Below are positions 1-36,912 of a DNA stretch of 36,912 bases, one piece after another. Made by a program: the position numbers and the translations under genes. The stretch's first letter is position 1. The number at the start of each line of letters is the position of its first letter. Location: assembly GCA_026991225.1 (NCBI GenBank), contig JALXCB010000170.1, positions 1 through 36,912 on the forward strand, in the 5' to 3' direction. The notes beneath the pieces were generated by a model. That model searched no databases. It was not told the DNA's origin and saw only the letters and a program-made list of their open reading frames with translations. This stretch comes from Anaerolineae bacterium. GTDB taxonomy: Bacteria > Chloroflexota > Anaerolineae > J102.

Positions 1-12
1 CCGCCCATTCGC

Positions 13-1131
13 ATGACTTCCCTCCCCCGCCTTTCCCCCAAATTGACGGCGCTGGTGATTGTGCTGCTGGCCTGGCTGTCGGTGGCCGCGGGCCCGCCTG
101 TGTGGACGAGCAACCACGACCGGCCTGTGCAGCTCACTTTGGGAGAGATTCAAGAGATCGAGGCCATCGAGCAGGGCCCGCGCACGGCGTCTCGGGCGGG
201 CGTCCTCGAGGACATGCCCAGTGGGGCGGTGTTATGGCAATGGCGGGCCGAAGAATCGCTGCCCATGGCCAGCGTCACCAAACTGATGACCGCTTTGGTG
301 GCGCTGGAGAGCCTTTCGCCCGACGACGTGATCACCATCCCCGCGGCCGCGGTGGATATCCCCCCAGGCTATGTGCGGATGGGGTTGCAGGCGGGACAGC
401 GGGTGCATGTGCGCACGCTGCTCTACGGCGCGCTGCTGCCCTCGGGCAATGACGCGGCCCTGGCCCTGGCTATTGCCGCCGCGGGCAGCGAGCAGGCGTT
501 CGTGGATCGGATGAATGCCCGGGCTCAGGAATGGGGTCTGAACCAAACCCATTTCGTCAACCCTCACGGCATCGATGCGCCCGGCCATGTCTCCAGCGCC
601 CGCGACCTGGCGCAACTGGCCCGCAAGGCCCTGGCCGATCCTCTCATCGCCGAGATCGTGGCCACGCCCGCCATCACCCTCGAAGGCTTCAAGCTCGTCA
701 ACACCAACGAACTCCTCACCACCTACCCCGGCGCGTATGGCGTCAAGACCGGCACCACGGACGAAGCGGGCCAGGTGCTTATCGCCGCGGCCCGCCGTTC
801 CCAGGGAGACGTGTTGACCGTGGTCATGCACAGCCCCGACCGCTACGCGGAGACCCGAGGCCTGATGGATTTCTACTTCCGCCATTGGGCGTGGGTGGAT
901 GCGGGGCTGCAATGGAACGCGCTCAATACGGCCACTGGCCCCGATGGCCGACGCTATCTGCTGCAAACCCCGGCTGCGCCCTTGTTTCTCCAGCGCTGGC
1001 AGCTTCTGCAACTTCGCCCCATCCGCATCGTCCGCTTCGACGCCGCGGGCCAGCCATCGGGCCTGTATCAGGTGTGGTATGGGGAGGAAAAGCTGGTAGA
1101 ATTGCCTTTGGTTTTCACGCCTATGCCGTAA
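13..1131 (+). CDS. D-alanyl-D-alanine carboxypeptidase (PBP5/DacA-like serine peptidase, S11)
   Basis: This protein should trim the terminal D-Ala from peptidoglycan pentapeptides outside the membrane. All three penicillin-binding active-site motifs are visible in order: SxxK as S87-V-T-K90, SGN at 144-146, and KTG at 245-247. An N-terminal hydrophobic stretch (about residues 10-28) fits a signal peptide or membrane anchor. At 372 aa it is a normal length for the S11 family. A short beta-rich tail after residue 310 replaces the full PBP5 C-terminal domain. The ATG at 13 is the first in-frame start visible, but only 12 bases of upstream sequence are available, so an earlier start cannot be excluded. 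The next gene, rluB, is on the same strand after a repeat-filled gap. The family call is secure; the paralogue (dacA, dacF or similar) is not resolved. Confidence 0.9.
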   Translation: MTSLPRLSPKLTALVIVLLAWLSVAAGPPVWTSNHDRPVQLTLGEIQEIEAIEQGPRTASRAGVLEDMPSGAVLWQWRAEESLPMASVTKLMTALVALESLSPDDVITIPAAAVDIPPGYVRMGLQAGQRVHVRTLLYGALLPSGNDAALALAIAAAGSEQAFVDRMNARAQEWGLNQTHFVNPHGIDAPGHVSSARDLAQLARKALADPLIAEIVATPAITLEGFKLVNTNELLTTYPGAYGVKTGTTDEAGQVLIAAARRSQGDVLTVVMHSPDRYAETRGLMDFYFRHWAWVDAGLQWNALNTATGPDGRRYLLQTPAAPLFLQRWQLLQLRPIRIVRFDAAGQPSGLYQVWYGEEKLVELPLVFTPMP

Positions 1132-1166
1132 AGCGCTTTCCGCGCCAATGCCTCGCGGTCACGTGG

Positions 1167-1265
1167 GCGCGGGAAGCCAGTCACGTAATGCGTAATGCGT
1201 GATGCGTAAGGTCGTCACGGATTACGCATTACGCATTACGCCCGTGGCAGCCTCGCTCAACGCAG
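1167..1265. repeat. Intergenic repeat class R3, copy a (GTAATGCG words)
   Basis: The unit runs from a GCGGGAAGCCA-like border through GTAATGCGTAATGCGTGATGCG, then its inverted counterpart ATTACGCATTACGC, and ends CTCGCTCAACG. It folds back on itself. Related copies lie at about 5911, 7455, 9302 and 21352. It has no coding potential and fills the dacA-like/rluB gap. Confidence 0.75.
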
Positions 1266-1313
1266 ACTTCGAGTTGTTTTTGCAAACGAACGCGAAGCGA
1301 TTCCCCATCTCCC

Positions 1314-2066
1314 ATGCGCCTCAACAAATTCCTCGCTCAGGCTGGCGTCGCCTCCCGCCGCGCGGCCGACAGGCTCATCGCCGCCGGTCGGGTCAAGGTG
1401 AACGGCCGCGTTGTGCGCGAGATGGGCTTGCAGATCGACCCGGATCAGGATAAGGTGACCGTGGATGGGAAGCCTGTGAGCGCCCATCGCAAGACCTTCA
1501 CCTATCTTCTGTTGAACAAGCCTCCGGGTTATATCACCAGTCGCAAGGACCCTGAAGGTCGTCGCACCATCTACGAACTCATCCCGGCCCGTTACCACCG
1601 CCTCCATCCCGTGGGCAGGCTCGATTTCCAGAGCGAGGGCCTTGTGCTCCTCACGGACGACGGCGATCTCACCCAGCGCCTGACCCACCCCTCCTACCAA
1701 CACGAGAAGGAGTATTGGGTGCAGGTCGCGGGTCAGGTTCCTGATGTCACGCTGCACAAGCTGCGCAAAGGCGTGCGCCTGGAGGATGGTCTGGCCCGGG
1801 CTCGGGTGCGCTATCTGGGCAAGATTCCACCCCAGCAGCGCTTTTGGATCCAGCCCGATCCCAAACACGCGTGGCTGGTTTTCGTCCTGCACGAGGGCCG
1901 CAATCGCCAGATCCGTCGCATGTGCCAGGCCGTGGGCCTGCGCGTCCGCCGTCTGGTGCGCGTCCGCATCGATGATATCGCCATCGGGGATCTGAAGCCG
2001 GGCCAATGGCGGCTGGCATCCAAACGTCAGCTCAAAGCCATCCGCAAAATCCGTGCGGGAAAGTAA
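1314..2066 (+). CDS. rluB: Ribosomal large subunit pseudouridine synthase B family (RsuA/RluB/RluE)
   Basis: The protein isomerises a uridine in rRNA to pseudouridine. RluB proper acts on 23S rRNA near the peptidyl-transferase centre. An N-terminal S4 RNA-binding domain (residues 1-55, beginning MRLNKFLAQAG) is followed by the catalytic domain. The family motif GRLDFQSEGL has the nucleophilic Asp at D104, and the later GRNRQIRRM motif is present. The 250-aa length is typical. No clear Shine-Dalgarno site precedes the ATG at 1314. It lies upstream of cmk, a linkage common in Gram-positive-type genomes, although here a 190-bp repeat-containing gap separates the two. RluB versus RsuA or RluF specificity is assigned from the cmk neighbourhood and length, so the symbol is less certain than the family. 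Confidence 0.85.
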   Translation: MRLNKFLAQAGVASRRAADRLIAAGRVKVNGRVVREMGLQIDPDQDKVTVDGKPVSAHRKTFTYLLLNKPPGYITSRKDPEGRRTIYELIPARYHRLHPVGRLDFQSEGLVLLTDDGDLTQRLTHPSYQHEKEYWVQVAGQVPDVTLHKLRKGVRLEDGLARARVRYLGKIPPQQRFWIQPDPKHAWLVFVLHEGRNRQIRRMCQAVGLRVRRLVRVRIDDIAIGDLKPGQWRLASKRQLKAIRKIRAGK

Positions 2067-2067
2067 G

Positions 2068-2170
2068 CCAGGAAACCCGTAAACCGGTAGACCAGGAAAC
2101 CAGGGAAACCTGGGAAATCCGGCCGCGTTGCTTCTTCCTCCCGGTCTACTGGCGTACCGGCCTGCCAGGT
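2068..2170. repeat. Intergenic repeat class R5, copy a (GGTAGACC / GGTCTACC words)
   Basis: The left half carries runs of AAACCGGTAGACCAGGAAACC and the right half the complementary words CCGGTCTACTGG and TACCGGCC, so the unit forms an imperfect hairpin. Related copies are at 11590 and 21246. It lies directly after the rluB stop and no gene is seen in it. Confidence 0.7.
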
Positions 2171-2257
2171 TCCATTTTCCCGTCGGCGCGCTGCCGCTCA
2201 TGGCGGCTTCTCCGAAAACTCTTTGCAAACTCTGCCAGCGCTCATTTGAACTTTCCC

Positions 2258-2956
2258 ATGCACAACGATCCCTTCGTCATCGCCATCGACGGGCCCGCGG
2301 CCTCGGGCAAGAGCACCGTGGGCAGGCTCGTCGCCGAAAAACTCGGTTTCCTGCTGTTCGACACCGGCGCCCTCTATCGGGCCGTCACCCTGGCCGCACT
2401 GCGTCGCGGCGTGCCCATCGAGGACGAGGCGCGCATCACCGACCTCGCCCGCACCATCCACATCGAACTCATCCCCGCCACGGTGGCCGACGGGCGGTCT
2501 TACACCGTCCTGGTGGATGGTGAGGATGTGACCTGGGCCATTCGTAGCGAGGACGTGGACGCGCACGTGTCCGCGGTCAGCGCCTATCCCGGCGTACGCG
2601 AGGCGCTGAAACACCAGCAGCGCCGCATCGCCCGTCAGGGCAATGTGGTCATGGCGGGGCGAGATATCGGCACGGTGGTGTTCCCGGAGGCTCCGCTGAA
2701 GGTGTATCTGGACGCCTCGCCCGAGGTGCGGGCGCAGCGCCGATGTGAGGAATTGCGGGCCCGAGGGGAGGAGGCCGATTTCGATGAAATCCTGGCCGCG
2801 GTGCGCCGCCGGGACGCCATCGACAGTACGAGAGAGACCGCGCCCCTGCGCGTCGCCGAGGATGCCGTCGTCATCCACACCGACCACATGAACATCGATC
2901 AGGTCGTGGACGCCATCGTGAAACTGGCCCGCGAGCGTCTCGAGGACCCCGCTTGA
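2258..2956 (+). CDS. cmk: Cytidylate kinase
   Basis: The enzyme phosphorylates CMP and dCMP with ATP in the cytoplasm, feeding CTP and dCTP pools. The P-loop is near the N-terminus (GPAASGKST, residues 11-19), followed by the CMP-kinase signature DTGALYRAV and a GRDIGT motif before an Arg-rich lid with RRCEELRARGE. Starting at ATG 2258 gives 232 aa, the usual length. The frame stays open upstream to about 2006, but that extension runs through repeat R5 and encodes nothing family-like, so it is excluded. No strong Shine-Dalgarno site is seen. The stop is only 8 bases before the chosen plsC ATG, so cmk and plsC are probably cotranscribed. Confidence 0.93.
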   Translation: MHNDPFVIAIDGPAASGKSTVGRLVAEKLGFLLFDTGALYRAVTLAALRRGVPIEDEARITDLARTIHIELIPATVADGRSYTVLVDGEDVTWAIRSEDVDAHVSAVSAYPGVREALKHQQRRIARQGNVVMAGRDIGTVVFPEAPLKVYLDASPEVRAQRRCEELRARGEEADFDEILAAVRRRDAIDSTRETAPLRVAEDAVVIHTDHMNIDQVVDAIVKLARERLEDPA

Positions 2957-2964
2957 GATCGCCC

Positions 2965-3693
2965 ATGTCTGCCGACACGCCTTCTCGCGACTATCGTTGG
3001 GTGGCCGCCCCCGATGCGCATCGCCGCTGGCAGGCGCACTTCTGGATGGGCGTGATCGCAGCCCTGGATGCACTGTTGATCCGGAAGGATGTGCAGGGGC
3101 TGGAAAAGTTGCCCGCCTCGGGGCCGCTCATCCTCTACTACAATCACATCCACTACATTGACCCCATCGTCATCATGGCGCGGCTGCGAGGCCGACGTCA
3201 TGTCGTCGCCATCGCCAAGGCGGAGCTGGAGCACGCGTTCTTTCTGGGGCCAGCCACCCGCTCGTATGGCACCATCTACGTCAAACGGGGTGAGCCCGAC
3301 ATCCCGGCGCTGCGGGCGGCGCTGGCTGTGCTGAAGACCGGCTACGCCCTCCTCATCGCCCCAGAAGGCACGCGTTCGCCCGACGTCCGGCTCATGCCTG
3401 CGGAAAAGGGCCTGGGGTTGCTGGTCTATCGGGCCAATCCTATGCTGATGCCCGTGGGCGTGTGGGGAACCACCGACTTCCCCGCATCCTACAAGCGCCT
3501 GAAACGCCCTCTGGTGCACTTCCGCTTCGGTCGTCCCTATCGTTTTCAGCTTCCCAAAGAGATGACCCGGCGGGAGGCCGAGGAGGTCGTCACCGATTAC
3601 GCCATGCGTCGCCTGGCTCGATGCCTGCCTGAGTCCATGCGCGGCGTGTATGCCGATCCCCCGCCCAATTTATCCTACGTGGAGGAACTCTGA
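2965..3693 (+). CDS. plsC: 1-acyl-sn-glycerol-3-phosphate acyltransferase (PlsC family)
   Basis: The protein acylates lysophosphatidate to phosphatidate at the inner membrane. The catalytic H-x4-D motif is H61 to D66 (NHIHYID), and the glycerol-phosphate-binding EGTRS block is at 134-138. The segment around residues 25-40 is moderately hydrophobic and could sit on the membrane. The ATG at 2965 is preferred. A TTG at 2953 would add four residues and overlap the cmk stop. The stop codon overlaps the next start by one base (TGATG), which indicates translational coupling with the MBL-fold hydrolase. The 242-aa length is normal. Whether it is the main phosphatidate synthase or a specialised acyltransferase cannot be told from sequence alone. 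Confidence 0.88.
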   Translation: MSADTPSRDYRWVAAPDAHRRWQAHFWMGVIAALDALLIRKDVQGLEKLPASGPLILYYNHIHYIDPIVIMARLRGRRHVVAIAKAELEHAFFLGPATRSYGTIYVKRGEPDIPALRAALAVLKTGYALLIAPEGTRSPDVRLMPAEKGLGLLVYRANPMLMPVGVWGTTDFPASYKRLKRPLVHFRFGRPYRFQLPKEMTRREAEEVVTDYAMRRLARCLPESMRGVYADPPPNLSYVEEL

Positions 3694-4601
3694 TGTACGA
3701 AATCATCGACCTGCATTTTCAGGGCGAGCCGGAGATCATCGCCAGTTATGTGCTGCGCGGGCCCCGCGGCGTCGCCCTCATCGAAACCGGCCCCGGATCG
3801 ACCGCGGATAATCTGCTCGCGGGGCTGATGCGAGCGGGCATCGCCAAGGAGGAGATCACCGACATCCTCCTCACCCACATCCACCTCGACCACGCGGGCG
3901 CAGCCGGATACATGGCCCGCCTCACCGGGGCTACGGTGCATGTGCATCATGTAGGCGCGCCTCACATGATCGACCCCTCCAAACTGCTGGCCTCGGCCGG
4001 ACGCATCTATGGCGACCAGATGGGGCCGTTGTGGGGTGAATTTCTCAGCGTGCCCGAAAGCCAGATCCACGCGTTGCACGATGGCGACATCATCGACGCC
4101 GCAGGCATCCCGGTGAAAGCCATCGACACGCCGGGCCACGCTTATCATCACATGGCCTATTGGTTGGAAGATGGCCTGTGCTTCACCGGGGACATCGCCG
4201 CGGTGCGACTGCCCGGTTTCGACCATATCCGCCTCCCCACGCCCCCGCCTGAGTTCCATCTCCAATTATGGAAGGAGAGCGTGGCCAAACTGAAGGCCAT
4301 GAAGCCCGACATCATCTTGCCCACCCATTACGGTCCTTATGAAGACGTGGATGATCACTTCGACGGCGTGGTGGAGAAGCTGGATGTGCTGACCGATTAT
4401 CTGCGTCGGCGCGTGAAGGCGGGCGCACAGGCGGATGAACTGATGGTGGAGTTGCCTCAGTGGTTGGCGGATCAGGCCCGACGCGAAGGCGTCAGCCAGG
4501 AAGGCGTCCACCGCTATGAGGTGGTCGTGCCCAGCTACATGAACGTCACGGGCGTGTTGCGCTACTTCCGCAAGGTGGAAGGGATGGATGTGAGTTACTG
4601 A
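3693..4601 (+). CDS. MBL-fold metallo-hydrolase
   Basis: This is a metallo-beta-lactamase-fold hydrolase of unknown substrate. The dinuclear metal site is complete: H62-x-H64-x-D66-H67 in THIHLDHAG, H149 in DTPGHA, D167 in FTGD, and H212 in PTHYGP. The C-terminal third (about 220-302) is helical and may form a substrate lid, as in the glyoxalase-II-like and SNM1-like groups. Translation starts in a TGATG overlap with plsC, with a good GGAGG site 8 bases upstream. Its 3' end overlaps the convergent solute-binding protein gene by 7 bp. Glyoxalase II, lactonase or thioesterase activity are all possible; nothing here separates them. Confidence 0.88.
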   Translation: MYEIIDLHFQGEPEIIASYVLRGPRGVALIETGPGSTADNLLAGLMRAGIAKEEITDILLTHIHLDHAGAAGYMARLTGATVHVHHVGAPHMIDPSKLLASAGRIYGDQMGPLWGEFLSVPESQIHALHDGDIIDAAGIPVKAIDTPGHAYHHMAYWLEDGLCFTGDIAAVRLPGFDHIRLPTPPPEFHLQLWKESVAKLKAMKPDIILPTHYGPYEDVDDHFDGVVEKLDVLTDYLRRRVKAGAQADELMVELPQWLADQARREGVSQEGVHRYEVVVPSYMNVTGVLRYFRKVEGMDVSY

Positions 4602-5851
4602 CCCCACCCCAACACCGCCTGATTCCACGCCTCTTCCGCGGTCATCTGGCCCGTGAGCACCGCCAGCACAGCCTGGTGCACGCTGCGGGCCATCTCTTTA
4701 TCCTTGCTGAATTCCGGCTGCAAGAAGCCCTTCTCCAGGGCCTCGGAGGCGAAGCTGTGGAAGTCATCCGCAGGCCACTGCATCAACGAGGTGCGGCGGG
4801 TAGGAAGCACATGGGCCTCATGGCTCCATTGGGCCAGAGACTCGGTCGCCATCAGGTCGTCCAGAAGCTGAACGGCCAAGTTCTGCCTGGCTTCGTCCGC
4901 GGTCACGATGGCGTAAGCCCATCCGTGCATGAGATAGCGCCCATGACCATCTTGCGTAGGCGTGGGGCCGAATCGCAGAAACGCGGCCTGGCCCTGCTGG
5001 GCCAGCCACAATGACGCCGTGGTCTCAGCCATGGGCTTATTTCCTTGCAGTGCGCCTTCCCAGGTGTCGCGGGGGTTGTTGGTCTGCGCCCCGGCCGGAT
5101 CGATGAGCCCCCGGCGATACGCTGCCTCATAAAAATCGAGCAGGGTGCGCAGGGCTTCGCGGTTGCGCAATGGATCTTCTCCGTTGGGCACGGCGCTGAG
5201 GTAATGGATCAGCACGGCGTCCGTCCAGGATGCTTCGGCGCCGCCAAAGGGGAAGAGATAGGAGGCGTTGGAGGAGAGGATGACCTCCCAGGTGGCGGGC
5301 GGTTCGGAGAGCGCAGCCGGCTGAAATGCAAGGTGCTCGAAGTCCGCGGCGAAAGGTGCGCTCATCCATTCATCTTCCACCCTGCTCGCTTGCTGGGCGA
5401 AGGGATACAGATCGCCTTGGAGGTCTTCGGGGAGGAGGGGCGTGAGAGGCTGGAGGAGATCGGCCTGAGCCGCGACGGGGATATCCTGGAAGGGGAGGGC
5501 GATGATGTCGGGAAGGAGGGAGGGCGCGACGGGCTGGGTTTTCTCCAGCCAATCCAGCAGCCCACCCGGCCCGCGCGGCAGCTTGGGCACGATCCTCACC
5601 CGCACGCCCTGTTCCGCCTCGAACGCCTGCACAATCTCCATCAATGCTTCATGTCCCGGACTTTCTTCCAGCGCCATCCAGTCGGGCAGCCACACCGTGA
5701 GGGTGATGGGTTCGGGCGTGGAGGGCTGGGGCGTGACCAGGGGCAGGGTGGCCTGGGGCGTGGGCGCGACCGTGGCAGTGGGCGCGCCCGCGGGCGTGCA
5801 CGCAACCGGGAGGATCGCCATCAGAAGGATGAGGAGGAATCGCAGGCGCAT
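4595..5851 (-). CDS. Extracellular solute-binding lipoprotein (ABC importer, sugar type)
   Basis: The protein is predicted to capture a substrate, probably a sugar or oligosaccharide, at the outer face of the membrane for an ABC importer. The N-terminus is a lipoprotein signal: a basic start, a hydrophobic core, and lipobox LPVAC with the lipidated Cys at position 18. A Pro/Thr-rich linker (about 19-50) leads into a periplasmic-binding fold beginning TLTVWLPDW, with helix residues EIVQAFEAEQGVRV typical of family 1 solute-binding proteins. The length is 418 aa. No permease or ATPase gene is adjacent, so it is an orphan component here and its ligand cannot be inferred. It converges with, and overlaps by 7 bp, the MBL hydrolase. 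Confidence 0.85.
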   Translation of the reverse strand: MRLRFLLILLMAILPVACTPAGAPTATVAPTPQATLPLVTPQPSTPEPITLTVWLPDWMALEESPGHEALMEIVQAFEAEQGVRVRIVPKLPRGPGGLLDWLEKTQPVAPSLLPDIIALPFQDIPVAAQADLLQPLTPLLPEDLQGDLYPFAQQASRVEDEWMSAPFAADFEHLAFQPAALSEPPATWEVILSSNASYLFPFGGAEASWTDAVLIHYLSAVPNGEDPLRNREALRTLLDFYEAAYRRGLIDPAGAQTNNPRDTWEGALQGNKPMAETTASLWLAQQGQAAFLRFGPTPTQDGHGRYLMHGWAYAIVTADEARQNLAVQLLDDLMATESLAQWSHEAHVLPTRRTSLMQWPADDFHSFASEALEKGFLQPEFSKDKEMARSVHQAVLAVLTGQMTAEEAWNQAVLGWGQ

Positions 5852-5910
5852 GAGGGATGGTTCAGTGTTCGGTAATCAGTCTGGAGGTAAAAGTGCTTGC
5901 CGGCTCATTT

Positions 5911-6010
5911 GGCGTGGGAAGCCAAGCACGTAATCCGTAATGCGTGATGCGTAACGCTCTCACGTTTCACGTTTTTCACGCATCACGTCTGTGGCAGACT
6001 CGCCCAACGT
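5911..6010. repeat. Intergenic repeat class R3, copy b
   Basis: This copy begins GGCGTGGGAAGCCAAGCACG and continues through GTAATGCGTGATGCG, CACGTTTCACG and CACGCATCACG to GACTCGCCCAACG. It is upstream of the solute-binding protein gene and is followed by the GTAAC-type element at 6038. Confidence 0.75.
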
Positions 6011-6037
6011 TGGCTTCGAGTTATTTTGTAGACGAAT

Positions 6038-6191
6038 GTAACTGCTAACGTACTTGACTTTAGGCCGCCAAAAGCCACGAAGGCTCGAAGTTTTTCGAAG
6101 ACACGAAGGAAAAATCAAGGAAAATACGTCGTGCCTTGGCTTTTCTTCGTGTCTTCGTGGCAAAAAGTGGTGGCGATACCTTAGCAGTTAC
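6038..6191 (+). mobile_element. GTAAC-family MITE-like element, copy A (8-bp target duplication)
   Basis: This 154-bp element has terminal inverted repeats GTAACTGCTAACGT and ACCTTAGCAGTTAC. It is flanked by the direct repeat AGACGAAT at 6030-6037 and 6192-6199. The interior is a long imperfect hairpin of the words CCACGAAGGCTCGAAG and CTTCGTGTCTTCGTGG. Copy B at 32362 has the same length and a closely similar interior. Confidence 0.85.
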
Positions 6192-6200
6192 AGACGAATG

Positions 6201-6384
6201 CTATTTTCAAAGCAGGCGACACGAGCGATAGCTCGCCGATACGAACGAAAATGAGGACGCAGATGACATGGATGCTTCGCATCGCAGATTTACGCAGATG
6301 ATTTTCGCAGATTTTTTCTTTTTATCTGCGTTCATTCGTTTCAATCTGCGTCATCTGCGTTCCCTAATCCTATTTTCAAAGCAA
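6201..6384. repeat. Intergenic repeat class R4, copy a (AACGCAGATGACGCAG words)
   Basis: The unit is bounded on both sides by the word CTATTTTCAAAGCA. Inside are AGCTCGCCGATACG, GAACGCAGATGA and a fold-back of GCAGATTT against AAATCTGCG-like words. Its right border overlaps the ltaE stop codon. Other copies are at 11695, 21531 and 33021. Confidence 0.75.
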
Positions 6385-7404
6385 CGCTTCGAGGATATCC
6401 AGCGTTTCCTCGATGTCGCCCGTTTCGATGCCGTAGTGGGTGACCGCGCGGATGCGGTCCGGGCCCAGGGCCAGCACGCCCACCCCGCGAGCCTGGAGAG
6501 CGTCTTGCAGCGCGGGGGCGGTGTAGCGAGGATGGTCGACGCGGAAGTAGACGATGTTCGTGTGCACCGGCTCAGGCTCGACGCCCGGCAGGCGGGCCAG
6601 GCCCTCGGCCAACAGGCGGGCGTTGGCGTGGTCCTCGGCCAGACGGTCCACCATCTCGGTGAGGGCGACGATGCCCGCGGCCGCGATGACCCCGGCCTGG
6701 CGCATGCCGCCGCCCAGCACTTTGCGCATCCGCCGGGCGCGGGCGATGAACGCCTCCGACCCGACGACCACCGAACCCACCGGCGCACTCAGCCCCTTGC
6801 TCAGGCAGAAGGTGACCGAGTCGGCATCCCGCGTTAGCGCTTTCACGTCCGCCTTCTGGGCCACGGCCGCGTTGAAGATGCGAGCGCCGTCGATGTGCAG
6901 CTTCAGGCCATGGCGATGGGCCAGGTCGGCCACGGCCTGGGTGTAGTCGGGCGTGAGGAAGGCGCCCCCGCGGCGGTTGTGGGTGTTTTCCAGGCTGACC
7001 AGTCGGCTGACGCCGAAATGGACGTTGTCGGGCATGATGGCGGCTTCGATATCCTCCAGCCGTAACGTGCCGTCGGGCTGGTTGGGCACGATGCGGGGAG
7101 CGATGCCGCCGAGGACGGCGGAGCCCACCTGCTCATAATTGTAGGTGTGGGAGTCATGCCCCATGATGACTTCGTCACCCCGGTTGCAGTGGGCGAGCAG
7201 GCAAACCAGGTTGCCCTGGGTGCCGCTGGTGACCAGCAGCCCCGCTTCTTTGCCGAAGATGGACGCGGCCAGGGCTTCGAGTTCGTTCACGGTGGGGTCT
7301 TCGCCGAACACGTCGTCGCCGACGCGGGCGCGGGCCATGGCCTCGCGCATGGCGGGCGTGGGCTGGGTGACGGTGTCGGAGCGGAGGTCGATACGTGGAG
7401 GCAT
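6376..7404 (-). CDS. ltaE: Low-specificity L-threonine aldolase (PLP-dependent)
   Basis: The enzyme cleaves L-threonine or allo-threonine to glycine and acetaldehyde using pyridoxal phosphate. The N-terminus IDLRSDTVTQPTPAMR is the family signature. The cofactor-binding Asp is D172 in HIDGARIFN and the Schiff-base Lys is K203 in CLSKGLSAPVGS. Starting at ATG 7404 gives 342 aa, the usual size. The open frame extends 32 codons further upstream through repeat R3, but that stretch has no family similarity. The gene ends Leu-Leu-stop inside the R4 border word, exactly as the glycosyltransferase gene at 11855 does. There is no operon partner. Cleavage of other beta-hydroxy amino acids is possible. 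Confidence 0.92.
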   Translation of the reverse strand: MPPRIDLRSDTVTQPTPAMREAMARARVGDDVFGEDPTVNELEALAASIFGKEAGLLVTSGTQGNLVCLLAHCNRGDEVIMGHDSHTYNYEQVGSAVLGGIAPRIVPNQPDGTLRLEDIEAAIMPDNVHFGVSRLVSLENTHNRRGGAFLTPDYTQAVADLAHRHGLKLHIDGARIFNAAVAQKADVKALTRDADSVTFCLSKGLSAPVGSVVVGSEAFIARARRMRKVLGGGMRQAGVIAAAGIVALTEMVDRLAEDHANARLLAEGLARLPGVEPEPVHTNIVYFRVDHPRYTAPALQDALQARGVGVLALGPDRIRAVTHYGIETGDIEETLDILEALL

Positions 7405-7454
7405 GGGTTTGTGTGGTCCGATATCAGGCGACGAACGTGTCTCGTGGCCGGGTT

Positions 7455-7550
7455 GGCGGGGGAAGCCAATCCCGTAATGCGTGATGTGTAACGCTCTCAC
7501 GTTTCACGTTTTCACGCATCACGCCGTTGTCGCCTCGGCCGACGTTGGCT
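7455..7550. repeat. Intergenic repeat class R3, copy c
   Basis: GGCGGGGGAAGCCAATC leads into GTAATGCGTGATGTG, CACGTTTCACG and CACGCATCACG, ending near GACGTTGGCT. It lies between the start of ltaE and the end of the gene at 7588. One of the GTAATGCG words is missing compared with copies d and e. Confidence 0.7.
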
Positions 7551-7587
7551 TTGCGAGCCTTCAGCAATCAGCGATCATCAACAGCGT

Positions 7588-8205
7588 TCAGGATTCCGTG
7601 GCGGCGTCGAAGGTGGGGAGGTCGGTGAGGGGATTGTCGAGGTCGGGGCGGGCGTCGAGGATGACGCCGCTTTCGCCCAGGATGTCCGCGGGCAAATCGT
7701 CCATCTGAGGCCACTGGCCCGCTTTCACCGCCTGCAAGCGCTGTTCCAGCAGCAGGACTTCGCCCGCGGTGAGGCCGTAGCGGTTCTGGGGATGGAGGAT
7801 CAGTTCGATGAGGTCCTGGGCGATGATGCGGGCCAGTTCCAGGTTCGTCTGGAAGAAGCGCCATTCCTTCAGAGGCACCTGAAGGATGGCCTGGGTGATG
7901 AAGAGGAAGGCGCTGGGGGTGATGGGGTTGCGGCGACGCAGGGGCAACGCGGGGCGCTGAAGCTCCATGGCCAGGTCCCATTCGACGCCCGCGGGCGCGG
8001 TGATATCCCTGCCCATGAGGAAGTAGAAACGGTCCACGTTGCTGATGCGCTCGAAGAGGTCGTCGTAGGATGCGCCTTCGGGCGGGCAGCGGCGGATTTC
8101 TGCGCCGACCTGCACGGGCAGGTGAGCCAGAAGGTGGCCAATGACGCCCCGTTGGGCTTCCAGGTCCGCGGTGGCGGCCACGTAGATGCGGAGTTTTTCG
8201 GCCAT
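7588..8205 (-). CDS. Uncharacterised protein, DUF4062-like N-terminus
   Basis: I do not recognise this 205-aa soluble protein with certainty. The first 110 residues read like a Rossmann-type DUF4062/TIR-related domain: a beta strand with IYVAATADLEAQR near the N-terminus, YDDLFERISNVDRFYFLMG in the middle, and a WDLAMELQRPALP segment matching the place where such domains have a conserved acidic residue. The C-terminal half is helical, with no signal peptide or membrane segment. It starts two bases after the manA stop, so it is almost certainly translated from the same mRNA as manA. That suggests, but does not prove, a role in sugar-phosphate or nucleotide-sugar metabolism. Confidence 0.7.
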   Translation of the reverse strand: MAEKLRIYVAATADLEAQRGVIGHLLAHLPVQVGAEIRRCPPEGASYDDLFERISNVDRFYFLMGRDITAPAGVEWDLAMELQRPALPLRRRNPITPSAFLFITQAILQVPLKEWRFFQTNLELARIIAQDLIELILHPQNRYGLTAGEVLLLEQRLQAVKAGQWPQMDDLPADILGESGVILDARPDLDNPLTDLPTFDAATES

Positions 8206-8207
8206 GA

Positions 8208-9248
8208 TCAGGCGCTTTTCACCGTTTGGGCGATGCGTTCGTCGCTGTATCCGAGCCGATGCAGGGGCCCGATGAGATCGGCGTCCAGATCGGGGTAATA
8301 GGTGCGCAGAAGCGTGGCGGTGCCCTCCGGTTCGATGAGGTAGTCGCCCAGATGCGCGGGGAGAACGATGGACTGGCCCAGCGCCAGCCTCTCCCCGGCC
8401 ACGGTCGCTGCACCCTCGATGACGGTCCAGGCGTCGAAGCTGGTGGGACGGGTGGCATAGGCCCGGGCCTGAGCCAGGCGATGGCGTTCCAGTGCGAAAT
8501 AGGGGCAGGCGACCAGCAAATCCCGATCCGGTTCCAGCGCGATGGGCGGGATTTTCTCCTGGGCCGGGGGTTCGTAGCGGATCACGTCCAGGGCCTTTTC
8601 CAGATGGAGTTCGCGCAATTTGCCGTCGGGCCCGCGGCGGTTGTAGTCGTACACCCGGTAGGTGAGGTCCGACTTCTGCTGGATTTCGAAGAGGAGGATG
8701 CCTTCGTTGATGGCGTGGAGCGTGCCCGCGGGCACGAAGATAACGTCGCCCGTCTGCACGGGCAGGTAGTGGACCAGCTCCTCCAGCCAGCCTTCGGCCA
8801 CGGCTCGGGCGAATTCCTCCCGGCTGCTGGGGCGTTTCAGGCCGTAGATGAGGGTGGCTCCCGGCTCGGCGTGGAGGATGTACCAGGCTTCGGTTTTGCC
8901 ATGAAAGCCGGTGTGGGCCTCGACCGTGTGGGCGTAGGCGTCGTCGGGATGCACCTGGATGCTGAGCCGATCGTTGGCGTCGATGAATTTGGCAAGCTGG
9001 GGAAAGTCGCGGTCATAGCGGGGGATGCTCTGACTGCCCAGCAGGCCCTCGCCCAGCTCGCGGGCGGCTTCGCCCAGGGTTTTGCCCGCCAACGGCCCGT
9101 TGAGGATGGGGTTTTCGGCATAGACGAGCCAGATCTCGGCCAGATCGTCGGGCAGGGGCTCGGGCAGGCCCAGCCAGCGGGCCAGGCGCTGCCCGCCCCA
9201 CAGACGATGGTCGAGCTTGGGTTTGAGGCGCAGGGGGTAGATGGCCAC
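8208..9248 (-). CDS. manA: Mannose-6-phosphate isomerase, type I (cupin)
   Basis: The enzyme interconverts mannose-6-phosphate and fructose-6-phosphate, supplying mannose for glycans or allowing mannose use. The N-terminal RLWGG motif is at 15-19. Zinc ligands fit H100 (IQVHPDD), E120 (KTEAWY) and H178 (PAGTLHAINEG). The cupin core continues with FEIQQKSDLTYRVYDY. The 346-aa length matches the short Bacillus-type ManA. Translation starts with GTG at 9248 and no strong Shine-Dalgarno site is visible. The downstream unknown gene starts two bases after the stop. Phosphoglucose isomerase side activity is possible in this family, but the fold and active site support ManA. Confidence 0.92.
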   Translation of the reverse strand: MAIYPLRLKPKLDHRLWGGQRLARWLGLPEPLPDDLAEIWLVYAENPILNGPLAGKTLGEAARELGEGLLGSQSIPRYDRDFPQLAKFIDANDRLSIQVHPDDAYAHTVEAHTGFHGKTEAWYILHAEPGATLIYGLKRPSSREEFARAVAEGWLEELVHYLPVQTGDVIFVPAGTLHAINEGILLFEIQQKSDLTYRVYDYNRRGPDGKLRELHLEKALDVIRYEPPAQEKIPPIALEPDRDLLVACPYFALERHRLAQARAYATRPTSFDAWTVIEGAATVAGERLALGQSIVLPAHLGDYLIEPEGTATLLRTYYPDLDADLIGPLHRLGYSDERIAQTVKSA

Positions 9249-9301
9249 GATCGGTCTGTATCTGGTGAAGGGGAAGGCGTTAGAGGCGGCACGGGCGACG
9301 G

Positions 9302-9440
9302 CTCACCGATATGGATGAAAATGCCTCGCGGCCAGAGCGGCGCGGGAAGCCAGGCACGTAATGCGTAATGCGTGATGCGTAACGATCTCACGTTTCACGT
9401 TTTCACGCATCACGCTCGTGGCAGACTCGCCCAACGTCGC
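9302..9440. repeat. Intergenic repeat class R3, copy d (long form)
   Basis: This fuller unit includes the left block CTCACCGATATGGATGAAAATG and GCGGCCAG before GTAATGCGTAATGCG, CACGTTTCACG, CACGCATCACG and GACTCGCCCAACG. It fills the gap between manA and the aldo/keto reductase gene. Confidence 0.75.
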
Positions 9441-9477
9441 CTTGGCGATCCTACCGCAACCGACGATCTTTTTGTTG

Positions 9478-10410
9478 TCATAGTAGAATTCGCTCGATTT
9501 CGGCCAGCACATCCTCGCTAAGAGTGACGCCGCTGGCCTTGACGTTCTCTTCCACCTGTTCGGGCCGGCTGGCGCCCACGATAACGCTGGTGATCTCAGG
9601 ACGGCGCAGGATCCAGGCCAGCGCCAGTTGAGGCATGGTCAGGCCCAGATCGCCAGCGATGGCGGTCAACTTCCTGACCCGCTCGATATTCTCCGGCGTC
9701 AGGTCCTCCTTGATCCAATGGGAGTAAGTGGCGCGAGAGCCTTCGGGAATGCCGTCGAGATATTTCGTGGTGAGCACGCCCTGGGCAAGGGGGCTCCAAA
9801 CCACGATGCCCAGGCCCTTTTCCGCGCACATGGGCATGATGGCGTCCTCGATATGCCGGTCGAGCATGTTGTAGCGCGGCTGCTCCACAAAGGGCTGATA
9901 GCCCAGCCAGTGACGGGCCAGGTCCACTGCATCCTCGATGTTGTCCGCTTCCCACACGCTGGTTCCCCAATAGAGGATTTTTCCCTGGCGCACCAGGTCG
10001 GTCATGGCCAGCACCACTTCTTCGATGGGCGTCTCTTCATCGTAGCGATGGCAGAAATAGATATCCAGATAATCCGTGCCCAGGCGTTTGAGGCTGCCCT
10101 CGACCGATTCCATGATGTGCTTGCGGCTCAGGCCTCGGTCGTTGACATTGTCGCTCATGGGCCAGTAAACCTTGCTGGAGATGACGAAATCGCTGCGCTT
10201 CTTGCCCCGAAGCCATTTTCCGAAGACGCGTTCCGCGTTCCCGCGGGCATAGATATCGGCCAGGTCGATGAAATTGACGCCATGTTCAACAGCTACGTCC
10301 AGGCAGGCGAATGTGGTGTCGTCATCCACTTGACCGCCAAAGGTGAGCCAGCCTCCGAGAGAGACTTCGCTGAGTTTCAGACCTGTGCGGCCCATGTTTC
10401 GATATTCCAT
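9478..10410 (-). CDS. Aldo/keto reductase (Kv-beta/YghZ-like)
   Basis: This is an NADPH-dependent (alpha/beta)8-barrel oxidoreductase that reduces aldehydes or ketones; the substrate is unknown. The complete catalytic tetrad is visible: D49 and Y54 in FIDLADIY, K80 in ISSKVYW, and H121 in DIYFCHRYD. The length is 310 aa. The C-terminal ITSVIVGASRPEQVEEN segment is the NADP-binding motif of the Kv-channel-beta branch of the family. A good Shine-Dalgarno-like site (AGAGG) precedes the ATG at 10410. The upstream neighbour is the DUF368 gene on the same strand, 51 bp away, so the two may share a transcript. Confidence 0.92.
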   Translation of the reverse strand: MEYRNMGRTGLKLSEVSLGGWLTFGGQVDDDTTFACLDVAVEHGVNFIDLADIYARGNAERVFGKWLRGKKRSDFVISSKVYWPMSDNVNDRGLSRKHIMESVEGSLKRLGTDYLDIYFCHRYDEETPIEEVVLAMTDLVRQGKILYWGTSVWEADNIEDAVDLARHWLGYQPFVEQPRYNMLDRHIEDAIMPMCAEKGLGIVVWSPLAQGVLTTKYLDGIPEGSRATYSHWIKEDLTPENIERVRKLTAIAGDLGLTMPQLALAWILRRPEITSVIVGASRPEQVEENVKASGVTLSEDVLAEIERILL

Positions 10411-10461
10411 GGCAACCTCTTTGTCGTATGGGATGAGAAGCGCTCGACGCCTGGCGCAAAC

Positions 10462-11433
10462 TCAGTCGCCGATGGTCACCGCCAGCCTGTCCAGCAGTAG
10501 CACCGCGGCGAAGCCCAGCGCCGCCAGCAAGATGGCGAAAACGACCTCGGCATTGAAGGCGGGCGGAAGCACATTGTGCACCACGGTGGGGATCACGTTA
10601 CCGTGGTTATCGGTGATGGATTCGACCACGACCTTCCACGGCCACAGTTTACGCAGGCTGCCCATCATGAAGCCGGTGAGAATGGCCACGGTCAGGTCGT
10701 GGTGTTTGCGGAAGAGCCAGCCCAGCGCCTGGGCGAAGGTGACCAGGCCCACGGCTGCGCCTGCGGCCAGGATCATCAGGCTGACGACATCCCGATTGTT
10801 GACGGCGCTAAGCGCGAACTGGTATTTGCCCAACAACACCAGGATGAACGCGCCCGAGATGCCCGGCAGGATCATGGCCGTGCTGGCCAGGGCGCCGCTG
10901 AGGAAGACATAAAGGGGCGTGTTGGGCGTTTGGGCGGGCACAGCCCCGACCAACAGATAAGCTCCCACGGCGGCGACGGCCAGAAAGGCCGCCAGGATGA
11001 CCGTCCATTTCTTGATGCGTCGGGCCACCGTGATAACCGAGGCCAACACAAGGCCGAAAAAGAAGCTCCAGATGAAGACGGGCTTGTTGATCAACAACCA
11101 TTCCAGCCCCTTGGCCAGGGTGAGGAAGGCGAGAATAATCCCCGATCCCAGGGCGATGAGGAAGGGGAAATTGATGGCCTGCATGGCCTCGCGAATGCGA
11201 AAATGCAGAAGCGCATTCCAGAACGCCTTGCGTCCCACCGCCCGGATGCTGAAGATAAGTTCGGCATAGATGCCCAGGATGAACGCCATGGTGCCGCCCG
11301 ATACGCCCGGGACGACATCCGCCGAGCCCATGGCGAATCCGCGCGCCACCAGCCCCAGATATTCTTTCCAGCTTCGCGAGGATGCGATGGGGATGGCAGC
11401 TTCCGCAGAGGGCGTTGATGTCGTCGTTTCCAT
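10462..11433 (-). CDS. DUF368 membrane protein (PopT-like undecaprenyl-phosphate translocase family)
   Basis: This polytopic membrane protein of 323 aa has two related glycine/proline motifs diagnostic of DUF368: GSADVVPGVSGGT at about 36-48 and LPGISGAFILVLLGKY in the second half. Members of this family (PopT) have been shown in other bacteria to return undecaprenyl phosphate across the membrane for reuse in cell-wall and glycan synthesis. That role is inferred here from family membership. About eight hydrophobic segments are visible. The ATG at 11433 follows AAGGA about 12 bases upstream. The frame runs 31 codons further upstream but without family sequence. The aldo/keto reductase gene follows on the same strand. 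Confidence 0.88.
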   Translation of the reverse strand: METTTSTPSAEAAIPIASSRSWKEYLGLVARGFAMGSADVVPGVSGGTMAFILGIYAELIFSIRAVGRKAFWNALLHFRIREAMQAINFPFLIALGSGIILAFLTLAKGLEWLLINKPVFIWSFFFGLVLASVITVARRIKKWTVILAAFLAVAAVGAYLLVGAVPAQTPNTPLYVFLSGALASTAMILPGISGAFILVLLGKYQFALSAVNNRDVVSLMILAAGAAVGLVTFAQALGWLFRKHHDLTVAILTGFMMGSLRKLWPWKVVVESITDNHGNVIPTVVHNVLPPAFNAEVVFAILLAALGFAAVLLLDRLAVTIGD

Positions 11434-11589
11434 AGGTTGATGCGTTCCTTTCTGAAATGGGATAGGGCGCGAACTCAAAAGAATTCGCCAATTCGAGAGC
11501 TTACCACAATCCCCACCGCCGGGCAATTATGAACCCTTTGGCGGGGAATGGCATAAAATTTACAGGAAGCTAGCGCGTTATGTAGCCCG

Positions 11590-11690
11590 GTAACCCGGTA
11601 GACCAGAAAACCGGTAAACCAGGAAACCAGGGAAACCGGATCAGCCTCCCGGTCTACTGGTCTACCGGTCTATCGGTTTCCCGGTTTACC
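11590..11690. repeat. Intergenic repeat class R5, copy b
   Basis: GTAACCCGGTAGACCAG and AAACCAGGGAAACCGG on the left are answered by CCGGTCTACTGGTCTACCGG and TTTCCCGGTTTACC on the right, giving a strong fold-back. It is followed within five bases by an R4 unit. Confidence 0.75.
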
Positions 11691-11694
11691 AACG

Positions 11695-11863
11695 CTATTT
11701 TCGGAACAGACGCCACGCGCGGCAGCTCGCCGATACCGATGAAAATGAGAACGCAGATGACGCAGATGCAACGCTGATTTCCGCAGATAATCTTTAGTCT
11801 TCAGTCTTTTTTCTTCGTGCCTTCGCTTTCCTTCGCGCCTTCGTGGCTCTATTTTCAAAGCAG
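11695..11863. repeat. Intergenic repeat class R4, copy b
   Basis: The left border is CTATTTTCGGAACAG and the right border CTATTTTCAAAGCAG. The interior has AGCTCGCCGATACC, GAACGCAGATGACGCAGATG and CTTCGTGCCTTCGC words. The right border contains the stop codon of the convergently placed glycosyltransferase gene. Confidence 0.7.
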
Positions 11864-13042
11864 CCGCCCGACCGCAGCCCACACCTCCTCCAGGGCGATA
11901 TCGCGCACGCAGCCATGCGCGGGCAGGTCGGGCCAATCGAATTTGCCGCAAGGGACGCAGTCCCACGGGCTGGCGATGACGACATGCCGGGCGGGGTCGC
12001 CCCACGGCCCGTACAACGCCGGGTCCGCCGGCCCGAACAGATGCACTGTGGGCGTTCCCACGGCCACGGCCAGATGCAGCGGCCCGCTGTCCGGGCCCAG
12101 CACGAGATCGGCTCGGGCCAGCACCGCGGCCAGGAGCGAGAAGGAAGTGCGTCCGCCCAGGTCGAGGATGCACGCATCCGCATGGGCCACGGCTTGCGTC
12201 AGGGACGTTTCGTCCGGCCCGCCGGTGACGACCACCCGCGCGCCTGCATCGACCAGACGCCGGGCGATCTCCGCCCATTTCGCTGTATCCCACAGCTTCA
12301 CGGCCGCGCCCGAACCGGGGTGGATGACCACCAGCGGCCCGCCATCGCCCCCGAAAGCTGCGGCCAACAGCGCATCCGCCTGCGCGGCGTCATCGGCGGG
12401 AATGTGAAAGCGCAGGGGGTGAGCGATGGGGTCGGGCTGGATGGCGTCGCCCGTGAGCGCAGTCATCAGGCGCAGATTCGCGGCGGCCGCGTGTTCATGG
12501 CGGAGGGCGAGAGCGCGGCTGAGCCAGGGCGTCGTCTCCTGCGTGTCGAATCCCAACCGCCAGAGGACGCCCGCGAAGCGGGCGAGCATCGCTCCCCACC
12601 AGTGGTCGGGCCGACAAATCAGGGCCGCATCGAAGGCTTGCCCGCGCAGACGCCTCGCTTCGCGCCGCAGCAATTCCCAGCGTGCCACTGCGCCCGCCCG
12701 CGGGCCCCGCTCGAACGCGGGAAAGGGCAGCTCGATGACCGCGTCGTACGCGCCCGCCAGGCCGGGCAGGGCGGGTCTGGCCCAGGGGCCAATGGCCAGG
12801 GTGATATGCGCCCGCGGCAGGCGGTTGCGCAGCCAGCGCAGGCCGGGCCCCAGGAAGAGGAGATCGCCCAGGTGATCGGGGCGAATGATGAGGATGCGGG
12901 CCGTCTCCAGATGGTCGGGCGAAGGCGGCCTACCCCCATCCCCGCGCAGGGCTTTCGCTCCCGCGCGCACAAGCGCCGCCCGCACGCGGGCCTTGCCGCG
13001 GGGCGGCGCTTGTGGGACAGGAGGATGGGGATAGGAGGGCAT
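11855..13042 (-). CDS. Glycosyltransferase family 9 (heptosyltransferase-like, GT-B fold)
   Basis: This GT-B glycosyltransferase of the ADP-heptose:LPS heptosyltransferase family transfers a sugar from a nucleotide donor to a surface glycan. The acceptor-domain motif is IRPDHLGD (53-60, catalytic-type D60). The donor domain shows HPGSG at 241-245, VTGGPDE at 272-278 and GPDSGPLHLAVAVGTP at 316-331. A C-terminal Cys pair with DCVPCGK (C362, C365) and C378 occurs in many family members. The N-terminal 45 residues are Pro/Arg-rich and not conserved-looking. Chloroflexota generally lack LPS, so the product may be another envelope or exopolysaccharide. No other glycan gene is adjacent. It ends Leu-Leu-stop in the R4 border word. 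Confidence 0.88.
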   Translation of the reverse strand: MPSYPHPPVPQAPPRGKARVRAALVRAGAKALRGDGGRPPSPDHLETARILIIRPDHLGDLLFLGPGLRWLRNRLPRAHITLAIGPWARPALPGLAGAYDAVIELPFPAFERGPRAGAVARWELLRREARRLRGQAFDAALICRPDHWWGAMLARFAGVLWRLGFDTQETTPWLSRALALRHEHAAAANLRLMTALTGDAIQPDPIAHPLRFHIPADDAAQADALLAAAFGGDGGPLVVIHPGSGAAVKLWDTAKWAEIARRLVDAGARVVVTGGPDETSLTQAVAHADACILDLGGRTSFSLLAAVLARADLVLGPDSGPLHLAVAVGTPTVHLFGPADPALYGPWGDPARHVVIASPWDCVPCGKFDWPDLPAHGCVRDIALEEVWAAVGRLL

Positions 13043-13056
13043 TGGGGCATACGCAA

Positions 13057-13090
13057 AGGCCTCGGGGGTCTGTGCGGACCTCCGAGGCCT
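13057..13090 (-). terminator. Hairpin between the baeRF gene and the GT9 gene
   Basis: AGGCCTCGG with GGTC pairs with GACC and CCGAGGCCT around a 6-base loop. On the minus strand the stem is followed by only a short T stretch (TTTGCG), so it may be a weak terminator or attenuator after the baeRF gene. Confidence 0.5.
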
Positions 13091-13099
13091 CGATGGCCA

Positions 13100-14347
13100 T
13101 CAGTATCGCAGCAGGGCGCCGATATTGCCGTGGCTCTTGAGGATGGCCTGATTCTCCGGATCCCGCACGACTTCCACATGCCCGCCCAGGTTCAGGGTTT
13201 GCTCGGCCAACAGGGTGACCACATCGGGCACGGTCTCCAGTTGGTCGCTGCCGCAGTAGAGGCAGGTCTTGGGCGGCGCTTCGGCCAGATCGGCGATGAG
13301 GCCCTGACAGTTCCGACACTGCCAGCCTTTGTGCACGAAGTCGGGCGGGAAGAAGAGGGTGTCGATGCGGGCCTGCTGGCCCGCGAAGGTCGTATCGGCC
13401 AGGCCCGCGACCGCGCGACCATTCCTGCGTTCGAGTTCGCCCGTCAATACAGCCAGGCGCTCGCGCTCCTCCCGCACTTCGGCCTCCTGCACCAGCGGGG
13501 CCACTTTGTCCCGCACATCGTTGTAAGTGACGCGCAGAGACATATTGACCACGCCCAGCAGTTTTTCGCGGAGGGGCTTGGGCAACAAGTCGGCGATCTC
13601 ATGGGGGATTTCATCGGGTCCGGCGATGACCAGCCACTTCCAGCGGGCCTTGCGATCGATGATCTCGGTGAGTTCGACCACATGGCGATAATGCTGACGC
13701 CAGTGCTCTTCCTGCCATTGTTCGTGATTGTGCGCGCCCCAGCCCAGCGCCTTCGTCTTGGAGGGCGTTTCATCCACTTCTGAGATATTGTATTCCGCGA
13801 CCTCGCCCATGTAGTAAACGAAGAACCGGGCCCGGCGGCGGTCCGCCAGCACGACGCCGGTGGGTTCGTGCTCATCAAGCTGGATCAGCAACGGCGTCAG
13901 CACGGGCAATTTGCCCCAGGCCAGGAAATCGACCGGCGCTTCGGGCAGATGGTAGATGAGGAATTTCTCGTATTTCACCTCCCGATCGCGTTTGGGCGAA
14001 AACTTGAACGGCGCGGCGAAGATGACAAGACCGCGGCCCATGGGCGATCGGCCGAGGCTGTGTTCCAGCAAACTGCCGATATGGGAGGTGATCGCATCGA
14101 ACAGTAGGAGTTCGTTGCGATCGGTGATGCGGTCGCGTTGCGACGCCACCAGATTTTTGTATCGCAGAACCAACGGTTCAACTTGCAACCGTTCGGGGCG
14201 AGTGTCCAAATAGAGGGAAATCATCCCCTGCTCGGAGGAGAAGGATTTCAGCGCCAGAATGTCTTGCTCGGTGATAAAATCGTAACCGCGTTCATCATCT
14301 CCGATCAGACTCAAAACCAGTTCATCGGCATGGATATTCGAAACCAT
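13100..14347 (-). CDS. Bacterial eRF1-like protein (baeRF family)
   Basis: This 415-aa protein resembles the archaeal/eukaryotic release-factor-1 fold found in some bacteria. The central block VVLADRRRARFFVYYMG (165-181) is the eRF1 domain-2-like start. It continues with HNHEQWQEEHWRQHYRHV and the WLVIAGPDE segment of the third domain. A zinc-ribbon follows near the C-terminus (C344, C347, C362, C365). No GGQ peptidyl-hydrolysis motif is visible in domain 2, so classical release activity is doubtful. Ribosome rescue or a translation-stress role is the usual suggestion for such proteins and is inferred here. An AAGGAGCG site precedes the ATG at 14347. It is divergent from truC. Confidence 0.82.
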   Translation of the reverse strand: MVSNIHADELVLSLIGDDERGYDFITEQDILALKSFSSEQGMISLYLDTRPERLQVEPLVLRYKNLVASQRDRITDRNELLLFDAITSHIGSLLEHSLGRSPMGRGLVIFAAPFKFSPKRDREVKYEKFLIYHLPEAPVDFLAWGKLPVLTPLLIQLDEHEPTGVVLADRRRARFFVYYMGEVAEYNISEVDETPSKTKALGWGAHNHEQWQEEHWRQHYRHVVELTEIIDRKARWKWLVIAGPDEIPHEIADLLPKPLREKLLGVVNMSLRVTYNDVRDKVAPLVQEAEVREERERLAVLTGELERRNGRAVAGLADTTFAGQQARIDTLFFPPDFVHKGWQCRNCQGLIADLAEAPPKTCLYCGSDQLETVPDVVTLLAEQTLNLGGHVEVVRDPENQAILKSHGNIGALLRY

Positions 14348-14477
14348 AGGTCGCTCCTTATTGAGAGAATTGTGTGGCTCATCTAACCAAACTTTTACAC
14401 TTTTTTGCTAAGAATGGTATTAGAATTAGGCCAGCAAAGTGTTAGAATTGCGACCATCAAAGTATACTCGACGCATT

Positions 14478-15182
14478 ATGAACCTCCCTAATCCCGATTC
14501 TGCGCCTCTTCTGTGGCTCGATGAGACCGCCGTGGCCGTGAACAAACCTGCCGGGTTGCTGGTGCACAATAGCACATGGGCGGGGCCGAAGGAGACCTCG
14601 CTTCGACAGTTGGTCGCGCGCCAGCTCGGCCGTCAGACCTATCCCATCCACCGGTTGGACCGGCCCACCAGCGGCGTGTTGCTTTATGCGCTCAGCAGCG
14701 AGGCCGCCCGCCGCTGGCACGACCAGCTTCGCCAGCCCGACACCCGCAAAGTCTATCTGGCTTTGGCCCGTGGGCGCATCGACGTCCCCATGACCATCGA
14801 CCTGCCCCTGAAGGAAGGCGACGTGCCGCGTCCGGCCATCACCCACATCCAACCCCTGCACTACAACCCCAACGAAAACGTGACCCTGGTGGCCGCCCGC
14901 ATCGAGACAGGCCGCCGGCATCAGATTCGCCGCCATCTCAGCCGCATCGCCCATCAGATCATCGGCGACACCACCTACGGCAAGGGGCGCATCAATCACC
15001 ACTTTCGCGAACGCTATCACCTGCACAGACTCTTTCTTCACGCCTGGACATTGGACATCACCCATCCCTACTCGGGGGAGCGTTTGCATCTCGAAGCTGG
15101 ACTTCCTGCCGAACTCCTGCAAGTAATCTCTCAACTCTTTCCAAATATGACCATGGAGCCGCCAACTTTCGATAGCGTCTGA
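14478..15182 (+). CDS. truC: RluA-family pseudouridine synthase, TruC-like
   Basis: The protein converts uridine to pseudouridine in tRNA or rRNA. TruC modifies position 65 of some tRNAs. The catalytic motif HRLDRPTSGVLL starts at H58 with the nucleophile at D61. N-terminal AVNKPAGLLVH, GRRHQIRRHL and a C-terminal LHRLFLHAWTL segment closely follow the TruC branch as remembered from E. coli YqcB. There is no S4 domain. With ATG 14478 the product is 234 aa. A GTG at 14439 would add 13 residues. No Shine-Dalgarno site is seen. A TATACT box at 14463-14468 ends nine bases before the ATG, so the message may be almost leaderless. RluA specificity remains possible. Confidence 0.83.
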   Translation: MNLPNPDSAPLLWLDETAVAVNKPAGLLVHNSTWAGPKETSLRQLVARQLGRQTYPIHRLDRPTSGVLLYALSSEAARRWHDQLRQPDTRKVYLALARGRIDVPMTIDLPLKEGDVPRPAITHIQPLHYNPNENVTLVAARIETGRRHQIRRHLSRIAHQIIGDTTYGKGRINHHFRERYHLHRLFLHAWTLDITHPYSGERLHLEAGLPAELLQVISQLFPNMTMEPPTFDSV

Positions 15183-15265
15183 GCCATTCCCATTTGGTTT
15201 CCTCCTGCCAGGGCGTCTTTCTCTATGCAACCCCCTCATCCCTGCTTCCCTACAGGAGTTGCCTG

Positions 15266-18200
15266 ATGGAAACGAGAAAAGCATTCACGACCGCCCTGTT
15301 GCTGGCTGTTCTGTTGACGGGGTTGATTTTTTGGGAAAGCGGCGCTGCCGCTTCGATTTCCGCCCTGGCGCCGCCTCAACCTCAAGGCCTGTTCATCGAC
15401 GCCTCATCCGCGGGCCTGCCCCAGCCCCAGGGAAAACACATCCTCCGCAGCCGCCTGGTCACCATCGACTATGAGCGATTGGAGGATGTCCGACTGCTCC
15501 TGAATCTCTTCCCCGATGCCGCGTTCACCATCATCCGTGATCGGGTCGAGCAGAACGCGTCGGGCAGCATAAGTTGGATCGGACATGTGCAGGACATGGA
15601 GGGGACCATCATCGTGCTGGTGCGCAGGGACGAGATGCTGACCGGGCTCATCACCACGCCCGTCGGCTCCTACCGCGTCACTTATCTGGGGGATGGGGTG
15701 CACGCGGTGCAACAGATGGACCCTGCGTACGTCCTGCCGCCCGTGGCGGGCGTGTTGCGAGATTATCTCGTTCCCGAAATCACGGCCAGGAAAAACGCAG
15801 GGGCGACCGCGGTCTCGGCCGCGGATGACGGCTCGGTCATCGACATCATGGTCGTCTACACCGACGACGCCGCGGACGCCACCATCCTCAGCGAGATCGA
15901 GGGCGCGGTGGCCTGGACCAACCAGAGCTACATCAACAGCGATATCAACCAGCGCCTGTGGCTGGTGCACACCATGGAAGTGTTGTATGACGAAGAGGAC
16001 CCCGATCTCCACGGCGGCAACCGCCTCAACTGGGACCTGAACAACATCACCGACCCCAACGACGGCGTCATCGACGACGTGCACCCCACCCGCAACGACT
16101 ATCACGCGGACCTGACCATGTTCGTGGTGGAGAACGCGGACAACGATGCCAACGTCTGCCGCGGCCTGGCCTGGCTTCAGGACCCCATCAGCCCTGATTT
16201 CGAGGATTACGGGTTCGCCACCATGGAAAGCTGTCTGGATTGGGGCCAGGTGATCTTCGCCCATGAGTTTGGGCACAACATGGGCGCCCGCCACGACTGG
16301 TACGTGGACGACGCCGCGACGCCCTTTCCCTACGCGCACGGCTACGTCCCAGCGGATTACGCCTTCCACACCATCATGGCGTACAGCTCCGAGTGCTCCG
16401 ACCAGGGCGCGAGTTGTCCCGGCATTCCCAACTTCTCCAATCCCAACATCGATTACAACGGCCAGCCCACGGGCGTGGATGACACCGGCCCCACCAATTG
16501 CACTGCGGGCTCGGTCCCGGCCCAACGCTGTCAGGCCGACAACCACCGCACCCTGAACAACTCGGCGCCCACGGTGGCGGGCTTCCGTCAGAGCGAGATC
16601 GTATGGACGGGCGCAGTGAACAGCGACTGGCACAACGCCTCCAACTGGGATATGCAGGAAGGCCCGGCGGGCTCGACCACGTTGGTGCACCGCGTGCCGC
16701 GCGAGTTCGACGACGTGCGCATCCCGGCCACAGCCACCGCGCCCGTCATCAGCGCCGACGCCGTGGCCCGCAACGTGCTCATCGAGGATGGCGCCACCCT
16801 TACCCAGTCCGCGGGCGTCCTCACCGTGTATGGCGATTGGGGGGTGCAGGGCGCGGGCGCGTTCCATGGCAACGGGGGCGAGGTCGTCCTGACGGGCAGG
16901 CTGCCCCAAAGCCTTATCGCCACCCCGGGCTCCTACTTCCCCAACCTCTCCATCGGGGATGGTGTCAGCACCCAGGAGATCACGCTGGGCAGCGACCTGG
17001 ACGTGAACGGCGACCTCACCCTTCAGACTAACGCCACCCTAACGGCGGGCGCGCACACGCTGCACGTGGCGGGCAACTGGAACGACAGCGGGCGTTTCGC
17101 CTACGGAACCAGCACCGTCATCCTGGATGGCGCGGCCCAGGACCTGAGCAAGCCCGTGAGCAGCGCGGTGCTGATGGATGAGCAGTTCAGCAAGGCGGAT
17201 GGCAAGGGCTGTGGGTGTAGCACGGCCTGGCTGCCCGATGGCTGGAAGCGGGAAACGGTGGATGGCTCCGGCTGGTTCGGCGGGGAGCTGCACGGCTACG
17301 ACGGCTCCGCCATCCTCTGGTGGGATTCCACCGACGGCTGGCTGTTCACCACCGGCTTCAACCTGGAGCCCGGCGTTACCTACCGCTTTTCCTTCGACTA
17401 CCGGGCGCGCAGCGGCGGGCCGGTGGACTTCAAGATCTACTATGGGGACGCCCAGGCTTCGGGCAGCATGACCACGCTCATCAGCACGGCCACCTCTTCC
17501 ACCAACGCCTACGCCACCCGAACGGATACGTTTACCGTGCCCGCGGCCGGAACGTATGTCTTCGGCATCCGGGCGCAAAAGGCGCCCGGCCCCTACGCCA
17601 TCGTGGACAATGTGAAGCTGGAGGCCCTGAGCGACCTGGCTTTCTACGACCTGCAGGTGGCCAGCACCGACCGGGCGCTGCTCTTCGACCACGATCTGAC
17701 CATGGTCCATGATCTGACGGTGGATGCGGGTGCGACGCTGGACCTGGCCAGTTACGACGCCACGGTGGACGGTGCGCTCACCAACAACGGGACGCTGCGG
17801 CAGACGAAGGCCGCGCCCGCGAGCGCGACCACCGATATTCTGCGCATCCGCAATAGCGCCGGAACCGCAGACGCTTATCTGGGCGTCGCCATCACGCCCG
17901 CCAGCGGCATGGGCGACGTCACAGTGGAAATCCAGGGCAATCAGACCGCGGGCTGCAACAGCGAAGACACCCTCATCCACCGCTGCTTCGACATCGCCCC
18001 CGCCACCAGCGCCTCCGCCACCATCCGCTTTTGGTATCTGAACAGCGAGCGCAACGGCTACGATCCTGCCAACATGCAGGTGTGGCACTGGAACGGCAGC
18101 AGTTGGGACGTGCAGGACAACGGCGGGGAGGTGCGCGGCACGGTGGGGAGCTATGAGTATGTCGAGGTGGACAACGTGAGCAGTTATTCTCCCTTCGGCC

Positions 18201-18544
18201 TGCGGGGCAAACCCCGGCCCATCGCCAGCGGCATCGCCATCGTCAGTTCCTCTATCCAGCTAAGCTGGACCCACAGCGACTCCTTCATCACCCAGTATCA
18301 AGTCTGGCGGGCGGCCGATGGCCCCTACGCCCAACCGGGCGATCCCGCCAGCCAGCTTTTGGACACCGTGCCCGCGCCCGCCAACGTGGGCGACACCGTC
18401 ACCTACACCGATAACGCCAGCAGCCTCGGTGACGCCGCCTCCAACGATTACTACTTCATCGTGGCGGAAGACGGCGCCGGAAATCAGTCGGCTGTGGACA
18501 GCCATACGGGCGAGTTCGATTTCAGTCTGGTTCCGGGACAATGA
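15266..18544 (+). CDS. Secreted multidomain metzincin metalloprotease (reprolysin-like)
   Basis: This large exported zinc endopeptidase of 1092 aa starts at ATG 15266 behind a CAGGAG site. Residues 5-30 form a signal peptide. The zinc motif H333-E-x2-G-H337-x5-H343-D344 (HEFGHNMGARHD) and a Met-turn at M371 (TIMAYSS) define a metzincin close to reprolysin/M12B-type bacterial enzymes. A 300-residue propeptide-like region precedes it. After the catalytic domain (about 205-445) come a beta-rich segment starting WTGAVNSDWHNASNWD, a jelly-roll/CBM-like segment (about 640-790) and a C-terminal fibronectin-III-like domain (about 985-1092). No sortase or type IX signal is visible. It has its own transcript, and its 3' side holds a MITE. 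The substrate is unknown. Confidence 0.88.
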   Translation: METRKAFTTALLLAVLLTGLIFWESGAAASISALAPPQPQGLFIDASSAGLPQPQGKHILRSRLVTIDYERLEDVRLLLNLFPDAAFTIIRDRVEQNASGSISWIGHVQDMEGTIIVLVRRDEMLTGLITTPVGSYRVTYLGDGVHAVQQMDPAYVLPPVAGVLRDYLVPEITARKNAGATAVSAADDGSVIDIMVVYTDDAADATILSEIEGAVAWTNQSYINSDINQRLWLVHTMEVLYDEEDPDLHGGNRLNWDLNNITDPNDGVIDDVHPTRNDYHADLTMFVVENADNDANVCRGLAWLQDPISPDFEDYGFATMESCLDWGQVIFAHEFGHNMGARHDWYVDDAATPFPYAHGYVPADYAFHTIMAYSSECSDQGASCPGIPNFSNPNIDYNGQPTGVDDTGPTNCTAGSVPAQRCQADNHRTLNNSAPTVAGFRQSEIVWTGAVNSDWHNASNWDMQEGPAGSTTLVHRVPREFDDVRIPATATAPVISADAVARNVLIEDGATLTQSAGVLTVYGDWGVQGAGAFHGNGGEVVLTGRLPQSLIATPGSYFPNLSIGDGVSTQEITLGSDLDVNGDLTLQTNATLTAGAHTLHVAGNWNDSGRFAYGTSTVILDGAAQDLSKPVSSAVLMDEQFSKADGKGCGCSTAWLPDGWKRETVDGSGWFGGELHGYDGSAILWWDSTDGWLFTTGFNLEPGVTYRFSFDYRARSGGPVDFKIYYGDAQASGSMTTLISTATSSTNAYATRTDTFTVPAAGTYVFGIRAQKAPGPYAIVDNVKLEALSDLAFYDLQVASTDRALLFDHDLTMVHDLTVDAGATLDLASYDATVDGALTNNGTLRQTKAAPASATTDILRIRNSAGTADAYLGVAITPASGMGDVTVEIQGNQTAGCNSEDTLIHRCFDIAPATSASATIRFWYLNSERNGYDPANMQVWHWNGSSWDVQDNGGEVRGTVGSYEYVEVDNVSSYSPFGLRGKPRPIASGIAIVSSSIQLSWTHSDSFITQYQVWRAADGPYAQPGDPASQLLDTVPAPANVGDTVTYTDNASSLGDAASNDYYFIVAEDGAGNQSAVDSHTGEFDFSLVPGQ

Positions 18545-18636
18545 ACGATAGGAACGCAGATAACGCAGATCGGAATGGATGAGCACAGGTGAGCGTCAAA
18601 CGTCAACCGTCAAACGTCAGGACATGACGCATGACG

Positions 18637-18861
18637 CTGATTGACTGACAAAACGCGTTGAGGTCTGCTTTGATCGCTCATATCGTCGACTGAAGTCGCA
18701 CCATGGCAGGCCTGCGGCCAGTGGACGGCCTCCGCCGTCCATTTTCATGCTGGAAATCAGGTCGACGAAGGTCGACCCCGGGCGCGAAGCGCCTAAAGAG
18801 TCCGAGTTTACTCGGTAAAAGCGGGCGGAAAGGCAGACTGCAAGATTTGTCAGTCAACCAG
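18637..18861 (-). mobile_element. 225-bp MITE, copy 1 (9-bp target duplication CGCATGACG)
   Basis: The ends are CTGATTGACTGACAAA and, inverted, CTGGTTGACTGACAAA. The perfect direct repeat CGCATGACG lies at 18628-18636 and 18862-18870. The interior is a chain of short palindromes (GGACGGCCTCCGCCGTCC, GGTCGACGAAGGTCGACC, GGCGCGAAGCGCC, CCGAGTTTACTCGG). It is inverted relative to copies 2 and 3 and differs from copy 2 at about nine positions by eye. Confidence 0.92.
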
Positions 18862-18942
18862 CGCATGACGTTTGACGAACTCGGCTTCCCGCGCCAACCT
18901 GGCCGCGAGGCATTTTCGTCCGTATCGGCAAGCTTTTGCTCG

Positions 18943-18979
18943 AAAAAAGACCCCAGCGCAGCAACCGCTGGCCGGGGTC
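18943..18979 (-). terminator. Rho-independent terminator of trxA
   Basis: Read on the minus strand, GACCCCGGCCAGCG pairs with CGCTGGGGTC (two-base bulge) and is followed by TTTTTT. It lies 22 bases after the trxA stop and is a textbook intrinsic terminator. Confidence 0.88.
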
Positions 18980-19001
18980 AAATTCTGTCAGGAGGAGAAA
19001 T

Positions 19002-19412
19002 TCAGGCGTCCAGCCACTTTTCGACCTTGTTGGCGAAGGCCACGTAGCTCTGGGCGCCCACGATGCGGTCCACCTCGCGGCCGTTCTTGATGAACAGCAC
19101 GGTGGGGATGCCCATGATGCCGAAACGGGCGGGCGTGTTGGGATTGTGGTCCACATCGAGCTTGGCCACCACGACGCGGCCATCGTATTCAGCCGCCAGG
19201 TCTTCGATGATGGGGGCGATGAGATGGCAGGGGTTGCACCATTCGGCCCACAGATCGACGATGGCGAGCTTATCCGCCTTCAGCACGACTTCCTCGAAAT
19301 CCGCATCTGTGACATGGATGGGCTTGGGGCGATTGGCCTGGGCCTGTGTGGAGGAGGTGGCTTGCGGCTTCTCATCTTTGCCGCCAAAGAGTTTTTCGAA
19401 TAAACCGGGCAT
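19002..19412 (-). CDS. trxA: Thioredoxin with N-terminal extension and CNPC active site
   Basis: This cytoplasmic thiol-disulfide oxidoreductase has 136 aa against about 105 for standard TrxA. The excess is a polar N-terminal tail of about 30 residues (GGKDEKPQATSSTQAQ). The active site reads W-C59-N-P-C62 instead of the usual WCGPC. The cis-proline loop GIPTV (P103) and the buried Asp (D53 of VDLWAEWC) are present, so it should be redox active with a shifted potential or partner range. An SD-like GGAG lies 8 bases before the ATG. A perfect terminator follows. The gene stands alone between two inverted copies of the 225-bp MITE, one ending 140 bp past its stop and the other starting 80 bp before its start. 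Confidence 0.92.
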   Translation of the reverse strand: MPGLFEKLFGGKDEKPQATSSTQAQANRPKPIHVTDADFEEVVLKADKLAIVDLWAEWCNPCHLIAPIIEDLAAEYDGRVVVAKLDVDHNPNTPARFGIMGIPTVLFIKNGREVDRIVGAQSYVAFANKVEKWLDA

Positions 19413-19492
19413 ATGACTATCTCCAGAAAGGTGGATGGAAATGAATCGTGTTCGTCCTTATTCGATTATCTGGCATCCCAAAAAGTTACATG

Positions 19493-19717
19493 CTGATTGA
19501 CTGACAAATCTTGCAGTCTGCCTTTCCGTACGCTTTTACCGAGTAAACTCGGACTCTTTAGGCGCTTCGCGCCCGGGGTCGACCTTCGTCGACCTGATTT
19601 CCAGCATAAAAATGGACGGCGGAGGCCGTCCACCGGCCGCAGGCCTGCCATGGTGCGACTTCAGTCGACAGTATGAGCGACCAAAGCAGACCTCAACGCG
19701 TTTTGTCAGTCGATCAG
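19493..19717 (+). mobile_element. 225-bp MITE, copy 2 (9-bp target duplication AGTTACATG)
   Basis: The ends are CTGATTGACTGACAAA and, inverted, CTGATCGACTGACAAA. The perfect direct repeat AGTTACATG lies at 19484-19492 and 19718-19726. It has the same length and palindrome chain as copy 1, in opposite orientation. It sits 80 bp upstream of trxA, close to where the trxA promoter must be. Confidence 0.92.
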
Positions 19718-19833
19718 AGTTACATGTCTCCAGACCTTCGGGAGGTAGAAAAACACATTCTCATCTGCCCAGGCCGCCGGACTGATTTTCCATCCCACGG
19801 CCACCCGTGCTAGAATGAATATGCTGATTTTTA

Positions 19834-20095
19834 GTAACTACACCGGTATCCAACAAAACGTCTTGCCACGAAGGCTCGGCCCCCCTCCGGCTCCCCCCGA
19901 GCTACGCTCAGGGGGAGGGGACGAAGACAATGCAGGTTTGCAAGTTTGCAGGTCGCAAGTGGCAAGTGCTTCTGGCTGCGAGGTTTTTCACCTGCTACTT
20001 GCTACCTGCCACCTGCCACTTTTCCTCTTCGCGCCTTCGTGTCGTCGTGTCTTCGTGGTTTTTGCCTCGCTATGAGGGGGGACGTGTATAGTTAC
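19834..20095 (+). mobile_element. GTAAC-family element, copy G (262 bp, 8-bp target duplication)
   Basis: It begins GTAACTACACC and ends TATAGTTAC. The direct repeat GATTTTTA lies at 19826-19833 and 20096-20103. The interior differs from other copies: GGCTCCCCCCGAGC/GCTCAGGGGGAG and a TTGCAAGTTTGCAGG with CCTGCTACTTGC-type fold-back. Only the outermost bases match copies A-E, so it shares ends rather than cargo. Confidence 0.75.
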
Positions 20096-20124
20096 GATTT
20101 TTATTCTCCCGGAGGTAGAAGAAC

Positions 20125-20259
20125 ATGGCCCGTCGCAAACGCATCAACAAGCAGCAACCCAAGAAGAAGATCAACTGGACGACCACGATCTGGTACATCA
20201 TCGGCGCTTTGATCGTGATCGCGATGGTGTTCTCTTTGGTCGCTGGCGCTTTCCGCTAA
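20125..20259 (+). CDS. Small basic single-span membrane protein (44 aa)
   Basis: This short gene has a strong GGAGGTAGAAGAAC leader directly before the ATG. The product starts with a highly basic segment (MARRKRINKQQPKKK) and continues with one hydrophobic helix (about residues 21-41, rich in Ile, Val and Leu), ending AGAFR. The arrangement predicts an inner-membrane protein with its basic N-terminus in the cytoplasm. It lacks SecE signatures, and I do not recognise a named family. A 262-bp GTAAC-type element appears to be inserted in its 5' leader. The EamA transporter gene begins 82 bp downstream on the same strand. The good ribosome-binding site and coherent topology support it as real. 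Confidence 0.72.
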   Translation: MARRKRINKQQPKKKINWTTTIWYIIGALIVIAMVFSLVAGAFR

Positions 20260-20341
20260 GAAGACCGCTTTCATTCACCCGGAAGCCGTTTCCCCTGGGC
20301 GACGGTTTCAATCCCCACATCCGTGGGTTTGACCATCTCCC

Positions 20342-21205
20342 ATGGCCAATCTCACTCGAGGCGCCAAGATCGGACTGCTATACGTTGTGATAGCGGTCTT
20401 CTTTTTTTCCACCAGCCCCATCTTCATCCGCTGGGCCGACACCATCTCCAGTTACGAGATCACCTTCTGGCGGCTGACCACCGCGGCCCTGACCGTGGGC
20501 GTGATGATGTGGATCAAGCGGGAGCGCTGGCATGTCCCGCGGGATGCGTGGGGGAAGTTTCTGCTGTTTGGGTTGATCACCGCCCTGCATTTTCTGTGCT
20601 ATATCGCTTCCCTCTCTTTCACCACCATCGCCCACTCCCTGGCCATCGTCTACACCGCGCCCGTCTTCGTCACGCTGTTCTCCGCCATTTTCCTCAAGGA
20701 GCACATTCCCTATCGCAAATGGGGCGGGATTCTGATCACCGTGGTGGGGATTGGCATCCTGGCTGGGTTTCAGCCGAATTTCACCCGGCGTATGCTTTTT
20801 GGCGACCTGTTGGCCCTGGGTTCCGCCATCACGTTTGGGCTTTACAGCATCGCCGGGCGGTCGCAGCGACATCATTACAGCCTCTTTACCTACGCCATCA
20901 CCACCTACGGGACGGCGGCGCTGTGGGCCATGCCCGCGGCCGCGTTCACCTTCACGCCCGGCGGCTACACCGCCAAAACCGTACTCAGCATCCTGGGCAT
21001 GGGCATCTTTCCCCTGGGCTTCGGTCACACCCTCTACAACGCGGCCCTGCGCCGGGTGCACGCCTCCTATGCCAATGTCATCGCCACGCAGGAGGTGACA
21101 GGCGGCATTATCCTGGGTGCGTTGCTGCTGAGCGAAATTCCGGGCGTCAATGAAATCATCGGGGTCATTGTGGCTCTGTTTGGCATTTTGATTGTGATTT
21201 TATGA
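20342..21205 (+). CDS. EamA/DMT-superfamily transporter
   Basis: This inner-membrane protein of 287 aa has about ten hydrophobic segments arranged as two EamA repeats (about residues 10-145 and 150-287). Family features include FSTSPIFIRWA in helix 1, YIASLSFTTIAHSLAIVYTAPVFV in the first repeat, and the matching ALRRVHASYANVIATQEVTGGIILGALLLSE in the second. Such proteins export or exchange metabolites such as amino acids, nucleotide sugars or drugs; the substrate cannot be read from sequence. The ATG at 20342 has no strong Shine-Dalgarno site. It follows the 44-aa membrane protein gene on the same strand. Confidence 0.9.
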   Translation: MANLTRGAKIGLLYVVIAVFFFSTSPIFIRWADTISSYEITFWRLTTAALTVGVMMWIKRERWHVPRDAWGKFLLFGLITALHFLCYIASLSFTTIAHSLAIVYTAPVFVTLFSAIFLKEHIPYRKWGGILITVVGIGILAGFQPNFTRRMLFGDLLALGSAITFGLYSIAGRSQRHHYSLFTYAITTYGTAALWAMPAAAFTFTPGGYTAKTVLSILGMGIFPLGFGHTLYNAALRRVHASYANVIATQEVTGGIILGALLLSEIPGVNEIIGVIVALFGILIVIL

Positions 21206-21245
21206 GGTCATCCAAGTGGCCCGCTCGCTGATACTATGGCGGGCT

Positions 21246-21333
21246 ACGTAGACCCGTAGACCGGGTGGGGGAGCGACGCGACCCGGTTTCCCTGGTTTTC
21301 TGGTCTACCGGTCTACTGGTTTCCCGGTTTACC
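21246..21333. repeat. Intergenic repeat class R5, copy c
   Basis: ACGTAGACCCGTAGACCGGG on the left pairs with CCCGGTTTCC, GGTCTACCGGTCTACTGG and TTTCCCGGTTTACC on the right. It starts the 540-bp repeat-filled gap between the EamA gene and lysA. Confidence 0.72.
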
Positions 21334-21351
21334 AAATCTATTTTCATAGCA

Positions 21352-21490
21352 AGCTCGCCGATACCGATGAAAATGCCACGCGGCCAGGTGGGTGCGGGAA
21401 GCCAAGCACGTAATGCGTAATGCGTGATGCGTAACGATCTCACGTTTCATGTTTTCACGCATCACGTTCGTTGCAGGCTCGCTCAACGTT
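21352..21490. repeat. Intergenic repeat class R3, copy e (long form)
   Basis: AGCTCGCCGATACCGATGAAAATG, GCGGCCAG and GCGGGAAGCCAAGC lead into GTAATGCGTAATGCG, CACGTTTCATG, CACGCATCACG and GCTCGCTCAACG. It is preceded by the border word CTATTTTCATAGCA at 21338-21351. Confidence 0.75.
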
Positions 21491-21530
21491 GTTCTGACGA
21501 TCCTCAATCCTAATCCGACTCCTATTTCCA

Positions 21531-21704
21531 TAGCAGGCGTCACGAGCGAAAGCTCGCCGATACGGACGAAAATGAGAACGCAGATGACATGGATGCTTCG
21601 CATCGCAGATTTCCGCAGATGATTTTTACAGATTTTTTCTTTTTATCTGCGTTCATCCGTTTCAATCTGCGTCATCTGCGTCCTCCAAATTTATTTTCAA
21701 AGCA
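21531..21704. repeat. Intergenic repeat class R4, copy c
   Basis: It is bounded by CTATTTCCATAGCA and TTATTTTCAAAGCAG, with AGCTCGCCGATACGGACG, GAACGCAGATGACATGG and the GCAGATTTT/ATCTGCG fold-back between them. It is nearly the same unit as copy a at 6201 and ends 45 bases before the lysA start chosen here. Confidence 0.75.
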
Positions 21705-21748
21705 GCGATCCTTTGCAACTCCGAACTCACGTTTTCATTCCTGGGCCT

Positions 21749-23071
21749 ATGCTTCCTACCAAGTTCCCCCGCCATCTCTGGCCCCTCAGCCTTCACTTCT
21801 TCCAAAAGCGTCTGTTCCTGGGCGAGCATGATCTGACCGATCTCGCCCGGCGGCTGGGCGCGCCCCTCTATCTCTACGATCTGGCCACCCTCGATCACGC
21901 CATCAGCGCCTACCGGCATGGGTTGCGGGGCTGGCCCGGCCCCAGCCTCATCGCCTACGCCTCGAAAGCATGGCTCAGCCTGCCCCTGGCGCAATTGCTG
22001 GCCCGCCGCGGCCTGGGCTTCGACGTGGTTTCGGTAGGCGAATTGGAGATCGCCCAGCGCGGGGGCGCAGACCCACGCCTGATTCATATCCACGGCAACA
22101 ACAAATCGCCCGGGCTGCTGGCCCGAGCCGCGGACGCGGGCGTGGGCGGGATCGTCGTGGACAATCTTCACGAATTGACGTTGCTGGAAAAAATGCAGCC
22201 GCCCGCGCCTCTGAGCCTCTGGCTGCGTCTCAATCCCGACCAGTCGCCCGACACCCACGCTTATCGTCAGACCGGGCACTACGGATCGAAATTCGGGCTG
22301 AGCTGGGAAGAGGCGCAGATCGCGGCCCGGCGCATCGCCCAGGCGCCCCACTTGCAGCTCACGGGCCTTCATGCGCACATCGGCTCCCAATTCTTCGACC
22401 TGAAGCCTCTGTTCCGGGCCATCGACCGATTGGCGGCGTTGGCCGCGTGGGTGCAGGGGCAGGGCCTGGGGGAGGTACGCTATTTCTCCCCCGGCGGCGG
22501 TCTGGGCGTTCCCTATCACCCAGATGACCCCGCGCCGCGGTTGGTCGAGGCGGTGCGCGGGCTCAGCGAGTATGCGGCCCGGGCCTGGCAAGAGCGGGTG
22601 GGTGGGCCTTATCCCACCCTGGCGCTGGAACCTGGCCGTAGTTTGATTGCCCGCGCGGGGCTGGCATTGTATACTGTGGGCGCCATGCGCCATCTGACCA
22701 CGGGCCAACGCATCATCGCCGTGGACGGCGGCATGAGCGACAATCTCCGCCCCGCCCTGTACGGCGCCCGCTACACCGCGGCCCTGGCCCATGCGCCCCT
22801 GGCCCCGACCGCGGGCCCTGCCCGCATCGTCGGGCCATTGTGCGAAAGCGGCGATTTCCTCATCGACAGCATCGACCTGCCCAAAGCCCATCCCGGCGAC
22901 GTTCTGGTCGTTCCCAGCTCGGGCGCATATCACCTGAGCATGGCCAGCAACTACAACGGCATGTTGCGCCCGGCCGTCTGGCTTCACGCCCGCGGGAAAC
23001 TTATTCCCATGCAGCGTCGAGAGACCGTCGCCGACCTGCTGCGACGCGACTTTCCATTACCCCCACAATGA
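21749..23071 (+). CDS. lysA: Diaminopimelate decarboxylase family (fold-III PLP enzyme)
   Basis: The enzyme decarboxylates meso-diaminopimelate to L-lysine in the last step of lysine synthesis. The PLP Lys is K73 in IAYASKAW. The phosphate-binding glycine run is GGGLGVPY (249-256), the substrate-loop HIGSQ is at 210-214, EPGRS is at 294-298, and the second-subunit Cys is C365 in CESGDF. GAYHLSMASNYNG near the C-terminus completes the signature. The ATG at 21749 gives 440 aa, the usual length; a TTG at 21713 would lie against repeat R4. No strong Shine-Dalgarno site is seen. glmU-like follows after 10 bp. A related decarboxylase is possible, but DAP specificity is favoured by the HIGSQ and CESGD blocks. 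Confidence 0.9.
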   Translation: MLPTKFPRHLWPLSLHFFQKRLFLGEHDLTDLARRLGAPLYLYDLATLDHAISAYRHGLRGWPGPSLIAYASKAWLSLPLAQLLARRGLGFDVVSVGELEIAQRGGADPRLIHIHGNNKSPGLLARAADAGVGGIVVDNLHELTLLEKMQPPAPLSLWLRLNPDQSPDTHAYRQTGHYGSKFGLSWEEAQIAARRIAQAPHLQLTGLHAHIGSQFFDLKPLFRAIDRLAALAAWVQGQGLGEVRYFSPGGGLGVPYHPDDPAPRLVEAVRGLSEYAARAWQERVGGPYPTLALEPGRSLIARAGLALYTVGAMRHLTTGQRIIAVDGGMSDNLRPALYGARYTAALAHAPLAPTAGPARIVGPLCESGDFLIDSIDLPKAHPGDVLVVPSSGAYHLSMASNYNGMLRPAVWLHARGKLIPMQRRETVADLLRRDFPLPPQ

Positions 23072-23081
23072 CTCCATCATC

Positions 23082-24086
23082 ATGACCACAGCCATCATCA
23101 TCCTCGCTGCGGGCAAGGGCACCCGCATGAAATCCAATCTGCCCAAGGTGCTGCATCCCCTGGCCGGTCGCCCCATGATCGCCTACAGCCTTGATCTGGC
23201 CCGCGCGGTGGGCGATCTGCCGCCTATCGTCATCGTGGGCTATAAGGCGGATGAGGTGAAGGCCGCGGTGGGTTCGGGCGTCACGTTTGTGGAACAGACC
23301 GAGCAACTGGGGACGGGCCACGCGGTGATGCAGGCCGAGGCCGCGCTGGCGGGCCGGGCCGATATCGTCATGGTCTATGCCGCGGACATGCCTCTCATCA
23401 CCTCGGCCACGCTCCAACGTTTGCGCCAGGCCCACACGGCCAGCGGAGCCACCATCACGATGCTTTCGGTCATCGCCGACGATCCGCGCGGATTTGGCCG
23501 CGTGGTGCGGGGCGAGGATGGCAGGGCGGTGGCCATTGTGGAGGAGATCGAGGCGACCGAGGCGCAGAAGGCCATTCGGGAGTTGAACGCCGGGGTCTAT
23601 TGCTTCGATGCCGCCTGGCTCTGGCCCGCGCTGAAACGGCTGCGTCCCAGCCCCCGCAAGGGCGAGTACTACCTCACCGATCTGGTGGGCTTGGCCGAGG
23701 CGGACGGGCGCAGGGTGGAAGTGGTGACCACCGAGACGCCCGAAGAGGTGCTGGGCGTGAACACGCGCGTCCATCTGGCCGAGGCGGAGGCCGTGGTGCG
23801 GCGGCGCACCAACCAGGCTCTCATGCTCTCGGGCGTGACCCTCATCGACCCCGACGCCATCTATATCCAGCCCCAGGTGCAGGTGGGTCGGGATACCGTC
23901 ATTTGGCCGGGCGCGGCGCTGCGCGGGGAAACCCGCGTGGGCGAAGGTTGCACCATCGGCCCCCACGCCGTCCTCACCGATGTGACTGTCGGCGACGGCG
24001 TGGAGATCGGCGCGGGCGTCATCGCCACCGGCTGCGATTTCCCCGAAGATGCGGTCATCCCCCCAGGCGCTGTGCTGAAAGATTGA
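23082..24086 (+). CDS. glmU: GlmU-like UDP-N-acetylglucosamine pyrophosphorylase with shortened left-handed beta helix
   Basis: The N-terminal domain matches the uridylyltransferase of GlmU, which makes UDP-GlcNAc from GlcNAc-1-P and UTP. It has LAAGKGTRM (8-16), LPKVLHPLAG, QTEQLGTGHA (72-81) and the metal-binding D102 in YAADMPLI. A hexapeptide-repeat left-handed beta helix begins near residue 245. The protein ends at 334 aa, whereas bifunctional GlmU is about 450 aa. The C-terminal half of the helix and the acetyltransferase active site are therefore absent, and GlcN-1-P acetylation must be done elsewhere or the enzyme is monofunctional. It starts 10 bp after lysA on the same strand, so the two are probably cotranscribed. 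No frameshift explains the shortening; the frame simply ends. Confidence 0.82.
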   Translation: MTTAIIILAAGKGTRMKSNLPKVLHPLAGRPMIAYSLDLARAVGDLPPIVIVGYKADEVKAAVGSGVTFVEQTEQLGTGHAVMQAEAALAGRADIVMVYAADMPLITSATLQRLRQAHTASGATITMLSVIADDPRGFGRVVRGEDGRAVAIVEEIEATEAQKAIRELNAGVYCFDAAWLWPALKRLRPSPRKGEYYLTDLVGLAEADGRRVEVVTTETPEEVLGVNTRVHLAEAEAVVRRRTNQALMLSGVTLIDPDAIYIQPQVQVGRDTVIWPGAALRGETRVGEGCTIGPHAVLTDVTVGDGVEIGAGVIATGCDFPEDAVIPPGAVLKD

Positions 24087-24125
24087 GTTTTGTTGTCCCG
24101 TTATGTTGATGATATAGTATGTGTT

Positions 24126-24218
24126 GGTATTGGAGATTGGATATTGGATATTGGGCATTTGTGACCATTCTCGCTCCGATATCATCTCATGATATCCAAT
24201 ATCGAATATCCAATATCT
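24126..24218. repeat. ATATCCAATATC inverted repeat between glmU and the CorC gene
   Basis: GGTATTGGAGATTGGATATTGG at the left pairs with CCAATATCGAATATCCAATATC-like sequence at the right around an unpaired centre of about 35 bases. It is AT-rich compared with its surroundings and unlike the other repeat classes. It could stop lysA-glmU transcription or be another word-built repeat. Confidence 0.6.
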
Positions 24219-24250
24219 TTTTCACCATCGGAGGAATAACTTAACAACCC

Positions 24251-25558
24251 ATGGACGTTCCCTTAGGCCTGGCTGTGGCCTTGCTGGCGTTGTCCTTTTT
24301 GCTGATGTTCTTCGTAGCGTTGGCGGAGGTCTCGTTGGCGACCCTCAGTCGGTCTCACGTTCGCAAATTGAGCGAAGAAGGCGTGCCTTCAGCTCAACGC
24401 ATTGAATCTCTACTCAAAGACGCTCAGCGTTTTCTCGCGGGCGTGATGGTTTTGAAAACTGGCGTCATCGTTCTGGCGACGGCTGCTGTCAGCTTGTTGG
24501 TGATATCGCTGCGAGGCGGCGGCTGGTGGTGGGTCGCCGCGCTGATCTTGACGGGATTCGCTCTCCTGCTAACGCAGGTGTGGGGCCGGGCGGTGGCGGT
24601 GCAACACCCCATGGCGGTGGCCTCGCACGTCGCGGGCCCCATGCGATGGATCATTTGGCTCATTTCTCCCTTCTCGTGGGCGCTGCTCAAGCTGGCCCAT
24701 GCGCTTGGCATCACCAAAGGCGACAAGGAATCGGAACGCAGCATCTTCATCAGCGAAGACGGGCTGCGTCTGTTACTGAATCTGGGTGATGAGGAGCATT
24801 TTCTGGAGGAGGATGAGCGGGAGCTCATCGATAGCATCTTCCGCTTCAGCGAGACGACCGTGGCCGAGGTCATGGTGCCCCGCGTGGATGTGGTGGCCCT
24901 GCCCAAAGAGACGCCGTTGATGAAGGCGTTGGATGTGATCGTCGAGGCGGGCCATTCCCGCATTCCGGTCTATGAAGAAACCATCGACAAGATCGTGGGC
25001 GTTCTCTACGCCAAGGATTTGCTCGCCTGTTTTCGGGATGGCAACACCGACATCACGGTGGAAAGTATCATGCGCCCGCCCTTCTTCGTGCCCGAAACCA
25101 TGATGGTGGACGAGTTGCTGCCCATTCTGCGCCAGAAGCGTACCCATCTGGCGGTGGTGGTGGATGAATACGGCGGCACCGCGGGCATCGTCACCATCGA
25201 GGATCTGCTGGAAGAGATCGTCGGCGAAATCCAGGACGAATATGACTCCGAGCCGCCCATGATCCAGCCCCAGGAGGACGGGAGCTACATCGTCAACGGG
25301 CGCATGGATGTGGATGACCTCAACCGCGAGTTGAATGTGCATCTGCCCACCGATGACGAGAGTTACAGCACTCTGGCGGGCGTCATCTACGCCCAATTGC
25401 AGCGCGTCCCCCATCCGGGCGATTCTTTCGATCTGGACGGCGTGCACATCGAAGTGCTCAAGGTCAATGACAACCGCATCGAGGAAGTGTTGCTGACTCT
25501 GCGCCGGAGGGACGAGGAGGCGCGCGAGGAGGAAATCCCCATCGAGGAGCGAGTGTGA
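24251..25558 (+). CDS. CNNM/CorC-type transporter (hemolysin C family, DUF21-CBS-CorC)
   Basis: This membrane protein of 435 aa belongs to the CNNM/CorC group linked to Mg2+ or Co2+ export. Four hydrophobic segments (about 6-30, 62-86, 93-111, 128-150) form the DUF21 domain. The linker EDERELIDSIFRFSETTV leads into two CBS domains (about 203-330), with the MVPRVDVVAL start and DEYGGTAGIVTIEDLLEEIVGEI end typical of the family. The CorC_HlyC transporter-associated domain is at about 345-420. A GGAGGAATAA site lies about 15 bases before the ATG. The stop overlaps the cdd start (TGATG), so the two are translationally coupled. Older annotations call such proteins hemolysins; that role is not supported. 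Confidence 0.93.
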   Translation: MDVPLGLAVALLALSFLLMFFVALAEVSLATLSRSHVRKLSEEGVPSAQRIESLLKDAQRFLAGVMVLKTGVIVLATAAVSLLVISLRGGGWWWVAALILTGFALLLTQVWGRAVAVQHPMAVASHVAGPMRWIIWLISPFSWALLKLAHALGITKGDKESERSIFISEDGLRLLLNLGDEEHFLEEDERELIDSIFRFSETTVAEVMVPRVDVVALPKETPLMKALDVIVEAGHSRIPVYEETIDKIVGVLYAKDLLACFRDGNTDITVESIMRPPFFVPETMMVDELLPILRQKRTHLAVVVDEYGGTAGIVTIEDLLEEIVGEIQDEYDSEPPMIQPQEDGSYIVNGRMDVDDLNRELNVHLPTDDESYSTLAGVIYAQLQRVPHPGDSFDLDGVHIEVLKVNDNRIEEVLLTLRRRDEEAREEEIPIEERV

Positions 25559-25953
25559 TGCCCGATATCGAAGTGGAAGCGTTGATTGAACAGGCCCGAC
25601 AGGCTCAGGCCCGCGCCTACGCCCCCTACTCGGGGTATCGCGTAGGCGCGGCGGTGCTCACCGCGGATGGCAAGGTCTTCACCGGCTGCAATGTGGAGAA
25701 CGCGGTCTATCCCCTGGGACTGTGCGCAGAACGGGTCGCCATCTTCAAGGCGGTGTCGGAGGGCTATCGCGACTTCCAGGCTATCGCGGTGGTCACACGC
25801 AACGGCGGCAGCCCCTGCGGAAGCTGTCGCCAGGTCATGCACGAATTCGCGCCCGAGATGATCGTGTTCATCGCGGACGAAGCGGGCGAGGTGCGCCGCA
25901 CCACCGTGGCGGAATTGCTCCCCGATTCTTTCGGCGCGGCCGATCTGGAATGA
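25558..25953 (+). CDS. cdd: Cytidine deaminase
   Basis: The enzyme deaminates cytidine and deoxycytidine to uridine and deoxyuridine in pyrimidine salvage. It is the short homotetrameric type, 131 aa. The zinc site is complete: C56-A-E58 in LCAERV, with E58 as the proton shuttle, and P-C87-G-x2-C90 in PCGSCRQ. Substrate-binding residues lie in FTGCNVENA. The ATG at 25558 overlaps the upstream CorC stop by one base. A GTG one codon earlier is also in frame, but the ATG coupling is preferred. Together with the CorC gene it forms a two-gene unit with no obvious functional link. Confidence 0.95.
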   Translation: MPDIEVEALIEQARQAQARAYAPYSGYRVGAAVLTADGKVFTGCNVENAVYPLGLCAERVAIFKAVSEGYRDFQAIAVVTRNGGSPCGSCRQVMHEFAPEMIVFIADEAGEVRRTTVAELLPDSFGAADLE

Positions 25954-26054
25954 TAATGCTATTCAAATGCTTCTCATATGGAATCGCAATGGAAAGGGGC
26001 TATGCTGAAAACGTAGCTGTCTGTTCACCCCAATTTTAACAAGGAGCGTAAACT

Positions 26055-26501
26055 ATGATTGTCGGCGTGCACAAGATGGAAAAATTCTTCCGCGAGGCCG
26101 CGAGCCTCAATGTGGATAAGAATGATCTCAAACGCCTTTCCGATCTGGTCGGACGCAAGCTCAATGATCTTCTCGTGATCGGCGTGCGCAACGCGGGCTA
26201 CAATGGCCGCGACATCGTTATGGAGCCTGATCTCCCCCTGACCAAAGGATTTCTGGAAAGCCTGCGCCAGTTTCGGGCCATGGAAACCGAACTGGAGCTC
26301 AAACCCATCCTCGAACATCTCGCCACTTATCCCCCCCTTGATTTGGATTTGAGCGTGGACGTGGAGGAGATGTTGCCCGATCTGGTGGGAGCGCTCATGC
26401 TCATCATCGCCCGCACCATGAAGGTGATGGAACCCAAGGTGGTCAATCCCGACACCGACATGTGGGAACGGGTCGAGCAAATCCTGAATTACACACTGTA
26501 A
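26055..26501 (+). CDS. DUF1931 histone-fold protein
   Basis: This 148-aa protein belongs to DUF1931, known structurally from Thermus thermophilus and Aquifex aeolicus, where one chain folds as a pseudodimer of two histone folds. The match is strong by recalled sequence: FFREAASLNVDKNDLKRLSD, NAGYNGRDIVMEPDLPLTKG, FRAMETELELKPILEHLA and PPLDLDLSVDVEEMLPDL occur in the same order. Its role is unproven; DNA binding or compaction is suggested by the fold, but the chain here is acidic rather than strongly basic. An excellent AAGGAGCGTAAACT leader precedes the ATG, and an intrinsic terminator follows, so it is monocistronic and probably well expressed. Confidence 0.9.
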   Translation: MIVGVHKMEKFFREAASLNVDKNDLKRLSDLVGRKLNDLLVIGVRNAGYNGRDIVMEPDLPLTKGFLESLRQFRAMETELELKPILEHLATYPPLDLDLSVDVEEMLPDLVGALMLIIARTMKVMEPKVVNPDTDMWERVEQILNYTL

Positions 26502-26526
26502 CGTTTGGAGGCGAGACATGCCCATG

Positions 26527-26561
26527 CGCCTCGCAGAGCGAAATCGCCTGCGAGGCGTTTT
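26527..26561 (+). terminator. Intrinsic terminator of the DUF1931 gene
   Basis: CGCCTCGCAG and CTGCGAGGCG form a perfect 10-bp stem around an 11-base loop, followed by TTTT. It lies 26 bases after the stop codon. Confidence 0.88.
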
Positions 26562-26577
26562 CGCGTATGCAAATACA

Positions 26578-26608
26578 TTGACTTTCCCCATTCCATTCAT
26601 GCTAGAAT
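26578..26608 (+). promoter_or_regulatory. Sigma-70-type promoter for a probably leaderless serA mRNA
   Basis: TTGACT at 26578-26583 and TAGAAT at 26603-26608 are separated by 19 bp. A start seven bases after the -10 box falls on or next to the A of the serA ATG at 26615. No Shine-Dalgarno sequence fits in the six intervening bases. Confidence 0.6.
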
Positions 26609-26614
26609 ACATCC

Positions 26615-28204
26615 ATGACCTACCACGTGCTCATCTCCGATCCTCTGGCTGAAGCCGGGCTGAATCTGCTGCGCGAAGCGGGCCTGTATGTGGATGTGCG
26701 CACCGGCCTCACGCCCGACGAACTCATCGCCATCATCCCCGATTACGACGCCCTCATCATCCGCAGCGGCACGAAAGTGACGGCGGAGGTCATCCGCGCG
26801 GCCGCCAACCTCAAAGTCATCGCCCGCGCCGGCGTGGGGGTGGACAATATCGATATCGAAGCGGCCACCGAGGCCGGGATCATCGTGGCCAACGCGCCCA
26901 CAGGCAACGTGGCCGCGGCCGCGGAACACGCCATCGCCCTCATGTTCGCACTGGCCCGCAACGTGGCCGAGGCCCATCGCTCCATGCGCGCGGGCCGATG
27001 GAATCGCAAGGCCTTCATGGGCGTGGAGATTCGGAACAAAACCCTGGGGCTGGTCGGTTTGGGACGGGTGGCCGGGCATGTGTGCCGTCGGGCCGTGGGC
27101 CTGGGCATGAGCGTGCTGGCTTACGACCCTTACGTCTCTCAGGAATACGCCCAGAACATGGGCGCCGAGCTGGTTTCACTGGACGAGCTGCTCGCCCGCA
27201 GCGACTTCATCTCCCTGCACCTGCCCCTCAACGAAGGCACCCGTGGGCTGATCAACGCCGACACCCTGGCGAAGGTGAAGCCGGGCGCCCGGATCATCAA
27301 TACATCGCGCGGCGGCGTCATCGATGAAGACGCACTGCTGGCCGCGCTGGATTCGGGCCAGCTTGCCGGCGCGGCCCTGGACGTCTTCACCCAAGAGCCT
27401 CTGCCTGCGGATTCGCCCCTGCGCTCCCACCCGCGCGTCGTCCTCACCCCTCACATCGGCGGCTCCACCACCGAGGCCCAATTCCAGGTCGCGCTGGACG
27501 CAGCCCAACAGGTCATCGACGTCCTCCACGACCGCCCCGCCCGCTACGCCATCAACGCCCCCCTCATTCCCGAACGCGATATCGAATTCATCAGCCCCTT
27601 CATCGAGCTGGTGGAGCGTATGGGGCGCTTTCTCCGCCAGTTCCACCCCATGCAGGTGGAGCGCGTCGAACTGACCGTACATGGCCCCCTGGCGGAATAC
27701 GATACGAAGATATTGCAGGCCGCAGCGCTCCGCGGGCTGCTGGCGGGCGTGGTGGAAGAGCGGGTGAACGTGGTCAACGCCGACATCATCGCCTTCCGCC
27801 GCGGCATCATTGTTTCCGAATATCGCCAACGTCATCACCACGAGCGCTATGAGAACATGGTTACCCTGGCCGTGGGGTCGGACGATCAGAGCGTCAACGT
27901 CAGGGGCAGCGTGCTCCACAACGAACCATTCATCGTCGCCGTGGCCGACCGCTGGGTGGAATTCCAGCCTGAGGGACATTACCTGGTGTCGTGGCATGAA
28001 GACCGCCCCGGCGTCATCGGCTCCCTGGGCATGTTGCTTGGGCAAAACGATATCAACATCGCCTTCATGCACGTGGGGCGATTGACCCCGCGCGGGGTCG
28101 CCATCATCGTCCTCAAAACCGACGAGCCCATCCCCGACGCGCTCCTGCCCGAGATCAACGCCATCCTGGGGGACGGATTCGAGGCGCGCATCATCACGCT
28201 GTAA
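26615..28204 (+). CDS. serA: D-3-phosphoglycerate dehydrogenase (long form with ACT domain)
   Basis: The enzyme oxidises 3-phosphoglycerate to 3-phosphohydroxypyruvate, the first step of serine synthesis. The substrate and NAD domains show RAGVGVDNID (71-80) and a Rossmann glycine motif GLGRVAG (148-154). The catalytic triad fits R232 (NTSRGGV), E261 (TQEPL) and H280 (TPHIGGST). An intervening ASB domain (about 320-450) and a C-terminal ACT domain (about 455-529, with HEDRPGVIGSLGMLLG) give the 529-aa long type, which is often feedback-inhibited by serine. No Shine-Dalgarno site is present, and the nearby promoter suggests a leaderless message. It is a single gene between the DUF1931 terminator and the oppositely oriented tRNA cluster. 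Confidence 0.95.
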   Translation: MTYHVLISDPLAEAGLNLLREAGLYVDVRTGLTPDELIAIIPDYDALIIRSGTKVTAEVIRAAANLKVIARAGVGVDNIDIEAATEAGIIVANAPTGNVAAAAEHAIALMFALARNVAEAHRSMRAGRWNRKAFMGVEIRNKTLGLVGLGRVAGHVCRRAVGLGMSVLAYDPYVSQEYAQNMGAELVSLDELLARSDFISLHLPLNEGTRGLINADTLAKVKPGARIINTSRGGVIDEDALLAALDSGQLAGAALDVFTQEPLPADSPLRSHPRVVLTPHIGGSTTEAQFQVALDAAQQVIDVLHDRPARYAINAPLIPERDIEFISPFIELVERMGRFLRQFHPMQVERVELTVHGPLAEYDTKILQAAALRGLLAGVVEERVNVVNADIIAFRRGIIVSEYRQRHHHERYENMVTLAVGSDDQSVNVRGSVLHNEPFIVAVADRWVEFQPEGHYLVSWHEDRPGVIGSLGMLLGQNDINIAFMHVGRLTPRGVAIIVLKTDEPIPDALLPEINAILGDGFEARIITL

Positions 28205-28257
28205 CGCCCGCCATCCCGCTCTTCGGGCGGCCTGCGTCGCGTTTACTCCGTTCTGAG

Positions 28258-28349
28258 GTGACTACTAACGTAGCAAGGTCAGAAAAGTGGCAGGTGGTCC
28301 GTGTTTCTTCGTATCCGTGTCGAGTCAGAAGGGCTACGCTAGTAGTTAC
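28258..28349. mobile_element. Relict or diverged GTAAC-type inverted repeat (copy F)
   Basis: GTGACTACTAACGTAGC at the left is matched by GCTACGCTAGTAGTTAC at the right, the same end type as the GTAAC elements. No 8-bp target duplication is seen, and the 92-bp interior does not contain the CACGAAG words. It lies just after serA. Treat as a possible decayed member. Confidence 0.4.
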
Positions 28350-28356
28350 GAGGAAA

Positions 28357-28392
28357 CGCAAAAACGCCCCCATTCCAACGAACAGGGGCGTT
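28357..28392 (-). terminator. Intrinsic terminator of the tRNA cluster
   Basis: On the minus strand AACGCCCC and GGGGCGTT form an 8-bp stem around a 14-base loop, followed by a further TTT run (GTTTTTG). It starts eight bases beyond the encoded CCA of tRNA-Ser(GGA). Confidence 0.85.
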
Positions 28393-28397
28393 CTCTT

Positions 28398-28490
<93 letters not shown>

Positions 28491-28510
28491 ATGGGTATGC
28501 GATTGGAAGG

Positions 28511-28598
28511 CGGAGAGGGAGGGATTCGAACCCTCGAGGGCGGTAAACCCTACGCGTTTTCGAGACGCGCGCACTCGGCCAAACTATGCGACCTCTCC
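28511..28598 (-). tRNA. tRNA-Ser (anticodon CGA)
   Basis: The acceptor GGAGAGG/CCTCTCC matches the other serine tRNA. The anticodon loop CTCGAAA gives CGA, reading UCG. The long variable arm contains AGGGTTTACCGCCCT, and the T arm has GGGTTCGAATCCC. After discriminator G the genome reads CCT, so CCA is not encoded and must be added. Confidence 0.95.
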
Positions 28599-28656
28599 GT
28601 GACAAGAGAAAGGCGTCTGGCCCGTCCATCGCGACGAAGCCGGACACCTGAATGAG

Positions 28657-28728
28657 AGCGGGTGATCGGACTCGAACCGACGACATACAGCTTGGGAAGC
28701 TGTCGTTCTACCACTGAACTACACCCGC
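28657..28728 (-). tRNA. tRNA-Gly (anticodon CCC)
   Basis: Acceptor GCGGGTG/CACCCGC, discriminator T, D arm with AGTTCAGTGGTAGAAC, anticodon stem ACAGC/GCTGT around TTCCCAA (anticodon CCC, reading GGG), and T arm CGGTTCGAGTCCG. CCA is not encoded. It is the first gene of the cluster, about five bases after the predicted transcription start. Confidence 0.95.
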
Positions 28729-28739
28729 ACGTCATGGTA

Positions 28740-28768
28740 ATTATAGCGAGGATGGGCCTTTTCGTCAA
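28740..28768 (-). promoter_or_regulatory. Consensus promoter of the tRNA cluster
   Basis: On the minus strand TTGACG (28768-28763), a 17-bp spacer and TATAAT (28745-28740) form a near-perfect sigma-70 promoter. The predicted start at about 28733 is just before tRNA-Gly. Confidence 0.85.
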
Positions 28769-28788
28769 CCTCGCGAGGCGTTGAGGGG

Positions 28789-28900
28789 GCGTCCCAGATA
28801 ATTGGCGCCGCAGATGACCTCCGGGAGGTGGCGTCAAACGCTTCATTTGACCCAAACTCTGTTGCCACCTCCCGGAGGTCTTGCCAAAAAATTGGGACGC
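28789..28900. repeat. 112-bp inverted repeat with GCGTCCCA ends
   Basis: GCGTCCCA at the left and TGGGACGC at the right bound an imperfect palindrome. Inner arms GACCTCCGGGAGGTGGC and GCCACCTCCCGGAGGTC pair exactly around an unpaired middle of about 30 bases. It sits between the tRNA promoter and the end of the SLC13 gene. A MITE or a terminator are both possible. No clear target duplication is seen. Confidence 0.65.
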
Positions 28901-28929
28901 ACCCGGCGCTGACAACCCGCGCGCTTTTC

Positions 28930-30741
28930 TCACCAGGGCCAGACCAGGGGCGTGAGGAAGACCACAGACACACCCATCGCCAGCACGATGGGCAGGTTGA
29001 TGAGTACGTAGTGCTTGAACTGATAGCGGCCCGGCGCCCGCACGAGGATGGCGATGACGTCGGTGGTGGGGGTGAGGAAGGACGCGCTGACGCCTGCCAT
29101 CACCGCCATGACCAAAGGCTCGGGCCGCAGCCCGGTGCTCTGGGCAATGTAGACGGCGATAGGCGTCAGGATCAACGCCAGCAGGGAATTGGAGAGAGCC
29201 TGGGTGAGGATCACGCTGATGGTGAACAGCGCCGCCAGCAGGGCGTAGGGGGAGAGGCCCACCAGGAAACGCAGCAGGAAATCCCCCATCCAGGCGGCCA
29301 GCCCCGAATTTTCCATGGCTGTGGCCAGGGGCAGCAACGCCGCGATGAAGATAAGAATGCCCCAATCCACATCCTCATACGCCTCCTGAGGCTCACTGGC
29401 TCCCACGATGATGGTGAGCAGCGCGCCCAAAAGCGCGGCCATAGCCAGCGAGAACCAGGGCAGCAGGCTGAGCAAAATCACCAGCCCCAGGATGCCCAGC
29501 ATCAGATAGGAGCGTCGGCCCACGATATCTTCCAGCCTGGGGCCCAACTGAGAGAGCACGATGATCTCCGTATCCTTGCGCAGCGCCTGAATCTGCCGGG
29601 GCGATCCCTCCACCAACAGCCGGTCGCCCGGTTGCAGTTGGGTTTGGGCCAGCCGTTTGGCCGAAGCCACACCCTCCCGCAGAATGGCCAACACGTTCAG
29701 ACCGTAGGTTTTGGCAAATTGGAGCTCCTGCAAGGTCTTGCCCACCAGGGAGGAGTAAGGCGGAATGAGGACTTCAGCGAGTTCCAGTTGGGAGGGCGTC
29801 AGCCGGGCCAGATCGACCAGGGTCACCGATCCCTTGGGCTCGAGATGATGGATGGAGGCCAGTTGCAGGATATCGGCCCGTTCGCCCTGGACGATGATCT
29901 CATCGTTTTCCTCCAGACGCAGGTCGGGCCAGGGGCGAAAGGGCGCGCCGCCCGGTCGGGCTACGCCCACGATATTCACGCCCCATTGCTCGCGCAAGCC
30001 CAGGTCGCGCAGGCGTTTACCGCCCAAATCCGATCCAGACCGCACGCGCAGGCGATAGAACTTGTCGTCGATTTTGTACGTCTGGCTCAATTCCTGCAGA
30101 TTCGGTCCCAGACGTACGGGCTTTTCCCCTGTGCTGGGCAGCAGACGATGCCCGAAGATCAGCATCCAGGCCATGGCAAAGAGGAAGGTGGGCAGTCCCA
30201 CCACGCCGATGGCGAACAGGCCGAGAGACACGCCCGTCTGTTTTTGCAGCAAGTCCGCGGCGATGAGGCTGGGGGGCGTGCCCAGCAGGGTGAGATAGCC
30301 GCCCAGGGAGGTGAACACGGCCACGGGCAACAACAGCTTGCCCAGGGGAATCCTGGCCGCCCGGCTGAGACGATAGCCCAGGGGCAGCATGATCACCAGC
30401 GCGGCCAGATTGGCCATGAACGCGGAAAAGAGCCCGGCCACGGCATACAACAGGCCCAAAAGCCTGTGCGGCGACCTGCCCCCGGCATCCAGCATCCACC
30501 GGCCGATGAGCGCGATGGCGCCAGACCGCCGCAAGCCCCCCGACACCACATAAATGCCGGCCAGGGTGATGGTGGCCGAGGCGGAGAATCCGGCCAGGGC
30601 CTGATCGGATGTGATGACGCCGCCCGCATAGAGCGCGATGAGCGTGCCCAGCGCCACCCATTCCATGGGAAACCGCCCGCTGGCGATCATCCCCACGCTG
30701 ATGACCAACGCGGTCGCCGTGAACAGCGCCTGCCAGCTCAC
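28930..30741 (-). CDS. SLC13/DASS-type permease with two TrkA-C (RCK-C) domains
   Basis: This inner-membrane transporter of 603 aa belongs to the ion-transporter superfamily that includes sulfate and dicarboxylate carriers. Two transmembrane halves (about 1-200 and 405-603) flank a cytoplasmic insert with two TrkA-C domains (about 225-295 and 318-390, each with a beta hairpin ending in DEIIVQGER or DRLLVEGSP). The clamshell motifs read NLAALVIMLP (111-120) and GTPPSLI (154-160). In many relatives these are NTAAVVLM and GTPPNLI, so two polar binding residues differ. The substrate may be sulfate, a dicarboxylate or another anion. The gene begins 10 bp after radC on the same strand and is likely the last gene of a three-gene operon. 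Confidence 0.9.
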   Translation of the reverse strand: MSWQALFTATALVISVGMIASGRFPMEWVALGTLIALYAGGVITSDQALAGFSASATITLAGIYVVSGGLRRSGAIALIGRWMLDAGGRSPHRLLGLLYAVAGLFSAFMANLAALVIMLPLGYRLSRAARIPLGKLLLPVAVFTSLGGYLTLLGTPPSLIAADLLQKQTGVSLGLFAIGVVGLPTFLFAMAWMLIFGHRLLPSTGEKPVRLGPNLQELSQTYKIDDKFYRLRVRSGSDLGGKRLRDLGLREQWGVNIVGVARPGGAPFRPWPDLRLEENDEIIVQGERADILQLASIHHLEPKGSVTLVDLARLTPSQLELAEVLIPPYSSLVGKTLQELQFAKTYGLNVLAILREGVASAKRLAQTQLQPGDRLLVEGSPRQIQALRKDTEIIVLSQLGPRLEDIVGRRSYLMLGILGLVILLSLLPWFSLAMAALLGALLTIIVGASEPQEAYEDVDWGILIFIAALLPLATAMENSGLAAWMGDFLLRFLVGLSPYALLAALFTISVILTQALSNSLLALILTPIAVYIAQSTGLRPEPLVMAVMAGVSASFLTPTTDVIAILVRAPGRYQFKHYVLINLPIVLAMGVSVVFLTPLVWPW

Positions 30742-30751
30742 GCTTTCCCTC

Positions 30752-31462
30752 TCATTTGAAGCCCAAACGCCGGTCTTTCAGGCTCACCCAGCGATCATGC
30801 CCCAGGATGAGATGATCCAGCACGTCGATTTGGAGCAAATCCCCCGCCTGCACGATGCGTCGGGTCAGAATCACGTCTTCGGGCGAGGGGGTGGGATCGC
30901 CGCTGGGGTGGTTATGGGCGACGATGATGGCAGCGGCGTTGCGACGAATGGCCTCCTTGAAGATCTCGCCGATGCGAATGGAGGTCGTGTTCAACGTGCC
31001 CTTGTAGATGGTGGGAGTGGCGATGACCTGATTGCGGGTGTCGATGAGCACGACCTTGACATGCTCCTGGTCGGCGTAGGCGAGCTCGCTGAGGAGCAAC
31101 CGGGCCACGGACTCGGGCGAATCCACACGCGGGCGCTCCTCGGGCGCGGCTCGCATCACCCGCCGCCCCAATTCGATGGCGGCCATGATCTGCGCGGCCT
31201 TCGCTTCGCCCACCCCATGATGCTGTTGCAAATCGGTGAAACTGGCCCGGGCCAGCGCGCCCAGCGTGCGATAGTAACGCATCAGGCCCGTGGCCATGTC
31301 GATGACGTTGACGCCCTGGGCGCCGCTGCGCAGAATGATGGCGATGAGTTCGGCGTCGCTCAGGGCCTGCGGCCCCAGCCGGGCCAGACGCTCCCGCGGC
31401 CGCGTGCCCTCGGGCAGATCGTGGATGGTGTAATAGGGCTTGGTGCGTGGCGATTCGGCCAT
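30752..31462 (-). CDS. radC: RadC family JAMM/MPN protein
   Basis: This cytoplasmic protein of 236 aa was traditionally called a DNA repair protein, although its biochemical role is unsettled. The N-terminal UPF0758-type region (IHDLPEGTRPRERLARLGPQALSDAELIAI) and a helix-hairpin-helix (HHGVGEAKAAQI, 81-92) precede a JAMM metalloprotease-like domain. The full zinc signature is present: H183-N-H185-P-S-G, S193 and D196 (HNHPSGDPTPSPEDV), with a candidate Glu in IRIGEIF. The usual length is about 225-235 aa. It lies between the membrane-anchored 181-aa protein (17 bp upstream) and the SLC13 permease (10 bp downstream), so the three are probably one transcript. No link with a plasmid or prophage is visible. 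Confidence 0.93.
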   Translation of the reverse strand: MAESPRTKPYYTIHDLPEGTRPRERLARLGPQALSDAELIAIILRSGAQGVNVIDMATGLMRYYRTLGALARASFTDLQQHHGVGEAKAAQIMAAIELGRRVMRAAPEERPRVDSPESVARLLLSELAYADQEHVKVVLIDTRNQVIATPTIYKGTLNTTSIRIGEIFKEAIRRNAAAIIVAHNHPSGDPTPSPEDVILTRRIVQAGDLLQIDVLDHLILGHDRWVSLKDRRLGFK

Positions 31463-31479
31463 GCCGGCGGGGGTTCAGT

Positions 31480-32025
31480 TCAGTGTGCGGTGTGCGATGA
31501 TCCGCGTTCGGCGCCAGCGCCTTTTTGTGCAAGCAACATGCGCAGTTCGCGGCGGCGTTCAGCGGAATCATGCAGGCGTTTGAGGGAGGCTTCCAGCTCA
31601 TCGCCCGACATCTCGGGCGCGTCCGCGGAGACGCCTTCATCCTCTGCCGTCTTGCTTTCGGCCAATCGCCCTGCCAAAATCTCCCGATAGGTCACCCGTG
31701 CCCAACTCACCACATCGACCCAGCCCTCGGCCAGCGCCTCGTCGTCCTCCAACAGGGATGCGGGCATCTCCAGAATCATGGTGAGCGTGTCGTCGGTGAA
31801 GTCGAACGCGTGCTTGATGGGGGGATTTTCGGCGCTGACAGAGCGGGGTTCGGGCTCGGACGGCGTCTCCGGTTGGGCCTGAGGTTCGAGCACGGGTTTC
31901 ATGCTCACTTGTTTCTGATTCCTCATGGCCAGGCGCAGGGCCAGATAGACAATGCCGAACAGGACGACCAGATTCAGAGCAATGACGCCCAGAATCAACA
32001 GGATTTCGGAAAAGGATAGACCCAT
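31480..32025 (-). CDS. Uncharacterised membrane-anchored protein
   Basis: This 181-aa protein has one N-terminal membrane helix (about residues 6-33, FSEILLILGVIALNLVVLFGIV) followed by a short basic segment and a long acidic Pro/Glu/Ser-rich tail. A compact helical part lies between residues 75 and 125 (TLTMILEMPASLLEDDEALAEGW), and a Lys/Arg/Glu-rich helix at 140-170 could form a coiled coil. I do not recognise a family. GGAG lies nine bases before the ATG. It is the first gene of a likely operon with radC and the SLC13 permease. A GTAAC-type element sits just upstream of its ribosome-binding site, so the operon leader carries that hairpin. Confidence 0.75.
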   Translation of the reverse strand: MGLSFSEILLILGVIALNLVVLFGIVYLALRLAMRNQKQVSMKPVLEPQAQPETPSEPEPRSVSAENPPIKHAFDFTDDTLTMILEMPASLLEDDEALAEGWVDVVSWARVTYREILAGRLAESKTAEDEGVSADAPEMSGDELEASLKRLHDSAERRRELRMLLAQKGAGAERGSSHTAH

Positions 32026-32046
32026 GATGTCTTCTCCATTGGGGGA

Positions 32047-32189
32047 GTAACTACTAAGGTCGTCGCCCGAAAACCACTAAGAACACGAAGACACAAAGGC
32101 ACAAAGGGAAATTTATACATTTTTTTCTTCGTGTGCTTCGTGTCTTTGTGCCCTTTGTGGTTTGTTAACCGGGGTACATTAGCAGTTAC
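32047..32189. mobile_element. GTAAC-family element, copy D (8-bp target duplication TTGGGGGA)
   Basis: This 143-bp element has ends GTAACTACTAAGGT and ACATTAGCAGTTAC. The direct repeat TTGGGGGA lies at 32039-32046 and 32190-32197. The interior is AACACGAAGACACAAAGGCAC-type words facing GTGTCTTTGTGCC, different from the A/B interior. It is immediately upstream of the ribosome-binding site of the 181-aa protein gene. Confidence 0.85.
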
Positions 32190-32245
32190 TTGGGGGAACG
32201 ACCGTCGGGGGGAACGGTTCGAGAAAAGAAAACCAGCTTTCTGGC

Positions 32246-32275
32246 ATTATAGCGCAATCTTCCGTTTTTGGGAAA
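32246..32275 (-). promoter_or_regulatory. Candidate promoter for the membrane protein-radC-SLC13 operon
   Basis: On the minus strand TATAAT (32251-32246) is a perfect -10 box. The -35 region, TTTCCC about 18 bp upstream, is weak. If used, the leader would include element D. This placement is inferred. Confidence 0.4.
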
Positions 32276-32361
32276 AGCATTTTTATGGCAAATTATGATG
32301 AAAATCTAATGATCGGCGTCTATACTTGAGACGAAAACAGGCGGAGATATTGCCAAACCAT

Positions 32362-32515
32362 GTAACTGCTAACGTACTTGATTTAGGCCGTCAAAAGCCA
32401 CGAAGGCTCGAAGTTTTTTGAAGACACGAAGGAAAAATAAAAGAAAAATACGTCGTGCCTTCGCTTTTCTTCGTGTCTTCGTGGCAAAAAGTGGTGGCGA
32501 CACCTTCGTAGTTAC
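32362..32515 (+). mobile_element. GTAAC-family element, copy B (8-bp target duplication CAAACCAT)
   Basis: This 154-bp element has the same length as copy A and nearly the same interior (GCCACGAAGGCTCGAAG facing CTTCGTGTCTTCGTGGC). The ends are GTAACTGCTAACGT and, slightly diverged, ACCTTCGTAGTTAC. The direct repeat CAAACCAT lies at 32354-32361 and 32516-32523. It lies between a TATACT box (32321) and the usp ribosome-binding site. Confidence 0.88.
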
Positions 32516-32556
32516 CAAACCATGCCCGGAATCCGATATCTTCGCACGGAGGCGTT

Positions 32557-32976
32557 ATGTTCAACAAGATTGTCTGCGCCGTCGATGGCGCGGCCATTAC
32601 CGAACGGATTCTCCTTTATGCCATGCACTTTGGCCGCAAGGAAGGCGCTGTCGTCCACATTGTTCACGCGTACCAACTTCCCGAAAATTACGTGACCCAG
32701 GACGGATTCGAGGAACTGGCCGCGACTTATCGCGCCGTCGCCAAAGGCGTGGTGGAGGATGCCCGCGCTTTCCTGGAGGAAGTAGGCATCCAGGTCTCAG
32801 GCGAGGCCATCGAAGGGCCGCCCGCCCAGGTGGTGCTGGAAGAAGCGGACCGCGTCGGCGCCGACCTGATCCTGGTCGGGCATCGCAATCCCAAGGATGT
32901 GGCGGAGATGCTGCTAGGCAGCGTCAGCCAGCAGATCCTCAACCAGACACACATTCCCGTCCTGGTCATTCCCTGA
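32557..32976 (+). CDS. Universal stress protein (UspA family)
   Basis: This small cytoplasmic protein of 139 aa has the alpha/beta UspA fold. It begins FNKIVCAVDG, the standard first strand and ATP-contacting Asp (D10). The nucleotide-binding signature G-x2-...-G-S fits G108 to G121-S122 (VGHRNPKDVAEMLLGSVSQQIL), so ATP binding is likely. The C-terminal strand IPVLVIP completes the fold. GGAGG lies seven bases before the ATG. Proteins of this family respond to starvation, redox or osmotic stress; the trigger here is not evident. A GTAAC-type element lies in the putative leader. The next gene, amrB, is 194 bp downstream across repeat R4. Confidence 0.92.
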   Translation: MFNKIVCAVDGAAITERILLYAMHFGRKEGAVVHIVHAYQLPENYVTQDGFEELAATYRAVAKGVVEDARAFLEEVGIQVSGEAIEGPPAQVVLEEADRVGADLILVGHRNPKDVAEMLLGSVSQQILNQTHIPVLVIP

Positions 32977-33020
32977 TCATCCACGCGGGCGAAATTGCCA
33001 GCGGTGGGCAAGCTCGCAAT

Positions 33021-33157
33021 GGCTCGCCGATACGGATGAAAAGGAGAACGCTGATAACGCGGATGCGACGCTGATTTTCGCAGATTGTTTCTTTTTATCT
33101 GCGCTCATCCGTTTCGATCTGCGTCATCTGCGTTCCCTAATCCTATTTTCGGAACAG
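33021..33157. repeat. Intergenic repeat class R4, copy d
   Basis: GGCTCGCCGATACGGATGAA, GAACGCTGATAACGCGG and GCAGATTGTTTC with TTATCTGCGCTC lead to the right border CTATTTTCGGAACAG, which touches the amrB ribosome-binding site. No matching left border word is present, unlike copies a-c. Confidence 0.7.
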
Positions 33158-33169
33158 CAGGAGGTCGTC

Positions 33170-34012
33170 ATGTCCTGGTTCAATCCCTACCATGTGCCAT
33201 CAGCTTCGATCAAAGGCGTGCGTCGGCCCGCGGTGGCCGGGGCGTTCTACCCCGCCCAACCCGCGCGGCTGCAAGCCATGGTGGCCCAATACCTGGAGGA
33301 AGCCGCTCCCCCGCGTCTGACGGGCCGGGTGCGCGCGGTCATTGCACCCCATGCCGGGTATATCTACTCCGGGCCCATCGCCGGATACAGCTTCCGAGCA
33401 CTGGCTCCCCTGCCCCAGGACGCGACCGTATTCCTCATGGGGCCCGCGCATTACGTGCCCGTCTCCGACGTGGCTCTGGGCTATTTCCAGAGCATGGAGA
33501 CGCCATTGGGCCCGGTGGAGGTGGATGAGGCGCTGGTCCAGACATTGGCGGAAGAAAGCGCCTGCATGACCATCCAGAACGACGCGCATCTGCCCGAACA
33601 CAGCCTGGAAGTGGAGCTTCCTTTCCTGCAGATGATTGCTTCGGACCGCTTTCGGGTGGTCCCTATGCTGTTCGGGCAGCCGAATCCCGAATGCGTGGCC
33701 GACGTCCTCGCGCCTATCCTGGCCCGAGACCCCAAAGCGCGCATCGTGGTCAGTTCTGACCTGAGTCACTATCATCCCTATGCCACGGCCCGTCGGCTGG
33801 ACGCCAGCTTTATCGATGCGGTACTGCGCGGGGATACTGTTGCGGTAGCTCGGGGCGAGGCCTGCGGCCGCTATCCCATCCTCGCCCTCATGGCCATCGC
33901 CCAAGCCCTGGGCTGGACGCCCCATCTCCTGGACTATCGCAATTCCGGCGACACCGCGGGCGACAAACGTCAGGTGGTCGGCTACGCGGCCATCGCCTTC
34001 ACGGAGGAGTGA
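33170..34012 (+). CDS. amrB: AmmeMemoRadiSam system protein B (Memo family)
   Basis: This 280-aa protein belongs to the Memo family, which shares the fold of class III extradiol dioxygenases. The family blocks are all present: VAGAFYPAQP near the N-terminus, APHAGYIYSGPIAGYSF (about 59-75), LMGPAHYVP, NDAHLPEHSLEVELPFLQ and SSDLSHYHPY. The histidines and Asp/Glu in these blocks line the metal-like pocket of characterised Memo proteins. An AGGAGG site precedes the ATG by six bases. The stop is three bases before the amrA ATG, so the genes are cotranscribed. The third partner of the set, a radical SAM enzyme, is not in the window. The precise reaction is unknown. Confidence 0.93.
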   Translation: MSWFNPYHVPSASIKGVRRPAVAGAFYPAQPARLQAMVAQYLEEAAPPRLTGRVRAVIAPHAGYIYSGPIAGYSFRALAPLPQDATVFLMGPAHYVPVSDVALGYFQSMETPLGPVEVDEALVQTLAEESACMTIQNDAHLPEHSLEVELPFLQMIASDRFRVVPMLFGQPNPECVADVLAPILARDPKARIVVSSDLSHYHPYATARRLDASFIDAVLRGDTVAVARGEACGRYPILALMAIAQALGWTPHLLDYRNSGDTAGDKRQVVGYAAIAFTEE

Positions 34013-34015
34013 GCC

Positions 34016-34630
34016 ATGAAGACGCAAACGCAAACCCTTCCTTACGGTCTCACCCAAACCGACATCGACACCCTGTTTGCCATCGCCCGCGAGGCCCTGC
34101 GCCGCAGCACGCTCCAGCGAGACATGCAATGGCTTCCCGACCTGGAGCAATTTCCCGAGCGTCTGCGCCAGCCCGCGGCCACCTTCGTCACCCTCCACAC
34201 CGATGGCAAGCTGCACGGCTGCATCGGCTCGGTGGAGCCGCGACTGCCGTTGGCCTGGGATGTGGCCAAGAACGCCATCGCCGCCGCCCACCATGATCCC
34301 CGCTTTCCGCCTCTGCGGCCCGACGAACTGGATCGCACCGAGGTGGAGATCTCCATCCTCTCACCCCTCCAGGAACTGCCCTACGCCAGCTTCGAGGAAC
34401 TGATGGCGAAGGTGCGTCCGGGCGTGGATGGCGTCATGGTGGAGCGAGGTTGGCAGCGCGGGCTGCTTTTGCCCCAGGTATGGGAAGACCTGCCCGACCG
34501 CCGTCGCTTCCTGGAGCATGTGGCGCTGAAGGCCGGCGCGGGCCCGGAGATCTATCTGGATCCCAGAACGAAGGTCTACACCTTCCAGGTGCACAGCTTC
34601 ACCCAACCGGCACCAATCACCCAACGCTGA
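34016..34630 (+). CDS. amrA: AmmeMemoRadiSam system protein A (AMMECR1 family)
   Basis: This 204-aa protein has the AMMECR1 domain, found in all three domains of life and of unproven function. The hallmark hexapeptide is LHGCIG (66-71; LRGCIG in most relatives), with the Cys in the conserved groove. Later blocks are AAAHHDPRFPPL, VEISILSPL and WQRGLLLPQVWED. GGAGG in the end of amrB serves as its ribosome-binding site. The stop codon TGA at 34628-34630 belongs to the inserted 225-bp MITE. Joining the flanks across the insertion restores CGT TAG, which encodes the same final Arg and a stop, so the protein is unchanged. Function is inferred from the amrB pairing. Confidence 0.93.
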   Translation: MKTQTQTLPYGLTQTDIDTLFAIAREALRRSTLQRDMQWLPDLEQFPERLRQPAATFVTLHTDGKLHGCIGSVEPRLPLAWDVAKNAIAAAHHDPRFPPLRPDELDRTEVEISILSPLQELPYASFEELMAKVRPGVDGVMVERGWQRGLLLPQVWEDLPDRRRFLEHVALKAGAGPEIYLDPRTKVYTFQVHSFTQPAPITQR

Positions 34631-34851
34631 TTGACTGACAAATCTTGAGGCGTTCCTTTCCGAGCGCATTCACCGAGTAAACTCGGATTCTTTAGGCGCT
34701 TCGCGCCGGCGGTCGACCTTCGTCGACCTGATTTCCATCATGAAAATGGACGGCGGAGGCCGTCCACTGGCCGCAGGCCCGCAATGGTGCGACTTCAGTC
34801 GACAGTATAGGCGACCGAAGCAGACCTAAACGCGTTTTGTCAGTCAACCAG
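34627..34851 (+). mobile_element. 225-bp MITE, copy 3 (9-bp target duplication CACCCAACG)
   Basis: The ends are CTGATTGACTGACAAA and, inverted, CTGGTTGACTGACAAA. The perfect direct repeat CACCCAACG lies at 34618-34626 and 34852-34860. It is more diverged internally than copies 1 and 2 (by eye about 20 changes) but has the same length and hairpin chain. It overlaps the last bases of amrA. Confidence 0.92.
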
Positions 34852-34871
34852 CACCCAACGTTAGACTAAAC

Positions 34872-35003
34872 GTAACTGCTAACGTCCTCGACTTTAGGCC
34901 GCAAGAAGCCACGAAGGCTCGAAGTTTTGCGAAGACGCGAAGGGAAAATAAGGGAAAAAGGCTTCGCGCCTTCGTGGCAAAAAGTGGCGGCGCCACCTCA
35001 GTA
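34872..35003 (+). mobile_element. GTAAC-family element, copy C (shortened)
   Basis: It begins GTAACTGCTAACGT and has the A/B-type interior (GCCACGAAGGCTCGAAG, CGCCTTCGTGGC), but the right end is degraded to CCTCAGTA. Flanks GACTAAAC (34864-34871) and AACTAAAC (35004-35011) differ at one base, as expected for an old duplication. It lies 20 bp after MITE copy 3. Confidence 0.7.
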
Positions 35004-35037
35004 AACTAAACGCATTTTGAAATCAGGTGTTTTTGGC

Positions 35038-35184
35038 CTCGGCCACCCGGAGCTGAAGCTCCGGGCTACGAAACGACGTCGGGTGAACCCGGCTTCCTGC
35101 AGCGCGCGACCTGCACCGTAGCCCCATTCATGGGGCGTCGTTTTTAGCCCGCAGGTTCACCTGCGGGCGGCGGCGCGGCCAGAG
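35038..35184. repeat. Cluster of strong hairpins (CCCGGAGCTGAAGCTCCGGG and others)
   Basis: Successive perfect or near-perfect stems are visible: CCCGGAGCTGAAGCTCCGGG, CCGGGTT/AACCCGG-type, GCCCCATTCATGGGGC and CCCGCAGGTTCACCTGCGGG. GGCC words border the block. No open reading frame with a ribosome-binding site occurs. It could be a REP-like repeat or a structured transcript. Confidence 0.6.
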
Positions 35185-35284
35185 AATTGCCTTTCATGGA
35201 TGATCTAATGCGAACCAAAAGCCTTGGTTTCAATTTGCTTTCAGTTTAGTTACGCCTAAACACCGAATCGATTCCAATTCTTCC

Positions 35285-35309
35285 GCCAGCGCGAACGCGC
35301 TGGCTTTTT
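35285..35309 (+). terminator. Strong intrinsic terminator without an adjacent gene
   Basis: GCCAGCGCG-AA-CGCGCTGGC is a perfect 9-bp stem followed by TTTTTCTTT. The nearest upstream plus-strand gene (amrA) ends about 650 bp earlier across two inserted elements and a hairpin cluster. It may be the original amrBA terminator, displaced, or may serve an unseen transcript. Confidence 0.85.
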
Positions 35310-35365
35310 CTTTGCCCTGACTTCTTCAATCGCTCATATTAGAATTCTCAATATGGGCACGGATT

Positions 35366-35480
35366 ACGTCATGCTGAGCGACTGTAGGGAGCAAAGCATC
35401 TAGCGAGCGAAGCGAGCATCATGTCGTGGTTTTTGCGCTTCGCTAGATTCCTCGATCGCTTCGCTCCCTCGGAATGACGT
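35366..35480. repeat. 115-bp inverted repeat with ACGTCAT ends
   Basis: ACGTCATGCTGAGCG at the left is answered by GGAATGACGT and CGCTTCGCTCCCTCGG at the right. The arms GCATCTAGCGAGCGAAGCG and CGCTTCGCTAGATTCC form the inner stem. It resembles the GTCATTCCGAG-type hairpins frequent in environmental genomes. No clear target duplication is seen. Confidence 0.6.
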
Positions 35481-35652
35481 TTCTATGTCGGCTTCTCCAT
35501 ATGAGCGTCCACAATAAAAAACAAAAAGAACTCAGCCTTTTGGATATAAATCCCATAGCAATGTCATATTAAAAGATAAAAGAGCAGACAATCATTCTGA
35601 AGAATATCGACTTTACACAAAAAGTTCAAAAATTGAGGCGAGTGAAACAATG
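35481..35652. other. AT-rich non-coding stretch before the small peptide gene
   Basis: Base composition drops sharply compared with the rest of the window, with runs such as AATAAAAAACAAAAAG and CATATTAAAAGATAAAAG. I see no gene, repeat copy or tRNA here. It could hold upstream activating sites for the promoter at 35653 or mark imported DNA. Confidence 0.6.
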
Positions 35653-35681
35653 TTGACTTTCTTTGAAAGTTCGGTTATACT
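35653..35681 (+). promoter_or_regulatory. Strong promoter with spacer operator upstream of the 48-aa peptide gene
   Basis: TTGACT (35653-35658), a 17-bp spacer and TATACT (35676-35681) form a near-consensus promoter. The dyad ACTTTC-TTT-GAAAGT at 35656-35670 overlaps the -35 box and fills the spacer, a position where a bound repressor would block RNA polymerase. The predicted start is near 35688, leaving a leader of about 107 bases. Confidence 0.7.
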
Positions 35682-35794
35682 TTTATGAAATGGGTAAATG
35701 GATAATCCAACAAAATTGACACACATTGAATTCTTTTTATTCACCTCGCGGGTTTTGTTCATCGACTTTGTCTGCCACTCAAGGAGATCGCGTT

Positions 35795-35941
35795 ATGTCA
35801 CACAACCAATACCCCTTGACGAAACATTCTCAAACCTATTCCCCTCCAAAGATCACCCATCGCGGCGCGCTAAAGCAATTCGCGGGATCGCCTTTGGGCA
35901 AGGACAAGGGCATTGGGCTTCCCGGTTTACCGTGGGAATAG
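35795..35941 (+). CDS. Candidate RiPP (lasso-type) precursor peptide, 48 aa
   Basis: This short gene starts with ATG at 35795 behind AAGGAG (nine bases upstream). The peptide has a polar N-terminal half containing Y15-x2-P18-x-I20-x3-G24, the leader pattern recognised by the B1/RRE protein of lasso-peptide systems (usually Y-x2-P-x-L-x3-G). The C-terminal part (30-48) is Gly/Pro-rich, with GSPLG at 31-35 and ending PGLPWE. If A30 or G31 is the first core residue, D37 would be the acceptor of an 8- or 7-residue macrolactam ring. The usual Thr two residues before the core is not evident. No maturation gene lies in the window. An overlapping longer frame (35698-35964) has no ribosome-binding site. 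The gene is convincing; the RiPP assignment is an inference. Confidence 0.55.
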   Translation: MSHNQYPLTKHSQTYSPPKITHRGALKQFAGSPLGKDKGIGLPGLPWE

Positions 35942-36046
35942 CCTTTGCATCTCTTCAAAGCTGATAGGCGATGACTCATACGGCGCCACGTGTGATTCCA
36001 CACGATTCAATGACTTGTTCTCTGTTTGCTTAGATGGAGGCTTTTT

Positions 36047-36556
36047 ATGAAACGTTCACTCATTCTGCTGGCGGTTGTCTTCCTGGTGTTGGGGGTCTTC
36101 GTCCAATCCAGTCTGGCCTATTCCTACGTCCAGGGATGCGTTGTCGATGGAAAAACGAATCAGCCCTGGACGCACGGCGGCACAGTAACCCTGGACGGAG
36201 GCGTTTTTGGATCAAAGACCACCACTCTTGACGCGAGTGGTTGCTTTACCTCTCCCTTGCCAACCAGTGTATTTGGCAATCCTGAAACCGATGTCATCGT
36301 GGACCTGGATCCGGGCCCAGCTGGCGACCCGCCCCCTGAGACCCTATGCGTGGTGCCCAAAGATAATACAAGCGGCCCCGACGCCATCTACGATTGCGGA
36401 ACACTTACGGCCTCGGTGGGCCCGAACGCGGTCTATCTCATCCAAATGAACGCAATGGGACCTTCAACCCCACTCGTGGCCTCGATCGCTCTGGGCTTTG
36501 TAGGACTGGCCGCCACCTTGGGCCTGGCCGCCTTCTGGCGCCGACGCTACGCATGA
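36047..36556 (+). CDS. Small secreted protein with C-terminal membrane/Arg anchor
   Basis: This 169-aa protein is of unrecognised family. The N-terminus is a signal peptide (KRS then about 16 hydrophobic residues), with likely cleavage after SLA at 24. The mature part is beta-rich. Its opening GCVVDGKTNQPWTHGGTVTLDGG resembles carboxypeptidase-regulatory/CNA-B-like domains, and four Cys (31, 66, 101, 117) could form two disulfides. A second hydrophobic helix (about 143-163) is followed immediately by FWRRRYA, a tripartite ending like the protein-sorting tails cleaved by exosortase or related enzymes, though no PEP-type motif is evident. ATGGAGG precedes the start at 36047. It follows the 48-aa peptide gene by 105 bp and ends before a terminator. 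Confidence 0.82.
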   Translation: MKRSLILLAVVFLVLGVFVQSSLAYSYVQGCVVDGKTNQPWTHGGTVTLDGGVFGSKTTTLDASGCFTSPLPTSVFGNPETDVIVDLDPGPAGDPPPETLCVVPKDNTSGPDAIYDCGTLTASVGPNAVYLIQMNAMGPSTPLVASIALGFVGLAATLGLAAFWRRRYA

Positions 36557-36583
36557 CAGGACTTTCGCCAATACGCCATTCCG

Positions 36584-36612
36584 AAAACCCGACTTGCCTG
36601 GTCGGGTTTTTA
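36584..36612 (+). terminator. Intrinsic terminator of the secreted-protein gene
   Basis: AAAACCCGAC and GTCGGGTTTT form a 10-bp stem around TTGCCTG, continued by T residues. It lies 27 bases after the stop and closes a possible transcript that begins at the 35653 promoter. Confidence 0.88.
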
Positions 36613-36655
36613 TATGGCGGGTTTGCAACTATACATGGCTTCACTGCAAAAAGGT

Positions 36656-36768
36656 TTTTCAACCGCAGAGAACGCAGAGGATACAGAGGAAAAGTCATAG
36701 TTTCGAGTCTGTTTTCCGGTCGAACTTTCTGGTTTTCTCTGCGCTCTCAGCGCACTCTGCGGTGAAAT
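36656..36768. repeat. ACCGCAGAG inverted repeat
   Basis: TTTCAACCGCAGAGAACGCAG at the left faces GCGCACTCTGCGGTGAAA at the right, with ACAGAGGAAAA and TTTTCTCTGCG inside. It is another word-built hairpin of the type found throughout the window's gaps, without coding potential. Confidence 0.65.
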
Positions 36769-36785
36769 GAGTTTTTTCAAGAAAG

Positions 36786-36912
36786 GTAACTACTAAGGTC
36801 GCGCCGCCGCTTTTTGCCACGAAGACACGAAGAAAACGAAGGCACGACGTATTTTTCTTTATTTTTCCCTTCGTGTCTTCGAAAAACTTCGAGCCTTCGT
36901 GGCTTTTGGCGG
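36786..36912 (-). mobile_element. GTAAC-family element, copy E (cut by the window end)
   Basis: GTAACTACTAAGGTCGCGCC followed by CCACGAAGACACGAAG and CTTCGAGCCTTCGTGGC is the reverse orientation of copies A and B. About 25-30 bases of the far end, and the second target duplication, lie outside the window. Confidence 0.8.

Follow-up and report, generated by a model that had tools for sequence, protein, structure and literature searches.

The question raised by this locus was whether a 48-codon reading frame near the end of a 36,912-nt contig of an Anaerolineae bacterium (contig C170 of the 3.87-Mb, 97% complete assembly G000; the whole contig is called the window) encodes the precursor of a lasso peptide, since the original prediction had described it as an orphan lasso-type RiPP precursor. 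Judged by sequence comparison, the 48-aa frame is confirmed as a real gene and not a chance one. It is preceded by the good Shine-Dalgarno site that had been pointed out before (Table 1), and its homologues favoured the ATG start over an alternative in-frame TTG at 35726. When the peptide gene was compared with its orthologue in a congener (G001:C25), a pN of 0.28 and a pS of 0.98 were obtained, nearly all synonymous sites being different, which indicates that the frame is under purifying selection and the peptide translated. About 120 kb of G000 contained 807 short ORFs, and only two of them carried the pattern Y..P.[LI]...G, namely the window ORF and a paralogue on contig C70. The Y-x2-P-x-I-x3-G signature reported for the N-terminal half was read in the translation as Y15-S-P-P18-K-I20-T-H-R-G24, followed by ALKQF-AGSPLG-KDKGIGLPGLPWE, and the candidate core product has the sequence AGSPLGKDKGIGLPGLPWE. 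The predicted role of this leader motif in RRE binding was taken from published work (PMC13381572; PMC10368454).

Table 1. Features of the peptide gene and of its downstream partner (positions in the window).
Feature	Positions	Strand	Remarks
Promoter-like site TTGACT-17-TATACT (candidate)	35653..35681	+	10/12 matches; ~110 bp upstream of the peptide
Shine-Dalgarno sequence AAGGAG	35781..35786	+	8 nt before the peptide ATG; read directly
48-aa RiPP-type precursor peptide (predicted) MSHNQYPLTKHSQTYSPPKITHRGALKQFAGSPLGKDKGIGLPGLPWE	35795..35941	+	48 codons and stop; ATG start
Leader signature Y15xxPxIxxxG24, predicted RRE-binding motif	35837..35866	+	Tyr and Pro invariant in alignments A1-A3
A30-G-S32-P-L-G35, conserved predicted core start	35882..35899	+	Ser32 = predicted core residue 3
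Variable C-terminal tail KDKGIGLPGLPWE	35900..35938	+	Most divergent part between members, besides the N-terminal end
Secreted protein of 169 aa with signal peptide, predicted beta-sandwich domain and C-terminal TM helix	36047..36556	+	Co-directional with the peptide
C-terminal tail of the secreted protein, GPNAVYLIQMNA - TM helix - WRRRYA	36419..36553	+	Same kind of tail beside 19/25 clade members
Candidate intrinsic terminator AAAACCCGAC-loop-GTCGGGTTTT	36584..36616	+	Read by hand; not reported by the automated scan

A profile search over 396 genomes of the class found homologous short ORFs with the same leader, which the original prediction had proposed to look for, in 99 (E<=0.1), and 96 distinct family peptides were collected. 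Homologues occur in most genomes of the window organism's genus; G000 itself has three copies (the window contig, C70 and C17), other congeners have up to four and a related genus has up to five, the range being 0-5 per genome. In the collection scan, the named relatives were MAGs of Anaerolineae, Caldilineae and Caldilineales (Chloroflexota). The family is marked by Y-x-x-P-x-[IV], a hydrophobic residue six positions on, A-G-[S/T]-P-[L/I] and a short, variable and often acidic tail, and 95 of the 96 members have Ser or Thr as the third residue of A-G-[S/T]. Outside the class, only two weak matches were seen in 400 genomes of the phylum, and no relative was detected in the viral contigs searched. 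Neither Pfam nor NCBIfam matched the peptide or its closer relatives, and the distant ones had no match in NCBIfam. By its sequence, then, the peptide is one of a previously undescribed group of small Chloroflexota (Anaerolineae) peptides with a docking signal like that of lasso precursors; its RiPP-type status rests on this signature, on the family and on genetic linkage in relatives. The predicted core start AGSPLG was nearly invariant, not variable. GSPLG was conserved as strongly as the leader, which is unusual for a core and makes the core boundary uncertain.

We then considered whether the peptide could be a true lasso peptide served in trans, in which an RRE and a B2 protease would remove the leader and a cyclase would link Gly31 or Ala30 to Asp37. 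The YxxPxI leader agrees with this, and so does Asp37, which is the seventh residue if Gly31 is taken as the first, or the eighth if Ala30 is, and thus stands at a ring-compatible position, as had been claimed. No B or C maturation gene was found near the peptide, again as described; the genome-wide search did recover PqqD genes elsewhere in G000, one on contig C86 and two on C112, together with a single transglutaminase-like, B2-like gene on contig C12, which reached 30.3 bits against the NF033537 cut-off of 33 and stands alone, no precursor being found near it. A lasso-type cyclase was present in the congener G005 (NF033535, E 5e-99; PF00733, 5e-38), adjoining a precursor-like peptide with YSPPKLTLYGNIYQKTQNSFLVSGLDFGFQQKTG. 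The cluster in question (L173, G005:C273 337-5732) comprises the cyclase, PqqD, a PF14907 protein, an HprK-like protein and that precursor.

Against this reading, the only PF00733 or asparagine-synthase-family match in G000 was the GMP synthase GuaA, so that this 97% complete genome has no lasso cyclase, an absence that the original prediction had itself named as speaking against it. The G005 cyclase, used as query, gave no match in G000, G001, G002, G004, G006, G008 or G010, all of which bear the peptide family. Contig C112 of G000 retains the nucleotidyltransferase and PqqD genes that precede the cyclase in G005, but at the expected place of the cyclase a stretch of about 850 bp, in part repeats, holds no such gene and is followed by an unrelated one. 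An Asp or Glu at position 7-9, counted from Gly, was found in 56 of 89 unique cores and was missing in about a third; the C70 paralogue and its relatives (GSPLGKKLGNPLGLPGQD) had no acid there, and neither did any core of the GSPLGKKLGNPLG group. The window peptide also lacks the penultimate leader Thr, having Gln28-Phe29 before Ala30 or Phe29-Ala30 before Gly31, although Ile(-2) does occur in the Bsf lasso leader (PMC10368454), and the NCBIfam lasso leader model NF033521 gave no match at the peptide locus. With no cyclase in G000 or six relatives, no conserved ring acid (a close branch has none at position 7, 8 or 9) and no match to the leader model, the lasso product was rejected, and its formation in trans is largely refuted and must be regarded as highly improbable. 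Of the original prediction, the orphan state, the RiPP-type character and the leader signature for RRE binding stood, and the lasso assignment fell.

A closer likeness was found with the linear polyphosphorylated peptides (LPPs) of Bacillota reported by Popov et al. (PMC13381572), whose leader motif is YxxPxVLxHQxIxFETxxS and whose set consists of an RRE (LppB), an HprK-like kinase (LppK) whose target is Ser3 in the core start A-Q-S, a SpI-like peptidase (LppS) and an NTP transferase (LppN). An RRE-aided HprK-like kinase was also reported to act on core Ser3 in a lasso pathway (Duan et al., PMC10368454). In the present family, as in the LPPs, the leader has YxxP, the predicted core begins with Ala-x-Ser and the scheme needs no cyclase; if cleavage occurs before Ala30, Ser32 would take core position 3 and would be analogous to A-Q-S3 of LppA. 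A corresponding set of HprK-like kinase, discrete RRE, NTP transferase and SpI-like peptidase is present on C112. The family differs in belonging to Chloroflexota, whereas LPPs were stated by the authors to be restricted to Bacillota, in having A-G-S one residue nearer to the leader motif than the LPP Ser when aligned on Tyr, and in C25 peptidases that replace or join SpI; the window copy, moreover, is an orphan, and its neighbour is a tagged surface protein. An LPP gene set in one cluster with the precursor was absent at the window locus, and on C112 the set is accompanied by a radical SAM gene and by a different precursor, of the W type. As far as could be seen, the window peptide is an LPP-like variant for which no earlier report was found in the literature searched.

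Other known systems resembled the family in part. Lasso systems of the Bsf/paeninodin type (PMC10368454; PMC5067487) have the same leader motif, a B1-type RRE and an HprK-like kinase, which in Bsf targets core Ser3, but the present case lacks a cyclase, an adjacent B2, a conserved ring acid and Thr(-2). The SynChlorMet cassette (NCBIfam TIGR04248-TIGR04251) likewise combines PqqD with an HprK-related, ScmC-like protein (E 9e-8), but all matches were far below the cut-offs, and the radical-SAM proteins ScmE and ScmF were not seen beside family peptides. The third comparison concerned the PorU C25 sortase of type IX secretion; C25 neighbours of family peptides appear to be secreted, and the two that were tested matched the PorU model NF033707 with E of about 1e-57 to 1e-59, below the model cut-off. 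They come from another phylum, neither A-LPS nor a CTD was demonstrated here, and the tail in the present case is a TM helix with Arg, in contrast to the beta-sandwich CTD.

The residues N33 and D70 of LppB, which contact the leader's Pro and Tyr (PMC13381572), served as reference for the RREs. In the RREs beside Y-type peptides the N33 equivalent was kept in 19 of 19, and the D70 equivalent was Asp in 18 and Glu in one; the RRE on a contig of G009 was an exception with Ser at the D70 position. Ser stood at this place in three RREs from radical-SAM clusters of the W type, one of them the first RRE on C112. The RRE on contig C86 of G000 and its counterparts in congeners retained both Asn and Asp, which makes it the best candidate in G000 to receive the window peptide, although this PqqD gene adjoins a Nudix gene and may serve something other than the window peptide. 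The C112 kinase cluster as the peptide's own was weakened, its precursor being WxxP and its RRE having Ser at the Tyr-binding Asp.

The C112 cluster is conserved in its own right. In G000 (L030, C112 4075-11172) it holds a PF14907 nucleotidyltransferase, a SpI/S24-like peptidase, an HprK-like kinase, PqqD, a radical SAM/SPASM gene, a WxxP precursor (for example ...RKPWIEPAVTFERPLEVHADGPPDKRSQQSFSFLGPLYASQNSGVCH) and a C25 peptidase, and it adjoins a polysaccharide chain-length/kinase-like gene. It was also found in G005 (L173), G018 (L172) and G016 (L175), contig order or contig ends hiding part of the set in G005 and G016. We regard clusters of this type as radical-SAM LPP-like RiPP clusters.

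Gene neighbourhoods in the wider family connected the peptides with such machinery. Of 71 peptides, 19 had a PqqD-type RRE within 6 kb (0.2 expected, P about 1e-30), 23 had a C25 peptidase (0.5 expected, P about 1e-29) and 11 an HprK-like kinase. These P values are approximate, because loci of this very set had seeded the neighbour HMMs, contigs are often short and related genomes do not count as independent, but the contrast with expectation is still large. In the window's own clade, the 25 loci had no PqqD, no HprK-like gene and one C25 within the same distance. That one clade is nevertheless tied to the RRE/C25 cluster by a contig of G009, on which two clade members occur and where one lies 4.7 kb from a C25 gene and 8 kb from a PqqD gene. 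An HprK-like kinase was undetected in six peptide-bearing relatives (G001, G002, G004, G006, G008 and G010), hence phosphorylation cannot be general in the window's clade, and PqqD was undetected in the peptide-bearing G013 and G019 (the latter 79% complete); allowing for incomplete MAGs, neither appears strictly required. Five C25 peptidase genes were counted in G000 (contigs C68, C160, C108 and C112), two of them in tandem on C68, and a tandem pair recurs in several congeners.

Downstream of the peptide lies the gene of a secreted protein (Table 1), with which it is probably co-transcribed. A candidate promoter and a candidate terminator bracket the two genes, the promoter-like site being only a candidate because two such sites were found against 1.3 expected by chance. 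Full-length homologues of the partner were found only in G001 and G010, each adjoining the peptide, and a fourth match, in G051, covered only the N-terminal 68 residues. Its predicted structure (pLDDT 61) gave a vague transthyretin/Ig-like sandwich and no significant match in a PDB search. Beside 19 of the 25 peptides of the window's clade, a same-strand secreted protein was found at a distance of at most 300 bp, with a tail of AVTLxxFxA (for example AVTLSSFSA), a TM helix and an Arg-rich end, and the outer domains of these tagged partners varied (DNRLRE/CBM96-like, beta-sandwich and others). Neither 152 kb of control sequence from the same genomes nor the rest of the window gave the tail detector a hit, a contrast that is descriptive since the detector was written after the pattern had been seen. 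Several secreted proteins near family members (L033, L034, L044 and L048) have an FN3-like C-terminal region with the motif G-x-F-x-F-x-L-x-P-G (e.g. TGEFDFSLVPGQ), as does the end of the window protein at 15194-18544, and this end is a possible recurrent C-terminal signal.

Taken together, we favour, with moderate confidence, a reading in which the 48-aa peptide is a precursor whose product is RiPP-like and linear, not a lasso; it would be presented by an RRE in trans and would work with the anchored partner. Residues 1-29 would form the leader, and its Y-x2-P-x-I motif would dock onto a PqqD-type RRE, for which C86 is the first choice in G000; with no RRE gene adjacent, this docking would take place in trans. 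The conserved AGSPLG start would then be exposed, and Ser32 would be the likely site of modification, phosphorylated where an HprK-like kinase exists (in G000, on C112). The peptidase that frees the core would most likely come from the secreted C25/PorU-like group, members of which lie beside relatives of the gene, or else be the SpI-like one on C112, and the product may act at the cell surface with the membrane-anchored protein encoded at 36047-36556.

The clade's close pairing with tagged proteins could be read otherwise, with the peptide acting, unmodified, as a small accessory protein (chaperone, adaptor or inhibitor) to its tagged surface partner, and its leader being a retained binding motif rather than a RiPP leader. 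Conservation running through GSPLG, the orphan status of the clade and the absence of HprK from most of its genomes agree with such a role, but relatives cluster with RRE, kinase and peptidase genes, and the peptide is constant while the outer domains of the tagged partners differ; we consider it rather unlikely. A bolder scheme, in which the RRE hands the peptide to a PorU-like C25 transpeptidase that couples the core to the AVTLxxFxA-TM-Arg tail or exchanges it with that tail, seems quite improbable; were it true, a RiPP would serve as the protein-anchoring group of a cell-surface display system. Machinery not adjacent to the gene and the patchy copy number would also suit a relic precursor, left with no present function after loss of its biosynthetic cluster, but purifying selection with synonymous sites saturated and the retention of the two-gene unit across genera make this scarcely credible.

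The linear, non-lasso reading would place LPP-like RiPP precursors with lasso leaders in Chloroflexota, would add C25/PorU-like peptidases to the candidate RiPP-processing enzymes and would link peptides of this family to a repeated C-terminal tail on surface proteins. For genome miners it carries the warning that a lasso leader signature is by itself no predictor of a lasso, and that YxxPxL orphans should not be called lasso peptides.

Two further features of the window were recorded. A dispersed intergenic repeat of about GCCACGAAGGCTCGAAGTTTTxxGAAGACxCGAAGG occurs at 32382-32510, 34893-35003 and 36871-36903, and also after the C112 cluster. At 33170-34630, a MEMO1-like gene next to an AMMECR1-like gene was recognised by eye; both belong to the AmmeMemoRadiSam set.
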